Origin: Rhodocyclaceae bacterium
GTDB taxonomy: Bacteria; Pseudomonadota; Gammaproteobacteria; Burkholderiales; Rhodocyclaceae
NCBI GenBank assembly: GCA_016791115.1
Contig: JAEUNL010000004.1
Location: 124,001 to 188,000, forward strand
Length of the DNA stretch: 64,000 bases
Reading direction: 5' to 3'
Positions 1 through 64,000 of this stretch are shown piece by piece (position 1 is the first letter of the stretch; the number at the start of each line of letters is the position of its first letter). Below the pieces are notes generated by a model. The model ran no database searches. It was not told the origin of the DNA and saw only the letters and a program-made list of their open reading frames with translations. A program made the translations under genes and the position numbers.

Positions 1-1
1 C

Positions 2-676
2 CAGAATGCCGACGAGTTCGCCGGCGCGATTCGCGCAGCCCACGAATCGGCCTTCTCGGCCGCGCCCAGCGCGGACGTGTCGGAGAGCACGATCATGGTC
101 ACGATGGCCCTGATGCAACAGCCGCGACGCTCCGGCGCCGGTTCGCAGCAGGCGAACACGCAGTCCTCGGCATCGCTGTGGCAGGACGAAACGCTGCGCA
201 CCATCGAGCGCCAGCTCGCCGCGTTCATCGGCCCGGTGGCGCGCCTCCATGTCCGCAGCGCCTCGACGCAGACCAGCGATTTCGGACAATTGTGCGCCAT
301 GCTCGCCGAAAATCTGGATACGGATGCGGCACGGCACTCGTTCCTGAGCGAAGCGCGCAAGCTCAAGCTCGATACCGGCTACGCAACTCCCGCCGCCGGC
401 ACGGGCACGCCCGCCGGCGGACGCAGCAACACGCAGACACGCCACACCTCCACGCCGGTGTCGAGCGGGCTTTCGTCGATCCCGGTCACGCCCGAAGCCG
501 TCGAACGTGCGGCACGCGCGCTGGCCCATTACATCGGCCCGATCGCCAACGTGCTCGCGCGCAAGGCGGCCGGCCAGGCCACGGACGAGGCACATCTTTA
601 TACGCTGCTCGCGGCGCACCTCGCCGGCGGCGACCGCGACGCGTTTCTGGGCCAGCTCAAGCGTCCGCTGCACTGA
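2..676 (+). CDS. C-terminal part of a Ser/Thr protein kinase-like protein (5' end outside window)
   Basis: The frame is open back to the window edge, so the GTG at 77 is probably internal. The first residues (QNADEFAGAIRAAHES) look like the tail of a Hanks-type kinase catalytic domain, where a segment such as RYQNADEFA normally closes the fold. Two copies of a small helical module follow, at about 185-350 and 500-670 nt. Each has the pattern hydrophobic-xxxIGPxAxxxxR(S/K)A, then an LxxxLAxxL helix and a DxxxFL ending. They are separated by a Thr/Ser/Gly-rich linker. Modules of this sort occur at the C-terminus of bacterial kinases and cyclases, where they are thought to be interaction domains. 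No transmembrane segment is visible in this part. The kinase assignment is inference from the tail only. Confidence 0.6.
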   Translation, partial: QNADEFAGAIRAAHESAFSAAPSADVSESTIMVTMALMQQPRRSGAGSQQANTQSSASLWQDETLRTIERQLAAFIGPVARLHVRSASTQTSDFGQLCAMLAENLDTDAARHSFLSEARKLKLDTGYATPAAGTGTPAGGRSNTQTRHTSTPVSSGLSSIPVTPEAVERAARALAHYIGPIANVLARKAAGQATDEAHLYTLLAAHLAGGDRDAFLGQLKRPLH

Positions 677-837
677 CCGGCCGCACACCGCGGCAACGCC
701 GCGCCCCGCCCGCACGAACGCGCCCGCGATCGCAAACATGGCGCAATGCCGTGCAACATCGCAGGGCGGGCTCAACGCCGAGGCGGTAGAATCTCGCACC
801 TTTGTTGCACCTGCACCTCGCCGAGCGTTTCCGTTCC

Positions 838-2280
838 ATGGCCGACACCGAAGAGCTCCTGCACCAGGAAGACGTCCAGCAGCGCCTGCGCGAAGTGCAG
901 GATCTGCTGTCGCGCCATCGCCTGGTCGAGAACCTGGTGCAGCGACAGGAGATGAACAAGCACGACATCGTCGAGAACCTGGTTCACAAGCAGCACACGG
1001 TCGAACTGTCGCGCAAGCTGGCCGACATGCACCCGGCAGACGTTGCCTTCGTACTGGAAGCGCTGCCGCTGGAAGACCGCCTGATCGTCTGGGATCTGAT
1101 CGAGGCCGACCGCCAGGGCGAGGTGCTGCTCGAAGTGTCGGACGCCGTCCGCGAGACGCTGATCCGCTCGATGGAACCCAACGAGCTGGTCGCCGCGGCG
1201 GAAACGCTGGACGCCGACGAGCTGGCCGACCTCGCGCCCGACCTGCCGCAGGAGGTCATGCAGGATGTCTATCTCGCGCTCGACACCGAAGAGCGCGAGC
1301 AGCTGCGGGCGGCCATGTCCTACCCGGAAGACTCGGTCGGCGCGCTGATGGATTTCGAGATGGTGACGGTGCGCGAGGACGTGACGCTGGAAGTCGTGCT
1401 GCGCTACCTGCGCCGTTTCGACGAACTGCCCGACCACACCGACCAGTTGTTCGTGATCGATCGCGAAGAACACCTGCAGGGTGTACTGCCGTTCAACCTG
1501 CTGCTGGTCAACGATCCGGAAATCGAAGTATCGACCATCATGCAGACCGACATGATGGCACTGCACCCGGACGACAAGGCCGATGCGGCGGCGCAGGCCT
1601 TCGAGCGCTACGACCTCGTCTCGGCGCCGGTGGTCGATCCGGAAAATCGACTGGTCGGGCGCGTCACGGTCAATGCGGTAATGGACTTCATCCGCGAAGA
1701 TGCCGAATCGGACATGCTGGCACAGGCCGGCCTGAAGGAGGAGGAGGACATCTTCGCCTCGGTCTGGAGTTCGGTGAAGAACCGCTGGGCCTGGCTGGCG
1801 ATCAACCTCGTCACGGCGTTCATCGCCTCGCGCGTGATCGGCGCCTTCGAAAGTTCGATCGAGAAGCTCGCGGCGCTCGCCGCGCTGATGCCGATCGTGG
1901 CCGGCATCGGCGGCAACTCCGGCAACCAGACGATCACCATGATCGTGCGCGCCATCGCGCTGGGCCAGGTCGAGCAGGATGCGGCGCGCAAGCTGTTCCG
2001 CAAGGAAATCGGCGTGGCCGGCCTGAACGGGCTGATCTGGGGCGGACTGCTGGGCGTGATCGTCTGGCTGCTCTACGGCAGCGTCAAGCTCGGGCTGGTG
2101 ATGACCTCGGCGATGACGCTGAATCTGGTGCTGGCCGCCACGGTCGGCGTGATGATCCCGATGACGATGGCGCGTCTCGGGCGCGATCCGGCCGTCGGCG
2201 CCAGCGTGCTGATCACCGCCGTCACCGACTCGGGCGGTTTCTTCATCTTCCTTGGCCTGGCCAGCCTGCTTCTGCTCTGA
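838..2280 (+). CDS. mgtE: Magnesium transporter MgtE
   Basis: Homodimeric Mg2+ channel of the inner membrane, 480 aa, the usual family length. An N-terminal alpha-helical MgtE_N domain covers about residues 30-130 (the HPADVAFVLEALPLEDR type of repeat is visible). A CBS pair follows at about 135-260, then five C-terminal membrane segments from about residue 320 carrying the pore region (GGNSGNQT, then TDSGGFFIFLGLA near the end). ATG at 838 is preferred: the open frame continues upstream to a TTG at 802, but the family begins close to MADTEELL. The cytosolic N and CBS domains close the pore when cellular Mg2+ is high. It is monocistronic: the upstream gene ends 160 bp away and the downstream gene is convergent. 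Confidence 0.95.
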   Translation: MADTEELLHQEDVQQRLREVQDLLSRHRLVENLVQRQEMNKHDIVENLVHKQHTVELSRKLADMHPADVAFVLEALPLEDRLIVWDLIEADRQGEVLLEVSDAVRETLIRSMEPNELVAAAETLDADELADLAPDLPQEVMQDVYLALDTEEREQLRAAMSYPEDSVGALMDFEMVTVREDVTLEVVLRYLRRFDELPDHTDQLFVIDREEHLQGVLPFNLLLVNDPEIEVSTIMQTDMMALHPDDKADAAAQAFERYDLVSAPVVDPENRLVGRVTVNAVMDFIREDAESDMLAQAGLKEEEDIFASVWSSVKNRWAWLAINLVTAFIASRVIGAFESSIEKLAALAALMPIVAGIGGNSGNQTITMIVRAIALGQVEQDAARKLFRKEIGVAGLNGLIWGGLLGVIVWLLYGSVKLGLVMTSAMTLNLVLAATVGVMIPMTMARLGRDPAVGASVLITAVTDSGGFFIFLGLASLLLL

Positions 2281-2288
2281 AACGACGG

Positions 2289-2313
2289 GCCGGCGTGCGG
2301 GAACGACGCCGGC
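2289..2313. terminator. Weak hairpin after mgtE
   Basis: Perfect 8-bp stem GCCGGCGT / ACGCCGGC with a 9-nt loop, just after the mgtE stop. No T-run follows, so it is at best a weak or factor-assisted terminator. The rest of the 205-bp convergent gap to the next gene shows nothing I can name. Confidence 0.35.
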
Positions 2314-2485
2314 GCCAGAACCCTCATTGCCCCCGCCCTGCAACCCGCATGGAATGGCGTTCTTCAGCCTGCCCGCCCGGTGAGGCAATATTTATGCAGC
2401 TTTCGTGGCATGCATGCCCAGGATCGAGCATCCATGAGGGCCACAGCCGGCCCCATGAAAAATCCGTTGCACGCCCCTGCGTTGT

Positions 2486-3409
2486 TCAGAACAGCGGCGC
2501 CGGTAGCGGCAGTTGCGGCAGATCCGGCGGCGGCACCGCATCCGGCGTGGCGATGAAATCCGCGCAGGCACGCAGCACGGCGCGATCGCGCAGGATGCGG
2601 TTGTGCCCCAGACCGTGCGTACGCACGAGGTGCGCGCGCGGCATCAGCCGCGACAGGCGCTGTGCGTTGGCGAAAGGCACCTGTCGATCCTGTGCATCGT
2701 GGAGGAACAGCGCCGGTGTCGAGACGCGCGCCAGTTCCTCGATGCGGTCGATGTCGTCAAAGGCAATGCCGTAGCGGCGTTCCACGACGGCGCGCAGCGC
2801 GTCCAGCACGCGCGGCGTCAGCCCCAGTTGGCGGCCGAAGCTGCGCAGGTGATCGCGGATCGAAGCCGGCGTGCCGAGGAACACGACACGTTCCAGGCAC
2901 AACCCGCGGCGCAGCGCCAGCCCCAGCGCGGCTGCCCCGAGCGAATGACCGACGGCACCGTGGAACGGGCCGTGGGTGCGCGACAGGGCATGCAGCGTGC
3001 GCTCGAAATCCGGCAACGCAACCGGCCCGGCGCCACTTTCGCCGTGGCCCGGCTGGTCGAACCAGACGACACGATATCCTGCCTCGCGCAGCGGCGCGAC
3101 GAATCCCGCCATCTGCGCCCCGCGACCGCCCCATCCATGCGCCAACAGCACGGCAGGCGCATCCGGCGCACCGTCATGCCACACGGCAAGGTGATGCCGA
3201 CCGACCGTGACCGTTTCACGCCGCGCATCCGGCGCCTGCGCTCCGCGGTGCGCATGCCGCGGCGGCAGGGTAAACAGGCGCTCTGCCTGCGCCTTCGCCA
3301 GCCGGGGGACGATGCGCGATGTCGCTGCAAAATACGCGCGCAGGGCAGCAGCGGCAGGCAAAAACCGCACGAGCGTGCTTTTTAAAGGCGATAGCGTGGC
3401 ACTCGTCAT
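2486..3409 (-). CDS. Alpha/beta hydrolase
   Basis: 307 aa. The alpha/beta-hydrolase core is clear: an oxyanion segment LLAHGWGGRG, the FDQPGHGESG strand-turn, a nucleophile elbow GHSLGAA (catalytic Ser), an acid-loop region ALFLHDAQDRQVPF, and the terminal catalytic His in GLGHNRIL. Substrate is not predictable; the fold covers esterases, lipases and C-C hydrolases. Start at 3409 is chosen because AGGAG lies about 7 nt upstream; an open frame continues to 3472 but overlaps tetR. It lies 16 bp after the TetR gene on the same strand, so it is very probably the regulated partner in a two-gene operon. The N-terminus (about 40 residues) is hydrophobic/basic, possibly membrane-associated, with no clear signal peptide. 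Confidence 0.85.
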   Translation of the reverse strand: MTSATLSPLKSTLVRFLPAAAALRAYFAATSRIVPRLAKAQAERLFTLPPRHAHRGAQAPDARRETVTVGRHHLAVWHDGAPDAPAVLLAHGWGGRGAQMAGFVAPLREAGYRVVWFDQPGHGESGAGPVALPDFERTLHALSRTHGPFHGAVGHSLGAAALGLALRRGLCLERVVFLGTPASIRDHLRSFGRQLGLTPRVLDALRAVVERRYGIAFDDIDRIEELARVSTPALFLHDAQDRQVPFANAQRLSRLMPRAHLVRTHGLGHNRILRDRAVLRACADFIATPDAVPPPDLPQLPLPAPLF

Positions 3410-3425
3410 GGCGAAGCTCCTCTCG

Positions 3426-4016
3426 TCAGGGGGTGGCGGCTGCGACCAGCCGTTCGAAGGCGGCGCGCGCACGCGCCGCCGACACGTCGCGCTTCATCAG
3501 GCGACTGCCGTGGTAGTAGGCGAAGATGACGCCCAGCATGTCGAACACGAATTGGGCGACATCCAGATTGGGCCGCAGATGGCCCTGCCCCATCGCCAAC
3601 TCGACCGCCCGGGCGAGTTCGCGCTCGAGCCGCTCGTAATGCCAGACCACGGCGTCGCGCACCGCGCCCGGCCTGTCGTCGAATTCGATTGCTGCCGCCT
3701 GCATCGGACATCCGTGCCCGAGGCCGCTGCGCACGGTCCAGTCGAGCCAGCCGTCGAACAGCGCGCGGATGCGCGGTAGGCCGCGCGGCGCCTTGAGTGC
3801 TGGCGCAAAAACCATCTCGGTGAAGCGAGCCGCCGCGGCTTCGATCGCCGCGACCTGCAGTTCCTCGCGCGAGCCGAAATGGGCGAACAGGCCGCTTTTC
3901 GACAAACCCGTGCGTTCGGCCAGCGAGCCGATGGTGAGCGATTCAAAGCCGAACTCGCTCGCCTGCGCGACAGCGGCTTCGAGTATCAGGTTGCGCGTGT
4001 CTTCGCCTTTTCCCAT
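3426..4016 (-). CDS. TetR/AcrR family transcriptional regulator
   Basis: 196 aa, normal family length. The N-terminal helix-turn-helix is visible at about residues 20-50 (IGSLAERTGLSKSGLFAHFGSREEL). The C-terminal ligand-binding domain has the KRDVSAARARAAFERL ending seen in a TetR_C subgroup. It is the first gene of an operon with the hydrolase at 2486-3409. A promoter with an inverted repeat lies immediately upstream (4023-4051), so autorepression is likely. The ATG coincides with the expected transcription start, so the message may be leaderless. The inducer is unknown; a substrate or product of the hydrolase is the natural guess. Confidence 0.9.
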   Translation of the reverse strand: MGKGEDTRNLILEAAVAQASEFGFESLTIGSLAERTGLSKSGLFAHFGSREELQVAAIEAAAARFTEMVFAPALKAPRGLPRIRALFDGWLDWTVRSGLGHGCPMQAAAIEFDDRPGAVRDAVVWHYERLERELARAVELAMGQGHLRPNLDVAQFVFDMLGVIFAYYHGSRLMKRDVSAARARAAFERLVAAATP

Positions 4017-4022
4017 GCGCGC

Positions 4023-4051
4023 ATGGTACGAACGGTCGTTCTATTTGTCAA
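4023..4051 (-). promoter_or_regulatory. tetR promoter with embedded operator
   Basis: Read on the minus strand: a perfect -35 TTGACA (4046-4051), a 17-bp spacer and -10 TACCAT (4023-4028). The spacer contains the inverted repeat GAACG-N2-CGTTC (4030-4041), a typical position and shape for a TetR-family operator. Transcription would start about 7 nt after the -10, which is the A of the tetR ATG (4016). Confidence 0.75.
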
Positions 4052-4093
4052 CCGGACCTGCGGCCGATGGGACCGCGCGACGGCGCAAGGCCG

Positions 4094-4834
4094 TCAAGTG
4101 CTCAGCACACCAACTTCCAGTTCGGCGAACCAATCGATGAAGCGACGCACATCCTCGCCCTGGTAGATGGCGCCGTGCTGGGGGCACAGCATGTCGATGT
4201 CCATTCTCGAAACGCGCTCGCACCAATCGAGCTTGGCGCGGTTCGAACCCATCCAGCGCCGATGGAATCCTTCCGCGTGCTTGATGTGGGCATCGAAATT
4301 CTTGACCACCAGTTCGTCCTCGCCCGGCGGCAGCAGCGCCGCCCCGACATCGCCCGAGAACAGAATGCGCGCAAGCGGATCGTAGAGGTGAAAGTTGCCG
4401 GACGAATGCAGGTAGTGCGCAGGCACGGCTTCGAGCGTCGCCGCGCCCACGGCAAGCTTGGCGCCACCGTCCGGAATTGCGACGAACGTGTCGGCATTTC
4501 CGCCGAAATGAGGGATAAAAGACGCCCAAAGCCATGAGACATGACACTTGATGCGCGGGTTGAACTCGAGCCACAGGGCGAGCGAAGAGATGATGTCCGG
4601 ATCCTGGTGCGAGGCGAAGATCGTCTCGATCTGGCGCGGGTCGAACTGCTCGCTGACGGCGGAAAACACGGCCGGAAAGATCTCGGTGCCGCCGGGATCG
4701 CACAGCACGGCGTGGCCGTCGTGTGCGATGAGGTATTCGTTGGTGTCGATCAGGTAATCGGGCCGCTCGGGATCGCGCGTGATTGCAAGCCACCGGTGAC
4801 TGCCTTCGCTGTAAATGACGCCTGCCTTTTTCAT
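4094..4834 (-). CDS. MBL-fold diiron protein of the ODP (oxygen-binding diiron) type
   Basis: 246 aa: the metallo-beta-lactamase half of a flavodiiron protein, with no flavodoxin domain. Candidate metal ligands: H76-x-D78-x-D80 (SHQDPD), H143 (YLHSSGN), D162 (FSGDVG) and H220 (CPQHGAIY). Catalytic flavodiiron proteins normally carry HxExDH; here the second His is replaced by Ile81 and the Glu by Asp. This fits the ODP family, which binds oxygen at a diiron site and, in Treponema, acts as a chemotaxis sensor. It lies 15 bp downstream of a gene for an MCP-type signalling hairpin, which supports a sensory rather than enzymatic role. Alternative: an orphan FDP-like oxidoreductase needing a separate flavodoxin or rubredoxin. 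Confidence 0.75.
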   Translation of the reverse strand: MKKAGVIYSEGSHRWLAITRDPERPDYLIDTNEYLIAHDGHAVLCDPGGTEIFPAVFSAVSEQFDPRQIETIFASHQDPDIISSLALWLEFNPRIKCHVSWLWASFIPHFGGNADTFVAIPDGGAKLAVGAATLEAVPAHYLHSSGNFHLYDPLARILFSGDVGAALLPPGEDELVVKNFDAHIKHAEGFHRRWMGSNRAKLDWCERVSRMDIDMLCPQHGAIYQGEDVRRFIDWFAELEVGVLST

Positions 4835-4849
4835 CTCGCGCTGCCTCGA

Positions 4850-5467
4850 TCAGGTTTTCGCCAGGGCTTCGAGCGACTTGCGGATCGACTCCACGGTGCG
4901 GTCGAAGTCGTTCGACACTTGGGTCAGCGCCTCGGCGAAACTGCCGCCGTAGGCCGCTTCTATTTTTGCCGACCGGGCAAGCACCCCACCCAGATCGACG
5001 CGCTGGCGCATTTCGTCCAGTGCCATGTTGAGGCGGCGCTGCCGTTCGCGCAGTTCGTTTTCGAGCGTTTGCAGCGTCTCCGCGTTGCGCGCGATGGCGG
5101 TGTCGATGGCCTCTTCGCCCCGCGCGACACCCATGGCCCGCAGGCGCGACAGGTTCTCGACCGTTCTCTCGCAGCGCAGGCGGCTCGAAACGATGGTGAC
5201 CGACGCGGAGGTCAGTCCGCGCAGCGTCTTCATGACGCTGCCGAGGTCGACGGCAAAACTGCGCAGCTCATTGGAAAGAACGCCGAACCCGAGCGCCGAC
5301 TGCCCGGCCTGTTTAGCGAGAAAGATCGCGTTGAGTGCCATCAGGTTGATCGAGAACGCGGTCGCGACGACCGCCTTGATGTGCTCGTTGACGCGTACGA
5401 TGCGCTGGAGCTCACCGGCATGGGCGGCCGCAACTGCCGCTTCGGACACCGTATTCAGAACGTTCAT
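4850..5467 (-). CDS. Short soluble MCP-like signalling-hairpin protein
   Basis: 205 aa, with no transmembrane segment and no periplasmic sensor domain. Residues 40-72 (INLMALNAIFLAKQAG, then ALGFGVLSNELRSFA) align by eye with the conserved chemoreceptor tip (canonically INLLALNAAIEAARAGE followed by GRGFAVVAxEVRxLA), the site that binds CheA and CheW. The rest is predicted coiled coil, including a charged heptad-rich stretch at about 115-155. Several tip positions diverge from canonical (IFLAKQ instead of AIEAAR), so kinase control may be altered or lost. The downstream gene, 15 bp away, encodes an ODP-type diiron protein, so the pair looks like a split cytoplasmic oxygen receptor. The start has no strong Shine-Dalgarno. 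Confidence 0.65.
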   Translation of the reverse strand: MNVLNTVSEAAVAAAHAGELQRIVRVNEHIKAVVATAFSINLMALNAIFLAKQAGQSALGFGVLSNELRSFAVDLGSVMKTLRGLTSASVTIVSSRLRCERTVENLSRLRAMGVARGEEAIDTAIARNAETLQTLENELRERQRRLNMALDEMRQRVDLGGVLARSAKIEAAYGGSFAEALTQVSNDFDRTVESIRKSLEALAKT

Positions 5468-5549
5468 GGATCGCCGGCCGAATGCCGGTTCAGACTGTCA
5501 TCAGCACATCAACGGCCGCCGGCCGCACGGCTTGAGGCTCGCGCAACGC

Positions 5550-6149
5550 TCAGACCCATCTTGCGGCCAACCCGCCCGATGCCTCATGCAGTGCCCCCAT
5601 GAGCGTGCGCGCGGCGAGAAACTGCGACTTGAGCGTGAAATCGAACAAGGCTAGCTGATCCTGGGCGCAGGCTTCCGCGAACGTGGCCGCGTCACCGGGT
5701 GCAAGATCAAGCCAGGCGTCGACCTCTCCGCCGTACCGCGCCAGGCGCATGCGTGCCTTGCGGGCAATCCGCAGCATTGCGGCGTTTTCGGCAAGGAAAT
5801 GGACGAACAGCGCATCCACCTGCCGGTTGCGTGCGAACGTGACCGCACGTGCAAAAAGCGCGCTGCCAATCCCCCGTTTCCGATACGCCGGCAACACGCT
5901 CACGCCGAACTCGGCATTGCTGCGCACCATGGCAACATGGGCCACACCGGCAAGGCGCACCTCGCCATCGAGGACGCCGAACACCCCGTCGCTGTCGAAA
6001 TCGATGTCGTCCACATACGCGACGATCGAGGGCAGGGCCAACGCATGGCCGAAGCGCAGGCGCAAATCCTCCTTCGACAAGCAGAGGAAATGGTCGACCA
6101 GCTCGTCTCGAAGCTTGGCGGGCAACGGCAGCATCGGATTGGTCGTCAT
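5550..6149 (-). CDS. GNAT family N-acetyltransferase
   Basis: 199 aa with one GNAT fold. Motif A, which binds acetyl-CoA pyrophosphate, is clear: SVLPAYRKRGIGSALFARA at about residues 84-102 (RxxGxG signature). A beta-strand plus helix follows (DALFVHFLAENAAMLRIARK), typical of the motif-B region. The acceptor substrate is not predictable. It lies 66 bp downstream of hemL and 82 bp upstream of the MCP-hairpin gene on the same strand, so it may belong to the same transcription run, although the gaps are larger than within true operon pairs nearby. Confidence 0.85.
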   Translation of the reverse strand: MTTNPMLPLPAKLRDELVDHFLCLSKEDLRLRFGHALALPSIVAYVDDIDFDSDGVFGVLDGEVRLAGVAHVAMVRSNAEFGVSVLPAYRKRGIGSALFARAVTFARNRQVDALFVHFLAENAAMLRIARKARMRLARYGGEVDAWLDLAPGDAATFAEACAQDQLALFDFTLKSQFLAARTLMGALHEASGGLAARWV

Positions 6150-6215
6150 GACGTTTCGATGCGGAACGGCGATATTGATTCCCGCCCCGCAGCCGGAATC
6201 GCAACGAAAGTGCGA

Positions 6216-7502
6216 CTAGCCCTGCCGAATCGCGGCGAATGCCTCCCGCGCCAGCGCCACCGTCGTCTCGATATCCGCCGGCGAATGGGCCGCAGAAACG
6301 AAACCGGCCTCGAATGCGGAAGGCGCCAGATACACCCCGCGGTCGAGCATGGCATGGAAGAAACGGTTGAAGCGCTCGCGGTCGGATTGCATCACTTCGG
6401 CGTAGCTTGCCGGAAGGCCGTCGCGGAAATAGATGCCGAACATGCCGCCGACCGACTGCGCACGGAACGCGATTTCCGCCTCGCGCGCGGCCGCTTCGAG
6501 CCCATCGACGAGTCGCGCGGCGGTTTGCCCAAGGCGATCGTGAAATCCCGGCTCGCCCACGATCTTGAGCGTGGCCAGGCCCGCCGCGACCGCAACCGGA
6601 TTGCCCGAAAGCGTGCCGGCCTGATAGACCGGACCGAGCGGCGCGATGTGCTGCATGACGTCGCGCCGGCCGCCGAAGGCGCCGACCGGCATGCCGCCGC
6701 CGATCACCTTGCCCAGCGTCGTAAGGTCCGGCGTGATGCCATGAAGCCCCTGCGCGCCCTGCGGGCCGACGCGAAAACCGGTCATCACTTCGTCGTAAAT
6801 CAGCAGCGAGCCGTGCTGCGAGCACAGCTCGCGCAAGCGGCGGATGAATGCCGGCGAGGGCTGGATCAGGTTCATGTTCCCGACCACCGGCTCGAGGATG
6901 ACAGCCGCGATGCGATCGGCAGCCCGCGCGAAGGTATCTTCGAGCTGTCCGATATCGTTGTAGTCGAGCACCAGCGTGTGCTTGGCGAAATCCTCGGGCA
7001 CCCCCCCGGAACTGGGATTGCCGAAGGTGAGCAGGCCGCTGCCCGCCTTGACCAGCAGGCTGTCTGCGTGGCCGTGATAGCAGCCCTCGAACTTGACGAT
7101 CGCGTCGCGGCCGGTAAAGCCGCGCGCCAGACGAATCGCGCTCATCGTGGCCTCGGTGCCCGAGCTCACCAGGCGCACCATCTCGAGGCTCGGCAGCATC
7201 GCACACAGGAGTTCGGCCAGTTCGACCTCGGCCTCGGTCGGCGCGCCGAACGACAACCCCTGTGCGGCGGCGCGCTGGACGGCGTCGATCACCGCGGGAT
7301 GGGCGTGCCCCACGATCGCCGGCCCCCAGGAGCCGACAAAGTCGATGTATTCCTTGCCGTCGGCATCCACCAGCCGGGATCCGGCGCCCGAGACGAAGAA
7401 GCGCGGGGTGCCGCCGACCGAACGGAATGCACGGACGGGCGAGTTGACGCCACCGGGAATTGTCTTCTGGGCGCGTGCGAAAAGTTGCTCATTATTGTTC
7501 AT
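6216..7502 (-). CDS. hemL: Glutamate-1-semialdehyde 2,1-aminomutase
   Basis: 428 aa, the normal HemL length. A PLP-dependent class III aminotransferase that converts glutamate-1-semialdehyde to 5-aminolevulinate, the C5 route to heme. Visible motifs: the N-terminal [13 protein letters not shown], the [16 protein letters not shown] cofactor-binding region, YDEVMTGFR with the PLP-ring Asp, and [17 protein letters not shown] with the catalytic Lys. Start MNNNEQLF at 7502 is chosen over upstream in-frame starts because a GGAG lies close before it and the family starts there. It begins 13 bp after the thiE stop, so thiD-thiE-hemL is one operon; this linkage is common in beta- and gammaproteobacteria. 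Confidence 0.97.
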
Positions 7503-7515
7503 GCAAGGGCTCCAT

Positions 7516-8145
7516 TCAGGCGAACAGCGCGGCATAGGCCGCCGCACGCGACGTGATATCCGGATTGTCGAACAGGTCAGACACGACTGCCAGCAGATCC
7601 GCACCCGATGCGATCAGGCCTGGCGCATTTGCCAGCGTGATGCCGCCGATGGCGGCCACGCGCACGCCGCATTCGCGTGCCTTCGCCAGCACGTCGTGCA
7701 GCACCGGCGGGGCATGCGGTTTCGTCGCCGATGCGAAAACCGCACCGATGCCAACGATCTCGGCACCTGCCGCACGGGCCGCGCGAACCCGCGCAAGGTC
7801 GCCATAGCATGAAATGCCGAGCAGGCGATCCGGGCCGATGCGGGACCGGACCGGCGCACAATCGCCGTCATCCCGCCCAAGATGTACGCCGTCGGCATCG
7901 ATCTGCACGGCGAGATCGAGGTCGTCGTTGATGATCAGCGGCACCGCTGCCTGGCGGCAGACGGCCCGCAGGGCAAGCGCCTGTTCCCGGCGCAGGTCGG
8001 CCGAAGCCGTCTTGTTGCGGTACTGGACCAGTGCCGCGCCGCCGGCCACGGCCGCCGCAACCGCACGGGTCAGGCGCGCCGTGTCCTGCCAGTCTGGCGT
8101 GACCGCGTAGAGGCCGCGCAGGCGATCAATCGCTGGATGGCTCAT
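7516..8145 (-). CDS. thiE: Thiamine-phosphate synthase
   Basis: 209 aa TIM-barrel enzyme that joins HMP-pyrophosphate with the thiazole phosphate to give thiamine monophosphate. Family motifs are visible: GLYAVTPD at the start, VQYRNK (pyrophosphate/Mg region), [39 protein letters not shown] and the C-terminal AIGGIT phosphate-binding loop. ATG at 8145 sits inside the thiD 3' end (20-bp overlap), so translation is probably coupled. The open frame continues upstream, but only as antisense-like sequence within thiD. Confidence 0.95.
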
Positions 8146-8989
8146 CCTCGGATTCGCGCGCCCAGAAGAATCGGTCAGGAAAGTGCTGCCCCATTCCGGG
8201 ACGGAAGCCTCCGGCGAGCGCCTGCCATGTGTACTCCTGCGCGTCCCGAACGGCATCGGGAATGTCGAGCCCGTTCGCCAGATTTGCCGCGATAGCAGAT
8301 GCGAGCGTGCAGCCGGACCCATGGTACGAGCCCGGCAAGCGGTCCCAACTGTCGGCACGCACCACGCCGGCATCGGAATACAGGGTATTGATGACTTTGG
8401 GCGTGGTTTCGTGCGTGCCGGTGACAAGCACGTATTCGCTGCCGGCATCGACCAGCCTTCGCGCGCACTCCGCAAGGTCGGGATCATCGTCCTCGATGTC
8501 CTCGTCCAGCGCCAGGCGGCGCGCCTCTAGGCTGTTCGGCGTCAGGATCGTGGTCTGCGGCAGCAGGAGTTCGGTCAGCGCGGCGATGATCTCCTCGCTG
8601 GCCAGCTCGTCGCCCCGACCAGACGCGAGCACCGGATCAAGGATCAGGGGAATGTGCGGGTAGTCGGACAGGATCTCGGCAATCGCGGCAATGTTTTCGA
8701 CGCTCCCCAGCATGCCGATCTTGAACGCGGCGACCGGCATGTCCTCAAGCAGCGCCCTGGCCTGGTCTGCCACCCAGTCGGCGTCGACCGGAAACAGCGC
8801 CTCGACGCCAGCCGAATCCTGCACGGTGATGGCAGTGACGACGGACAACGGATGGCAGCCCATGCTCGAGAGGGTCATGATGTCCGCCTGAAGGCCGGCG
8901 CCGCCCGTCGGGTCGGAACCCGCAAAGGTCAAAACGATCGGCGGCACGAGTTCGTGCGGCCCGGGGATGGTCGAGACGGAACTGGACAT
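8126..8989 (-). CDS. thiD: Hydroxymethylpyrimidine/phosphomethylpyrimidine kinase
   Basis: 287 aa ribokinase-fold enzyme that phosphorylates HMP and then HMP-P in thiamine synthesis. Signatures: TFAGSDPTGGAGLQADI near the N-terminus (substrate binding), GMLGSVE, LDPVLASGRGDEL, TPNSLEARRL, VLVTGTHE and the anion-hole segment GSYHGSGCTLASAIAA with the catalytic region. It is the first gene of the thiD-thiE-hemL run and is divergent from rubredoxin with a 127-bp shared upstream region. I saw no TPP riboswitch in that gap. Confidence 0.95.
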   Translation of the reverse strand: MSSSVSTIPGPHELVPPIVLTFAGSDPTGGAGLQADIMTLSSMGCHPLSVVTAITVQDSAGVEALFPVDADWVADQARALLEDMPVAAFKIGMLGSVENIAAIAEILSDYPHIPLILDPVLASGRGDELASEEIIAALTELLLPQTTILTPNSLEARRLALDEDIEDDDPDLAECARRLVDAGSEYVLVTGTHETTPKVINTLYSDAGVVRADSWDRLPGSYHGSGCTLASAIAANLANGLDIPDAVRDAQEYTWQALAGGFRPGMGQHFPDRFFWARESEDEPSSD

Positions 8990-9116
8990 GGGGAACGGTT
9001 GGATGAGAAGGAACCGTCAGGGAAGCAACCGACCGCCACTCGCCGGCAGTCCGCAGCAGACCGATGGTTTGTTGCAGTAAGATCTTGAAGATTCTAACCG
9101 AAAACGCCACGACACC

Positions 9117-9305
9117 ATGACGATGACTGCCCAGGCTCCATACAAGTCCTACATGTGCCTGATCTGCGGACTGATCTACGAGGAAGAGAAGGGAAGCCCG
9201 GCGGAAGGCATTGCGCCGGGCACGCGCTGGGAGGACGTGCCGCCCAACTGGACCTGCCCGGAATGCGGCGCACGCAAGGACGATTTCGAGCTCGTCGAAA
9301 TTTAG
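9117..9305 (+). CDS. Rubredoxin
   Basis: 62 aa, a complete rubredoxin with two iron-binding knuckles, CLICGLIY near residue 14 and CPECGARKDDFE near residue 47, giving a FeS4 site. The spacing and the GTRWEDVPPNWTCPECG segment are classic. It is a small soluble one-electron carrier; partners may include flavodiiron or alkane-oxidising systems. An ODP-type diiron protein is encoded 4.3 kb away on the other strand. ATG at 9117 is used; the ATG two codons later is also possible. It is monocistronic, with a 175-bp gap before pilG. Confidence 0.95.
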   Translation: MTMTAQAPYKSYMCLICGLIYEEEKGSPAEGIAPGTRWEDVPPNWTCPECGARKDDFELVEI

Positions 9306-9480
9306 CTGCGTCGCAACAAACGCCGCAGCCGGGATTTCTGACAACAAAATCACGTTATTGGTCCTATAGATAGGCGCGACATCGGAGAAAAAGGTATAGA
9401 ATCCTTCCCGATTCGTGGGTGACGACCATCCTTGAGGCAAGAGTGTCTCGGAGGTCGAATTAGCATACCGAGGAGAAGGC

Positions 9481-9876
9481 GTGGCTGATACCGCAAATCT
9501 CAGCGGCATCAAGGTCATGGTGATCGACGACAGCAACACGATCCGTCGAAGCGCCGAGATCTTTCTTGTGCAGGCCGGCTGTCAGGTCATCCTGGCCGAA
9601 GATGGCTTCGATGCGCTTGCCAAGATCGCCGACCACCATCCCGACGTGATTTTCGTCGACATCATGATGCCGCGCCTAGACGGATACCAGACGTGTGCGC
9701 TCATCAAGAAGAACCCCCGTTTCGGAACGACGCCGGTCGTGATGCTCTCGTCCAAGGACGGCCTCTTCGATCGCGCGCGCGGGCGCATGGTCGGGTCGGA
9801 CGAATACCTCACCAAACCTTTCACGAAGGACAGTCTGTTGAAGGCGGTGGCGTCGCACACATCGTCCGCCCCCTGA
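9481..9876 (+). CDS. pilG: Twitching-motility response regulator PilG
   Basis: 131 aa stand-alone receiver domain. The acid pair is in VMVIDDSN, the phospho-acceptor Asp in VIFVDIMMPRLDGY, the Thr/Ser switch in VVMLSSKDG and the Lys in LTKPFTKD. It is a CheY-like output of the Pil-Chp chemosensory system that controls pilus extension. GTG start with a strong GAGGAGAAGG ribosome site. It heads the operon pilG-pilH-pilI-pilJ-chpA. A TATAGA-type -10 lies at 9395-9400 and a small inverted repeat CCTAT-AG-ATAGG at 9363-9374, but no convincing -35 could be paired. Confidence 0.93.
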   Translation: MADTANLSGIKVMVIDDSNTIRRSAEIFLVQAGCQVILAEDGFDALAKIADHHPDVIFVDIMMPRLDGYQTCALIKKNPRFGTTPVVMLSSKDGLFDRARGRMVGSDEYLTKPFTKDSLLKAVASHTSSAP

Positions 9877-9905
9877 TTCGCGTACTCATTCCCGAGGCTT
9901 TATCC

Positions 9906-10271
9906 ATGCCGATCCAGAAAATCCTTGTTGTCGACGATTCGCCGACGGAGCGTTTTGCACTGAATGAGTTTCTCAGCCGGCAGGGTTTCAATGTGGTGAC
10001 CGCGGAAAGCGGTGAGGAAGCAATTGCCAAGGCGCGCAGCGAGAACCCGGATCTGATACTGATGGATGTCGTGATGCCAGGCATCAACGGCTATCAGGCA
10101 ACCCGCACGATCTCGCGCGACGAGGCGACTCGCAGCATTCCCATCATCATGTGCACCAGCAAGGGGCAGGATACAGACAAGATCTGGGGCATGCGTCAGG
10201 GCGCGCAAGCCTATATGGTCAAGCCGATCGACCATGAGGCCCTGCTCTCCAAGATCCAGGAACTGGGCTGA
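9906..10271 (+). CDS. pilH: Twitching-motility response regulator PilH
   Basis: 121 aa receiver domain: ILVVDDSPTE acid pair, LILMDVVMPGINGY with the phospho-acceptor, IIMCTSKGQ switch and MVKPIDHE lysine. In Pseudomonas, PilH opposes PilG, favouring retraction or acting as a phosphate sink. The operon position, 29 bp after pilG and 17 bp before pilI, matches the Pseudomonas order. ATG at 9906 is the natural start; a longer open frame from 9693 is an overlap with pilG. Confidence 0.93.
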   Translation: MPIQKILVVDDSPTERFALNEFLSRQGFNVVTAESGEEAIAKARSENPDLILMDVVMPGINGYQATRTISRDEATRSIPIIMCTSKGQDTDKIWGMRQGAQAYMVKPIDHEALLSKIQELG

Positions 10272-10288
10272 TCCGGACGGAATCAGAT

Positions 10289-10801
10289 ATGGCGAAGAAG
10301 ATCAGCCTGCGCGAATTCCAGGAAACCCTGGTCAAGCGCCTCACGACGGCTCAGCAGGGTCAAACCACGCATGCTGCGCTTGGCGTGCAGGCCGGCCGGG
10401 AGTACTGGCTGCTCGACCTGACCGAATCGGGTGAAATCATTCCGACACCGCCCCTCTCGCACGTCCCGCTAACCCAACCCTGGTTCAGGGGTCTGGCGAA
10501 CATTCGCGGCAGCCTCTACAGCGTCGTGGACTTTGCCGCTTTCCAGGGCGGAGAACCAACGCCTGCTTCAGCCGAATCACGCCTGCTGCTGGTCGGTGCG
10601 CGCCTGGGCCTTAACAGCGCAATTCTCGTCACACGTGCGCTCGGACTGCGCAACATGGATGAGTTCGAACCGGCCGACCGGAAGGATGAATCGCGCCCGT
10701 GGGTCGGCGATGCGTTCGTCGACCTGCAGGGCCGGCCGTGGAACAAGCTCCTCGTGCGCAATCTGGTGATGCAACCACGGTTTTTGGACGTAGGTATTTG
10801 A
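10289..10801 (+). CDS. pilI: CheW-like adaptor PilI
   Basis: 170 aa single CheW domain that would link the PilJ receptor to the ChpA kinase at the cell pole. Typical elements: [25 protein letters not shown] (the strand-loop around IRGxLYxVVD) and [13 protein letters not shown]. It ends with residues QPRFLDVGI. It sits between pilH and pilJ with gaps of 17 and 52 bp. Confidence 0.92.
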
Positions 10802-10853
10802 ACATCCCGCAACCTTTTTTCCTTGGCCCGTCGGGCCGCACGGAGAACGGAAG

Positions 10854-13010
10854 ATGGCATTGAAACTCCCGGCGCTTGGCACGGATACCGTAACGGAAGA
10901 CAGCGGTAGCGAGAGAACCTTGATCGTTCCCCCCAGCCAGAGCGTGCCGGCGCCGGCAACCGCGCCGGCGGCGCTCCCGTTGATCGGCGGACGGCCGACG
11001 CAGGAACAGTTCAAGATCCTTGCGGCGGCAGTCGCGATATCGGTCCTGCTTGCGCTCGTCATGCTCATGCTGACCGCACGCAGCAACAGTCATAGCGCGA
11101 GCTACATTTCGGCAGCCGGCCAGATGCGCATGCTGTCCCAGCGCATCGCGAAATCCGCACAGGTTTCGCTGCTCGGCAACCAGGCGGCGCTGACCGAATT
11201 GAGCACAAGCCGAACCAAGTTCTCGGAGCTCCTGCAAGCGGTTTCGCAGGGCGGACCGGTCGACGAGCGTTCCGTGCCGGCCAGCCCGGCCGGCGTCGCG
11301 CCGCAACTCGATGCGCTGACTGCGGAATGGGAAAAGACCGACCGCAACGTCAGCATGGTGCTGTCGCAGGAGAAGAACCTGGTTGCCCTGGGCAACGCGG
11401 TTTCGGCGATCAACTCCAAGAATCCGCAGTTGCTCGAACTGGCGGAACAGGTCGCCGCGCTCAAGCTGCAGGTCGGCGCCAACGCACGCGAAATTGCGAC
11501 GGCCAATCAGGTGGTGATGCTCACGCAGCGTATCGCGAAGAACGCAAACCAGTTGCTGGTCGGCGATGCGATCGCGCCCGAGGTTGCCTTCCTGCTCGGC
11601 AAGGACAGCACCAATTTCCGGCAATTGATCAACGGACTGACCAACGGCTCCGAGGCGTTGCGCATTGGCGCGGCAAACGACCCCGACACCAAGGAACGCC
11701 TGAGCCGCCTCGACAAGGCGGCACAGGAGAATGAACAGGCGATCAGCAGCATCCTGTCGAGCGTCCAGCCGCTGGTACAGGCCAAGCAGGCCGGCAGCGC
11801 AATCGTTCGTGACAGCGGCGCCCTGTTCGATGCCGCAGACAAGCTCGATCAAGCCTACGACGCCCGATTCGGCGGCATATCGCTGACCACGCTTCTCGCC
11901 GTCGTGTTCGGCATGCTGGCACTCGGCGCGGTGTTCCTGATGGCACGCCTCTACAACAACGACATCCAGCGGCGGCGCCAGGAAGCGGAAGAGCAAATGG
12001 CCCGCTCCGAAGAAGAACGCAGCGGCGCCCAACAGGCGATTCTGCGGTTGATGAACGAGATGGGCGATCTGGCGGACGGCGACCTGACGGTCAGGACGAC
12101 GGTGACGGAAGACATCACGGGCGCGATTGCCGATTCGGTCAATTACACGATTGAAGAACTGCGCGTGCTGGTACGACGCATCAACGACGCCGCACAGCGC
12201 GTATCGGCGGCAACCACGTCGGCCCAGCGTACTTCGAGCGAACTGCTTGCCGCAACCGAGCGCCAGTCGCAGGAAATTACCGAAGCGGGCGACGCCGTCC
12301 TGTCGATGGCCCGGTCGATCAGCGAAGTATCGAACAACGCCAACCAGTCGGCCCAGGTTGCACGCCAGTCGCTGGAAGCTGCCGAGAAGGGCGCGCTGGC
12401 CGTGTCCAACTCGATTCGCGGCATGAATGACATTCGCGATCAGATCCAGGAAACCTCGAAGCGGATCAAGCGCCTCGGCGAATCCTCGCAGGAGATCGGC
12501 GAAATCGTGGAACTGATCTCCGACATTACCGAACAGACCAACGTGCTCGCGCTGAACGCGGCCATCCAGGCGGCGAGCGCAGGCGAAGCGGGTCGCGGAT
12601 TCACGGTGGTTGCGGAGGAAGTCCAGCGACTTGCGGAACGTTCTGCAGAAGCGACCAAGCAGATTGCCGCCATCGTGAAAACCATTCAGACCGACACCCA
12701 GGATGCCGTATCCGCGATGGAGAACTCGACGCGCGGCGTGGTCGACGGGGCGAAACTTTCCGACAACGCGGGCCAGGCGCTGGCAGAGATTTCCGAGGTG
12801 TCGCAACGACTCGCGAGCCTGATCGAACAGATCACCCTGCAGACCCAGCAACAGGCGGGCAAGGCAACCCAAGTTGCGCAAACCATGAAGAGCATTTTGC
12901 GCGTAACCGAGCAGACGACGCAGGGAACGCAGGAAACCGCAGTGTCGATCGGCCAGCTTGCAGAACTGGCCGTGGAACTCAAGGGTTCGGTCTCGGGCTT
13001 CAAGGTCTAA
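10854..13010 (+). CDS. pilJ: Methyl-accepting chemotaxis protein PilJ
   Basis: 718 aa. The cytoplasmic N-terminus is followed by TM1 at about residues 57-80 and a periplasmic region with two repeats of the PilJ-type domain ([18 protein letters not shown] at about 85 and [18 protein letters not shown] at about 216). TM2 is at about 343-368, then HAMP, then a long signalling hairpin with the conserved tip ([37 protein letters not shown]). In Pseudomonas PilJ senses pilus or PilA state during surface contact. GGAGAA precedes the ATG. Glutamine/alanine-rich helices flank the tip, so methylation sites may exist, but no pilK or CheB-like gene is in the operon. Confidence 0.95.
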
Positions 13011-13045
13011 ACCCCTTCCCCACGAAAGCAGCATGTGAGGCTGAC

Positions 13046-16000
13046 ATGAATCTTGGCGCCGCCGAAACGGATCTGGGCCCCCTCTCCTGGGTAAAGGGAG
13101 AAATCGACATTGCGCTCGGACGGAGTTTCGACGCCTTGTCGCTGGCTGCCGAGGGCGAGCAGGCCCAGCTGCGGACGGCACAGACGCATCTTCACCAGGC
13201 GCACGGCGCCCTGTCGATCGTCGGACTGGACGGGCTGACGCAATTTTCCGAAGCGCTCGAACAGCTGATCGGCAGCATGGCCGACGGTTCGCTTGCATCC
13301 GGTGGAATCGCCCTTGCAGGGCGGAGCATTTCGGCGCTGCGCCAGTTTCTCGACGATCTCGCTGCAGGCGCACCCAATCAGCCCTTGAGGCTGGGCGGCC
13401 TGTACAAGGAAATCCAGATTGCACGCGGCCAGCCGGCACCCGCTCCGAGCGACCTGTTCTACCCCGACCTCATGTTGCGCCCGCCGCGGCGCGACGTGCC
13501 GGCACAGCCGTTGTCGCCCAAACAAATGCGGCTGGAACGGGCGCGTCTCGAACGTGGCTTGCTGGAAGTGTTCCGCGGCAAGACCGGCATCGGTCTGCAG
13601 TTCATGCGAACGGCCATCGCCAATGTCGAGCGCGCGCAAACACTGCCTGCGACACGCGCGCTCTGGTGGGCGTCTCTCGGTCTCTTCGATGCGCTGCTGA
13701 GCGGCGACGTCGCCGTCACGCCACCCATCAAGAAATTGTGCGCACGCATTGACGGGCAGATGCGCAAGCTTGCCGAGGGTTCGACCGTAGTCGGCGAAAG
13801 GCTGATGCGCGACGTGCTCTATCACGTCGCCGCAGCGCCCGCGACGACCCCTCTACTGCGTGAGATCAAGTCTGCCTACAAGCTCGATGCGCTGATTCCA
13901 TCGCCCGACACCTCGCTGGAAGGCTCCTCGCTCAAGCCCTTGCTGCGCGCCCTGCGGGAGCGCCTAGGTGAAGCCAAGGACGCCTGGAACCGCTTCGGTG
14001 CCGGTGCAGCGGTCGCGCTGCCGCAGTTCGAAGAGAAGATTCGCTCGCTTCGGAGCGAAATGAATGCACTCGGGCGCACCGAGTTTGCCGCCCTTGCCAG
14101 CGCGATCGACGATACGACGCAATGGCTGCGCAAGGATCCCTTGCGCCATAGCGATGAAATCGCGATGGAAATGGCGACCGCCCTGCTCGTGCTCGAGACG
14201 GGCCTCGAACAGTTCGCCCAGCCGGGTTCCGATTTCGCACGGCAAAGCACGACGATGGTGGCGCGGCTGAGCACGGTCCAGAGTGGTGAAGTGCTGCCGG
14301 CCGCTCAGATACCGCTACTGAACGAACTCTCGCGGCGTGCGCAAGAGCGCCTGCTGATGGCGCAGGTAGCGCGTGAAATCCAGGCCAGCCTCGGTCAGAT
14401 CGAACAGGCGCTCGATGCGTTCTTCCGCGATCCGACCCAGAGCGCCGGTCTCGAAAAGCTCGACGCACCGCTCAAGCAGGTTGAGGGCGCACTCGCGATG
14501 CTCGGGGAGATCCGGGCCATCACTGTCCTGCGCGAAGCCGGTGCGCAAATCAAGGATTTCTGCCAGCTCGGCGCACTCGCCGACGCCCAGCAGTTCGAGT
14601 CCGTCGCCCACAAGCTGTCCGCGATCGGTTTCTACGTCGATTCGCTGCAGTACGGCAGTGCGGATCTGGAAAACCTGCTTTCGCCGGGAAGCAAGCCGGC
14701 AGCAGTCGAAGAATCAGCTGCAAGCTCCGCCATGGAAGACGAGCTTGCCCAGCAGGTGAGGGACGCACAGGCCCTCGCGGCGCAGCTCAAGGACAAACCC
14801 GAGGACGACGGCCTGCGCGAGGAACTGAAGCAGAACCTCGAGACCATCCGCAAGGACGCGACGATCGTCGCGGATTCAGCACTGGAGCAGCAGGCACGCG
14901 ACGCTCTGCAGGCACTGGAAACCAGCCCCGACGCCGAGTTCGATGCGACGGCGACCAACATTCAGGCACTGCTCGCAAACGCCACTCCCGAACCGGCCGC
15001 CCCCCCCGCCCCGTCCGCCGACACGACGCGTCTCGCGGAATCGACCGAAGAAGAAATCGATGCGGAACTGCTCGAGATCTTCCTGCAGGAGGCACACGAA
15101 GTCCTCGCGACCATTGGCGACAACATCGAGCCGGCGCGCAACAACCCGGGAGACCGCGAAGTCCTGACGACGATCCGTCGGGGTTTCCACACGCTCAAGG
15201 GGAGTAGCCGCATGGTCGGCCTCAAGGAGTTCGGCGAGGCGGCCTGGGGCATCGAGCAGGTCATGAACCGCGTGCTGCAGGCGGACGATGCGATTGCAAC
15301 GCCCTCGTTGCTGGCCTTGGTCGGCGACGCGCGGGAGCAGTTTGCCGCATGGGTGCATCAGCTGGAATCGGGCGGTCCGACGCATCGCGACGCATCCGAA
15401 CTGATGGCGCAGGCGGAGAGAGTGAAGGCTGGAGATCAGGCAACCGAGCCGGAAATACTCGCGCCCACGCTTCCGAGCATGGAAATGCCGGCTGCGGCAA
15501 TACCCGCCGTACCGCCGGAGCACGAGGCTTCGCCCTTCGCGGAAACCATCGCGATGGGCGACCAGCTCTATATCGGACGCGACGAGGAATTCGCGCGTCC
15601 GAATGAAGGCGAGCCCGAAATCCTGATGCCGGAGCTGTCCTTCCCGGACAGCAGCATGAAGGATGGACTCGACCTCGAAGCATCGACGATCCTCGATATC
15701 GAGACGCTGGCCGCGCTCGGCGACGAGGCCGCCAACGAACAGCAGGAAATCGAAATCGTTCCCCTCGAAGGGCCGGAGGACGAACTGTCCCTGCTCGACC
15801 AGTCGGCGACAGAGCCAGATGCAGTCGTGCTCGGGAATCGCACCATCTCGTCGGGGCTTCTCGAGATGTTCCTCACCGAGGCGCGCGGGCACATTGCCAC
15901 CCTGCGCCGAGAACTTGCCCGCCTGCACGTCAACCCGGCTTTGCTGCCGCCTGAACCTGCAGTGCGCGCTGCGCATACGCTGGCCGGCATCGCCAGCACC

Positions 16001-18796
16001 ATCGGCGCCGATTCGATCCATGATCTCGGGCGTGCGCTGGAAGGGGCCCAGGCCCGTTTGGTACGAGCGGATCTGGCACCGAACGCCGAACACTCGGCGC
16101 TCCTGAACAACGTCGCAAGCGTTCTGGAAGGCATGGTCGGATCGATTGCCGAACGGCAGTTGCCGCCCCCCGCCCCCGACCTCATCGATCAGCTTTCCGC
16201 AATCGCTGCAGCCCCCTTCAAGGCAGAGGTGGTCCAGCTTCGTGTCGTCAGCCCGCCGTTCACGCCCGAACAGCCCGCCGAGCAGCCTGAGCCGATCCCT
16301 GAATCCGTTGCCGAGGCGCCGACGCGCGAACCGGCCCCTCAGGATGCCGAGGACCAACCATCCGAAGCGGAACACGTTGCGGAACCCCTGCCGCAATCGG
16401 CATCGACGGCAACGCCGGAACCTGCAGTTGTCGAACTGCCCGCCGGGGCCGGGATTGCGGAAGAACCCGTCGCCATACAGGCTGCAGCAGCCGAGTTCGT
16501 ACCTGCCGCGGAACTGCCTACGCCCCACGAGGAGCGGCGCCGCAAGCTGCGTCTGTCGGATGATCTCGACTTGCAACTGCTTCCCCTGTTCCTGGAGGAA
16601 GCTGACGACCTCCAGCGTGAAATCGGGATGGAATTGCGCCAATGGCGCAGCGAGCCCGAAGCCATGGAGCACGCGCAATCGCTTGCTCGTCTGTTGCACA
16701 CGCTCAAGGGCAGCGCCCGCATGGCCGGCGCGATGGGCCTGGGCGAACTCGTTCATGCGATGGAATCGCGCGTCGAGCAATGCAGCGCCGAAGACATCGC
16801 ATCGACTGCCTTCCTCGACGAGGTCGAAACCTCCTACGACCATGCCGGCGCGATGATCGAGCGCCTGCGTGGCGGCGAGCCTTCGGTTCCGGCCCCGGCG
16901 CCGACGGTTGCCGAACCGGTTGCGCTTGCGGCCACGGCGATATCGACCGCGACCATGGAGGATCTCGAAACCGAACTTGCGGCACAGCGGGCCATGGTTC
17001 GCGTCCGCGCCGAGTTGATCGACCGCTTCGTCAACGAGGCAGGCGAGATCAGCATCGCGCGCACCCGCGTGGAGGGCGAAATGCGCACCCTGCGCGGATC
17101 GCTGCTCGACCTGACCGAGAACGTGATCCGCCTGCGCAACCAGTTGCGCGAAATCGAGATTCAGGCCGAATCCCAGATGCAATCGCGTATTGCACAAGCC
17201 CAGGCACGCGACACGGATTTCGATCCGCTGGAGATGGACCGCTATACGCGGTTGCAGGAAGTCACGCGCATGATGGCCGAGTCGGTAAACGACGTGACCA
17301 CCGTGCAGCACAACCTGCTGCGCAACCTCGATGCAGCGGACGCTGCCCTGATCTCGCAGTCACGCCTGAATCGCGACCTGCACCAAGGCCTCATGAGCAT
17401 GCGCCTGATGCCTTTCGATTCGATTGCGGAACGACTCTACCGCGTCGTGCGGCAGACGGCGAAGGATCAGGGCAAGAAGGTGAACCTCGACCTGCGCGGC
17501 GGTCAGATCGAAATCGACCGGGGCGTTCTCGACAAGATGACTGCACCGATCGAGCACCTGCTGCGGAATTCGGTGACCCACGGCATCGAATCGCGCGAAG
17601 TTCGCGCCCACCGCGGTAAGCCGGAAATCGGCCAGATCGTTCTTGCGCTCACGCAGGAGGGCAACGACGTCGCCATCACCATGACCGACGATGGCGGTGG
17701 CCTGGACTTTGATCGCATTCGTGCAAAAGGCCTGGCCCTCGGCATGCTGCAGCCAGAGCAGACCCACGACGAAGCCGTGCTGACCAATCTCATCTTCGCG
17801 CCGGGTTTCTCAACCGCCGAGCAACTGACCGAGGTCGCGGGTCGTGGCGTCGGGATGGACGTGGTACAGAGCGAGACGGCAACGGTGGGAGGGCGCATCG
17901 AGGTGCGTTCCGATGCCGGTGTCGGCGCCCGGTTCTCCATCGTGCTACCGCAAACGACCGCGGTCACGCAGGCGCTGCTCGTGACGGCAGCCGGCAAGAC
18001 CTACGCCATTCCCTCGGCCATGGTCGAGCAGGTTCGCGAACTCAAGCAAGCCGTGCTCGACAAGATCATCGCCGACGGCGCGGCTGAATGGATGGAGGAG
18101 CGCTATCCGTACCATTACCTGCCCCGCCTGCTTGGTGACTACGAAAGCGTACCGGAAGTTTCCCGGTTGAGCTGGGTGCTGCTGTTGCGCGCCGGCGCGC
18201 AACGCGTCGCACTGCGGGTAGATGCCCTGCGCGGCAATCAGGAAATCGTGCTCAAGAAGACGGGGCCGCAACTGGCGCGCGTCATCGGCGTCGCCGGTGC
18301 CACGGTACTGGGCGACGGGGAGATTGTGCTGATGCTCAACCCGATCGCGCTCGCCGGCCGCGAACTGCGCGCACCGCAGCATGCCAAGGCCGTTGCACCG
18401 CGCCTGGAACCGGCCCGCCTGCCGACGGTGATGGTGGTCGACGATTCCCTTACCGTTCGCAAGATCACCGGCCGTCTGCTCGAGCGCTCGGGCTATCACG
18501 TCGTCACGGCGAAGGACGGCGTCGACGCCCTCGAGCAGTTGATCGATACCGTACCCGACGTGATGCTGGTCGATATCGAAATGCCGCGCATGGATGGCTT
18601 CGACCTGACGCGAAACGTGCGGGCTGACGAGCGGACGAAGAAGATCCCGATCATCATGATCACCTCGCGCATCGCCGACAAGCATCGCAACTATGCGAAA
18701 GAGATCGGCGTCAATCACTACCTGGGCAAGCCCTACCAGGAAGAAGAACTGCTGCAAATGATCGGCAGTTACGCCAAGGCGCCCGCAACTGCCTGA
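13046..18796 (+). CDS. chpA: Hybrid sensor kinase ChpA/PilL of the Pil-Chp system
   Basis: 1916 aa CheA-type kinase. Clear Hpt domains carry phosphorylatable His at H715 (FHTLKGSS), H977 (AHTLAGIA) and H1218 (LHTLKGSA). The first 650 residues hold at least one degenerate Hpt-like domain (AHGALSIVGLDGL near residue 54). Acidic/Pro-Ala linkers separate them. The catalytic core has an N box at about 1502-1520 (LLRNSVTHGIESR), G boxes MTDDGGG (about 1545) and GRGVGMDVV (about 1599), then a CheW-like domain at about 1640-1780. A C-terminal receiver has VVDDS at about 1798 and phospho-acceptor D1843. It would phosphorylate PilG, PilH and its own receiver. It is the last gene of the operon, with GAGG before the ATG. 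Confidence 0.95.
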   Translation: MNLGAAETDLGPLSWVKGEIDIALGRSFDALSLAAEGEQAQLRTAQTHLHQAHGALSIVGLDGLTQFSEALEQLIGSMADGSLASGGIALAGRSISALRQFLDDLAAGAPNQPLRLGGLYKEIQIARGQPAPAPSDLFYPDLMLRPPRRDVPAQPLSPKQMRLERARLERGLLEVFRGKTGIGLQFMRTAIANVERAQTLPATRALWWASLGLFDALLSGDVAVTPPIKKLCARIDGQMRKLAEGSTVVGERLMRDVLYHVAAAPATTPLLREIKSAYKLDALIPSPDTSLEGSSLKPLLRALRERLGEAKDAWNRFGAGAAVALPQFEEKIRSLRSEMNALGRTEFAALASAIDDTTQWLRKDPLRHSDEIAMEMATALLVLETGLEQFAQPGSDFARQSTTMVARLSTVQSGEVLPAAQIPLLNELSRRAQERLLMAQVAREIQASLGQIEQALDAFFRDPTQSAGLEKLDAPLKQVEGALAMLGEIRAITVLREAGAQIKDFCQLGALADAQQFESVAHKLSAIGFYVDSLQYGSADLENLLSPGSKPAAVEESAASSAMEDELAQQVRDAQALAAQLKDKPEDDGLREELKQNLETIRKDATIVADSALEQQARDALQALETSPDAEFDATATNIQALLANATPEPAAPPAPSADTTRLAESTEEEIDAELLEIFLQEAHEVLATIGDNIEPARNNPGDREVLTTIRRGFHTLKGSSRMVGLKEFGEAAWGIEQVMNRVLQADDAIATPSLLALVGDAREQFAAWVHQLESGGPTHRDASELMAQAERVKAGDQATEPEILAPTLPSMEMPAAAIPAVPPEHEASPFAETIAMGDQLYIGRDEEFARPNEGEPEILMPELSFPDSSMKDGLDLEASTILDIETLAALGDEAANEQQEIEIVPLEGPEDELSLLDQSATEPDAVVLGNRTISSGLLEMFLTEARGHIATLRRELARLHVNPALLPPEPAVRAAHTLAGIASTIGADSIHDLGRALEGAQARLVRADLAPNAEHSALLNNVASVLEGMVGSIAERQLPPPAPDLIDQLSAIAAAPFKAEVVQLRVVSPPFTPEQPAEQPEPIPESVAEAPTREPAPQDAEDQPSEAEHVAEPLPQSASTATPEPAVVELPAGAGIAEEPVAIQAAAAEFVPAAELPTPHEERRRKLRLSDDLDLQLLPLFLEEADDLQREIGMELRQWRSEPEAMEHAQSLARLLHTLKGSARMAGAMGLGELVHAMESRVEQCSAEDIASTAFLDEVETSYDHAGAMIERLRGGEPSVPAPAPTVAEPVALAATAISTATMEDLETELAAQRAMVRVRAELIDRFVNEAGEISIARTRVEGEMRTLRGSLLDLTENVIRLRNQLREIEIQAESQMQSRIAQAQARDTDFDPLEMDRYTRLQEVTRMMAESVNDVTTVQHNLLRNLDAADAALISQSRLNRDLHQGLMSMRLMPFDSIAERLYRVVRQTAKDQGKKVNLDLRGGQIEIDRGVLDKMTAPIEHLLRNSVTHGIESREVRAHRGKPEIGQIVLALTQEGNDVAITMTDDGGGLDFDRIRAKGLALGMLQPEQTHDEAVLTNLIFAPGFSTAEQLTEVAGRGVGMDVVQSETATVGGRIEVRSDAGVGARFSIVLPQTTAVTQALLVTAAGKTYAIPSAMVEQVRELKQAVLDKIIADGAAEWMEERYPYHYLPRLLGDYESVPEVSRLSWVLLLRAGAQRVALRVDALRGNQEIVLKKTGPQLARVIGVAGATVLGDGEIVLMLNPIALAGRELRAPQHAKAVAPRLEPARLPTVMVVDDSLTVRKITGRLLERSGYHVVTAKDGVDALEQLIDTVPDVMLVDIEMPRMDGFDLTRNVRADERTKKIPIIMITSRIADKHRNYAKEIGVNHYLGKPYQEEELLQMIGSYAKAPATA

Positions 18797-18799
18797 TGC

Positions 18800-18822
18800 A
18801 TTGCGGGGCTCCGCCCCGCAAT
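18800..18822. terminator. Hairpin between chpA and photolyase
   Basis: Perfect 10-bp GC-rich stem ATTGCGGGGC / GCCCCGCAAT with a TCC loop, 3 nt after the chpA stop. The convergent photolyase gene ends 35 bp further on, so it can serve both strands. There is no long T-run on either side, but the stem is strong. Confidence 0.7.
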
Positions 18823-18856
18823 CCGCTTTCGCCTCTCCAGTTCCCGACGCCCTGCG

Positions 18857-20305
18857 CTACTCGCCACCCGCCGCCTTAACCACCTTGTAACGCACCAGTG
18901 TGCGCGCACGTGCGACAGCGTGCTCGACCAGCGGCGCGGGATAGTCGGTTCCGATGCGACACCCGGCGACCTGCTGCTCGGCCTCGCTCATCAACCACGG
19001 TGCGTGGATGCGCTTGTCCGGCACGTGGACAAGTTCCGGCACGTAGCGACGAATGAATGCGCCGGTGGCGTCGAAGCGCTCCGACTGGGTCACCGGATTG
19101 AAGATGCGAAAGTAGGGCTGCGCATCGCAGCCGGTCGACGCCGCCCATTGCCAGCCGCCATTGTTCGACGCGAGGTCGAAATCGTTGAGTTGCCGCGCGA
19201 ACCACGCCTCACCCTGGCGCCAGTCGATGCCGAGGTCCTTGACCAGAAAGGATGCCGCCACCATGCGCAAGCGGTTATGCATGTAGCCGGTGGCGTCTAG
19301 CTGGCGCATCGCGGCATCGACCAGCGGATAGCCGGTGCGGCCTTCGCACCACGCGGCATACCAGTCCGGGCGCTGGTCGAATTGCACGGCATCGTATTCC
19401 GGCCGGAACGACGCACCGACGACATGCGGATTGAGAGCGAGAATCATGTGGTAGAAATCGCGCCACACCAACTCGTTGAGCCAGATCTCGGCACCCTTGC
19501 TGCCGTGGAGCATGCGCACGTGGGCCTCGCGCGCCAGTTCGCGAATCGAGATGGTGCCGAAGCGCAAGTGGGTCGACAGGTAGGAGGGCCCCTTGATCGC
19601 CGGGTAGTCGCGCCGCTCGTGGTAGGCGTCGATGCGTGCCAGGAAATCGGCAAACAGCGAACGGGCACCCGTCATGCCGCAGGGCAGTTTCAACGCATGA
19701 AGGTTCGTCGGTTCGAAACCGATCTGCGCCAATGTCGGGATGGCCGCACTCTCCGGCGGTGGTGCAAGCCTGGGGTGCGCGTCGCACGGATGCGGGGCAA
19801 GGTCCCGCGGCGTGAGCTGTCGCATCCAGGCATTGCGATAGGGCGTGTAAACCGAAAAGGGCTTGCCGGCGCCGCTCAGCACCTCGCGGCGCTCGAAGAT
19901 CACCTGATCCTTGAACGTGCGCAGCGCCACGCCTTGCGACTCGAGCGCCTTGCCGACTGTGGCGTCGCGCGCAACCGCCTGTGGTTCGTAATCGCGGTTG
20001 CAGAACACCGCCGCGACACCAAGTTCGTGCGCCAGGCGCGGAATCACGTCGCGTGCTGCGCCTTGACGCACGATCAGGCCCCCGCCCTTTTTGCCCAACT
20101 GTTCGTCGAGTTCGACCAGGCTGTCGCGGATGAATTCGACACGCCGGTCCGTCCGCGATGCGAGGGCGTCGAGAATCTCGGTATCGAACACGAATGCGCA
20201 GTACACCCGCTCGAACTCGGCAAGTGCGTGCGACAGCGCCGTGTGGTCGAAGTCGCGCAGATCGCGTCGAAACCAGACCAGCGCGGCAGGTGGGGTGAAT
20301 TTCAT
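18857..20305 (-). CDS. phrB: Deoxyribodipyrimidine photolyase
   Basis: 482 aa cryptochrome/photolyase. The N-terminal Rossmann antenna domain begins LVWFRRDLRDFDHTAL. The C-terminal FAD domain contains WLNELVWRDFYHMIL, TGYPLVDAAMRQL, MHNRLRMVAASFLVKDL and the NNGGWQWAASTGCDAQPYFRIFNP region that lines the flavin and the DNA lesion. It repairs cyclobutane pyrimidine dimers with blue light. The start at 20305 (MKFTPPAAL) gives a normal N-terminus; an in-frame extension of 19 codons to 20362 is possible but not family-like. No strong Shine-Dalgarno. The 289-bp divergent gap to algH shows no clear regulatory site on this side. Confidence 0.95.
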   Translation of the reverse strand: MKFTPPAALVWFRRDLRDFDHTALSHALAEFERVYCAFVFDTEILDALASRTDRRVEFIRDSLVELDEQLGKKGGGLIVRQGAARDVIPRLAHELGVAAVFCNRDYEPQAVARDATVGKALESQGVALRTFKDQVIFERREVLSGAGKPFSVYTPYRNAWMRQLTPRDLAPHPCDAHPRLAPPPESAAIPTLAQIGFEPTNLHALKLPCGMTGARSLFADFLARIDAYHERRDYPAIKGPSYLSTHLRFGTISIRELAREAHVRMLHGSKGAEIWLNELVWRDFYHMILALNPHVVGASFRPEYDAVQFDQRPDWYAAWCEGRTGYPLVDAAMRQLDATGYMHNRLRMVAASFLVKDLGIDWRQGEAWFARQLNDFDLASNNGGWQWAASTGCDAQPYFRIFNPVTQSERFDATGAFIRRYVPELVHVPDKRIHAPWLMSEAEQQVAGCRIGTDYPAPLVEHAVARARTLVRYKVVKAAGGE

Positions 20306-20594
20306 GGGATGCTCGGTCGAGGCGCCGGCATGCGGCCGGATTTGTTTGCGCATGCTGCGCACCGTCTCGCATCATGCCGCGTTGCCGGAACGCAGTAAAC
20401 ACGGACATCTCGGGCATGGCATGCCGCTTGGCCAATAACCACGCCGGTTCCAAGGCGCCAGGCTTGAAGATCGAACACCCATGCGCCTCCTGACCTGCAC
20501 AAGCCATGACGGACGGACAACCCGGCCGAAACATGCGATCCCGCCGCGGGCGCCGGTTTGAACTGCATTGCGCCACGGCGGTAAAATCACGGTC

Positions 20595-21170
20595 GTGATC
20601 AAACCGCCCGAAATCAACGTCAATCTGACGAACCACTTTCTGATCGCCATGCCCGCCATGGTGGATCCGAACTTTTCCCGCACGCTGACCTTCATCTGCG
20701 AGCATTCGGATCAGGGCGCGCTTGGCGTAATCGTCAATCGTCCGCTCGACATGTCGCTCGACACGCTGTTCGAACGCGTCGATCTCAAGCTCGAAAGCGA
20801 ACGCTTCCAGGACATGCCGGTGTATTTCGGCGGCCCGGTCCAGACCGACCGCGGCTTCGTGCTGCACCGGCCGGCAGGGAGCTGGAACTCCACGCTTGCA
20901 ATCGGCGAGACGCTTGCTTTGACATCCTCGCGCGACATCCTCGAGGCCTTTGGCCATGAAGGCGAACCACAACAGGTACTGGTCACGCTCGGCTACGCCG
21001 GCTGGTCGGCCGGCCAGCTCGAGCACGAACTGGCGCAGAATGCCTGGCTCACGGTGCCGGCCGAACACGCCATCATGTTCGACCTGCCTCCGGAGGAGCG
21101 CCTGCCGGCCGCAATGCAGTTGCTGGGTATCGATTTCGCGAACCTTTCCGAAGTCGCCGGGCATGCGTGA
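20595..21170 (+). CDS. algH: UPF0301/AlgH (YqgE) family protein
   Basis: 191 aa. Signature strings: [47 protein letters not shown] and [23 protein letters not shown]. Biochemical role unsettled; it is linked to alginate and virulence gene expression in Pseudomonas. GTG at 20595 is chosen because it is closest to the family start; an in-frame TTG at 20568 is the alternative. TAAAAT at about 20580-20586 is a likely -10, which would leave a very short leader. It heads algH-ruvX-pyrR-pyrB-pyrC', a conserved arrangement. Confidence 0.92.
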
Positions 21171-21654
21171 CCACAGCGCACTGCCCGCCTTGACCGATCC
21201 CAGCCAAACCCCCGTTCCCGCCGCTTCAGCCACGGTGCTCGCTTTCGACTTCGGCGAAGCGCGCATCGGCGTCGCGGTGGGCGAAACCCTTGTTGGCAGC
21301 GCCCGTCCGCTGATCACGATCGCCGAGCCGTCAAACGTCGCGCGTTTTGCAGCGATTGCGCGGCTTGTCGAGGAATGGCAGCCGGCCCGGCTCGTTGTCG
21401 GGCTTCCGCAAAACGACGACGGAAGCGAGCATGCGATGAGCGCACGATGCCAGCGCTTCGCCAACCAGTTGCAGGGCCGCTTCGGCGTTCCGGTCACGCT
21501 GGTGGACGAGCGCTATAGCTCGCTCGAGGCCGACACCGATCTGCAACAGCGCGGGCTGCGGTGGCAGGCACGCAAGCCGCTCCTCGATGCACATGCGGCA
21601 CAGGTGATTCTTCAAAGCTATCTTCAGGATCAACATGGAACTTCCCGAGGCTGA
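21163..21654 (+). CDS. ruvX: Holliday junction resolvase-like nuclease RuvX (YqgF)
   Basis: 163 aa RNase H-fold protein. Acidic residues are in [16 protein letters not shown], the glycine-rich turn in [19 protein letters not shown], and further conserved residues in [11 protein letters not shown] and the C-terminal [13 protein letters not shown]. Implicated in 16S rRNA 5' processing and Holliday junction resolution. Its ATG overlaps the algH stop by 8 bp and its end overlaps pyrR by 20 bp, so the three are translationally coupled. The N-terminal 20 residues are extra relative to short homologues. Confidence 0.93.
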
Positions 21655-22138
21655 ACGACTGATCGTCGAACTCGTCGCGCAGATGCGCCCGGCCATCACG
21701 CCGGACACGGCACTGGTCGGCATCCACACCGGCGGCGTCTGGCTCGCCGAGCGTCTGCATGCCGAACTGGGACTCGAAGCGCCGCTGGGCAGCATCGATG
21801 TTGCGTTTTACCGCGACGACCTCGACAGCCGCGGCCTGCACGCCAAGGCCCGCCGGTCCGAGATTCCGTTCGATGTCGAGGGACGGCCGGTGGTCATCGT
21901 CGATGACGTGCTCTATACCGGCCGTACCACGCGCGCCGCGCTCAACGAACTGTTCGACTACGGCAGGCCGGCGCGCGTCGATCTCGCGGTGCTCGTCGAT
22001 CGTGGCGGGCGCGAGTTGCCAATCGAGGCGCGCTATTGTGCGCATCGGCTCGAGCGGCCACTGCCGCCCAACCGCAACCTGCAACTGGACCGTGGCGACG
22101 ACGGCCTGTTTTCGCTGCGCCTGATCGAAGCCAAATAG
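21635..22138 (+). CDS. pyrR: PyrR bifunctional regulator / uracil phosphoribosyltransferase
   Basis: 167 aa type I phosphoribosyltransferase. The PRPP loop [13 protein letters not shown] is intact. [15 protein letters not shown] and the DVAFYRDDL motif specific to PyrR are present, as is [11 protein letters not shown]. In Gram-positives PyrR binds pyr mRNA; in proteobacteria its role next to pyrBC' is less certain, probably regulation or UPRTase activity. AGGA before the ATG. It is tightly coupled to ruvX (20-bp overlap) and 12 bp before pyrB. I did not see a PyrR-type anti-antiterminator leader. Confidence 0.93.
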
Positions 22139-22150
22139 CCTCCGACGACA

Positions 22151-23113
22151 ATGGCCAAGAACCCGCAACTCAACGCCAACGGCGAACTCAAGCACCTGCT
22201 CTCGATCGAGGGCCTGCCGCGCGACATCATCAGCGCGATTCTGGATACGGCAGAACCCTTCACCGAGGTCGCCGAACGCGAGGTGAAGAAGCTCCCGCTG
22301 CTGCGTGGCAAGAGCGTGTTCAACCTGTTCTTCGAGAACTCGACGCGCACGCGCACCACATTCGAGATTGCAGCAAAACGTCTGTCCGCCGACGTGATCA
22401 ACCTCAACGTCTCGACCTCGTCGACCAACAAGGGCGAAACCCTGCTCGACACGGTGGACAACCTGGTCGCGATGCAGGCCGACATGTTCGTCGTGCGGCA
22501 CGCGTCGAGCGGCGCCCCCTACCTGATCGCACAGCATCTCGAATCGACCAATCGGCCGAACGTACACGTCGTGAATGCCGGCGACGGCCGCCATGCCCAT
22601 CCGACGCAGGGTTTGCTGGACATGTACACCATCCGCCACTTCAAGCGCGATTTCACGCAACTAACGGTGGCGATCATCGGTGACATCCTGCATTCGCGCG
22701 TGGCGCGCAGCCAGATCCATGCGTTGACCACGCTGGGCGTGCCCGAAGTGCGCGCGATCGGCCCCAAGACGCTGCTGCCGACTGATGTCGAGCGGCTCGG
22801 CGTGCGCGTGTTCCATGACATGCGCGAGGGGCTGAAGGGTGTCGACGTGGTCATGATGCTGCGGCTGCAGAACGAACGCATGACCGGTTCGCTGCTGCCC
22901 AGCCCGCAGGAGTATTTCAAGTTCTTCGGCCTTACGGAGGAGAAACTCGCGCTCGCCAAACCGGACGCGATCGTGCTGCATCCGGGGCCGATGAACCGTG
23001 GCGTCGAGATCGATTCCGCAGTGGCGGACGGCGTTCAGGCCGTGATCCTGCCGCAGGTGACTTTCGGCATTGCCGTACGCATGGCGGTAATGAGCATGCT
23101 GGCTCGTGGATGA
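22151..23113 (+). CDS. pyrB: Aspartate carbamoyltransferase catalytic subunit
   Basis: 320 aa. The carbamoyl-phosphate loop [12 protein letters not shown] is intact, with [19 protein letters not shown], the RLQNERM segment and the C-terminal [11 protein letters not shown]. It makes N-carbamoyl-aspartate, the committed step of pyrimidine synthesis. The next gene encodes the inactive dihydroorotase-like partner PyrC', which in Pseudomonas-type class A ATCase is needed to assemble the dodecamer; the stop at 23113 lies 4 bp before that gene's ATG. Confidence 0.97.
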
Positions 23114-23117
23114 CAGG

Positions 23118-24392
23118 ATGAAGATACATATCAGGAACGGACACGTCGTCGACCCGGCAAACCGGATCGACGCCAGACAGGATCTTTTCATCGCCGCCGG
23201 ACGCATCGTTGCGGTCGGCCAAGCGCCGGAAGGCTTCACTGCCAACCGGACCGTCGATGCTGCGGGGTTGATCGTCGCCCCGGGCTTGGTCGACCTCTCC
23301 GCCCGCCTGCGCGAACCGGGGTTCGAATACAAGGCAACGCTGGAGTCGGAGCTTGGCGCCGCGGTCGCCGGCGGCGTAACCAGCCTGGCCTGTCCGCCGG
23401 ACACCGACCCGCCGCTCGATGAACCGGGCCTGGTCGAGATGCTCAAGCACCGCGCACGAAACCTCAATCTGGCCCACGTCTATCCGCACGGTGCGCTGAC
23501 CGTGAAACTCAAGGGCCAGACGCTGACGGAAATGGGCGAACTTGCCGAGGCGGGTTGCGTGGCCTTCAGCCAGGCAAACACCGTGGTGCAGGACACCCAG
23601 GTGTTGATGCGCGCCCTGCAATACGCCGCGACCTTCGGCTACAGCGTGTGGCTGCAGCCGCAGGACAGCTATCTGGCCAAGGAAGGCGTGGCGCACGATG
23701 GCGAGGTCGCCTCGCGCCTGGGCCTGGCTGGTATTCCCGTGCTGGCGGAAACCGTGGCCATCGCGACCGTCGTGCAACTGGTTCGTGCCACCGGAGTGCA
23801 TGTGCACTTTGCCCGGATTTCCAGCGCGGCCGGCCTGCGCATGATCGAGGAAGCACGCGCCGAGGGCCTGAAGGTGACCTGCGACGTCTCGATCAACCAC
23901 CTGCATCTGTGCGACGTCGATATCGGCTACTTCAATGCGCATTGCCGCATGGAACCGCCCTTGCGCGCCCAGTCCGACCGGGAGGCGCTGCGTCGCGGGC
24001 TCGCCGAGGGGCGAATTGACGCGGTGTGTTCGGACCATACGCCGGTCGACGACGACGCGAAGCAACTGCCATTTGCCGAAGCGGAAACGGGCGCAACCGG
24101 GCTCGAGCTTCTGCTGCCGCTCACGCTCAAGTGGGCACAGGAAATGAAACTGCCGCTGTCGACCGCGCTTGCCCGCATCACGTCCGATGCAGCGCGCATT
24201 CTCGGCATCCCCGCGGGAACGCTCTCGCCCGGCGCAAACGCGGACATCTGCATATTCGACCCGCGCGCCGATTCCCGTATCTCCCGCGAATCGCTGAGAA
24301 GCCAGGGCAAGAACACGCCGTTCCTCGGCCTGGAACTGGCCGGACTGACGCGCTACACCCTCGCAGCAGGCCACGTCGTGTTCGAGCGCTAG
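23118..24392 (+). CDS. pyrC': Dihydroorotase-like subunit PyrC' (probably inactive)
   Basis: 424 aa amidohydrolase-fold protein. The usual metal motif HxH before LREPG is replaced: GLVDLSARLREPGFEYK has Ser-Ala-Arg where active enzymes have His-x-His. Later conserved segments (CSDHTPVDDDAK, ILGIPAGTLSPGANADICIFDP) remain. That pattern is the hallmark of the catalytically dead PyrC' scaffold of class A aspartate transcarbamoylases, so a separate active PyrC is expected elsewhere in the genome. ATG at 23118 has a short AGG just before it; an in-frame GTG at 23106 overlaps pyrB and is the alternative. Confidence 0.9.
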   Translation: MKIHIRNGHVVDPANRIDARQDLFIAAGRIVAVGQAPEGFTANRTVDAAGLIVAPGLVDLSARLREPGFEYKATLESELGAAVAGGVTSLACPPDTDPPLDEPGLVEMLKHRARNLNLAHVYPHGALTVKLKGQTLTEMGELAEAGCVAFSQANTVVQDTQVLMRALQYAATFGYSVWLQPQDSYLAKEGVAHDGEVASRLGLAGIPVLAETVAIATVVQLVRATGVHVHFARISSAAGLRMIEEARAEGLKVTCDVSINHLHLCDVDIGYFNAHCRMEPPLRAQSDREALRRGLAEGRIDAVCSDHTPVDDDAKQLPFAEAETGATGLELLLPLTLKWAQEMKLPLSTALARITSDAARILGIPAGTLSPGANADICIFDPRADSRISRESLRSQGKNTPFLGLELAGLTRYTLAAGHVVFER

Positions 24393-24491
24393 TATCTCCT
24401 CGACCCAGGTCGATGGATGTAGCGGTCGGCCTGCATGGCGTGGCAGGGCGCCAGGGGTTCCGACAGACGTGACCCGCGGGAAACGGACCGT

Positions 24492-25100
24492 TCAGGCCGG
24501 GATGCGTGCCTCCAGTTCACGCAGTGCGGCGCTGACGGAATCCGTCTGCGCGCGCACCACCCAGTCTTCGCCGAATTTGCTGCACATATGTACGACCGGT
24601 GCGGGTTCGAGAAAGGCGGTGTCACCCGAGCTGTGCCCGATTGCTATGACATCCCCGCCGCAGTCGGACCATGTTCGGACACAGCGGCGCACGCGATCGG
24701 CGATTCCCGATACAGGCAAGCGGCGCATCCAGTGGCAGCCTTCGACGATCAGCAGACCCGGTCGAATGTTGGCCTCGCGCGCTGCAACAGGACTACCCAT
24801 TTCAAGCCGCTCGACGAGGGCAGTAACTGCGTCGAGCGGCGCGTGGGACAAAACGGTACAGCGCAGATAGCTGAGATGGCTTTCTGTCACGCCCGGGGCG
24901 GCAAGCCCGGGGCGCAGCAACTGCCCGTCCATATCCGTGATTCTGCGAGAGTAGGAATCGATCTCCGGATCGAGAGCGATCAGGACTGCCCGGGCACCGC
25001 CGGCCAGCGCCTTACGCAGCCGGTCGCACACGAATTCGATCCTGTCGGCACCCGGTGGCGCAGCGATTCTCAACAGATTGCCTGTGTACTTGTCGGACAC
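24492..25100 (-). CDS. Protein of unknown function
   Basis: 202 aa, GTG start. I do not recognise the family. The order of segments looks like an alpha/beta domain: hydrophobic strands ARAVLIALDPE, RPGLLIVEGCHW and GGDVIAIGHSS separated by charged helices. There is no P-loop, signal peptide or membrane segment. Cys residues are scattered with no metal motif. It is alone, convergent with pyrC' (100-bp gap) and 109 bp from yggU. A TAGAAT hexamer at 25131-25136 on the minus strand may be its -10, within the small palindrome AGAAT-C-ATTCT, but no -35 matches. Codon use is like its neighbours, so it is probably a real gene. Confidence 0.6.
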   Translation of the reverse strand: MSDKYTGNLLRIAAPPGADRIEFVCDRLRKALAGGARAVLIALDPEIDSYSRRITDMDGQLLRPGLAAPGVTESHLSYLRCTVLSHAPLDAVTALVERLEMGSPVAAREANIRPGLLIVEGCHWMRRLPVSGIADRVRRCVRTWSDCGGDVIAIGHSSGDTAFLEPAPVVHMCSKFGEDWVVRAQTDSVSAALRELEARIPA

Positions 25101-25209
25101 GCCGTACGACTCGACAAAGAACGGAGAATCATTCTAGGAGCGCCGGCTCGAGAGGCCCGCCAAAGTTCTCACGGGTGGCAGCAATCAACCGGCCAGCCCG
25201 GCGCCTTGC

Positions 25210-25518
25210 TCAAGCGTCCGGCCGACTCAGCGCCGCGACGACCGTATCGACATCTGCCGATGCGACGCGGAGACGCTTCTGCCGCGAGGAAAGGCCGCTC
25301 ACTATCGAAACGCGGGGGCGCGGCAAACCGAGCAGTCGGGCGATGAATGCTGTCAGCTCCGCGTTGGCCTTCCCGTCGACGGGCGGCGCCCCGAGGCGCA
25401 GCTTGAGCGACGACCCGTGTTCGCCGACGATCGCCGATCGTGCCGCGCCGGGCTGGACGTGGACGCAAATCACCACATCATCGCCGTCGCGCCGCAGCCA
25501 GACGGGTGCGGTGGTCAC
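25210..25518 (-). CDS. yggU: DUF167 / YggU family protein
   Basis: 102 aa. Signature features: VHVQPGAARSAIVG near the N-terminus, LKLRLGAPPVDGKANAEL in the middle and VSIVSGLSSRQKRLRV near the end. The family is small and soluble and of unknown biochemical role. GTG start at 25518 overlaps the YggT stop by 4 bp in an ATGTGA arrangement. It is the last gene of the yggS-proC-yggT-yggU operon. Confidence 0.9.
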   Translation of the reverse strand: MTTAPVWLRRDGDDVVICVHVQPGAARSAIVGEHGSSLKLRLGAPPVDGKANAELTAFIARLLGLPRPRVSIVSGLSSRQKRLRVASADVDTVVAALSRPDA

Positions 25519-26090
25519 ATGAGTACGGGAAGCAGAGACAGCCTCACCTGACCGATGACCATCAGCACGATCTGCAGGATGAGCAGCAGCACCAGGGGTG
25601 ACAAGTCGATGTTGGCGATCGGGGGAATGATTTTCTGGAATGGCCGCAGGAACGGGCGCGCGAGGTTGTTGAGAATGGGCGAGATTGGCGAGTAAGGGCT
25701 GATCCAGGAAAGCACGGCCGACATGATCACGATGATGATCAAAAGCCAGACCGACAGCCGGATCACCTCCAGCACACCGACCGCGAGCACGATCGCAGCA
25801 AGCCGCACCGGGTCGATGCCGATCGGCGAACCGCGCAACCACAGCACCACGGCGATTTCGATCGCTTGCAGAATGACGGCCGGCACGAGACTTGACAGAT
25901 CCAGCCCGCCCAGACTCGGCACGAAACGCCGCAGCGGCAGCACCAGCCAATTGGTCAATTGCGTGACGAACCCGCCGATCTGGTTGCGGAACGACACCCG
26001 CATCCATTGCATGTAGAACCGCAACAGGAGGGTGATCGAAAGCAGGCTAATCACCGCATCGACGATCATCAGGAAGATGGTGGTCAGCAT
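25515..26090 (-). CDS. yggT: YggT family membrane protein
   Basis: 191 aa with two YggT domains of two membrane helices each: hydrophobic blocks at about residues 5-25, 65-85, 95-125 and 160-185. The family motif SWxxPxSPIxxxLxxLxxPxLRPxxxxIPPI is seen at about 128-155. Inner-membrane protein; homologues relate to osmotic shock tolerance and to division-site or thylakoid organisation in other organisms. It lies 3 bp after proC in a conserved cluster. Confidence 0.9.
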   Translation of the reverse strand: MLTTIFLMIVDAVISLLSITLLLRFYMQWMRVSFRNQIGGFVTQLTNWLVLPLRRFVPSLGGLDLSSLVPAVILQAIEIAVVLWLRGSPIGIDPVRLAAIVLAVGVLEVIRLSVWLLIIIVIMSAVLSWISPYSPISPILNNLARPFLRPFQKIIPPIANIDLSPLVLLLILQIVLMVIGQVRLSLLPVLM

Positions 26091-26093
26091 CGT

Positions 26094-26909
26094 TCAGCCC
26101 CCGGCGCCCAGTTCGTCGCCAAGCACCTTGCCGCGGACGCAGGCTGCAGCGACCGCCCGAGAAATCGCAGCGGCAACCTTATCGGCATCGAGAGATTTCA
26201 GCGCCGCTTCGGTGGTGCCGCCCTTCGACGTCACCCGCTCGCGCAGCACGGTCGGCGATTCGTTCGATTCGGCAGCCAGTTTGGTGGCGCCCGAGAAGGT
26301 CTCGATCGCGAGCTTCCTGGCCGTATCCGGCGAAAAACCCAGCGCCTCGCCCGCCGCCTGCAGCGCCTCGATGAAATAGAAAACGTAGGCCGGCCCGCTG
26401 CCGGAGACTGCCGTCACCGCGTCCATCTGCGATTCATCGTCGATCCAGACGGTCTGGCCGACTGCAGCCAGCACCGCATCCGCCGTGCGGCGCTGTTCGT
26501 GGTCGACCGATTCGTCCGCGCATAGCCCGGCGATGCCCGCACCCACCAGCGCCGGCGTATTCGGCATCGCACGCACGATGCAGCGATAGTCGCCGAGCCA
26601 GCGTGCAATGTCGACCATGCGGACGCCCGCAGCGATGCTCAAGACGAGTTGGCGGGAAAGCCGCCCGGCGAGCGGTGCGAGCGCATCGCGGAGTTGTTGC
26701 GGCTTGACCGCGAGGACGAGCACGTCACAAGCCAGCACCGCATCGTCCGCAACGGCGGCGCAGCGCACGCCGAACTGCTCGGTCAGGCGCTCGCGCGCGG
26801 GCGGAACCAGTTCGACAACCTGTATCGCCGCAGCCGAATAGCCGCGCTTGAGCATGCCGCCGATCAATGCGGCCGCCATGTTTCCACCGCCGATAAAGCT
26901 GATTTTCAT
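26094..26909 (-). CDS. proC: Pyrroline-5-carboxylate reductase
   Basis: 271 aa. NAD(P) Rossmann motif ISFIGGGNMAAALIGGML at the N-terminus, VLAVKPQQ, the central MPNTPALVGAGI, and the C-terminal catalytic signature region AVSGSGPAYVFYFIEAL plus VTSKGGTTEAAL. It performs the last step of proline synthesis. Its start overlaps the yggS stop by 4 bp (ATGA), the classic yggS-proC linkage. Confidence 0.97.
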   Translation of the reverse strand: MKISFIGGGNMAAALIGGMLKRGYSAAAIQVVELVPPARERLTEQFGVRCAAVADDAVLACDVLVLAVKPQQLRDALAPLAGRLSRQLVLSIAAGVRMVDIARWLGDYRCIVRAMPNTPALVGAGIAGLCADESVDHEQRRTADAVLAAVGQTVWIDDESQMDAVTAVSGSGPAYVFYFIEALQAAGEALGFSPDTARKLAIETFSGATKLAAESNESPTVLRERVTSKGGTTEAALKSLDADKVAAAISRAVAAACVRGKVLGDELGAGG

Positions 26910-27610
26910 CCTGTCGTTCCGTTTGCCGGATTTCGCGCGCCAAAAATTGCCGAGCCGACACGCACGATGGTCGCCCCCTCCTCGATGGCAAGTTCGAGGT
27001 CCGACGACATTCCCATTGATAGCGTATCAAGCCCGAGCCCGTCCGTGTTCAGCGCATCGCGCAGGCTGCGCAATTCCGCATAGCGGCGACGCAGCAGCGC
27101 AGCATCCGGCGTGGGCTCGGGAATGGTCATCAGACCGCGTAGACGCAGGCGCGGCAACATCGCGACGGCGTGCGCCAGGTCCGACACCGAATTCCGGTCA
27201 GCCCCGCCCTTGGTCGCTTCGCCACTCAAGTTGACCTGAATGCAGACGTTGAGCGGTGGGAGATGGGCGTCGCGCGCCTCGGAGAGGCGCTGCGCAATCT
27301 TGTATCGGTCAATACCATGCACCCAGTTGAAGTGCGAGGCGACAAGCCGCGTCTTGTTACTTTGCAACGGCCCGGTGAAATGCCAATCGATGTCGAGGCC
27401 GGCGAGTTCCGTGATCTTTTCGACGGCCTCCTGCACATAGTTTTCGCCGAAACTGCGCTGTCCTGCAAAATACGCCTCTTGTATGCTTGGTGTCGGAAAC
27501 GTCTTGGAGATGGCAAGCAGGAGTACACTCGCCGGGGGGCGACGGGCTTGACGGCACGCCGCGTCGATACGCTGCATGACCGTTTGCAGGTTGGCTTGGA
27601 TTGTTGTCAT
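26906..27610 (-). CDS. yggS: Pyridoxal-phosphate homeostasis protein (YggS/PROSC)
   Basis: 234 aa single-domain PLP-binding protein with an alanine-racemase-type barrel. The Lys that holds PLP lies in VLLLAISKTFP at about residues 29-39. Other family strings are FGENYVQEAVEK, DWHFTGPLQSNK, GLMTIPEP and LSMGMSSDLELAIEEGATIVRVGSAIFG. It keeps free PLP under control and affects amino-acid metabolism. It is the first gene of the operon with proC, yggT and yggU, and is divergent from pilT. Confidence 0.95.
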   Translation of the reverse strand: MTTIQANLQTVMQRIDAACRQARRPPASVLLLAISKTFPTPSIQEAYFAGQRSFGENYVQEAVEKITELAGLDIDWHFTGPLQSNKTRLVASHFNWVHGIDRYKIAQRLSEARDAHLPPLNVCIQVNLSGEATKGGADRNSVSDLAHAVAMLPRLRLRGLMTIPEPTPDAALLRRRYAELRSLRDALNTDGLGLDTLSMGMSSDLELAIEEGATIVRVGSAIFGARNPANGTTG

Positions 27611-27632
27611 AATTCATTGAAATCAGTGCAAA

Positions 27633-27641
27633 ATTATAGCA
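27633..27641 (-). promoter_or_regulatory. Extended -10 promoter of the yggS operon
   Basis: On the minus strand the sequence reads TGCTATAAT, a perfect TGn-extended consensus -10. No -35 match lies 16-18 bp upstream, as is usual for extended -10 promoters. Transcription would start about 27626, leaving a 15-nt leader before the yggS ATG at 27610. The local AT content is raised and the same 100-bp gap must also hold the pilT promoter. Confidence 0.65.
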
Positions 27642-27711
27642 TCCGACAAACGCGCACTGCGCCCGGATGCGGCGCTGCGAGCATTTGCTGCGCATGGACA
27701 GGGAATGGCGA

Positions 27712-28755
27712 ATGGATATCACCGAACTGCTGGCTTTTGCCGTAAAGAACAAGGCATCCGATCTGCACCTGTCGTCTGGCCTGCCGCCGATGATTCGCGT
27801 GCACGGCGACATTCGCCGCATCAACCTTCCGCCCATGGAACACAAGGACGTCCATGGCATGGTGTACGACATCATGAACGACGGCCAGCGGAAGGTTTAC
27901 GAAGAACATTTCGAGTGCGACTTCTCCTTCGCGGTTCCAAACCTCGCACGATTCCGCGTCAATGCCTACGTGCAAATGCGTGGCGCCGGCGCGGTATTCA
28001 GGACGATCCCCTCCAAGGTATTGACGCTCGAGGAACTCGAAGCGCCGAAGATCTTCAAGGAAATCTCCAACCAGCCACGCGGCATCGTGCTGGTTACCGG
28101 CCCGACCGGTTCGGGCAAGTCGACCACGCTGGCAGCGATGATCGACTACGTGAACGATAACGAGTACGGCCACATCCTCACCATCGAGGATCCGATCGAG
28201 TTCGTGCACGAATCGAAGCGCTGTCTGATCAACCAGCGCGAAGTCGGCAAGGACACCCTGTCGTTCAACAATGCCCTGCGGTCAGCGCTGCGGGAAGATC
28301 CGGACGTGATCCTGGTTGGCGAAATGCGCGACCTCGAGACGATCCGGTTGGCGCTGACTGCCGCCGAAACCGGACACCTCGTGTTTGGCACCCTTCACAC
28401 CAGTTCGGCTGCCAAAACGATCGACCGTATCGTCGACGTGTTTCCTGCTGCGGAAAAAGACATGGTCCGTGCGATGCTGTCCGAGTCGCTGCGTGCCGTC
28501 ATCGCGCAGACCCTGCTCAAGACGAAGGACGGCTCGGGTCGCGTTGCCGCCCACGAGATCATGATCGGCACCCCCGCGATTCGCAACCTGATTCGCGAGA
28601 ACAAGATCGCGCAGATGTACTCGATGATCCAGACCGGCCAGAACGCGGGCATGCAGACCCTCGACCAGTGCCTGCTCGATCTCGTCCGCCGCAACGTCGT
28701 ATCCGCGGCCGAAGCCCGTGTGCGCGCGCAGAACAAGGACAGCTTCGCAGCTTGA
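27712..28755 (+). CDS. pilT: Twitching-motility retraction ATPase PilT
   Basis: 347 aa hexameric secretion-type ATPase that powers type IV pilus retraction. It has the PAS-like N2 domain beginning MDITELLAFAVKNKASDLHLSSG, Walker A VTGPTGSGKSTT, the Asp box ILTIEDPIEFVH, Walker B VILVGEMRDLETIRLALTAAETGHLVFGTLHT with the His box, and the AIRNLIRE motif (AIRNLIR is diagnostic of PilT). ATG at 27712 gives the family start; upstream frame extension is not conserved. It is followed 70 bp later by pilU. Confidence 0.97.
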   Translation: MDITELLAFAVKNKASDLHLSSGLPPMIRVHGDIRRINLPPMEHKDVHGMVYDIMNDGQRKVYEEHFECDFSFAVPNLARFRVNAYVQMRGAGAVFRTIPSKVLTLEELEAPKIFKEISNQPRGIVLVTGPTGSGKSTTLAAMIDYVNDNEYGHILTIEDPIEFVHESKRCLINQREVGKDTLSFNNALRSALREDPDVILVGEMRDLETIRLALTAAETGHLVFGTLHTSSAAKTIDRIVDVFPAAEKDMVRAMLSESLRAVIAQTLLKTKDGSGRVAAHEIMIGTPAIRNLIRENKIAQMYSMIQTGQNAGMQTLDQCLLDLVRRNVVSAAEARVRAQNKDSFAA

Positions 28756-28825
28756 CCCGGCCCGGGCCTAACAGTGCGCAGGCGGAAAATGGTATCGCCC
28801 CGGCCGTAACAGCAGGAGAACCAGT

Positions 28826-29962
28826 ATGGAACGCGATCAGGCCCTGAAGTTCATGCATGACCTGCTGAGGCTGATGATCAGCAAGAGGGGATCCGACCTG
28901 TTCATCACAGCAGGCTTCCCGCCGGCAATAAAGATCGACGGCAAGATTACCCCGCAATCGAATCAGACCTTGAGTCCGCAACACACGGCCGAACTCGCCC
29001 GCTCGATCATGAACGATCGGCAGGCGGCAGAATTCGAATCGACCAAGGAATGCAACTTCGCGATCTCGCCAACTGGCATCGGTCGCTTCCGCGTCAACGC
29101 CTTCGTCCAGCAGGGCCGCATCGGCTGCGTGCTGCGCACAATTCAACAGAAGATTCCGACCTTCGACGAGCTCGGCATGCCGCCAGTCCTCAAGGACATC
29201 GCGATGACAAAGCGCGGACTGGTGATCTTCGTCGGCGGCACTGGCACCGGCAAGACCACGTCGCTTGCGGCGTTGGTCGATTACCGGAACACGAACACGT
29301 TCGGCCACATCGTGACGGTGGAGGATCCGATCGAATACGTGCATGACCACAAGAATTGCATCGTCACGCAACGCGAGATCGGCGTCGATACCGACTCCTG
29401 GGGCGCTGCACTCAAGAACACGTTGCGGCAGGCACCGGACGTGATCCTCATGGGCGAGATCCGCGATCGCGAGACGATGGACTACGCAATCGCCTTTGCC
29501 GAAACCGGACACCTATGCCTCGCCACGCTGCATGCCAACAGTGCCAACCAGGCGATCGACCGGATCATCAACTTCTTCCCGGAAGAGCGCAGGCCCCAGC
29601 TGCTGATGGACCTCTCGCTCAACCTGCGCGCGATGGTGTCGCAACGTCTGCTGCCGATGAAGAACAGCAAGGGGCGCGTGCCGGCGGTGGAGATCATGCT
29701 CAACTCACCGCTGATCGCCGATCTCGTCTTCAAGGGTGAGGTATCCGAGATCAAGGATGTGATGAAGCGTTCGCGCGAGCTTGGCATGCAGACCTTCGAC
29801 ATGGCGCTGTTCGAATTGCACGAAGCGGACAAGATCACCTACGAAGACGCGCTGCGTAACGCCGATTCGGTCAACGACCTGCGCCTGACGATCAAGCTTC
29901 AGGGCAAGGAATCGAAAGACCGCGATCTCACTGCGGGCGTGGGACACCTCGACATCATCTGA
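28826..29962 (+). CDS. pilU: PilT-like ATPase PilU
   Basis: 378 aa. Same core as PilT: N2 domain with RGSDLFITAGFPPAIKIDG, Walker A FVGGTGTGKTTS, Asp box VTVEDPIEYVHDHKN, Walker B VILMGEIRDRETMDYAIAFAETGHLC. In place of AIRNLIR it has the PilU-type PLIADLVFKG. The C-terminal tail extends beyond PilT's. PilU is an accessory retraction motor that helps PilT under load. AGGAGAA precedes the ATG. It is convergent with the methyltransferase gene, 18 bp apart. Confidence 0.95.
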   Translation: MERDQALKFMHDLLRLMISKRGSDLFITAGFPPAIKIDGKITPQSNQTLSPQHTAELARSIMNDRQAAEFESTKECNFAISPTGIGRFRVNAFVQQGRIGCVLRTIQQKIPTFDELGMPPVLKDIAMTKRGLVIFVGGTGTGKTTSLAALVDYRNTNTFGHIVTVEDPIEYVHDHKNCIVTQREIGVDTDSWGAALKNTLRQAPDVILMGEIRDRETMDYAIAFAETGHLCLATLHANSANQAIDRIINFFPEERRPQLLMDLSLNLRAMVSQRLLPMKNSKGRVPAVEIMLNSPLIADLVFKGEVSEIKDVMKRSRELGMQTFDMALFELHEADKITYEDALRNADSVNDLRLTIKLQGKESKDRDLTAGVGHLDII

Positions 29963-29980
29963 TTCGCGTCCCCGGCGCAG

Positions 29981-31213
29981 TCAGTCGGCGGCGCCGCGGG
30001 ACTTGTCGAGTTTACCGGCGACGATCCTGTATTCGTAAAGCCGGCACTCGAGAGCGCCGTTGTATAGAGGCGTCCGCTTGGTTGCCTTCAAACCGATCAG
30101 CTTCGGCAGATTCTCGTCCCCGGAGAAAAAATAGCATCGCCACCCCGAGAACCGCTGCTTGAGCGCATCCCCCAGCCGCGGATACATCGCATCCAGCAGC
30201 TTCTGTTCGCCAAGACGCACCCCATAAGGTGGGTTCGCAACCATCACGCCAGTCGGTGCAGGTGCGGTCACGGCAAGGATGTCGGCATCGACAACCTTGA
30301 TCTTGCCGTCCAGGCTGGCGTACTGCAGATTGCGGCGGGCCCGGTCGGCCTCAACCGGATCGTTGTCGGCACCGCCGATTTTGAACTCGACATCGCGTCG
30401 CGACGAGCGTGCTTCCGTCACCAGCGATTTCCACATCGGCTGATCGAAGCGGCGGAAACGCTCGAACCCGAAGTTGCGCCCCAGACCAGGCGCAATATCG
30501 AGCGCTATTTGCGCAGCCTCGAGCAGGAAGGTTCCACTGCCGCACATCGGATCAAATAGCGTCTCATCGGGCTTCCATCCCGAAAGCAGCAGAATGCCCG
30601 CGGCGAGATTCTCCTTGAGTGGCGCCTCGACCTTGGCGCGCTTCATGCCTCGCTTGTACAAGGGTTCACCCGAGGTGTCCAGATACAACATGGCCTGGTG
30701 TTCGTCGACGAACACATGAATGCGCATGTCCGGATTCGCGGTGTCGACGCTCGGCCGCCTGCCGAGCGCAGCACGAAATGCGTCGCATATGGCGTCCTTG
30801 GTGCGCAGCGCGAGAAACTCGAGGCTCTTCAGAGGACTGCGAATTGCAGTGACATAAACTCGGATCGTCAGATCGACGGCAAACCATTCGTGCCATGGCA
30901 GGCCACGCGCGAGCGCATAGATGTCGTCTTCGGTCCGATAGTCGCCATGTGCAACGCGCCATAGCACGCGAGTCGCCAGGCGACTCCACAGATTGATCCT
31001 GTAGCACACACGCCAATCCGCAACGAAATGCACGCCCCCGGGCACTGGCGTCACGGCCGTTGCGGAAAGCCCGCCAATCTCGTCCGCCAACAAGGCCTCG
31101 AGTCCGCGCGGACAAGGTGCGAAGAACTGCTGAGGTCCAAGGTACAGACCTGCGGTGGCGTTCAGCGAGGAAGCCGGACCGGGAACGACTCTTCGCAAAC
31201 GAGATTGGGTCAC
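29981..31213 (-). CDS. THUMP-domain class I SAM RNA methyltransferase (RlmL N-terminal type)
   Basis: About 410 aa. The N-terminus FFAPCPRGLEALLADEI and the THUMP-like region (about 60-170) resemble the m2G2445 domain of RlmL/YcbY. The methyltransferase domain has ETLFDPMCGSGTFLLEAA (SAM region), GADNDPVEADRARRN and the catalytic NPPYGVRLG. It lacks the RlmK half, so it is a stand-alone m2G enzyme as in many betaproteobacteria. Start is uncertain: GTG at 31213 has GGAG 5 nt upstream and overlaps the end of hemJ, while the GTG at 31222 is possible. Confidence 0.85.
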   Translation of the reverse strand: MTQSRLRRVVPGPASSLNATAGLYLGPQQFFAPCPRGLEALLADEIGGLSATAVTPVPGGVHFVADWRVCYRINLWSRLATRVLWRVAHGDYRTEDDIYALARGLPWHEWFAVDLTIRVYVTAIRSPLKSLEFLALRTKDAICDAFRAALGRRPSVDTANPDMRIHVFVDEHQAMLYLDTSGEPLYKRGMKRAKVEAPLKENLAAGILLLSGWKPDETLFDPMCGSGTFLLEAAQIALDIAPGLGRNFGFERFRRFDQPMWKSLVTEARSSRRDVEFKIGGADNDPVEADRARRNLQYASLDGKIKVVDADILAVTAPAPTGVMVANPPYGVRLGEQKLLDAMYPRLGDALKQRFSGWRCYFFSGDENLPKLIGLKATKRTPLYNGALECRLYEYRIVAGKLDKSRGAAD

Positions 31214-31226
31214 GGACTCCACCTGT

Positions 31227-31643
31227 TCAGAACGGCTTGAAGATGACAAGCCAGACAACGATGAACAACACGATAACCGGCAGTTCATTGAACCACCGGA
31301 ACCACACATGTCCGCGCTCGACCGTCCCTGAGGCGAAGCGGTGCAGCAGGCGACCGCAGTAAAGGTGATATGCGATCAGCGCCACCACCAGCAGTGTCTT
31401 TGCATGCAGCCACCCGCCGGCGAATCCGAATCCGAACCAAAGCCACAATCCGAGCACCACTGCCAGTATCCCGAGCGGCGTCATGAAACGATACAACTTG
31501 CCCGCCATCAGCAGCAGCCGCGCGCGCTCCGCCGTGCTATCGACCGGCACCATGGCCAGGTTCACAAAGATGCGGGGAAGGTAGAACAAGCCAGCGAACC
31601 AGCTTACAACGAATACGATGTGCAGCGTCTTGATCCAGAGCAT
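31227..31643 (-). CDS. hemJ: HemJ-type protoporphyrinogen oxidase (UPF0093)
   Basis: 138 aa integral membrane protein with four hydrophobic segments. The family start MLWIKTLHIVFVVSWFAGLF followed by YLPRIFV is intact, including the conserved His and Arg, and WLHAKTLLVVALIAYH carries the second conserved His. HemJ oxidises protoporphyrinogen IX in heme synthesis in bacteria without HemG or HemY. ATG at 31643 has GGAG 8 nt upstream; the GTG at 31652 has no room for one. It overlaps the methyltransferase start or lies adjacent to it, and follows the MOSC gene by 14 bp. Confidence 0.85.
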   Translation of the reverse strand: MLWIKTLHIVFVVSWFAGLFYLPRIFVNLAMVPVDSTAERARLLLMAGKLYRFMTPLGILAVVLGLWLWFGFGFAGGWLHAKTLLVVALIAYHLYCGRLLHRFASGTVERGHVWFRWFNELPVIVLFIVVWLVIFKPF

Positions 31644-31657
31644 GGGACGCACTCCGC

Positions 31658-32488
31658 TCAGAAGTTCCAGTCAACAGCAAGTTCCTCGCCGCGCGCGATC
31701 CGTTTGCCCGCGCCTCCGATCACGATGGCGTTCTGCCCGAATACGGTGCCATGTTCGCGGCTAGCCCGGAACTCATTCAGCGTCGCGAGGGGTTCGCCGG
31801 CACGATCACGTACGCCGAGATAGGGATCAACCGTGGTGATGATGCAGCGCGCACACGGCTTCACGATCCGCAGCACAATGCCGCTTGTCGTGCGCAACTC
31901 ATGTACATGGTCCTCGTCGAACGCGTCCAACCCCTCGATCGTCAGGTTCGGTCGGAATCGCCGCATTACTGCAGGCGCGACGCCCTTCTCGACAAGCCGT
32001 TCGTTGAGCGAGGTCAGTGACGCGTCAGCGACGACCAGCATGGAGAATCCGTCGGAGAACTGGCTAGTGGCGCCGCTGTCTCCGGCGTAGTCCGTGTCGC
32101 TCAGACGCGGAACAGCACCATCGAAGGCCACTAACCGGCATTGGACACCGACAACATCGGAAAACCATCTTGCCACTTTATCCCCGGTATCGATGGCCGA
32201 ACAGGTGTCGCGCCAAACCGTGACAGACACCCTTTCGCCGTCGCTCTCGAGAGGAATTTCAATGTCGGACATACCGGGCGCAGACGCGCTCAACGCATCA
32301 TCGCCCAGCGCCGTTCCAATCAGCGCCATCCCCGGGAACTGGCGTTGGGTGAGAAAGCGACCATCGGTGTCCACCAGCATCCAATGACGATCCCACGCAA
32401 GACCATCACGGGTCAGCAACGACGTTTCGCACTCGATACCGCGACAGGATTTGATCGGATATATCCACAGACCGCTGACCTCGGCCAT
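31658..32488 (-). CDS. MOSC domain protein with N-terminal beta-barrel
   Basis: 276 aa. The MOSC_N domain starts LWIYPIKSCRGIECE; the MOSC domain begins about residue 125 and holds the conserved RRFRPNLTIEG and the active-site Cys in KPCARCIITTVDP. The family handles sulfur or molybdenum-cofactor-bound substrates, e.g. YcbX/mARC-like reductases. Electron partner: the flavin/2Fe-2S reductase at 33404 is nearby but divergently transcribed, so a link is speculative. Its ATG directly follows the TGA of the epimerase gene, and the GGAG lies inside that gene's end. Confidence 0.9.
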   Translation of the reverse strand: MAEVSGLWIYPIKSCRGIECETSLLTRDGLAWDRHWMLVDTDGRFLTQRQFPGMALIGTALGDDALSASAPGMSDIEIPLESDGERVSVTVWRDTCSAIDTGDKVARWFSDVVGVQCRLVAFDGAVPRLSDTDYAGDSGATSQFSDGFSMLVVADASLTSLNERLVEKGVAPAVMRRFRPNLTIEGLDAFDEDHVHELRTTSGIVLRIVKPCARCIITTVDPYLGVRDRAGEPLATLNEFRASREHGTVFGQNAIVIGGAGKRIARGEELAVDWNF

Positions 32489-33361
32489 TCAGCGCTCCCG
32501 CAGATGGCGCAGACCATCGGTGATGGTCGGATAGCGCAGCCGTACTCGCAACTCTCGCTTCACGCGCGCGTTGAGGATACGACGCGATTCGGACATGAAC
32601 GACAAAGTCATCGGCGAAAGCCTTCCGACCGCTTCGGAGCGTTCGACGCGCGGCGGGCGGGGCAGATTCAGCGCATCGGCGACCTGGTCGAAATAGTCGC
32701 CCATTCGGAGTGCGCTGTCGTCACAGGCATTGAATACCCTGCCCGATCCGGCACGAAAGAGCGCAAGTCCGGCCAATCGGGCCAGATCGTCCGCGTGAAT
32801 GTGGTTCGTGAACACGTCGTCCTGCCGAGCAAGGACCGGGTCGCCACGCTTGAGACGCTCGACCGGCAGACGATCGGCAGCATAAATGCCCGGAGCACGC
32901 AGGATCGCGACGCCACAACCATGCCGCCCACCAAATCGGCGCAGCACGCTCTCAGCATCCACCCGGCGCCTTGCCCTTGCAGTGGCCGCGCGCACTGGAC
33001 GCGTTTCCGGCACCGCCTCGCCCATGCAATCGCCATAAACGCCAGTGGTGGAAATGTAGGAAATCCGCTGTGGTAGACTCGATCGGAACGAGAGGGCGGC
33101 AACCAGACGACGCGTTCTTCCGTCGCGCGAATTCTGCTCCGGCGGCGGTGCAGTGTGAAGGATGCAATGCGCAACACCGGCAAGTCTGCGCAGTGAATTC
33201 GGTCTATCTAGGTCTGCGAACAACGGAACGGCGCCCAGTTTCCGGGCAATCGCTTTGTCGGACGCGTTCCGAACCACGGCGTACACGCGAAAGCGCTTCG
33301 TCAGCCAAGGCATGGCACGCTTGGCCACATCTCCGTAGCCGATGATAAGCAGTCTTCTCAC
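32489..33361 (-). CDS. NAD(P)-dependent epimerase/SDR family protein (YeeZ-like)
   Basis: 290 aa extended-SDR Rossmann protein. N-terminal nucleotide motif LIIGYGDVAKRAMPWL, then the YISTTGVYGDCMGE segment with Ser-Thr and the Tyr of the active site (Lys is not in the usual YxxxK spacing, so activity may be atypical), and a C-terminal substrate domain with NACDDSALRMGDYFDQVADAL. Substrate unknown. It is the first gene of a minus-strand run with MOSC, hemJ and the methyltransferase, divergent from 33404 with only 42 bp between the starts. Confidence 0.85.
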   Translation of the reverse strand: MRRLLIIGYGDVAKRAMPWLTKRFRVYAVVRNASDKAIARKLGAVPLFADLDRPNSLRRLAGVAHCILHTAPPPEQNSRDGRTRRLVAALSFRSSLPQRISYISTTGVYGDCMGEAVPETRPVRAATARARRRVDAESVLRRFGGRHGCGVAILRAPGIYAADRLPVERLKRGDPVLARQDDVFTNHIHADDLARLAGLALFRAGSGRVFNACDDSALRMGDYFDQVADALNLPRPPRVERSEAVGRLSPMTLSFMSESRRILNARVKRELRVRLRYPTITDGLRHLRER

Positions 33362-33403
33362 TAGCCAATTATCTCACGACGCGATTGAGGAATCGTTCAA
33401 GCC

Positions 33404-34441
33404 ATGACGGTGAAGATCAGCATCACGCCCAGCGGGCATAGCTACGACGCAGACCCCGCGCAAACTGTCCTGCAATCGGCACTGGACGCGGGTTTCATCC
33501 TTCCATACGGATGTCGCAACGGTGCGTGCGGGACCTGCAAGGGCAGAATCCTGTCGGGCGACTTCGATCTCGGCGACTTCCAGGACAAGGCGTTGACTGC
33601 GGAAGATCGAGCAAGAGGCTACGCCCTGTTCTGCTGCGCCAAACCGCGAACCGACCTCACGATCGAATGCCGCGAAGTCGGATCCCTTAGAGACATACCG
33701 ATTCGCACCCTGCCCTGCCGCGTGCAGAAGATCGAACGGCCTGCGGAGGACGTCTCAATCCTGTATCTGAAGTTGCCGGCAAATGAGCGTCTGCAGTTCC
33801 TGCCCGGGCAGTACATCGACTTCCTTCTGAAGGACGGCAGGCGTCGCAGTTTCTCGCTGGCTAACGCCCCTCACGACGACGAATTCCTGCAACTGCATAT
33901 CCGCCACGTCCCGGGGGGTCAATTCACCGACCATGTATTCGGAGCGATGAAGGAACGCGACATATTGCGACTGGAAGGCCCGCTGGGCAGTTTCTACCTT
34001 CGTGAGGACGAGAAGAGTGGCAAGAAACCGATCCTGCTGCTCGCCGGCGGCACCGGATTTGCGCCGATCAAGGCCATCGTCGAACATGCCCGCCACCATC
34101 GGATGGAACGTCCCATGACCCTCTACTGGGGCGCACGCGACCGCACCGGACTCTATCTCGACGACCTGGCCCAGGAATGGACAAAAACCATCCCGGGATT
34201 CAAGTATGTCTCCGTTGTGTCCGATAACCCATCCGAGGACAAGTGGCAGGGCAGAATCGGCCTCGTGCATCAGGCAGTCATGGCCGATCTGCCCGATCTG
34301 TCGCAGCATCAGGTGTATGCCTGCGGCGCGCCGGGAATGATCGACGCTGCCCGGCGCGATTTCGTCGGGCACTGCCACTTGCCAGACAGCGAGTTTTTTG
34401 CGGACTCTTTCACTTTCGCCGCCGATAGCCAACCAGCCTGA
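33404..34441 (+). CDS. 2Fe-2S / FAD / NAD(P) oxidoreductase (CDP-6-deoxy-glucoseen-reductase-like)
   Basis: 345 aa modular reductase. The plant-type ferredoxin domain (1-90) has cluster ligands C37, C42, C45 (GCRNGACGTCKG) and C77 or C78. The FAD domain (about 100-200) has RRSFSLANAPHDD. The NAD domain has LLAGGTGFAPIKAIV and ends with a CGAPGMIDAAR segment. It passes electrons from NAD(P)H through FAD to a 2Fe-2S cluster and an unknown acceptor. It resembles AscD/RfbI and oxygenase reductases, but no sugar or ring-hydroxylase genes are adjacent. Its stop shares one base with the following HDOD gene. Confidence 0.88.
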   Translation: MTVKISITPSGHSYDADPAQTVLQSALDAGFILPYGCRNGACGTCKGRILSGDFDLGDFQDKALTAEDRARGYALFCCAKPRTDLTIECREVGSLRDIPIRTLPCRVQKIERPAEDVSILYLKLPANERLQFLPGQYIDFLLKDGRRRSFSLANAPHDDEFLQLHIRHVPGGQFTDHVFGAMKERDILRLEGPLGSFYLREDEKSGKKPILLLAGGTGFAPIKAIVEHARHHRMERPMTLYWGARDRTGLYLDDLAQEWTKTIPGFKYVSVVSDNPSEDKWQGRIGLVHQAVMADLPDLSQHQVYACGAPGMIDAARRDFVGHCHLPDSEFFADSFTFAADSQPA

Positions 34442-35571
34442 TGAGCGTACTGCTTACCCACGAACCGGTCGTCAACAAATCCCGTGCGATAACCGCGAAT
34501 CGGCTCATCGTTCACGCCCCTTCAATGGAAGCGGCGTGCGACGCATTGAATGAGATTGCGTCGAGTTGGCCCATGGAACGCACCGTGCTGCTCGGGCTGG
34601 GAAACATCGCCCCGGATGCGACACTGGTCGAATGGGAATTGCCCGAGAATACTTTGGTCGAATTGCCTGCCACTTTTCTTGCAACGCAGGAAGGTCTGGA
34701 TCTGGCGACTGCAATGCACGACAAGGGCACCGGAATCTGTGTGACGGGCGCAGGACATGGCGAGAAACTGCCTGGCAATCTATCTTTTCGATTCGGGCTC
34801 GTGGACGTTGTGGCGCACCCCAGGGTGCTGCACGGAATCGGTGTCCCGCTTGCTGTAGGACTCGGCAACGCCGCCGGATTCGATGCCGCGGTTTCAGCCG
34901 GCTTCGCCGGCGCAACCGGATGGTTCTTCCTGAATGGTTCGCCAAAGGCGCATCGGCTTACACCCGGTCACGCGCAGATCGTGCGAGTGCTCAATCTCGT
35001 GCGCCGCGATGCCGAGGTGAAGGAAATCGAAACCGCGCTCAAACAGGATGTGGCGCTGTCTTTCAAGCTGTTGCGATACATCAATTCGGCCGGCTTCGGG
35101 CTGCCTGTCGAAATCCAGTCCTTCCGCCACGCGGTAACCATGCTCGGCTACGAAAAGCTGAACAAATGGTTGTCGCTTTTGCTGGTGACCGCAAGCAAGG
35201 AACCCGGCGCACCCGCAATCATGCAGGCGGCAATCACGCGCGGCCGCTTCATGGAGCAGATCGGGCAAGTGTTCTTCGACAAGTCTGAACACGACAATCT
35301 GTTCATTACCGGCGCGTTTTCACTGCTCAACGTCTTGCTAGGCGCGACCATGGACGCCGTATTGACGGAAATGCACCTGCCAGATTCCATCGTGGCAGCA
35401 TTGACCGGCCGCGGCGGCGTTTACAAACCTTTCCTCGAACTCGCCCGCGCGTGCGAAGACAACCCCAAGCTGCTCGCGACCCAGGCGCACAACCTCGGCG
35501 TCGACCTTCAGGCGATCAATCGCGCACAACTCGCCGCCGTTTCCTTCGCGGACACCCTCCAGAACGACTAA
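34441..35571 (+). CDS. Degenerate EAL plus HDOD domain signalling protein (YuxH type)
   Basis: 376 aa. The N-terminal ~195 residues sit where an EAL domain is found in YuxH-type proteins, but no EAL or DDFGxG catalytic motif is visible, so c-di-GMP hydrolysis is unlikely. The C-terminal half is an HDOD domain: RRDAEVKEIETALKQDVALS, FKLLRYINSAGFGLP, FRHAVTMLGYEKLNKWLSLL. HDOD proteins act as signalling scaffolds, often in motility and c-di-GMP networks. Translation is coupled to the upstream reductase by a TGATG overlap. No DNA-binding motif. Confidence 0.8.
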   Translation: MSVLLTHEPVVNKSRAITANRLIVHAPSMEAACDALNEIASSWPMERTVLLGLGNIAPDATLVEWELPENTLVELPATFLATQEGLDLATAMHDKGTGICVTGAGHGEKLPGNLSFRFGLVDVVAHPRVLHGIGVPLAVGLGNAAGFDAAVSAGFAGATGWFFLNGSPKAHRLTPGHAQIVRVLNLVRRDAEVKEIETALKQDVALSFKLLRYINSAGFGLPVEIQSFRHAVTMLGYEKLNKWLSLLLVTASKEPGAPAIMQAAITRGRFMEQIGQVFFDKSEHDNLFITGAFSLLNVLLGATMDAVLTEMHLPDSIVAALTGRGGVYKPFLELARACEDNPKLLATQAHNLGVDLQAINRAQLAAVSFADTLQND

Positions 35572-35610
35572 TGAACGCTCGGGCGATCGATAGGCAGGAA
35601 ACATCTTGCG

Positions 35611-35707
35611 ATCAATTATTTTGATATAAATTGAAACAAAATTTGATTTTTCATTATACTGCATTGCAGTAATTTAGAAGCTACACTGTCTTTAATAAAG
35701 CTTCTAA
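35611..35707 (+). promoter_or_regulatory. AT-rich regulatory islet before the small secreted protein
   Basis: About 100 bp of strongly AT-rich DNA in a GC-rich region. It contains IR1 ATCAA-N5-TTGAT (35611-35625), a near-consensus promoter TTGAAA (35631-35636) - 18 bp - TATACT (35655-35660), a 13-bp palindrome ACTGCA-T-TGCAGT (35658-35670) overlapping the -10 and start, and a 9-bp perfect inverted repeat TTAGAAGCT / AGCTTCTAA (35674-35682 and 35699-35707, 16-nt loop). The last would form a hairpin in the 5' leader, ending 16 nt before the ATG. Confidence 0.65.
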
Positions 35708-35723
35708 CTTCTGGAAAACTGCA

Positions 35724-35960
35724 ATGGAATCAATATTAGGGGCGATTTTCTGCCTTGGATTGGCGTTTTCTGCAAACGCAGCAACGACGGAACGTGCCAT
35801 AGAATACGCGCCGGCAGACTATTTGGTATTTGTGGACAAACCGACTGGCTTTGCCTTCATTCGGACGCCCTATGGATGGAAGTTCGTGCGCAAGATCGAA
35901 TCGACCCAACTGGCCGAACAAGCCGCTCAACTGCAGGTGGCGCTGAACGACAAGCGCTAG
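35724..35960 (+). CDS. Small secreted or periplasmic protein of unknown function
   Basis: 78 aa. Residues 1-20 form a short signal peptide with a likely cleavage after SANA. The mature part of about 58 residues is hydrophilic and starts ATTERAIEYAPADYL. It has a YLVFVDKPTGFAFIRTPYGWKF core with several aromatic residues, then a C-terminal amphipathic helix. No Cys and no known motif. I do not recognise the family. A GGAAA sequence lies 10 nt upstream. The AT-rich promoter region before it, quite unlike its neighbours, suggests individual control, but the coding part itself is of ordinary composition. Confidence 0.6.
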   Translation: MESILGAIFCLGLAFSANAATTERAIEYAPADYLVFVDKPTGFAFIRTPYGWKFVRKIESTQLAEQAAQLQVALNDKR

Positions 35961-36030
35961 TTGCACCCCGGCGCCTCGCGACCCTCCTCCCGCCTGGCGC
36001 CGGACCTGCCTACGGCACGTCCGTGTTGCA

Positions 36031-36735
36031 TCACTCGCCGCCCAGATAGGCCTCGCGAACCTTCGGATTGTCGAGCAGCATGGCAGAACTGTCGGCCAGC
36101 ACAATCAGTCCGCTATCCATCACATAGCCGCGCGACGATACCGACAAGGCAAGTTTCGCGTTCTGTTCCACCAGCAGGATGGCCACTCCTTCCGCGGCAA
36201 TCGTCTGGATGACCTCGAAGACTTTTTGAACCATGATGGGTGCCAACCCCATCGACGGCTCGTCGAGCAGAAGCAGCTTGGGTCGCGCCATGAGCGCGCG
36301 CCCGATCGCCAGCATCTGCTGCTCCCCGCCAGACAAGGTTCCGGCAAGCTGCGATGCACGCTCCTCGAGGCGCGGCAGCAACCCCAACACGCGCTGGAGA
36401 TCCGATTCGATCTCGCCGCGGTCGTCGCGACAATAGGCGCCCATCGCGAGGTTCTCGAGCACGCTCAGGCGCGCAAACACGCCGCGCCCCTCGGGTACGA
36501 GTGCGAGCCCCTCGCCAATCAAACGGTGGGCGGGCCACTGCACGATGTCATCCCCACGATAGCGAATCTCGCCATGGGCCGGCAGCATGCGGGCCAGCGC
36601 TTTCAACGTACTTGTCTTGCCCGCACCATTGCAGCCGATCAGGCAGACGGTTTCGCGGTCTGCGATGTCGAGATCGACACCCTTGACCGCCGCAATGCCT
36701 CCATAGGCAACGCGCAGTTCTCGCACCTTGAGCAT
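36031..36735 (-). CDS. livF: Branched-chain amino acid ABC transporter ATPase LivF
   Basis: 234 aa. Walker A LIGCNGAGKTSTLKAL, signature LSGGEQQMLAIGRAL, Walker B LLLLDEPSMGLAP and the H-loop LLVEQNAKLAL are all present. It energises uptake of leucine/isoleucine/valine or related compounds through LivHM. It is the last gene of the livHMGF operon, and its ATG shares one base with the livG stop. Confidence 0.95.
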   Translation of the reverse strand: MLKVRELRVAYGGIAAVKGVDLDIADRETVCLIGCNGAGKTSTLKALARMLPAHGEIRYRGDDIVQWPAHRLIGEGLALVPEGRGVFARLSVLENLAMGAYCRDDRGEIESDLQRVLGLLPRLEERASQLAGTLSGGEQQMLAIGRALMARPKLLLLDEPSMGLAPIMVQKVFEVIQTIAAEGVAILLVEQNAKLALSVSSRGYVMDSGLIVLADSSAMLLDNPKVREAYLGGE

Positions 36736-37505
36736 CAGTCGATCGCTCCGCCCAGATACGCCTCGATCACCTTCGGATCGCGTTGCACGACCTCCGGCAC
36801 ATCCTCTGCGATTTTCTCGCCATACTCAAGTACAGCCACCCGGTCACACAATCCCATGACGAGCTTCACGTCGTGTTCGATCAGGAGCAAGGTCACACCG
36901 TCAGCCCGGATCGACTCGATCAGCAAGCGCAACCCGGCGGTCTCCGTCGCGTTCATACCCGCCGCGGGTTCGTCGAGGGCAAGCAGCCTGGGTTCGGTAG
37001 CAAGCGCACGCGCGATTTCGAGGCGCCGCTGTTCACCGTAGGAGAGATTGCGCGCAAGATCGTTGGCGCGTGACTCGACGCCCACATACTGGAGCAGCCG
37101 GTGCGCACGATCCGTAATGGCGGCCTCTTCCGCCCGCGTTGCCGCCGTCCGCAGTACGGCACCGATCACGCCGGCACGGCTGCGCAGGTGTCGCCCCACC
37201 ATGACGTTCTCCAGCGCCGTCATGTTTCCGAACAGACGAATGTTCTGGAACGTGCGAGCGATACCCTGTTGCGTTACTTCGTGCGGAACACCGATATTCA
37301 AGCGCGTACCATCAAGGATCACCTCGCCCGCGTCGGCTGCGTAGAGCCCGGTAAGCACATTGAAGAAGGTTGTCTTGCCTGCACCGTTGGGGCCAATCAG
37401 CCCATAGATCTCCCCACGCCGAATGGTCAGCGACACGTTCTGCAGCGCCTGGACGCCACCGAAACGTTTGCCTATCCCGCTGGCTGCGAGCAGCACGTCA
37501 CTCAC
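36735..37505 (-). CDS. livG: Branched-chain amino acid ABC transporter ATPase LivG
   Basis: 256 aa. Walker A LIGPNGAGKTTFFNVL, signature LSYGEQRRLEIARAL, Walker B LLALDEPAAGMNATE. The extra segment after Walker A with GIARTFQNIRLFGNMTALENVMVG is characteristic of LivG. GTG at 37505 is preferred since a GGAGG lies 6-7 nt upstream; it overlaps the livM stop by 8 bp. A longer frame to 37532 is not needed. Confidence 0.95.
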   Translation of the reverse strand: MSDVLLAASGIGKRFGGVQALQNVSLTIRRGEIYGLIGPNGAGKTTFFNVLTGLYAADAGEVILDGTRLNIGVPHEVTQQGIARTFQNIRLFGNMTALENVMVGRHLRSRAGVIGAVLRTAATRAEEAAITDRAHRLLQYVGVESRANDLARNLSYGEQRRLEIARALATEPRLLALDEPAAGMNATETAGLRLLIESIRADGVTLLLIEHDVKLVMGLCDRVAVLEYGEKIAEDVPEVVQRDPKVIEAYLGGAID

Positions 37506-38658
37506 TTCGCCCCTCCGCAGCTTCGCGTGCAACCGCCAGTTCCCGCTTGCGCGTGGCCGAGGGCCAGAGCCCGGCTGGCCGATAGAGCATGACGAGGATC
37601 AGCGCGAGGCCGAACAGCAGCATGCGCAGGGATTCGGGAGGAATCAGAACCTTGCCGAACAGCGCCGTCTGGACCGGCACCGCGCCATACCGCAGCGCTT
37701 CTGGCAAAACCGTCAGCAGTATCCCGCCGAAAATGACACCTGGAATGTGGCCCATCCCGCCCAGGACAACCATGCACAGCACCATGATCGACTCGAGGAG
37801 CGTAAAGCTCTCCGGACTGACGAACTGCTGAAAACCCGCGAACAGGCCCCCCGCCACGCCACCGAACGAGGCGCCCATTGCAAAAGCGAGCAGCTTTATG
37901 TTGCGCGTATTGATTCCGCACGACTTGGCCGCGATCTCGTCTTCGCGGATGGCAACCCACGCGCGACCGATGCGGGAATCCTCCAGGCGTATCGACACGA
38001 AAACCACGGCCAGCGTCGCAATCAGAAACAGGTAGTAGTAGAGGTAGACGGAAGGGATGACGAAACCGGCCACTTCGACACTTCGCCCGAGCGACACGCC
38101 ACCGATTGAGATCGGATCGATCTGGGTAATGCCCTGCGGGCCGTTGGTCAGATTCACAGGCCGATTCAGGTTGTTCATGAAGATGCGGATGATCTCGCCG
38201 AACCCGAGCGTGACGATTGCAAGGTAATCACCCCGGAGACGCAAGGTCGGCGCCCCGAGAATCACGCCGAAGGTTCCTGCAACCAGCGCACCCAGCGGCA
38301 GAATGACCCAGACCGGCCAATGCAATCCGGGTGCGAGCGCCGGAAACGCCACAGCAAGATGCGGAGAACTCAACAGCGCATACAAATAGGCACCGACTGC
38401 ATAAAACGCGATATAGCCGAGATCGAGCAGCCCCGCGAAACCGACCACGATGTTCAGCCCCAGGGCAAGCATGATGTAAAGCAGCGCGAAATCCAGAACT
38501 CGCACCCATGCCGTACCCGCGCCGGCACCGACCACGAAGGGCATGATCGCAAGACCGATCCCGAGCACGACTGCGCCCGCCCTGGCCATACGCGGATCGC
38601 GCCGCGCTCCGAGCAGCGAACTCACTGGATTCGTCTCCGCTGGTCGCCGGAGCTCCAC
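37498..38658 (-). CDS. livM: Branched-chain amino acid ABC transporter permease LivM
   Basis: 386 aa, polytopic, with about nine hydrophobic segments. Typical LivM strings: LGLNIVVGFAGLLDLGYIAFYAVGAY, LRLRGDYLAIVTLGFGEIIRI and the EAA-like loop GRAWVAIREDEIAAKSCGIN that contacts the ATPases. GTG start. It lies 76 bp after livH. The N-terminal 25 residues are an extra hydrophilic extension and the true start could be further inside. Confidence 0.93.
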   Translation of the reverse strand: MELRRPAETNPVSSLLGARRDPRMARAGAVVLGIGLAIMPFVVGAGAGTAWVRVLDFALLYIMLALGLNIVVGFAGLLDLGYIAFYAVGAYLYALLSSPHLAVAFPALAPGLHWPVWVILPLGALVAGTFGVILGAPTLRLRGDYLAIVTLGFGEIIRIFMNNLNRPVNLTNGPQGITQIDPISIGGVSLGRSVEVAGFVIPSVYLYYYLFLIATLAVVFVSIRLEDSRIGRAWVAIREDEIAAKSCGINTRNIKLLAFAMGASFGGVAGGLFAGFQQFVSPESFTLLESIMVLCMVVLGGMGHIPGVIFGGILLTVLPEALRYGAVPVQTALFGKVLIPPESLRMLLFGLALILVMLYRPAGLWPSATRKRELAVAREAAEGRSE

Positions 38659-38734
38659 GCAGACTGCAAGGCACCGACCGTGCGCAGCCGATTTGCCGTC
38701 GATCCGCGCTTCGCCGGCCCTTCCGCCAGGAATC

Positions 38735-39658
38735 TCATGCGCGCTCCGAAACCCTTTCGCCCATCAGGCCGGAGGGGCGAAGGACGAGAACGAGGATCAA
38801 CACAAGGAAGGCGAAGACGTCGCGATAGTTCGACCCAAGCACGCCGCCGGTCAGGTCACCGATGTAGCCGGATCCAAGCGATTCGATAAGACCGAGCAGG
38901 ATGCCGCCAAGCATCGCGCCGGCCAGGTTGCCGATGCCGCCAAGCACCGCAGCCGTGAAGGCCTTCAGGCCCAGCATGAAACCCATGCTGTAGTGCGCGA
39001 TCGAGTAGTTCGCACTGACCATGACACCCGCCAGCGCCCCTAGCGCGGAACCTATGACGAACGTGAAACTGATGATGCGATTGACGTTCACCCCCATGAG
39101 GCTGGCGATGGACGGATTCTCGGCCGTGGCCCGCATTGCGCGACCGATGCGCGTGCGCTGAACCAACAAAACGAGTCCGCCCATGGTCAGCGCCGCAACG
39201 GCGATGATGGCGATCTGAAGATCGTTGATGGATGCGCCCATCAAACTATGGGGCGCAGTCGAAAGCAGGGGCGGAAAAGAGAGGTAGGTACTTCCCCATC
39301 CGAGCATCATCAACTGCTGCAACACGATCGACACGCCGATTGCGGTAATCAGAGGCGCGAGACGCGGCGCGTTGCGCAGCGGACGATAGGCAACGCGTTC
39401 GATGACGAATCCAAGGGCCATGCAGACCGGCACCGCGCCCATCAGGCCAAAAAGCACGATTACCGGCCCGGGCAACCCGGTTCCTGCAAGCGCCTTCACG
39501 ATCGACAGCGCAGTCAAGGCACCGACCATGACGACTTCGCCGTGCGCAAAGTTGATCAGCCCAAGAATGCCGTAGACCATCGTGTAGCCAAGCGCCACCA
39601 GCGCATAGATGCTGCCGAGCACCAGACCATTGATGATCTGCTGAATGAGGGTATCCAT
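38735..39658 (-). CDS. livH: Branched-chain amino acid ABC transporter permease LivH
   Basis: 307 aa membrane protein, starting MDTLIQQIINGLVLGSIYAL as in the family, with the LGYTMVYGILGLINFAHGEVVM helix and the coupling loop RTRIGRAMRATAENPSIASLMGVNVNRII. It is the first gene of livHMGF on the minus strand. The substrate-binding livK lies about 1.6 kb upstream on the same strand, separated by an unrelated gene in the opposite orientation. Confidence 0.95.
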   Translation of the reverse strand: MDTLIQQIINGLVLGSIYALVALGYTMVYGILGLINFAHGEVVMVGALTALSIVKALAGTGLPGPVIVLFGLMGAVPVCMALGFVIERVAYRPLRNAPRLAPLITAIGVSIVLQQLMMLGWGSTYLSFPPLLSTAPHSLMGASINDLQIAIIAVAALTMGGLVLLVQRTRIGRAMRATAENPSIASLMGVNVNRIISFTFVIGSALGALAGVMVSANYSIAHYSMGFMLGLKAFTAAVLGGIGNLAGAMLGGILLGLIESLGSGYIGDLTGGVLGSNYRDVFAFLVLILVLVLRPSGLMGERVSERA

Positions 39659-39845
39659 ATCCCCGAATGATCAGCCGGCGCGCATTTTCATGCGGCGAAT
39701 CATAGCAAAGCGCAGCTGCAGCCGTATCCGGCCGACAAAGCCGCGCGATCCATCCATCGTGTCCAACTGCACAGGCATTACTTGGCTTCTTGCGGCAACG
39801 CGATCCCGATATCATCGCGCGAACAAAGAATCCCGTCCTGTCTCG

Positions 39846-41168
39846 ATGACATCGAATTCCATTCCGCGCGACCCCGTCGAGCTTGCCTACTACGGCGAGT
39901 TCATTCCCGGACATTCTCCGGAAGAGGCACGCCGCAAACTGACTGTCGCGCTCGCAATTCCGCCTGACCAGGTCGATGCCGTGTTCTCGGGTCGCCGGGT
40001 CGTTCTCAAGAAGTCGGTGCCGGCGAGCGAAGCGGACCGCTTCCTGGCAAAGCTCGAAAGCATCGGCATACTCGCCCGCAGCGAAGCTGAGCGCCCCCAA
40101 GCCGCCTCGACGGCCCCTGCCACGCCAGAGAATTCGCCCCGGTCTGACCTTGCCCCTGCGCTGGCGCTCACAGAAGAACCGCCAAAGACCTCACCAGGCG
40201 CCCCGGCAGAAGAAGTGGCATGCCCGAAATGCGGCACCCGGCAGCCAAAGCGGAACCTGTGCAGCAACTGCTCGACCGACATGCCGCGCTACGCAGCCGC
40301 CCAAAAGACAATCAAGGCTGAAGAACGAGAAACCAAGCTGGCCGCGCTCCGAAGTACGACGCAACCACAAGGTCCGGGCCGCGAGGTGCCGGACGCCGAC
40401 TACGCGCTCGAAGGCGCGAGTCTGCTCGGAACCGATTTCGGGGGAAGAATCGGGCGCATCGCTTACCTGGTAGGCGGATTCATCCTCTCCGGTTTGCTGA
40501 TATTCGGCCTCGTCGCAAGCTTGAAAAGCGGATTCTGGCTGCTTCTGCTGCCTCTGCTGTTCGGCGCCTTGTTCGTTTCCCTCAGACTAACCGTACTGCG
40601 CTGCCACGATCTGAACTGGAGCGGCTGGTGGTCGCTGCTGATGCTGATCCCATATGCGGGCTCGTTGTTCAACTTGGTGCTGCTCTTTGTCCCAGGCACG
40701 CGCGGCAGCAACGACTTCGGACGCCCGTCGCACCCGCCGGGCATGCCGGCGCTCGGGATCAGCGTGCTCGTGATTGCGCTAGCCGGGCTGCTCGCGGCGC
40801 CACAGATCTCACGCCTGGAGCCCATGCTGGCTTCCTACGGCATCGACGGCGCGAGACCAGCCGGGGAGCCGCTCGCCGCACTCGAGCACTACGACCCGCG
40901 CAGCAATACGGTCGTCATGTATTCGCTCACCACATGCGGTTACTGTGCCGCGAAGCGTCGGGAATTCGACGAACTGGGCATACGTTACACCGAGCTTTTC
41001 ATCGACGCGGATCAGTCTGCGCGCTCTCAGCTCGACATGAGGCTGGAACAGGCAAATTTCGCGCGCCAGACCTACGGCACGCCAATAGTCGATGTGAATG
41101 GCATTCTGCTGCCGAACAACCCGCCGATCGAAGACATCGCACGCCATCTCCGCGGGCGAAGCAGCTAA
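39846..41168 (+). CDS. Fusion protein: small N-domain, zinc ribbon, DUF805 membrane domain and glutaredoxin
   Basis: 440 aa with four parts. Residues 1-80: an alpha/beta domain (GHSPEEARRKLTVALAIPP, VFSGRRVVLKKSVPASEADRFLAKLESIGILAR) of a kind found before some DUF805 proteins. About 121-142: a zinc ribbon CPKCGTRQPKRNLCSNC (Cys4). About 200-325: four membrane helices of DUF805 (FGGRIGRIAYLVGGFILS, RCHDLNWSGWWSLLMLIPYAG). About 355-440: glutaredoxin with active site CGYC (MYSLTTCGYCAAK) and the cis-Pro region TYGTPIVDVNG. The combination implies a membrane-anchored thiol-redox function, but the substrate is unknown. ATG at 39846; a longer open frame upstream overlaps livH. Confidence 0.8.
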   Translation: MTSNSIPRDPVELAYYGEFIPGHSPEEARRKLTVALAIPPDQVDAVFSGRRVVLKKSVPASEADRFLAKLESIGILARSEAERPQAASTAPATPENSPRSDLAPALALTEEPPKTSPGAPAEEVACPKCGTRQPKRNLCSNCSTDMPRYAAAQKTIKAEERETKLAALRSTTQPQGPGREVPDADYALEGASLLGTDFGGRIGRIAYLVGGFILSGLLIFGLVASLKSGFWLLLLPLLFGALFVSLRLTVLRCHDLNWSGWWSLLMLIPYAGSLFNLVLLFVPGTRGSNDFGRPSHPPGMPALGISVLVIALAGLLAAPQISRLEPMLASYGIDGARPAGEPLAALEHYDPRSNTVVMYSLTTCGYCAAKRREFDELGIRYTELFIDADQSARSQLDMRLEQANFARQTYGTPIVDVNGILLPNNPPIEDIARHLRGRSS

Positions 41169-41188
41169 GCCGCCACACCGCGACCGAA

Positions 41189-41214
41189 AAAACGGCGCCC
41201 GCAGGCGCCGTTTT
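41189..41214. terminator. Bidirectional rho-independent terminator
   Basis: 11-bp stem AAAACGGCGCC / GGCGCCGTTTT with loop CGCA, with A-run on one side and T-run on the other. It sits in the 70-bp gap between the convergent DUF805-glutaredoxin and livK genes and can stop both. Confidence 0.9.
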
Positions 41215-41238
41215 GTCACTCGAGCAACATCGTTTTTG

Positions 41239-42471
41239 TCACTTTTTGTCGCCCGCGGGCTTCGATGAATCAGACGCTGCGGCTGGTATCGCTGCAGCAT
41301 TGCCGCCGACGGTCTCGATCGCCTCCCATTTGCCGCTCTTCACCGCGTAGATGGTCAGCGGGCCATCCTTGAGGTCGCCTTTTTCGTCGAACGCGATCGG
41401 CCCGATAACGCCGTTAAGCTGCGTCTTCGGCATCTCTGCGAGTATCCGCGCCGGGTCGGCCGAGCCGGCCCGCTTCATCGCTTCGACGATGACGAACACC
41501 GCATCGTAGCCCATGGGCGCAAACAGCTCGACCTCGGCGTTGAACTTGGCCTTGAATTTGTCGAGGAAAGTTTTTCCGCCCGGCATCTTTTCCTTGGGCA
41601 GCCCGGGGATCGACGCCATCGCACCTTCCGAGGCATCGCCGGCCAACTTCAGGAAGTTCGGCGTCTGCATTCCGTCGCCCCCGAGCAACTTGGCCTTGAT
41701 GCCGAGCCCCGCCATCTGCTTGGCCATTGGCCCGGCCTGCGTGTCGATTCCGCCGAAGAACACGAGATCGGGGTTCTTGGATTTGATCGCCGTGAGGATG
41801 GCGGTGAAATCCGTATCCTTGTCGGTCGTGTGTTCATGCGCCACGATGGTTGCGCCCAACGCGGTCGCCTTCGCCTCGAACGCGTTGGCAAGCCCTTGGC
41901 CATAGGCGGTGGAGTCGTCGATCACGGCAATATTCTTCGCACCGAGTGTTCCAACCGCATACTGCGCACACACCGGCCCTTGCTGGTCGTCATTGGCAAC
42001 CACGCGGTAGGTCGTCTTGAAACCCTGCTGGGTGTACTTCGGGTTGGTCGATCCCGGCGAAATCTGGACGACACCCGCGTCGGAGTAGATCTTGGAGGCC
42101 GGAATCGACGCGCCCGAGTTGAAGTGGCCGACCACCGCAACCACCTTGGCATCGACCAGTTTCTGCGCAACGGTCGTCGCCTTGGTCGGGTTGGCCTCGT
42201 CATCCTCGGCCAGCAGTTCGAGTTTGACCTTCTTCCCGCCGATCGTCAGCCCGCTCGCGTTGATGTCATCCACCGCGAGTTGCGTACCGTTCTTGATGTC
42301 GATGCCGATGTGCGCCTGCGGCCCGGTCAAGGGAGAAGCTGCACCGATCCGCACCACGCTGACTTCGCTGTCCCGCGTCGCAGCGGACGCGCGCTCTTCC
42401 TTCTTACCGCAGGCTGCAAGAACCCCTGCCCCGAGTAGTACGAGGACAAGATTCCTGATCGGAAATTTCAT
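41239..42471 (-). CDS. livK: Branched-chain amino acid ABC transporter substrate-binding lipoprotein
   Basis: 410 aa. The signal sequence ends with lipobox LAAC (LVLVLLGAGVLAACGKK), so it is a lipoprotein on the outer face of the inner membrane. The type I periplasmic binding fold begins VRIGAASPLTGPQAHIGID, with DDEANPTKATTVAQKLV, SPGSTNPKYTQQGFKTTYRV and IDDSTAYGQGLA typical of LivJ/K. ATG at 42471 has GGAGAA nearby; the frame continues to 42549 without family-like sequence. It delivers substrate to LivHM. The 160-bp gap to the cytochrome gene holds the terminator of the latter. Confidence 0.95.
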   Translation of the reverse strand: MKFPIRNLVLVLLGAGVLAACGKKEERASAATRDSEVSVVRIGAASPLTGPQAHIGIDIKNGTQLAVDDINASGLTIGGKKVKLELLAEDDEANPTKATTVAQKLVDAKVVAVVGHFNSGASIPASKIYSDAGVVQISPGSTNPKYTQQGFKTTYRVVANDDQQGPVCAQYAVGTLGAKNIAVIDDSTAYGQGLANAFEAKATALGATIVAHEHTTDKDTDFTAILTAIKSKNPDLVFFGGIDTQAGPMAKQMAGLGIKAKLLGGDGMQTPNFLKLAGDASEGAMASIPGLPKEKMPGGKTFLDKFKAKFNAEVELFAPMGYDAVFVIVEAMKRAGSADPARILAEMPKTQLNGVIGPIAFDEKGDLKDGPLTIYAVKSGKWEAIETVGGNAAAIPAAASDSSKPAGDKK

Positions 42472-42588
42472 GGACGGTTCTCCGGTAATAAGGGGCGACA
42501 GCGCAAAAATGCGACGGCGATTGTGCGGTGCGTCGTCTGGGCATGTCAATCGGAATGGGAATGCGGGTCAATGCTTCCCGAAAATGAA

Positions 42589-42614
42589 AAAGGCCAGCCT
42601 CAAGGCTGGCCTTT
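42589..42614 (-). terminator. Rho-independent terminator of the cytochrome c gene
   Basis: 11-bp stem AAAGGCCAGCC / GGCTGGCCTTT with a 4-nt loop. Read on the minus strand, the stem is followed by a T-run, so it ends the transcript from 42938. It is about 20 bp after the cytochrome stop. Confidence 0.88.
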
Positions 42615-42632
42615 GACACGGGATGCCCGCAA

Positions 42633-42938
42633 TTACATCGCGAGAATCCACTTGACGAGCGTCTTGGCCTCGTCGGCGCTGACTTGCGGGTTCGGCGGCA
42701 TCGGCACCTGGCCCCACACGCCGGAACCACCCTTGACAACCTTCTCGGCGAGTTTGGCTTCTGCACCCTTGTCGGCCTTGTATTTGGCGGCGACTTCCTT
42801 GTAGGCCGGGCCGACCAGTTTCTTGTCCACCGCGTGGCAGGCAAGGCAGTTCTTCTTCTGGGCAAGCTCCTGGCTCGCCATGACGGGCGCGGCGACCAGC
42901 AGACCGGCGGCGACCGAAGCGATGATGGCAATCTTCAT
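42633..42938 (-). CDS. Class I cytochrome c (c551/c552-like)
   Basis: 101 aa. A signal peptide of about 22 residues ends with APVMAS. The heme motif CLACH lies at about residues 31-35. The distal Met ligand is in the conserved GGSGVWGQVPMPPNP segment, followed by the C-terminal helix ADEAKTLVKWILAM. It is a periplasmic single-heme electron carrier that could serve cytochrome oxidase or nitrite reductase. It is monocistronic with its own terminator, directly after the YyaL-like gene on the same strand (46-bp gap). Confidence 0.95.
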   Translation of the reverse strand: MKIAIIASVAAGLLVAAPVMASQELAQKKNCLACHAVDKKLVGPAYKEVAAKYKADKGAEAKLAEKVVKGGSGVWGQVPMPPNPQVSADEAKTLVKWILAM

Positions 42939-42984
42939 GGTGTTGATCTTCCCTTCACTGTGTGGTTGAACCCGGGAGCGGAGT

Positions 42985-45051
42985 CTACCCGATGTGCCGG
43001 GGCTTGCATACGCGCTCCAGTTCCGCCCAATCGCTGATCGGCGGCAGGCAAGTAACGCCCGAACAGACCCACGCGTTGACGCCCGGTAGCAATGGGCGAT
43101 CAAGCGCCACCGGCAGATCGCCGGCGGCCTCCGCAAGCGGGACGACGAGGACGGAAGGCCCGGTCCGCCCAGCCAATCCTGCGCGCCACGCTTCCACCTC
43201 GTCGCGCGGGCCGCGAAGAATGACGATCGTCGGCGGTTCCAGAAACTCCTCGAGCGCAGCCATGTAGCTGGAAAGCCCACCGGGCGTACTGCACGCAAGA
43301 TGAAACCCGCAGCGGACACAGCGTTCTGCAGCCAGGAGGTAGCGTGGCTCGCCGACCAGGTGCCCGATACGCTGCAAGGCAAGCGCAGCGATCGAGTTTC
43401 CCGAGGGCGTGGCATTGTCGTGTACTGAACGCGGACGGACGATCAAGGTCTCGTGATCGTGGCTCGTGAAATGGAAACCACCGTGTTCGGAATCCTCGAA
43501 CTGGTCAAGCAGAACGTCAGCAAGTTCGCGCGCCCATACGAGATCCTCGGGCCGAAAATCGACCTGGATCAATTCCAGCATCGCAGCAAGCAGGAACGCG
43601 TAGTCATCGAGGTAGGCGTTCAGATGGGCGCGCCCGTCCTTGCCGGTCGCCAGCAGGCGACCGTCTGCCCACAGCGTTTCGCGGATCGTGTCCAGCGCAC
43701 GACGCGCCGAGTCGACCCACTCCGGATGGCCGAGCAGGGAGCCGGCGCGTGCCAGGCTCTCCAACATCAGGGCGTTCCAGCTCGTCAGCAGCTTGTCATC
43801 TCGGCCCGGTGCAACGCGCCGCGCGCGCGCCGACAACAGCTTCTGCCGGCCACACCTCAGTAGGCGCTCGCATTCCGCCGGATCCAACTTGAAGTCTGCC
43901 GCGACGTCCTCGACGTCGCGCACAGCAAAAAGGTGCCACTCGCGTCCCTCAAAATTGGGCGCTCGATCGAGGCCGAATCGCCGCGCGAACAACGGGTATT
44001 CGGAGTCGGATAGAACGGCGCGCGCGGCAGCCGGTGTCCAGAGGTAGTAGTTGCCTTCTCCGCCTTCCGAATCGGCGTCGAGCGACGATCCGTACCCGGC
44101 GGGCAGAATTGCCATATCGCGCAACACCCACGCCGCCGTCTCTTCCGCAACTTCGCGATAGCGCAGCTCGTGGGTCAGGACGAATGCTTCCGCATACAAG
44201 CGCAGCATTTGCGCATTGTCGTACAGCATCTTCTCGAAGTGCGGAATCATCCAGCGCTCGTCGACGCTGTAACGGCAGAAGCCGCCGCCGAGATGGTCGT
44301 AAATCCCGCCGGCAGCCATCCGATCCAGCGTCGTGAGGAACATTTGTTTCGCACGCACATCAGCATCGACCAGGCATCGGCGCAGCAGAAACGCCAGGTC
44401 CGTCGGATGCGGAAACTTGGGCGCCGCACCGAATCCTCCATTGACCGAATCGAAGCTCGCTTCGATCTCGTCGAACAGCTTCCCCAACGGGCGGCGGTCC
44501 GGATCGACGCAGTCCGGTCCGTCGCTGTCGCCGGGTTCCCGGGACAGCGCGTTAGATGCCAAGGCCGCCCGCAGACTGGCGTTTTGCGACTCGATATCCT
44601 CGCGACGCACGCGAAAGACCGTGGAAACCCTTTCGAGCAGCTCGGGGAACGCCGGCAAGCCGTAACGTGGCGTCTTCGGAAAATAGGTTCCGCCGAAAAA
44701 CGGCGTGCCGTCCGGCGTCAGGAACAAGGTCAATGGCCATCCGCCGTGCCGTCCGGTCAGCATTTGATGGGCTGCCTGATAAATCTGATCGAGATCCGGG
44801 CGCTCCTCACGGTCAACCTTGACGTTGACGAAGCCCGCATTCATCGCAGCGGCGACGGCCTCATCCTCGAAGCACTCATGGGCCATGACATGGCACCAGT
44901 GGCAGGCGGAATAGCCGATGGACAGCAGGATCGGCCTGTTGCCCGCTCTGGCGAGAGCAAGCGCTTCCCCTCCCCAGGGAAACCAATCGACGGGGTTGTC
45001 GGCGTGCTGCAACAGATACGGGGATGTCTGCTCGATCAGGCGGTTGGGCAT
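42985..45051 (-). CDS. Thioredoxin-domain protein of the YyaL/DUF255 family
   Basis: 688 aa. The N-terminal thioredoxin-like domain begins [20 protein letters not shown] and has the family's active site [16 protein letters not shown] (CHWC). An (alpha/alpha)6 barrel similar to N-acylglucosamine epimerases and sugar-processing enzymes fills residues about 200-650. Function is unknown; homologues occur in archaea to humans (SPATA20). It is not in an operon with clear redox partners apart from the cytochrome c gene 46 bp downstream. Confidence 0.9.
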
Positions 45052-45360
45052 GGCGAACGCTCGATGCGGTTACGCGCTATTCCGACTCTAGCACCCGTTC
45101 ACATCCGGTTTGAGCGAATCGCCGTCCCTGATCGGATCGTCAGCGACGCCAAGAAATCCCGATATCCGGAAATTAACTTTTTTATTCATGACATTACAGA
45201 CAATCGGCCAATTTTGCTGCGACGCACAAAAAGTTCTTGCATTCCGAGCCGGAGTCCGTATAATCGATTCATGTTGCAACGCAGCAAACCATACGGCCGA
45301 GCAGCCCGCCTGGTTCCAGTCTGCGCAAATCCGATTCCGAATCTTGCCAAGGAGATTGCC
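45052..45360 (+). promoter_or_regulatory. 309-bp intergenic region with phasin promoter and inverted motif pair
   Basis: Divergent region between yyaL and the phasin gene. Good sigma-70 promoter for the phasin: TTGCAT (45237-45242) - 16 bp - TATAAT (45259-45264). Two copies of TTTGCTGCG in inverted orientation flank it: 45213-45221 upstream of the -35, and 45280-45288 (read as CGCAGCAAA) about 10 bp after the start. Both carry a following TGC/GCA-type half site. PhaR-type repressors of phasin genes bind GC-rich TGC...GCA palindromes in this position, so these are candidate PhaR operators. The rest shows an AT-rich stretch at about 45168-45200 and nothing else I can name. Confidence 0.6.
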
Positions 45361-45927
45361 ATGCCCGTCAATACCGAAAAGTTCGCCGATGCCGCAAAGT
45401 CGAATCTCGATTCCGTTCTCACCATCGCCGGCACCGCGTTCAGCTGCGTCGAGCGCCTCGCGGCCCTGAACCTGAACACCAGCCGCAACGTTCTCGCCTC
45501 GGCGGTCGACAGCAGCAAGGCACTGCTCGGCGTCAAGAACGTCGAGGAACTGGCTGCCGTCCAGATCGACGTTGCCCGCCCGGCGCTGGAAAACGTCATT
45601 TCCTACTCGCGTGCCGCCTACGCCATCTGCGTCGAAACCGCTGAAGAACTGAACAAGATCGTCGACGCGCAACTCAACGTGCTGAAGGCCGAGACTGTCG
45701 CCGCAATCGACGTCGCCCTGAAGTCGGCGCCGGCCGGCTCGGAGCCCGCGGTCGCCATGTTCAAGTCGACGCTGGCCGCCACCGACTCCGCATACGGCGC
45801 GTTCGCCAAGGCCGCCAAGCAGGTCGGCGAAATGGCCGAATCGAGCCTCACGGTCGCGACGGACAACGCGGTCAAGGCGCTCACCAACGTGACCGCCCTG
45901 CCGAAGGGCAAGAAGAAGGCAGCCTGA
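45361..45927 (+). CDS. phaP: Phasin family protein
   Basis: 188 aa, all alpha-helical, rich in Ala and Val with no Cys motif. It starts MPVNTEKFADAAKSNLDSVLTIAGTAF and ends with a lysine-rich tail (PKGKKKAA), as in PhaP1-type granule proteins. It coats polyhydroxyalkanoate granules and controls their number and size. AAGGAG precedes the ATG and a strong promoter lies upstream, fitting abundant expression. It is monocistronic and ended by a hairpin. A more general granule-associated role cannot be excluded. Confidence 0.92.
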   Translation: MPVNTEKFADAAKSNLDSVLTIAGTAFSCVERLAALNLNTSRNVLASAVDSSKALLGVKNVEELAAVQIDVARPALENVISYSRAAYAICVETAEELNKIVDAQLNVLKAETVAAIDVALKSAPAGSEPAVAMFKSTLAATDSAYGAFAKAAKQVGEMAESSLTVATDNAVKALTNVTALPKGKKKAA

Positions 45928-45949
45928 GGATCGGCTTGCCAGAGGGAAG

Positions 45950-45973
45950 GACGGGCGCCGCAAGGCGCCCGTC
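45950..45973. terminator. Hairpin between phasin and TonB receptor genes
   Basis: Perfect 10-bp stem GACGGGCGCC / GGCGCCCGTC with a GCAA loop, followed by TTGTTT on the plus strand. It separates convergent genes, so it may serve both. Confidence 0.85.
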
Positions 45974-45979
45974 TTGTTT

Positions 45980-48082
45980 CTAGAAGCGCATTCTCACGCT
46001 CATGCGGAAGGTGCGAGGTTCGGCCGGATGCAGATGCATGTCCTGCACCGGCGCAACCTCGCCGGCCAGCCGCGATTCGTACAGATACTCGATGTCATTG
46101 ACCCTGCGGTCGAACAGGTTCAGCGCATCGAAAGTCACCTGCAGCGCGCTGTTGATGCGGTAGCCGGCGCGCAGATTGACCAAGGTCGAACCGCTGGAGC
46201 GCACTGAATTGTCTTCGGTCAGCGAACGCGGCCCGAAATAGCGCAGGCGCAATCCGCCGTACCACGGCCCCACGTCGTCTAGCCCAACCCCGAGCGAGGC
46301 TACCCGCTCGATCGCGCCGGGTATGCGATCACCAGCCGGATCGGCATCGCGAAAGCGCGCAATCGAAACCGATACGTCGCCGTCTATCGTCAGCCAAGGC
46401 AGCGGATGATAGTAGGCGGACCACTCCACCCCCTGGCGCCGGCTCGGGCGGCTCGCCTCGGTGGTGCCCGCGTCGCCAACGAACAGCAACTCCGATGCGA
46501 TGTCGAGACGCCATAGCGCCAGTGTCGTCTGCAACCCCGGCAGTGGCGCAGAGCGCATGCCCACCTCGTATCCCTTGGCTCGCACCAGAGGCGTCACCCG
46601 ATCGACGGCGCCGAGAAACCCCGGATCGCGCGGATCTGGATTGACGCGCGTCGTCGCGCCGCGCGCATCGTTGCTGTGGAAACCGCTGCCGGCGTTGAGA
46701 TAGAACTCCGTGCCGGCCCACGGCCCGAACACCAGGCTCGCCTTGGGTCCGCCGATGTCGTCGTGCGCCCGTCCCGAATTCTCCGCACGGTCGCTATGCA
46801 CATCGAATCGATAGAAATCGTGCCGCCAGCCCAGCGTGCTGCGCAACCAGGGCGTCCATTGGGTTGCATTCTGCGCAAAAACACCGAGGCTGCTCTGTTC
46901 GACGCGGTCTTCGCGGATCGTCGTCAGTCGGTCGCCCCGGCTGGTCAGGTAAAGCGCCACCGGATCGATGCGATCGTGTCGCGTGACGAAGCCGACCGTG
47001 TTCTCCAGGTCGAAACCCGCGGCCTTGGCAAACCGGGTCTGCACGCCGCTTGCGCCGAATACGCGCCGGCGATCGGCCTGCTCGAACTGATCGCCTTCGA
47101 CCGGATTGTCGAGGAAGTACGTGAAATTGGAGACCAGTTTGAGCCGGTAGTCCATCGCGTAGACGTTGCCCCGCGTCGCCGTATCGCTGCCGCTGCGCGC
47201 CCAGTCTGCCGACAGGCTGTAACGGTGCGTGCTGCCGCCGTCGCTTGCGTCGAGGGAACCATAACGGCCGATCAATCCGCTGTCGATCGCTCGCTGCGCC
47301 ACCTGGTCGGTCGAACGCCACTGCGCCCGATATGCCATGCCCGTGATCGACCAGCCGTCGTTTGCCGTGCCGCGGCTGTATCGCAACACCCCGTTTAACT
47401 TGCCGAAGTTCTCGGAGATCTGCCACGGGCCATTGCTTTCGTACCATTCCAGGCCATACAGCAGCGCGCCGCCGGCCACTTCCGGAGAACCGGCCAGCAA
47501 TGCGCGGCGATAGCCGTTTTCTCCGAAACCGAGATCGCCGAAGCTGTGCGGCAGCGTGCGGAAATAGTCGATGCGCGCGCTGCCGGCCGCCGCGAAGTCG
47601 CCGTCCTCCGCCGCATACGGGCCCTTGCGGTAGCGCACGCGCTCGACCATTTCGGGAATCAGGAAGTTCAGATCCGAGTAGCCCTGTCCGTGGCCGTGGG
47701 TTGGCATATTCACCGGCATGCCGTTCACAATGGTGGCGAAATCGGTCCCGTGGTCGAGGTTGAAGCCGCGCAGGAAATACTGGTTGGCTTTACCGTCGCC
47801 GCTGTGCTGCGTGATGATCACGCCCGGCACTACTTCCAGCACCTCGCCCGGACGCAGCAGCGGCCGTGTCTCGAGCTGCTTCGCGGTAACCGTGCCCTCG
47901 GTCGCGCTGTCCGCCGTGCCGATCAGTTCGTTGACGCCGGCCTTCACCTGCACCGTATCGAGCGTCGGCACGCCGGCAGCATGCGCGCCAGCAGCGCCGA
48001 GCGCTGCAACCAACCCCGCAACCAGGCGCCACTTGAAACCTCCAGCGCGCATGGTCGAAGTCTGTGTAAGTGGATTTTTCAT
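45980..48082 (-). CDS. TonB-dependent outer-membrane receptor, probably for a nickel complex
   Basis: About 700 aa. Signal peptide near residues 10-36 (AGLVAALGAAGAHAAG). The plug domain is at about 40-170: LDTVQVKAGVNELIG, GEVLEVVPGVIITQHSGDGK, NQYFLRGFNLDHGTDFATIVNGMPVNMP. The His-containing loop THGHGQGYSDLNFL is in the plug. A beta barrel follows, ending with the aromatic RMSVRMRF. It would import a metal chelate using TonB. The hoxN nickel permease ends 61 bp upstream and is transcribed toward it, so the two are probably co-transcribed, which points to nickel; the ligand itself cannot be read from sequence. The start could also be at the Met 10 codons later. Confidence 0.75.
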   Translation of the reverse strand: MKNPLTQTSTMRAGGFKWRLVAGLVAALGAAGAHAAGVPTLDTVQVKAGVNELIGTADSATEGTVTAKQLETRPLLRPGEVLEVVPGVIITQHSGDGKANQYFLRGFNLDHGTDFATIVNGMPVNMPTHGHGQGYSDLNFLIPEMVERVRYRKGPYAAEDGDFAAAGSARIDYFRTLPHSFGDLGFGENGYRRALLAGSPEVAGGALLYGLEWYESNGPWQISENFGKLNGVLRYSRGTANDGWSITGMAYRAQWRSTDQVAQRAIDSGLIGRYGSLDASDGGSTHRYSLSADWARSGSDTATRGNVYAMDYRLKLVSNFTYFLDNPVEGDQFEQADRRRVFGASGVQTRFAKAAGFDLENTVGFVTRHDRIDPVALYLTSRGDRLTTIREDRVEQSSLGVFAQNATQWTPWLRSTLGWRHDFYRFDVHSDRAENSGRAHDDIGGPKASLVFGPWAGTEFYLNAGSGFHSNDARGATTRVNPDPRDPGFLGAVDRVTPLVRAKGYEVGMRSAPLPGLQTTLALWRLDIASELLFVGDAGTTEASRPSRRQGVEWSAYYHPLPWLTIDGDVSVSIARFRDADPAGDRIPGAIERVASLGVGLDDVGPWYGGLRLRYFGPRSLTEDNSVRSSGSTLVNLRAGYRINSALQVTFDALNLFDRRVNDIEYLYESRLAGEVAPVQDMHLHPAEPRTFRMSVRMRF

Positions 48083-48143
48083 TTGTTCACACCCGGGAAA
48101 AAGGCAGCCCGACGACGGCGTGAGGCGTTTCAAATCGATCGGG

Positions 48144-48986
48144 TCAGCTTGCGGATGTCGTTACCGCCGACACGTCGGCGGCAGGACTTTCGATGCGTGC
48201 AAGGCGCACAGCGAAGACGTAGCTGCTCGCGACGCAGAACACGACAGCGGCACCGAAGAGCATGTCCCGCCCTTGGGCCCAGGAATCCACCGCGGGAGAA
48301 ATGAACTTCGCCGCACCGAACGCCGCGACCAGCAGCGACATTGACGAAACGACCAGGCTCATCACGCGCGACGCGACCAGTGCGACCTGATCGGCACGCG
48401 CGATCAGGCGCGAGATCCACAAGCCGTTGACGCCGTCGGTCACCAGCATGCCGAGCATGAACATCAGGCCCAGCGAAAGCGCATGTTCCCAGCCGCCGAA
48501 CTGCGTGGCCGTCAAAGCGAAAAGCGCAGCTTGGCTCAGCGTATCGAAAGAAAGCGCGAACAACGCACCGACCAGCATGACCCAACCCGGCCGCGACGAA
48601 TGCGCAAGCCGCCCAAGCCAGCGCCCCTTGATGCCGACAGGCGCAACGACCTCATGCGGTTGCGCCGCGGTCACGGCGCGCAGATTGACCAGCCCGAGTG
48701 CCGTCAGGAAGCCGATGGAAATCCAGGCGCCGGCCGTCTCCACCCAGGCCGGGACTTCCCAGCGCTGCGCCAGCGTGCTGACGACAAGCGCGATCCCGAC
48801 CACGACCGCGCCGTGTCCGAGCGAGAACAGTGTGCCGCAATAGCGTGCGATGCGCGGGTTCGCGCGCGCATTGAAGCGGGTCAGTCCATCGATGGTCGCC
48901 AGATGGTCGGCGTCAAAGCCGTGCTTGATGCCGAGCATGAAGACCAGCGTCGCCAGGGTGGTCAAATCGGTCGGCAGGGCGTGCAT
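48144..48986 (-). CDS. hoxN: High-affinity nickel/cobalt permease HoxN (NiCoT family)
   Basis: 280 aa with about seven membrane segments. The family signature HGFDADHLATIDGLTR (HX4DH) is at about residues 22-37, and the second motif FSLGHGAVV lies near 56. Further helices contain GALFALSFDTLSQAALFAL. It brings Ni2+ across the inner membrane for hydrogenase maturation. ATG at 48986 is chosen since AGGA lies about 8 nt upstream; the frame is open to 49028 but that extension runs through the NikR-like box. The gene sits downstream of hoxJ and before the TonB receptor, and is apparently controlled by NikR. Confidence 0.93.
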   Translation of the reverse strand: MHALPTDLTTLATLVFMLGIKHGFDADHLATIDGLTRFNARANPRIARYCGTLFSLGHGAVVVGIALVVSTLAQRWEVPAWVETAGAWISIGFLTALGLVNLRAVTAAQPHEVVAPVGIKGRWLGRLAHSSRPGWVMLVGALFALSFDTLSQAALFALTATQFGGWEHALSLGLMFMLGMLVTDGVNGLWISRLIARADQVALVASRVMSLVVSSMSLLVAAFGAAKFISPAVDSWAQGRDMLFGAAVVFCVASSYVFAVRLARIESPAADVSAVTTSAS

Positions 48987-49010
48987 CGTCTTCCTCGCGC
49001 GGCATTGTTG

Positions 49011-49037
49011 GTATGAAGAATATAACAAAGCTCATAC
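49011..49037 (-). promoter_or_regulatory. NikR-like operator and promoter of hoxN
   Basis: GTATGA-N15-TCATAC, a perfect inverted pair of NikR half-sites (consensus in E. coli is GTATGA-N16-TCATAC). An extended -10, TGTTATATT on the minus strand, lies inside it (49019-49027), so a bound NikR would block RNA polymerase. It lies 25 bp before the hoxN ATG. A nikR gene is encoded 1.6 kb away on the same strand. The spacing is one base shorter than canonical, which must be checked experimentally. Confidence 0.75.
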
Positions 49038-49181
49038 AACTTTCATGCCCGGCGCGAACGCACCGACGGCGCCAGAGATTTTCATTTCAGTTCAGAGGAC
49101 TGCAGTTGCAGGAGCAGCGCTGGAGAACGGTTTGCCGACAAGCGGGTTACCGCCACCCCTGCCAATTCGAAAACCGCACGT

Positions 49182-50549
49182 TCAATCGGCTCGCGGCAGC
49201 CTGAGGCGGAATACGGCGCCGCCATCGGGATGGTTGAAAACCTCGAGCTTGCCGCCGTGGCGCTCGACGATGCCGTAGGAAATGGCCAAGCCAAGGCCGG
49301 TTCCTTTGCCGACCGCCTTGGTGGTGAAGAAGGGGTCGAAGATCTGGGGCAGGATGTGCGGATCGATCCCGGCGCCGTTGTCGTGGAAGTTCACTTCGAT
49401 CTCGCGATCGACGATGCATGCGGCAATGTCGAGATTCGGCGCAGTCTGGCTCGCGGTTGCATCGAAGGCGTTCTGCACCAGATTCATCACCACCTGCTGC
49501 ATCTGCCCGGACGACCCGAGCATGGGCAGCGCGCCGGGTAGGTCGAGCGTGACATTGAAGCGCTCCGACGCGGCCTTGCTCACCCAATGCACCGAACGCT
49601 CGATCACGTCCTTGAGGTCGAAGGCACTGTTCTCGTCGCGATCCACGGCCGAGAAACGCTTGAGCCCGTCGACGATGTCGCGTGTGCGCTCGGCGCCTTC
49701 GATCGTGCCTTCAATCAGCGGCGCCAGATCCTCGATGATGCGGTCGATGCGCAGCTCGGCACGCAGTTCGGCAACGCGTTCGGGCGACAGACCGCCATGC
49801 ACGCCCTCGAGATAGCTCTGCAAGCGGCTAGCGTAGCGCTGCAGCGCATGCACGTTGCCGATGATGAAGCTGATAGGGTTGTTCAGCTCGTGCGCGACGC
49901 CCGCGACCAGACGGCCGAGCGACGCCATTTTCTCGGAGTGCAGCAGTTGCTGCTGGGTACGCTTGAGGTCGTCGTGCGCCTGGCGCAACGCGTGGTAAGC
50001 GCGGCGCAGCTCCCCGACCGGTCGCCCGGTGACCACCATGCCGAGCATCTTGCCAACCGAAGAGTAGCGTGGCGTGCAGTTGAGCGAAACCGGTATCGCC
50101 GAGCCGTCAGCGGCACGCAGCTGCAACTCGCAATCGTGTGCCGTCTCTGCACTGTAGCCCGGAAACATTCGCTGCGCGGTCTGGCGCGACACTTCGTCGG
50201 CGCACAGGTCGAACAGCGAGGTACCGCGCAGGGAGTCGGCCGTACGCCCGGTGAAATCGACCAGGGAACGATTGACGTCTTCGATTGTGCCATTGCGGCT
50301 GCATACGACGAGGATGTCCGACATCGAGGTCAGCACGCTCATCACGAACTGCTGGGTTTCCTCGAGCGTGGCGTTCTTCTCTTCGAGTGCAACCTCGTAC
50401 TGGAGCAGGTCGCTGTAAACCTCGTCCATCTTCTGGATCACGTCGATCCAGACGTTCTCGTCCAGCATCTGCGGCCGCTCCGTGCCGTCCGCGAAGAGTT
50501 GCAGCGGCGAGGGAACCGGCGGAAGCCCCGATTGGCGGTCGCGGGGCAT
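49182..50549 (-). CDS. hoxJ: H2-sensing histidine kinase HoxJ (HupT-like)
   Basis: 455 aa soluble kinase. An N-terminal coiled coil ([19 protein letters not shown] and [13 protein letters not shown], as in HoxJ/HupT) precedes a PAS domain at about 75-190. The H box [13 protein letters not shown] holds the phosphorylated His near residue 215. ATPase boxes: [10 protein letters not shown] (N), FHDNGAGI (G1), [20 protein letters not shown] (F and G2), all intact. In Cupriavidus, HoxJ is inhibited by the H2-bound regulatory hydrogenase HoxBC through its PAS domain and otherwise phosphorylates HoxA. Its ATG shares one base with the nikR stop (TGATG), so translation is coupled. Confidence 0.92.
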
Positions 50550-51016
50550 CAGCTGCGCGGCTTGAGGTGGGTATGGCCACGGCCGCTCGGATGGCGATAT
50601 CGTGCGCCGGCCTGCAGATCGACCGTCACCAGGTTCAGGCTGCCATGACGCACGCCGCGTTCGGCGACCATCGCTTCGGCGAAGCGGCGGACGTCCGACG
50701 TCTGCCCGCGCAGGATCACGCTCTCGATGCAGTTCTCGTGATCGAGGTGCGCGTGCATGGTCGAAATGCACAGATCGTGATGATCATGCTGCAAGCCGGT
50801 CAGACGCTCGGCCAGCTCGCGTTCATGATGGTTGTACACGTAGCTGAGGTTGGCGACGCAATGCGGCGCCTGCTCGGTTTTCTGACGATACTGCTCGAGC
50901 TGGCTGCGCAGGATGTCGCGCACCGCCTCTGAGCGGTTGCTGTAGCCGCGCGCCGCGATCAGCCGGTCGAATTCGCGCGCGAGGTCTTCATCCAGCGATA
51001 TGGTGAAGCGTTCCAT
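50549..51016 (-). CDS. nikR: Nickel-responsive regulator NikR
   Basis: 155 aa. The N-terminal ribbon-helix-helix starts MERFTISLDEDLAREFDRLI. In the C-terminal ACT domain the high-affinity nickel ligands are all present: H77, H88, H90 and C96, matching E. coli H76, H87, H89, C95 with an offset of one. An additional His cluster (H79, H80, H93) may add low-affinity sites. It lies 17 bp after hoxC and overlaps hoxJ by one base, inside the H2-sensing operon. Its probable target is the box before hoxN. AGGGGCG precedes the ATG. Confidence 0.95.
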   Translation of the reverse strand: MERFTISLDEDLAREFDRLIAARGYSNRSEAVRDILRSQLEQYRQKTEQAPHCVANLSYVYNHHERELAERLTGLQHDHHDLCISTMHAHLDHENCIESVILRGQTSDVRRFAEAMVAERGVRHGSLNLVTVDLQAGARYRHPSGRGHTHLKPRS

Positions 51017-51033
51017 GGTCGCCCCTGGTGGAC

Positions 51034-52473
51034 TCAGTGCACCGTGCACACCATGCACGGATCGAAGGAGCGTACCACGTGCTGGATCGCCGGCGCCGCA
51101 CCGTCCCCTGCAGCCACGCCGACCAGCGCCTGTTCCAGCGCTCCCGGCACGCCCGTCGCGTCGCGCGGCGAAAAGTTCCAGGTCGTAGGCGCCACGATCT
51201 GGTAATTGGCGATGCGCCCGCGGCGAATCGAAAGCCAGTGCCCCAGGGCCCCGCGTGCCGCCTCGACCATGCCGACTGAATCAGCCTCGTCGGGCAAGGA
51301 GCCGGTCTCGCAGAAAGGCGCCCCGGGTTGCAGTGCCTTCGCCCACCGCTCCATCTGCGGCAACACCAGTGCGATCTCCAGCAGGCGGCACACCACGCGC
51401 GCATGGACGCTGCCGCCCGATCGAGCCAGTTCACGCGCCAGCGGATGGCCCTGCACGGCAAGTCTCGCGAGCGCGCCGGTCTCCGCCACACGGCCGTTCC
51501 ATCGCGGCGCCTTGCACCAGGTGTAGGCCCCGGCCTTGTCCGCTTGCGGCAAGGTCGCGCCCTGGGCCGGATTGCGCGCCGCATCCTCGCCGGCAAGCCA
51601 GGCGTGGCTCACGTCCTCGGTAATCGCTTCGGACAGCAGTTCGTGCAGATCACCGTCCCATACACCCCTGCGCAACAGGCGCCCGCCCTCGAACGCATAG
51701 CTGCCATGGCTCAGGTAAACCCCGGGCCCCGCCCCGATTCGATCGAGCCCGCAGTCGCGCGCCAGTTCGAGGTAGCGGCGGAAGTCACTGTGTGCAACCG
51801 GGCGCGCATCGCGCCAGGCATCCAGCGCGGCACAGTTGTCGAGCGCAGCAATTGCCTCGAGCGCGTCGCCGAACAACGTGCGCTCCAGGTATGCGCGGAA
51901 GGCTCGGAGCAAGGCAATGATGCGTATGCGTTCCGATGCGTCCACGGGCCGCGTCGAGCCGCCCGGCTGCAACGCCAGCGTATGCGGCCACTTGCCCGCC
52001 ATGAAACCCTGCAGCTCCAGGAAATCGCGGCGCGCCGGCAGGACTTCCGCCGCCGCGCTACCGCTCACCGCCTTGAAGCGCGAAACCGCCTCGGCGTGCC
52101 AGACGCGCTTCGCGTAGGCCTCGCGCGCGAAATCCGGCATGAAGAACAGATAGAAATGACTGAAGTGGTCGGCCAGGTTTTCGCAGCCTGCGATCAGGTT
52201 ATGGGCCAGTTCGCCATTGACCGGCGCCGACACGCACATCGCCTGCGACAGCGCGGCCGCTGCGGCGGCCGATTGCGAAACCGAGCAGATGCCGCAGATA
52301 CGTGGCACGAACATCAGGGCATCGAGCGGGTGCTTGCCCAGCAGGATCTGCTCGAAGCCGCGGAAAAGCGGCGAATTCACCTGCGCACTGCGTACCACGC
52401 CATCTTCGACATCGAGCGTCACCTCGAGGTCACCCTCGACGCGGTTGAAGGGGCCAACGATCAGGCGCGACAT
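51034..52473 (-). CDS. hoxC: Regulatory [NiFe] hydrogenase large subunit HoxC
   Basis: 479 aa. It carries the Ni-Fe site with L1 motif RICGICS (C60, C63) and L2 motif DPCMVCTVH (C473, C476), the latter being the very last residues. The protein thus ends exactly at the His where other large subunits are cut by a protease, so no C-terminal maturation extension exists. This is the hallmark of H2-sensing hydrogenases (HoxC/HupV). It forms a cytoplasmic complex with HoxB and reports H2 to HoxJ. It lies 73 bp after hoxB and is followed by nikR, not directly by hoxJ. Confidence 0.96.
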   Translation of the reverse strand: MSRLIVGPFNRVEGDLEVTLDVEDGVVRSAQVNSPLFRGFEQILLGKHPLDALMFVPRICGICSVSQSAAAAAALSQAMCVSAPVNGELAHNLIAGCENLADHFSHFYLFFMPDFAREAYAKRVWHAEAVSRFKAVSGSAAAEVLPARRDFLELQGFMAGKWPHTLALQPGGSTRPVDASERIRIIALLRAFRAYLERTLFGDALEAIAALDNCAALDAWRDARPVAHSDFRRYLELARDCGLDRIGAGPGVYLSHGSYAFEGGRLLRRGVWDGDLHELLSEAITEDVSHAWLAGEDAARNPAQGATLPQADKAGAYTWCKAPRWNGRVAETGALARLAVQGHPLARELARSGGSVHARVVCRLLEIALVLPQMERWAKALQPGAPFCETGSLPDEADSVGMVEAARGALGHWLSIRRGRIANYQIVAPTTWNFSPRDATGVPGALEQALVGVAAGDGAAPAIQHVVRSFDPCMVCTVH

Positions 52474-52546
52474 GATTTTTCCGGGTCGAGTCGCCGGAAA
52501 CCCTGCGATGCGGCGCAGATCCGCAAAGACGACATCCGGCGACCCG

Positions 52547-53557
52547 TCATTTGAGTCCGGTGCGCTTGATAGCCGGCGTCACCGCGGCATGGTCCGACGT
52601 CGCATTCTCGCGCACGCGCTTCGGCGTCGCGGATTTCGACAGCGCGGCAAGCGCCACGAACCAGGCGCGCGGCATGTCGGTCGGCAGCCCGATGGGGATG
52701 CCGGCGATCTTCGGCGTCTCACCGAACGGATGGCCCGGCTCCTCGAACCCCGGCTCGGTACAACTGATGCAGGCATAACCGCCGTTGGTGCACGAACCGC
52801 TGCCGTTCCAGGCGCGCGTGTTGCAGTCCGCATGCGCCTGGGTGCCCTTGCACCCGAGGTTCTCCATCAGGCATCCCAACTGCGAAGGCGCCTCCGCGCT
52901 GGCCTTGAATTCGTAGTACTCGTTGCGCGAGCAGCCATGGTGTACCAGTTGATCGGCGTAGAACCGTGGCCGCCCGATCGCGTCCACATCGCGCGCGCCG
53001 AAATCGCCGAGCGCGACGGCCAGCAAGGTGTCCGTCACCCATCCCGGATGCGTCGGACAGCCGGCGATGTTGATCACGCGCTCGCCGTTGCCCGATGCAT
53101 ACTGCGGGCCAAGCGCGCCGCCAAGCTGGGCACCGTCGTACTGCAGGCCGCAGGCGTCGGCCGGATTTGCACCGGCCGCCGTCACGCCGCCGTAGGCGGC
53201 GCAGGTGCCGACCGCCAGTGTCCAGCGGGCGCGCCGCGCGAGCCGGCGCACCCAGTCGATCATCGGCACGCCGGTACCGGCCAGCATGTGAAAGCGGCCG
53301 CTGCCGTTCGGGCCACGCAGCAACGCACCCTCGACGCACAGGATATCGAGTGCTGTACGCCCGTCGGCACAGTCCTCGAGCAGCGCCGTCACCTCGTCGC
53401 AACTCGCCTCGGAAAGACTCGGATGCCACAGCAGGTTGATGCCCGCATCGTCCAGCATCTGCACCACATTGGCGGCGTCCGAACACAGCAGCGACATGGT
53501 ACAACCGCCGCAGCCGCCGGACTGGAGCCAGAGCAGATTGAGTCTGGCGTCACTCAC
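52547..53557 (-). CDS. hoxB: Regulatory [NiFe] hydrogenase small subunit HoxB
   Basis: 336 aa carrying the iron-sulfur clusters. LQSGGCGGCTMSLL at the N-terminus begins the proximal cluster, then GTCAAYGGV, INIAGCPTHPGW, HHGCSRNEYYEF, and the C-terminal ADCNTRAWNGSGSCTN with ACISCTEPGF. No Tat signal precedes the first cluster, in line with a cytoplasmic sensor. Transfers electrons between the HoxC active site and the sensor kinase complex. GTG at 53557 is preferred, with GGAG 6 nt upstream; the open frame runs far upstream only through intergenic and antisense-like sequence. The 221-bp gap to hoxA holds the inverted repeats at 53618-53730. Confidence 0.95.
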   Translation of the reverse strand: MSDARLNLLWLQSGGCGGCTMSLLCSDAANVVQMLDDAGINLLWHPSLSEASCDEVTALLEDCADGRTALDILCVEGALLRGPNGSGRFHMLAGTGVPMIDWVRRLARRARWTLAVGTCAAYGGVTAAGANPADACGLQYDGAQLGGALGPQYASGNGERVINIAGCPTHPGWVTDTLLAVALGDFGARDVDAIGRPRFYADQLVHHGCSRNEYYEFKASAEAPSQLGCLMENLGCKGTQAHADCNTRAWNGSGSCTNGGYACISCTEPGFEEPGHPFGETPKIAGIPIGLPTDMPRAWFVALAALSKSATPKRVRENATSDHAAVTPAIKRTGLK

Positions 53558-53617
53558 GATGCGCTCCGATCTGCAGCATGCTGGCCGACACGCGCCGCGG
53601 AATCCTTCGCAACGCCT

Positions 53618-53730
53618 GGCTGGAAGGCGCATGGGCAGGCGCGTTCCAGCCACTCCGCGCCACGCGGGCCGCGGGATGGGGCATGCAGCTGTGCAGGGCT
53701 GCGAAGCGCCGATCCATGCGCCTTCCAGCC
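53618..53730. repeat. 17-bp perfect inverted repeat with nested hairpin between hoxA and hoxB
   Basis: GGCTGGAAGGCGCATGG (53618-53634) and its exact reverse complement (53714-53730) are separated by 79 nt. A third partial copy, TTCCAGCC at 53644-53651, can pair with GGCTGGAA at 53618-53625 across an 18-nt loop. The structures are therefore mutually exclusive. The location, in the 221-bp gap between hoxA stop and hoxB start, suggests termination, processing or attenuation of the hyp-hoxA transcript. It could also be a member of a genome-wide palindromic repeat family. Confidence 0.7.
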
Positions 53731-53778
53731 CTGCCTCCCGATGACGACGATGCGCTCCATGCTCTGCCCGCGCCGTAC

Positions 53779-55245
53779 TCAGTTCGCCTTGTCCAGTCCG
53801 TAACGCGACAGCTTGCTGCGCAAGCCGACGCGCGACAGCCCGAGTTCCGCAGCGGCGCGGGTCTTGTTCCAGCGATGGCGGATCAGCGTCTCGCGCAGCA
53901 CACGGGCTTCGAGCGCCTCCATGCGATCCTTGAGATTGCCATCGATGCCAGTCAGCACGTCGAGGTCGCGCTCTTCCTCTTCGCGCGCGGCGTGCAGCAC
54001 CCGCGTCGACAAGTGCTCGGCGCCGATCACTGCGCCGTCCGAAAGCGCCAGCATGCGCAGGATCTCGTTCTGCAATTCCCGTACGTTGCCGGGCCAGCGA
54101 TAGGCTCTCAGGCACTCGATCACGTTCGGCGCGAATCCCTCCACGTCGCGCCCCAGCGTGATCGCGGAACGGGACAGGAAGCCCTGCGCGATCAATGGAA
54201 TGTCCATCGGCCGTTCGCGCAGCGGCGGCACCTGCAGCGCGACCGTCGCGATGCGGTAGTAGAGATCCTCGCGGAAGCGACCTTCTCGCACTTCCAGTTC
54301 GAGGTCGCGGTTGGTCGCGGCAACGACGCGCACATCCACCGCCTGCGGCCGCGGGCTGCCGAGCGGGCGCACCTCGCCTTCCTGCAGCACGCGCAGCAGC
54401 TTGGCCTGGAAAGCCGGCGAGGTCTCGCCGATCTCGTCGAGGAACAGCGTACCGCCGTTGGCCTGCTGGAACAGGCCGATGCGATCCTCGAACGCGCCGG
54501 TGAAGGCACCGCGCTTGTAACCGAACAGTTCCGATTCCAGCAACTGGTCGGGCAGCGCGGCACAGTTCTCGGTGACGAAAGGCCGCTCGGCACGGCCGCT
54601 CTGGTAGTGCAGTGCGCGCGCCAGCAGCTCCTTGCCGGTACCCGATTCGCCGCTGAGCAGGATTGACACGTCGTACGGCGCCACCTTCTGCACCATCGCG
54701 CAGAGCCGGTTCATCGGCGAGCCTTCGGTGCGCGCGATCGAATCGACGCCGAAGCGGTGCTTCGCCTGGGTGCGCTGCACGTCGACGCGCCGCTTGAGCA
54801 CGGGCTCGGCGGCCCGCAGATCGAGCGACAGGCGCTGATTCTCCTGCTGCAACCGGTGCAGCTCGGCCGCGCCCTTGAGCGTCAGCAACAGCTGGTCGGG
54901 CTGCCAGGGCTTGAGCATGTACTGGTAAATGCCCGCATCGTTGATGCCGGCGATGATGTCCTCGGCATCGGTATAGCCCGAGATGATGATGCGGACGGTA
55001 TCCGGCCATTGCGCCCGCACGCGCTTGAGGAACTGCACGCCCGATGTGCCCGGCATGCGCTGGTCGCACAAGATGAGCTGGATGAACTCGCGCTCCATGA
55101 TCACCTGCGCCTCGTCGGCGCCAGAGGCGGTGAACACCTCGAACTCCTCTTCCAGCGTGCGGCGCAGCGATTCCTGCGAGCGCACCTCATCGTCGACCAC
55201 CAGCACCGATGGCAGACGCGGCGGCTTGCCGAGCGGTGCGTTCAT
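53779..55245 (-). CDS. hoxA: Sigma-54-dependent response regulator HoxA
   Basis: 488 aa NtrC-type activator. Receiver: [10 protein letters not shown] acid pair, phospho-acceptor in [10 protein letters not shown], Lys in MLKPWQP. AAA+ domain: Walker A GESGTGKE, the sigma-54 contact loop GAFTGA, Walker [12 protein letters not shown] and the arginine region. C-terminal Fis-type helix-turn-helix [17 protein letters not shown]. It switches on hydrogenase genes; unusually for the class, non-phosphorylated HoxA is the active form in Cupriavidus. ATG at 55245 overlaps the HypX stop by 4 bp (ATGA). The targets with -24/-12 promoters are not in this window as far as I can see. Confidence 0.95.
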
Positions 55246-56957
55246 GCGGCGCCCTCCGGCACGCACCAGCCCAGCTCGCGATGCAGCGCCAAGTGACGCG
55301 GCGTCCACGAATTCGGGCTCTTGGCGACGAAGTGAAAGCGCGCAACGTGATAGCTAGGATCAAAGCCGTAGAAGTTGCGCCGCATGTTGGCAAGCTCCTC
55401 GTCGCGATAGATGGCCAGGGGCTTGGTCTTCTCGTCATCCGCACGCCGCGCACGTTTGGCTTCGAGCCGTGCCGCGAAATCCGGCGCCTGCGCGAGCGCA
55501 GACGCACGTTCCGCGACCTCCTCTGCAAACCCGGCGGGCGGCGCGTCGATGCAGGCGTCGACCATTTCCTCGCGCAGGGCCTGCGGCGCCGGCAACGGCA
55601 TCCGGTTGCCGACGATGCGACGCGCACGATCGGCGCCGACACGGCGCGGCAGCAGGTAAGTCCAGTACTCGGAACCGTAGAGGTTGCCCATGTTCTTGTA
55701 GTGGGGGTTGAGGATCACGCCGGCACGCGCCCACACCCTATCTGCAGCCAGCGCCAGAAAGGCGCCGCCCGCGCCGGCATTGCCGCACAACGCGGCGACG
55801 GTCAGATGGGTATCGGTTTCGATCACGTCGCGCGCGAAATCGTCGATCGCATTGATGTTGTCCCACGAGGCGTCGGCGGGACTGCCTGCCGCCTCGATCA
55901 TGTTGAGATGGATGCCGTTGCTCCAGTAATCCGTTCCCCCTTCGAGGACGATGACCCGCGTCGGCCGCGAACGCGCGAACGCATAGGCCTGGCGCAGGCG
56001 GCTGCATTGTTCGGTCGACATCGCACCGTTGTAGAACTCGAAGGCGAGAAAGCCGACCTGCCCCTGTTCGCGGTAGCGCAACTCGCCCCATTGACCGTCG
56101 TCGCGCATCAGGGGCGCAGCGCTCTCCGGCAGCGCAGCCGTCTCCCGCGGGAACGCAACCGTCGCCGGCAACTTGAAACTGCCCGCACGGTCCGCACGCT
56201 TGACGTGCCCGATCCACAGCGCGCCGTCGCGCGTAAGTCGCAGCAATGCGCCATCGCGGCGCGCGACGATGTCGCCGGCGGTACCGGCCGGCCGCTGCGC
56301 CTCGGCATGTACGTCGAACAGGTTGCACGCAATGCCGAACAGGGAATCCGCGACACCGGGAAAACCATCGGCGGCATTGATCTTCGCCACGATGGTTGCC
56401 GTGTCGTCGGTCGACCAGTCGATGCGCCGATCTTCCTGGCGCATCAGCGGACGCAACTGCCCGCGCGCCACGGCCCGGGCCAGCGGCAACGGCCTGAAGC
56501 CGGGTGCGGCAAAGCGTTCCACCGCAGCCAGTACCGCTCGTGTCGCCGACTCCGTGACCTCGTTGCGATAGAGGCTGGATTTCTTGGCGCAGCGCATCGG
56601 AAAGGTTTCGGCTGCCCAGATGTCACCGGCATCCATTTCGGCATTCGCCTGCAGCACCGTGACACCCCATTCGCGCTCGCCGGCCTGTATCGCCCAGTCG
56701 AGCGCCGACGGCCCACGATCGCCGACGATGCCAGGATGTACGACGAGGCAGACATGGCGCGACCAGATCGAGGCCGGGATGGCGCGACGCAGGTAAGGCG
56801 CGACGATCAGCTCGGGTCGGAACAGCGCAACGGCTTCCTCGGCCACGCTGTCGGAGATGTCGAACTCGATCGAGACCACGTGGCCGCGCGCGCGCAATTC
56901 GCTGAACAGGCGCTGGGTCAGGCTGTTGAAACTGTGGGTCAGGAACAGGATGCGCAT
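55242..56957 (-). CDS. hypX: HypX (HoxX), CO-ligand biosynthesis protein
   Basis: 571 aa two-domain enzyme. The N-terminal formyl-THF hydrolase-like domain (about 1-270) has VHPGIVGDRGPSALDWAI and a formyltransferase-like C-terminal subdomain. The C-terminal crotonase-like domain (about 285-550) contains GNAGAGGAFLALAADRVWA and YGSEYWTYLLPRR. HypX converts formyl-THF, via formyl-CoA, to CO for the [NiFe] centre under aerobic conditions. Its position hypE-hypX-hoxA matches Cupriavidus. Presence of hypX signals that the hydrogenase is made in air. The gene begins 10 bp after the hypE stop. Confidence 0.93.
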   Translation of the reverse strand: MRILFLTHSFNSLTQRLFSELRARGHVVSIEFDISDSVAEEAVALFRPELIVAPYLRRAIPASIWSRHVCLVVHPGIVGDRGPSALDWAIQAGEREWGVTVLQANAEMDAGDIWAAETFPMRCAKKSSLYRNEVTESATRAVLAAVERFAAPGFRPLPLARAVARGQLRPLMRQEDRRIDWSTDDTATIVAKINAADGFPGVADSLFGIACNLFDVHAEAQRPAGTAGDIVARRDGALLRLTRDGALWIGHVKRADRAGSFKLPATVAFPRETAALPESAAPLMRDDGQWGELRYREQGQVGFLAFEFYNGAMSTEQCSRLRQAYAFARSRPTRVIVLEGGTDYWSNGIHLNMIEAAGSPADASWDNINAIDDFARDVIETDTHLTVAALCGNAGAGGAFLALAADRVWARAGVILNPHYKNMGNLYGSEYWTYLLPRRVGADRARRIVGNRMPLPAPQALREEMVDACIDAPPAGFAEEVAERASALAQAPDFAARLEAKRARRADDEKTKPLAIYRDEELANMRRNFYGFDPSYHVARFHFVAKSPNSWTPRHLALHRELGWCVPEGAA

Positions 56958-56967
56958 GGTCGGCGGC

Positions 56968-58017
56968 TCAGCAGATGCGCGGCAGTTGTTCGCCCGAAAG
57001 GCAATCGACGATGCGCCGGCCGCCGAAGCCGGTCGTCATCTGCACGAAGTGGTGTGGGTCGGCGTGCACCTGACCGATGCGCGCGGCATTGGCACCGAGC
57101 GGATGCGCGCGCATCGCGGCGAGCAGCAGGTCGGCGTGTTCCGACGCGCAGATCGCGATCAGCTTGCCTTCGTTGGCGACGTAAAGCGGATCAAGTCCCA
57201 GCAACTCGCATGCTGCATTGACCTGCGGCTGGACCGGAATCGCGGCCTCGTCGAGCATCATGCCGACGCCGGCCTGCCTGGCGATCTCGTTCAGCGTCGT
57301 GGCAAGACCGCCGCGCGTCGGGTCGCGCAGCACATGGATGTCGGGCACCGCTTCTATCATCGAGGCAACGAGACCATGCAGCGCCGCGGTGTCGGACACG
57401 ATCTCGGTATCGAACGCGAGCGACTCGCGCTTGCTCATGATGGCCATGCCGTGATCGCCGATGAAGCCGGAAACGAGGATCGCATCGCCCGCCTGCGCGC
57501 GATCGCCGGATATGTTCACACCCGGTGGCACCACGCCGACGCCGGTCGTGGTGATGAACACACCGTCGCCCTTGCCCTGCTCCACCACCTTGGTGTCGCC
57601 AGTGACGATCGGCACGCCGGCTTCGCGCGCCGCGGTGGCCATCGACTCGACGATGCGCGCAAGCTCTGACAGTGCGAACCCTTCCTCGATGATGAAACTC
57701 GCCGACAGATAGAGCGGCTTTGCGCCGGCCATGGCAACGTCGTTGATGGTCCCATGTACAGACAGGCAGCCGATGTCGCCGCCGGGAAAGAACAGCGGCG
57801 AGACGACATGCGAATCGGTCGCCATGACCATGCGCCCGCCCTGGATCGCGAAGCTCGCCTGGTCGTTCTGCTGGCGCAGCCATTCGTTGTCGAAAGCCTT
57901 GAGGAACAGTTCCTCGATCAGCTGTGCCATCGCGCGGCCACCCGCGCCGTGGCTCATATCCACACGACCGTGCTTCAAGTCGAGCGGGCGGACATAGCCT
58001 TTCTTCACTTCCGACAT
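56968..58017 (-). CDS. hypE: Hydrogenase maturation protein HypE
   Basis: 349 aa of the PurM/AIR synthase fold. N-terminal DMSHGAGGRAM, ATDSHVVSPLFFPGGDIG, and the C-terminal PRIC with the terminal Cys that HypF carbamoylates and HypE dehydrates to thiocyanate. It supplies the CN- ligands of the Fe atom. ATG at 58017 is used; the frame extends upstream inside hypD's 3' end but not with homologous sequence. It begins 4 bp after hypD stops. Confidence 0.97.
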   Translation of the reverse strand: MSEVKKGYVRPLDLKHGRVDMSHGAGGRAMAQLIEELFLKAFDNEWLRQQNDQASFAIQGGRMVMATDSHVVSPLFFPGGDIGCLSVHGTINDVAMAGAKPLYLSASFIIEEGFALSELARIVESMATAAREAGVPIVTGDTKVVEQGKGDGVFITTTGVGVVPPGVNISGDRAQAGDAILVSGFIGDHGMAIMSKRESLAFDTEIVSDTAALHGLVASMIEAVPDIHVLRDPTRGGLATTLNEIARQAGVGMMLDEAAIPVQPQVNAACELLGLDPLYVANEGKLIAICASEHADLLLAAMRAHPLGANAARIGQVHADPHHFVQMTTGFGGRRIVDCLSGEQLPRIC

Positions 58018-58021
58018 CACA

Positions 58022-59167
58022 TCATCCTTCTGCCGCGACCAACGGAATGTCGCGAAAACGGCCATAGGTGAAATGCGCCGCGCAGGCGCCTTCGGACGAC
58101 ACCATGCACGATCCCATCGGGTTTTCCGGGGTACATACGGTGGCAAACAGCTTGCAATCCTGCGGTTTCTTCACGCCGCGCAGGATCGCGCCGCATTCGC
58201 AGGCCTTATTGTCGGGCACCGAGCGGTATTCAAGCGCGAATTTCGCTTCGGCATCATGCGCCGCAAACTCGCGCCGGATGCACAGCGCGGAATACGGCAC
58301 CTCGCCAAGGCCGCGCCACTCGAAACTGCGGCGCAGTTCAAACACGTCGCCGACAAGCCGCTGGGCCTTGAGGTTGCCCTCGCGCGTGACTGCACGGGTA
58401 AATTCGTTTTCCACCTCGGCGCGCCCTTCGTTGACCTGGCGCACCAGCATGCGGATCGCCTGCATCACGTCGAGCGGCTCGAAACCTGCGATCACCACCG
58501 GCTTGCGGTATTCCTCGGCGAAGAATTCATAGGGTTGCGAGCCGATCACGGTGCTCACATGCGCCGGACCGACGAAACCGTCGAGCGGCACGGTACCGTA
58601 CTGGCGCACCTCGGGCGATTCGAGGATGTTGGAAATGGCCGCAGGCGTCAGCACGTGGTTGCACAGCACGCTGAAATTGCCGATGCCTTCCGCCTTCGCC
58701 TGGCGGATCACCAGCGCAGTGGGCGGTGTCGTGGTCTCGAAACCGATAGCGAAGAACACGACCTCGCGTTGCGGCTCGGCGCGGGCCAGCGCCAGTGCGT
58801 CCGCAGCCGAATAGATCATGCGGATGTCGGCACCGCGCGCCTTGGCCTTGAGCAGCGAAAGGCTTTCCGAAGCCGGCACGCGCAGGCAGTCGCCATAGGT
58901 GCAGATGGTGACGCCTCGATCGAGCGCGAGTTGGATCGCCAGGTCGATGCGGCCGATCGGCAGCACGCAAACCGGGCAGCCGGGACCGTGGATCATGCGC
59001 ACGTTGGGCGGCAGCAGGTCGGTCACGCCGTAGCGCGAGATCGCATGCGTGTGGCCGCCGCAGAATTCCATAAAGCTGTAGTTGCGTTGCGGATGCGCTT
59101 CCTGCGCGATGGCCGCCGCCAGCCCGCGCGCGACCTCGCCATCCCTGAACTCGTCGACGTACTTCAT
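58022..59167 (-). CDS. hypD: Hydrogenase maturation protein HypD
   Basis: 381 aa iron-sulfur scaffold where Fe(CN)2CO is assembled together with HypC. Key sites: C36 in [20 protein letters not shown] (C64, C67), [12 protein letters not shown], and the C-terminal cluster Cys residues in a [19 protein letters not shown] region. The ATG at 59167 overlaps the hypC stop by 4 bp. The long frame continuing to 59392 is antisense-shadow overlap with hypC. Confidence 0.96.
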
Positions 59168-59394
59168 TGCGGCGGCAAGGCCTCGGAAATCTCCGCGAAC
59201 AGTGCGAGCGTCCTGGCCGCTTCTTCCGGATCGAGTTTCGACAGGGCATATCCGACGTGCACGATCACGTAATCGCCCACGTCCGCCCCATCGATCAGCG
59301 CGAGCGACACCTCCTTGCGCACGCCACCGAGATCCACGACAGCCATGTCGCCGTCGAGCTTCTGCGTGATGCGTGCAGGTATGGCAAGACACAT
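59164..59394 (-). CDS. hypC: Hydrogenase maturation chaperone HypC
   Basis: 76 aa, begins MCLAIPARI, with the essential Cys2 that binds the Fe(CN)2CO unit and the large subunit precursor. The OB-fold strand [17 protein letters not shown] and [20 protein letters not shown] are family-typical. AAGGAG lies about 10 nt before the ATG. It is in the order hypF-hypC-hypD, 7 bp after hypF. Confidence 0.95.
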
Positions 59395-59401
59395 GTTGCG
59401 A

Positions 59402-61783
59402 TTACTCCTTGAAGTGTTGTGCCGCGACCCAAGCCTGCCCGAGCGAGAGTCCGCCGTCGTTCGGTGGCACCGCCGATGCGCACAGCACGACAAGTCCGTG
59501 CGCCTCGAGTCGCGCACGCAGGCCGTGCGACAGGATCCGGTTGAGGAAACACCCGCCCCCCAGCACGACGGTGCCCACGCCGAGGCGCTGTGCCGCCCTG
59601 CCGATCCACGCATCGAGCGCGGCGATCAGCGTCGCGTGGAAACGCGCCGCACCCCTCGTGGCATCGCGTTCATGCGACAGCGCATCGAGCAGCGGCAACA
59701 GATCGAGCGTGCCATCGGCATCGACACGGTAGGCGTCTTCTGCCTCGACGTCACCGTACTCTTCCGCCAAACCTTCGAGCAGCATCGCAGCCTGTCCTTC
59801 GAAGGACATCGCATCGCGCACGCCGAGCAAGCCGGCAGCTGCGTCGAACCAGCGCCCGGCGCTGCTTGTTGCCGGGCAGCGCGTGGCGTTCTCCAGCATC
59901 TGCGTGATGGCGGGCGCGGCACCAACGTGGGCGAACCGCCGGCCGATGTCATCACCGCGCCCCATCGCATGCAGGGCGCTCGCCGCCATGCGCCAGGGTT
60001 CGCGCGCTGCACGATCCGCCCCGGGCAGCGCCAGCCGGCGCAGATGGCCCAAGCGCTCGAACTGCGCCCCGCTCACATGCAGCAACTCGCCGCCCCATGC
60101 CTCTCCGTCGCTCCCCAACCCGACACCATCGAGCGCCACCCCCAGGACGGATGTTTCGCAGCGGTGCTCGGCCAGTACCGCTGCGATGTGGGCGTGATGG
60201 TGCTGAACGCCGATCCGCGGCAAAGAACGGGCCGCGGCCAGATCAGCCGCTGCCCGCGTGCTGAAGAAATCCGGGTGCAGGTCGTGGGCAATGAATCGGG
60301 GCGTCACATCGAGCACTTTCAGCATGTGCTCGACCGTCTCGATCAGAGCCTCGCAGGTCGCCGCATTGTCGAGATCGCCGATGTGCGGCGAGACAAACGC
60401 CTCGTTTCCGCGCGTTAGCGTGATGCTGTTCTTGTACCAGCCACCGAAGGCGAGAATCGGCGGTGCTCCGCACGCAAGGCGGACCGGCTGTGGCGTGAAA
60501 CCGCGCGCGCGGCGCACGAAATGCATCGCGGCACGCGGCGGGGGCGCGGCCGCGGCCCCCGCCGCGACGACAACTGGCGTCTCGATACTGCTCGCCGTCA
60601 CCACGCTGTCGTCGCACCGGGCGGCGATTTCACGGTCATGCATGAGAAACAGATCGGCAATGTCATGCAGCCGATCGATCGCTTCGTCGTTGCGCGAAAC
60701 CAGCGGCTCGCCATGCGGATTGGCGCTCGTCATGACGAGCGCAAGAGGTTGCACCGAATCGAGCCATGCGGTGCCGGTAAGGCGTCCGGCGGCCTGATGA
60801 AAGAGCAAATACTGGAGCGGAGTATAGGGCAACATCACACCCAGCCACGCAACCCCAGGCGCGATGCCTGCTAGCGCTTCGTCCGCGCCAGGGCGCTTGC
60901 GCAGCAGCACGATCGGTCGCTCTGGCGATTCGAGAACGGCGCGCTCGTGCTCCCCGAGCATGACGAAATCACGCGCCGACGCGACGCCGGCGAACATGAC
61001 GGCAAAAGGCTTCTCCTCGCGCTGCTTGCGCGACCGCAGGCGAGCGACAGCCTCGGGATCTCGCGCATCGCATGCCAGGTGAAAGCCACCGAGGCCCTTC
61101 ACCGCAACAATGCCGCCGTTCTGGATGGCGGCGAGCGCCGCGAAGACGGGATCGGCATTTGCAAGTTCGATGCCGTCCCGGTCGGAGATCCACAGGCGAG
61201 GACCGCAGACCGGACAGGCATTCGGCTCGGCGTGGAATCGACGATGCATCGGATCGCAATACTCGCCCGCACAAGCAGGACACTGCTCGAACGCCGACAT
61301 AGTGGTGTTCGCGCGATCGTAGGGCAGGCTGCGCGTGATGGTGTAGCGGGGGCCGCATTGCGTGCAATTGATGAACGGATAACGATAGCGCCTGTCGCGC
61401 GGATTGAACAACTCGGCCAGGCAGTCATCGCAAACCGCGCTATCCGGGCCGATCGCGGTTCTGAGTCGTCCGTCCGACGCCGGGCTGCTGTCGGCGATGA
61501 CGAACCCCTCGCGCTGCGCTTCGCAGCCGCAGGATTCGATCTCGACTTCGTCGATGCGCGATCTCGGGGGTGCTTCGCGTTCGAGGCGTTCGCGAAACAC
61601 GGCGAGTGCGGTCGGCTTGCCGCAGACTTCGATGAACACGCCGTCACCGTCGTTGCGCACGTAGCCCTGGAGATTGAGATCTGTCGCCAGCCGCCATACG
61701 TAGGGCCGGAACCCGACACCCTGCACCAGTCCGCGGCAGCGGATGTGCAGGGCGCTGGTTCGGGTGCGCGGATCCATCAGCAT
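59402..61783 (-). CDS. hypF: Carbamoyltransferase HypF
   Basis: 793 aa. Acylphosphatase domain at about residues 12-100 ([18 protein letters not shown]). Two zinc fingers follow, CxxC at about 118, then [17 protein letters not shown] and CPVCGPRLW. YrdC-like domain at about 210-395 ([31 protein letters not shown]). Kae1-like carbamoyl-transfer domain to the C-terminus ([35 protein letters not shown]). It makes the CN precursor from carbamoyl phosphate and ATP and hands it to HypE. It starts 6 bp after hypB's stop. Confidence 0.97.
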
Positions 61784-61789
61784 CGGCGC

Positions 61790-62944
61790 TCAGCGCTTGA
61801 GGCGCGCAAGTTCCGCCTCTAGGGCAGCAATGCGGCCTTTCATGGCAGCAATGCTGTCGGCACGCCTGGCGCGCTGTGCGACGACACCCTGCTCGATCCA
61901 GGCGAGCCATTCGTCGAACCCTTCGCCAGTTGTCGACGAGGTGTGGATCACCTTCAGTTCCGGATTGACCCTGCGTGCATATTCGATCGCGAGCTTGGCA
62001 TTGAAGGTCAGGTGAGGCAGCAGATCGACCTTGTTGAGCAGCATCACGCTCGCGGCGCGGAACATGTCGGGGTATTTGAGCGGCTTGTCTTCGCCCTCGG
62101 TCACCGAGAGGATGACCACCTTGTGCGCTTCGCCGAGATCGAAGGCCGCCGGACAGACGAGATTGCCGACGTTCTCGATCATCAGCGCCGAGCCCTCCTC
62201 GAGCCCGAGCTGGTCCAGCGCACGGCCGACCATGTGCGCGTCGAGATGGCAGCCCTTGCCGGTGTTGATCTGGATGGCACGCGCACCGGTCGACCGAATC
62301 CTTTCGGCATCGAAACTGGTCTGCTGGTCACCCTCGACAACGGCAACCGGCAACCGGCCCTTCAGCGATTCGATCGTGCGTATGAGCAGCGTGGTCTTGC
62401 CCGAACCGGGGCTGGATACGAGATTCAGCGCGAAGACGCCGAGTTCGTCGAATCGCACGCGGTTGCCGGCGGCGTAATCGTTGTTCTTCGACAGGATGTC
62501 GCGCTCGATCTGCACCATCTTCGCCTGCGTCATGCCCGGTGCGTGCGCACCTGCGGGGCCCGTGCCGAAATCGATCAGGTCCGCTTCGGCATGCACATGT
62601 TCATGCGTCTCGCCATGGTCGTAGTCGTGCAGGTCGCCGTGGCCATGGCCGTGCTGGTGCGAATGCACCGTACCGTCCGCGTGGCGATGTGCATGCACGT
62701 GACCCTCATGGCCGTGGCCATGCTCGCCGGTGTGCTCGTGCTCGTGCAAGTGTTCGCTGCCATCCGCGTGCCGGTGCACGTGCGTGTGGCCTTGTGCGTG
62801 GCTGTGCGTCGTGTGGGCATGCACGTGACGATAGACGGTGCCGTCGGCGGCCACGTGCTCATGCTCGTGCTGGTGGGCATGGTCGTGATCGTGCTCGCCC
62901 TCGATTCGCGTTTCGCCGGCGCCGCAACCGCATGTGGTACACAT
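61790..62944 (-). CDS. hypB: Nickel-inserting GTPase HypB with a very long His-rich domain
   Basis: 384 aa. The N-terminal MCTTCGCG is the high-affinity metal site. Residues 18-118 hold 37 histidines in a low-complexity store ([10 protein letters not shown], then repeats with HADG(T/S)). The GTPase domain follows: Walker [35 protein letters not shown] metal site, [24 protein letters not shown] short C-terminal coiled coil ends it. It stores nickel and, with HypA, delivers Ni2+ to the large subunit after GTP hydrolysis. It lies 34 bp after hypA. Confidence 0.97.
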
Positions 62945-62978
62945 TCCTGATCTCCTTCAAACGTCCGACCCGCCCGGG

Positions 62979-63320
62979 TCAGTCGACTTCCATGTCCTTG
63001 ACGCGCATCTCGAGGCCTGCCGTCGGCTGCACCTGGTAGCTGCCGCAGCGTGGACAGGCCTCGTAGAGCGCGGCGAGGGGTACCGTCTGCGCGCATTGCA
63101 TGCACCATCCCGCGCCTGGCACGGCATCTATCTCGAGATGCGCACCCTGCGCGAGGGTGTCGCGTACGACGGCATCGAAACAGAACCGCAACGCCTCGAC
63201 TTCCACCGACGAAAGCTGACCGATTTCGAGCCGCACGCTGCGCACGCGGCTTACCCCTTGTGCGTGTGCGGTTTCTTCCACGACTTGAAGGATGCCTTCG
63301 GCGAGCGACATTTCATGCAT
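62979..63320 (-). CDS. hypA: Nickel chaperone HypA
   Basis: 113 aa. N-terminal MHEMSLAEGI with the Ni-binding His2, and the zinc loop CMQCAQTVPLAALYEACPRC (Cys4). ATG at 63320 overlaps the hoxV stop by 8 bp. The longer frame to 63398 is within hoxV and not homologous. It works with HypB to insert nickel into the large subunit. Confidence 0.95.
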   Translation of the reverse strand: MHEMSLAEGILQVVEETAHAQGVSRVRSVRLEIGQLSSVEVEALRFCFDAVVRDTLAQGAHLEIDAVPGAGWCMQCAQTVPLAALYEACPRCGSYQVQPTAGLEMRVKDMEVD

Positions 63321-64000
63321 GGCTGACGTCGATACGATAGGCCACGCAGGGGTCCAACGCGAGCACCATAGCACGCAGCCTTTGCAGCAGTTGCGCATCG
63401 CTGTCGAAGCGCGCGCCGACGAATTCGCGCACCATCGCGCCAGCGGGATGGAAGTTCCATTCCGTCGGCGCCACGATCGCGTAGCGTCCGATCCGGTCGC
63501 CCTGCATCTCGACGCGGTGCATCAGCAGTCCGCGGGCGGTGCGGATTCTCGCAAGCCCGATTCCCGGCCCGATTCCATGGCTGTCGATTACGGGCTGAGT
63601 AACGGCCCGATTGCCCGCAAGATCAAGCACGCAGTCGACCAGTGCGCCGATGCGCGCGACCACGCGCGCAGCGAGATTCCGGCCTTGACCGAGCAGACGC
63701 GATACCAGCGGAAGCGCATGTCCGTGCGCCAGCGCCCCGGTCTCGCAGGCATGATCGTCGTACGTCGGCGTATGACAGAACGCTTCCAAGTCCATCACCT
63801 GCGTGGCGCCGGAAAGCGCAGCCGCAGACAAGTCGGGCAATAAAACGGGCGCACGAATCCGGCCGGCCGGTGCCACCGCATCGAATGCGGACAAAGCCTG
63901 CAGCATCGGACCCCATTCGCGCGCCGCGGCCGGTTCCAGCAGGGCTGCATCGTCGTCGAGTTCGAGCCATTGCGCGAGCGGCAACGGCAGCAAGGTCCGG
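63313..64000 (-). CDS. hoxV: HoxV/HupK-type hydrogenase assembly protein (5' end outside window)
   Basis: At least 226 C-terminal residues; the start at 63993 is a TTG and the frame appears to run on beyond the window. The segment resembles the C-terminal half of [NiFe] large subunits: ALVDCVLDLAGN, YAIVAPTEWNFHPAG, and an L2-like ending ALDPCVAYRIDV in which the second Cys is missing. HoxV/HupK is thought to act as a scaffold during assembly of the Fe(CN)2CO unit before transfer to the large subunit. It lies directly before hypA, as in Cupriavidus, so the hydrogenase structural genes should lie to the right of this window. Confidence 0.85.
   Translation of the reverse strand, partial: RTLLPLPLAQWLELDDDAALLEPAAAREWGPMLQALSAFDAVAPAGRIRAPVLLPDLSAAALSGATQVMDLEAFCHTPTYDDHACETGALAHGHALPLVSRLLGQGRNLAARVVARIGALVDCVLDLAGNRAVTQPVIDSHGIGPGIGLARIRTARGLLMHRVEMQGDRIGRYAIVAPTEWNFHPAGAMVREFVGARFDSDAQLLQRLRAMVLALDPCVAYRIDVSHA

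Follow-up and report, generated by a model that had tools for sequence, protein, structure and literature searches.

Hydrogen-sensor genes, nikR and a candidate composite promoter of a nickel permease gene in a Rhodocyclaceae bacterium

Why would the gene for a nickel-responsive repressor sit in the middle of a set of genes for sensing hydrogen? The question arises from a stretch of 64,000 nucleotides of a Rhodocyclaceae bacterium, below called the window. The window sequence and a domain search give the order hoxA-hoxB-hoxC-nikR-hoxJ on the minus strand. hoxX, hoxA and hoxB lie on this same strand, 5' of hoxC. On the 3' side of hoxJ there is a gene for a NicO-family permease, and then one for a TonB-dependent receptor. 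The features are:

53779..55308, minus strand: hoxA, sigma54-dependent response regulator (Response_reg, Sigma54_activat and HTH_8 domains, GAFTGA motif); start approximate
52547..53557, minus strand: hoxB, regulatory hydrogenase small subunit (Oxidored_q6 and NiFe_hyd_SSU_C; predicted start)
51034..52473, minus strand: hoxC, regulatory hydrogenase large subunit, 479 aa, TGA stop (NiFeSe_Hases)
50549..51016, minus strand: nikR, nickel-responsive repressor, 155 aa, from ATG at 51016 to TGA at 50549 (RHH_1 and NikR_C, NF002815, alignment to 1q5v)
49182..50549, minus strand: hoxJ, PAS-domain histidine kinase, 455 aa, ATG at 50549 (PAS, HisKA and HATPase_c)
49036..49050, minus strand: sigma54-type -24/-12 element GGGCAT-N5-TTGT, a weak match that is stronger in relatives (pattern scan)
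49019..49046, minus strand: sigma70-like candidate ATGAAA-16-TATATT, 9/12, with TG before the second hexamer (pattern scan)
49011..49037, no strand assigned: NikR-type operator GTATGA-N15-TCATAC, exact (motif search)
48144..48986, minus strand: NicO-family nickel permease gene (NicO, PF03824; predicted ATG start)
45980..48133, minus strand: TonB-dependent receptor gene (Plug and TonB_dep_Rec_b-barrel; start approximate)

An earlier, sequence-only reading of this DNA had reported the order hoxB-hoxC-nikR-hoxJ and its tight spacing, and both hold on the minus strand. The gap between hoxC and nikR is 17 nt and contains AGGGGCG, while the nikR stop and the hoxJ start share one base in TGATG. That reading had also considered that a promoter or terminator might isolate nikR. 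A pattern scan of the minus strand from hoxC to the end of hoxJ found neither a sigma70-like promoter nor a terminator. No Rfam RNA element reaches its gathering score anywhere in the window.

The large subunit of a regulatory hydrogenase ends at its last CxxCxxH, without a C-terminal extension. HoxC here ends in DPCMVCTVH followed directly by the stop, so it too has nothing past the last CxxCxxH. By gene order and domains, HoxB and HoxC are encoded together with HoxA and HoxJ, as expected for an H2-sensing regulatory hydrogenase, and HoxBC is putatively one. The source genome has a second HoxC-like hydrogenase large subunit (G000:C52:34696-36165), 41% identical to hoxC.

NikR is well identified. 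Its RHH_1 and NikR_C domains both exceed the Pfam cut-offs, and it scores 206.9 bits against the NCBIfam equivalog NF002815, where the cut-off is 83. Against TIGR02793, a second NikR model, it scores 161.2, below the cut-off of 175.45. The nickel ligands of E. coli NikR are H76, H87, H89 and C95, according to passages of PMC7055735. In an alignment with the E. coli chain 1q5v, these fall on H77, H88, H90 and C96, the four ligands that the sequence-only reading had named as retained. One copy of nikR was found in the source genome (3.97 Mb, 92.48% complete).

The permease scores 54.8 bits against Pfam NicO (cut-off 27.7), and 65.2 bits against the curated HoxN/HupN/NixA model TIGR00802, far from the cut-off of 333.05. 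It is therefore classed as NicO family only, and nickel is its presumed substrate.

The promoter region of this permease gene is where hydrogen and nickel may come together. The operator lies 24 nt 5' of the permease ATG, and its exact form, GTATGA-N15-TCATAC, occurs once in the 3.97-Mb source genome. From this motif, NikR is predicted to bind there. Elsewhere in the window there are no operator-like sites with up to two mismatches, and therefore no NikR site is seen at nikR, hoxJ or hoxABC; control of nikR-hoxJ or hoxABC by NikR was rejected on this basis. Genome-wide there are 23 further operator-like places, each with two mismatches. A reversed-pattern control gives 8 such places and the scaled mean of window shuffles (0.63 per 64 kb) about 39, so these two yardsticks disagree.

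The sigma54 consensus is TGGCAC-N5-TTGC/T, with GG at -24 and G at -12. The sigma54-type element of the window matches it weakly, and its -12 GT is at the same time the GT of the operator. The sigma70-like candidate overlaps both. On the window's contig, TGGCACG-N4-TTGT elements also lie 5' of runs of genes in which two hydrogenase large subunits are encoded, with other genes in between. The -12 TTGT of the permease promoter thus fits the hydrogenase promoters of the source genome. The region G000:C10:186000-205999 holds two structural hydrogenase large subunits with several same-strand TGGCACG-N4-TTGT elements upstream. Use of sigma54 at the permease promoter is less certain in the source strain than in the group to which it belongs.

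The reading we favour, with a probability of roughly 0.55, is that the hox circuit activates and NikR represses one permease promoter, giving 'H2 and not nickel'. The cluster hoxA-hoxB-hoxC-nikR-hoxJ would then encode the activating circuit as well as the repressor of the adjacent promoter for nickel uptake. HoxBC would sense H2 and act via HoxJ on HoxA, and HoxA would activate sigma54 promoters, presumably including that of the permease. Nickel-loaded NikR would bind GTATGA-N15-TCATAC, covering the -12 element and the permease start region, and in that position it would be expected to exclude sigma54 polymerase. Nickel import for hydrogenase assembly would be on only with H2 present and nickel scarce.

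Relatives have a clearer version of this arrangement. There, TGGCAY-N5-TTGY, the sigma54 promoter form, is found 5' of the permease gene, in many cases with a perfect TGGCAC. The operator begins 13 or 14 nt past the first base of the -24 part, on or beside the -12 bases. Of the 17 nikR-hoxJ loci where an uptake gene can be seen, 16 have operator and sigma54 element in one register. These 17 are the window's own locus and L067, L069, L071, L072, L073, L076, L077, L079, L101, L114, L131, L134, L140, L142, L145 and L156; the duplicates L119, L127 and L141 are excluded. At L072, L073 and L145 the operator is TTAAGA-N15-TCTTAC, symmetric in its TAAGA core, which the fixed motif missed and which was scored by eye. 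The operators of L131, L140, L142 and L156 have two mismatches each. Some of these loci are closely related to one another (L067 and L069; L077, L079 and L134; L072, L073, L131, L140 and L145), and the number of independent cases is therefore far below 16.

At L114 and L142 the composite promoter lies 5' of a DUF4198 gene and not of a permease gene. In L114 this gene is followed by a CbiM-type gene and a FeoB-like gene; the sequence of L142 stops sooner, and that it too serves nickel uptake is assumed by analogy with L114. Since the transporter type differs, the common promoter cannot be put down to a copied permease gene. Both loci (L114:11779-16021 and L142:19564-21425) have an ATG inside the operator, which implies a very short transcript leader.

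Other loci have one part of the promoter or neither. The sigma54 element is kept and the operator absent at L110 and at L066, from a genome in which no NikR was found (G132). In the latter (L066:8066-8130), with the sigma54 element before the permease kept, the operator looks decayed, as GTATGA...CTTATC. L124 has a weaker sigma54 element and no operator. The operator stands without a sigma54 element at L076 (G278), a nikR-hoxJ locus, and at L093 (G182), where the genome has NikR and no HoxC was found. The same holds for L075 (G067), with one mismatch in the operator, though it lies beside hoxJ; nikR is elsewhere. At L080 and L082 the sigma54 element is weaker, and both parts are missing at L068 and L078.

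How far do statistics bear this out? A survey of 300 genomes of the order found 55 permease matches in 53 genomes, and the 300 bp upstream were scanned for sigma54 elements scoring up to 1.5, a threshold chosen after the window's own site was seen. Such elements precede 12 of 17 permeases from genomes with hoxC, versus 3 of 38 from genomes without (Fisher 4.5e-6, kinship ignored). Operators precede 12 of 26 permeases from genomes with nikR, versus 1 of 29 from the others (Fisher 2.5e-4, kinship again ignored). About ten of the counted loci had themselves suggested the composite-promoter hypothesis. When corrected for kinship, the tree of the 30 best permeases yields only 4 independent well-supported pairs, and nothing is significant. 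On average the paired trait goes in the same direction in 2.7 of the 4 for sigma54 and in 2.1 of the 4 for the operator, and practically never in the opposite one.

A scan of the 300 genomes with a 20-base composite of both motifs gave 8 matches, against 0 for the reversed control. All five with at most one mismatch (G000, G062, G111, G170 and G218) come from nikR-hoxJ genomes, where they are the promoters of permease genes. Two matches with two mismatches (G058 and G214) lie 5' of genes whose products share 49 and 50% identity with the TonB receptor of the window; the G214 match has no GG in its sigma54 part. The match in G013 has no related gene nearby.

A scan of 369 genomes of the class added 7 matches, all with two mismatches, and 4 for the reversed control, so here the number alone shows nothing. 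One of the 7 is in G386, from another order, where the composite has a permease gene (45% identical) on one side and hoxJ (59%) on the other, with nikR-hoxA-hoxB-hoxC on a separate contig. On that contig, C286 (L281, L284), nikR comes immediately before hoxA-hoxB-hoxC. In G509, sister of G386, the composite is near a contig end and no related gene was found; the remaining five matches likewise have no related gene. HupR-type activator sites, TTG-N5-CAA, were also considered. They occur in 2 of 21 upstream stretches with 0.69 expected; 67 of 500 shuffles reach the observed count, and this candidate is unsupported.

As to nikR itself, 29 of the 300 genomes have HoxC at an identity of at least 50%, 66 have NikR, and 20 have both. 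The HoxC set includes G058 in two pieces and leaves out G088 (40%); in most genomes only 5 first-look HoxC candidates were scored, so misses are possible. hoxC-nikR-hoxJ occurs in 6 of the 29 (G000, G024, G048, G071, G092 and G170). In three (G111, G218 and G278), nikR-hoxJ is present with 2.5 to 9 kb separating hoxC and nikR, and in two (G062 and G187) nikR-hoxJ lies apart from hoxC. This pairs nikR with hoxJ in 11 of the 20 genomes having both HoxC and NikR. The tighter unit is nikR-hoxJ, kept together where hoxBC lies elsewhere.

Among the best 80 of the named HoxC loci listed, hoxC-nikR-hoxJ occurs within 300 nt in 7, nikR-hoxJ after an insert in 6, and hoxJ-nikR in 1. The last is L132 (11522-13408), where nikR directly follows hoxJ in reverse of the usual order. 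At least 5 of these 80 duplicate the 300-genome set, and many of them are truncated by a contig end or by the limits of the flanks. Loci with the pairing include those of the culturable Dechloromonas agitata (L134) and D. denitrificans (L141), and of Candidatus Desulfobacillus denitrificans. The sequence-only reading had allowed that the order might prove ordinary. That is partly so: it recurs in several families, and it is present in 6 of 29 HoxC genomes and 7 of 80 named loci.

On a NikR tree of 41 distinct sequences, 22 of them beside hoxJ, the label of hoxJ adjacency needs 7 changes. On a HoxC tree of 104 distinct sequences the label needs 8 changes and the direct order 6, excluding 24 rows without visible hoxJ and with gains and losses not separable.

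Where nikR is not directly after hoxC, the 350 bp upstream of nikR lack an operator in 10 of 11 loci. The exception is L101, whose operator is that of a divergent permease; at this locus a sigma54-like site also precedes nikR by 46 nt.

The sequence-only reading had gone a step further, with one message fixing the ratio of NikR to HoxJ and so tying nickel to H2 signalling. The wiring seems real, and co-transcription of nikR and hoxJ is plausible: in the ten other loci measured, the nearest in-frame start of hoxJ lies between 26 nt inside nikR and 25 nt past it. The TGATG overlap of the window and these short distances elsewhere are in favour of a fixed ratio. But the overlap is not conserved, and nikR comes after hoxJ in L132 and before hoxA in G386, so a fixed ratio is unsupported and most improbable. 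The better-supported place for a link between H2 and nickel would be the promoter of the neighbouring nickel permease.

That promoter could also respond to nickel alone. NikR would then repress a sigma70 promoter, in the manner of nik in E. coli, any likeness to sigma54 bases would be a remnant or chance, and nikR would be in the hox operon since hydrogenases need nickel. The sigma70-like candidate with its TG overlaps the operator, the window's sigma54 match is weak, and L076, L093 and L075 have operators without the element. Yet a match of the window's quality arises at a background rate of 0.109 per kb and strand (464 in 4,251,334 bases of these loci), and here it falls in the register of the relatives, many of which have a perfect TGGCAC. 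This makes control by nickel alone rather unlikely, if well worth keeping in mind. It is more doubtful still that nikR and hoxJ merely co-travel like other nickel and hydrogenase genes, with no shared regulatory logic. Such genes often adjoin, as passages of PMC2667541 report, and the pairing is patchy, at 11 of 20 genomes. However, nikR and hoxJ stay paired where hoxBC is elsewhere (G062, G187) and where inserts separate them from hoxC (G111, G218, G278), and the operator keeps its register with the sigma54 element from locus to locus.

The gate of H2 and not nickel may be part of something wider. Tentatively, and at somewhat less than even odds, this is a recurrent module, mostly of Betaproteobacteria, whose single cluster carries both the circuit for sensing H2 and the nickel repressor. 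Both would act on one composite sigma54/NikR promoter, which keeps its register ahead of two nickel-uptake systems that are unrelated. Since the enzyme that senses H2 itself needs nickel, a nickel-free cell could not open the activating arm. The gate would therefore work only in the middle nickel range, and it could be bistable.

A cell that makes hydrogenase has to take in as much nickel as it needs without being poisoned by it. If the reading is true, this would be a compact natural two-input gate for a fuel (H2) and a cofactor metal (nickel), with both sensors encoded alongside, and it would explain the repeated pairing of nikR and hoxJ.

The open-access literature searched yielded no work on NikR together with HoxJ, nor on H2 and nickel inputs joined in one cluster and one promoter; NikR and a regulatory hydrogenase are named together in work on Sulfurospirillum. 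In Dechloromonas aromatica RCB, Table 5 of PMC2907700 lists HoxX, HoxA, HoxB, HoxC, then HupT and HoxN. The gene numbers in the table skip between HoxC and HupT, and a text count of the paper did not find the word 'nikR'.

The closest known system is that of Cupriavidus necator H16. Passages of PMC11540253 describe that without H2, HoxJ inactivates HoxA, that with H2 HoxA stays active, and that HoxA and sigma54 drive the hydrogenase genes. On pHG1 the order is hypF-hypC-hypD-hypE-hoxX-hoxA-hoxB-hoxC-hoxJ-hoxN, with hox names assigned by position and product since the record gives few gene names. This is the same order apart from nikR, also with a nickel permease gene after hoxJ, and hoxBC is followed directly by hoxJ, as the sequence-only reading had stated. 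Unlike the window, the pHG1 stretch read has no nikR, and the 400 bp before hoxN have neither a sigma54 element (score up to 1.5) nor an operator (at most 2 mismatches).

On the nickel side, the comparison is with NikR and nikABCDE of E. coli, which share the NikR family, the nickel ligands and the GTATGA half-sites. The E. coli operator is GTATGA-N16-TCATAC in the relevant passages of PMC7055735, so the spacer is N16 there and N15 here; operators of 27-28 bp are reported in parts of PMC545781. NiCoT and hydrogenase genes have been predicted as NikR targets before (PMC2667541, in part). In the available portions of PMC2667541 and PMC545781 on predicted regulons, neither sigma54 nor H2 comes up as an input, nor does a nikR placed within an operon for H2 sensing. 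All the components belong to families already known, and it is not new to propose that NikR controls transporters of this kind. What differs from E. coli nikABCDE is that the target here is a permease gene, and that a sigma54-type element overlaps the operator.
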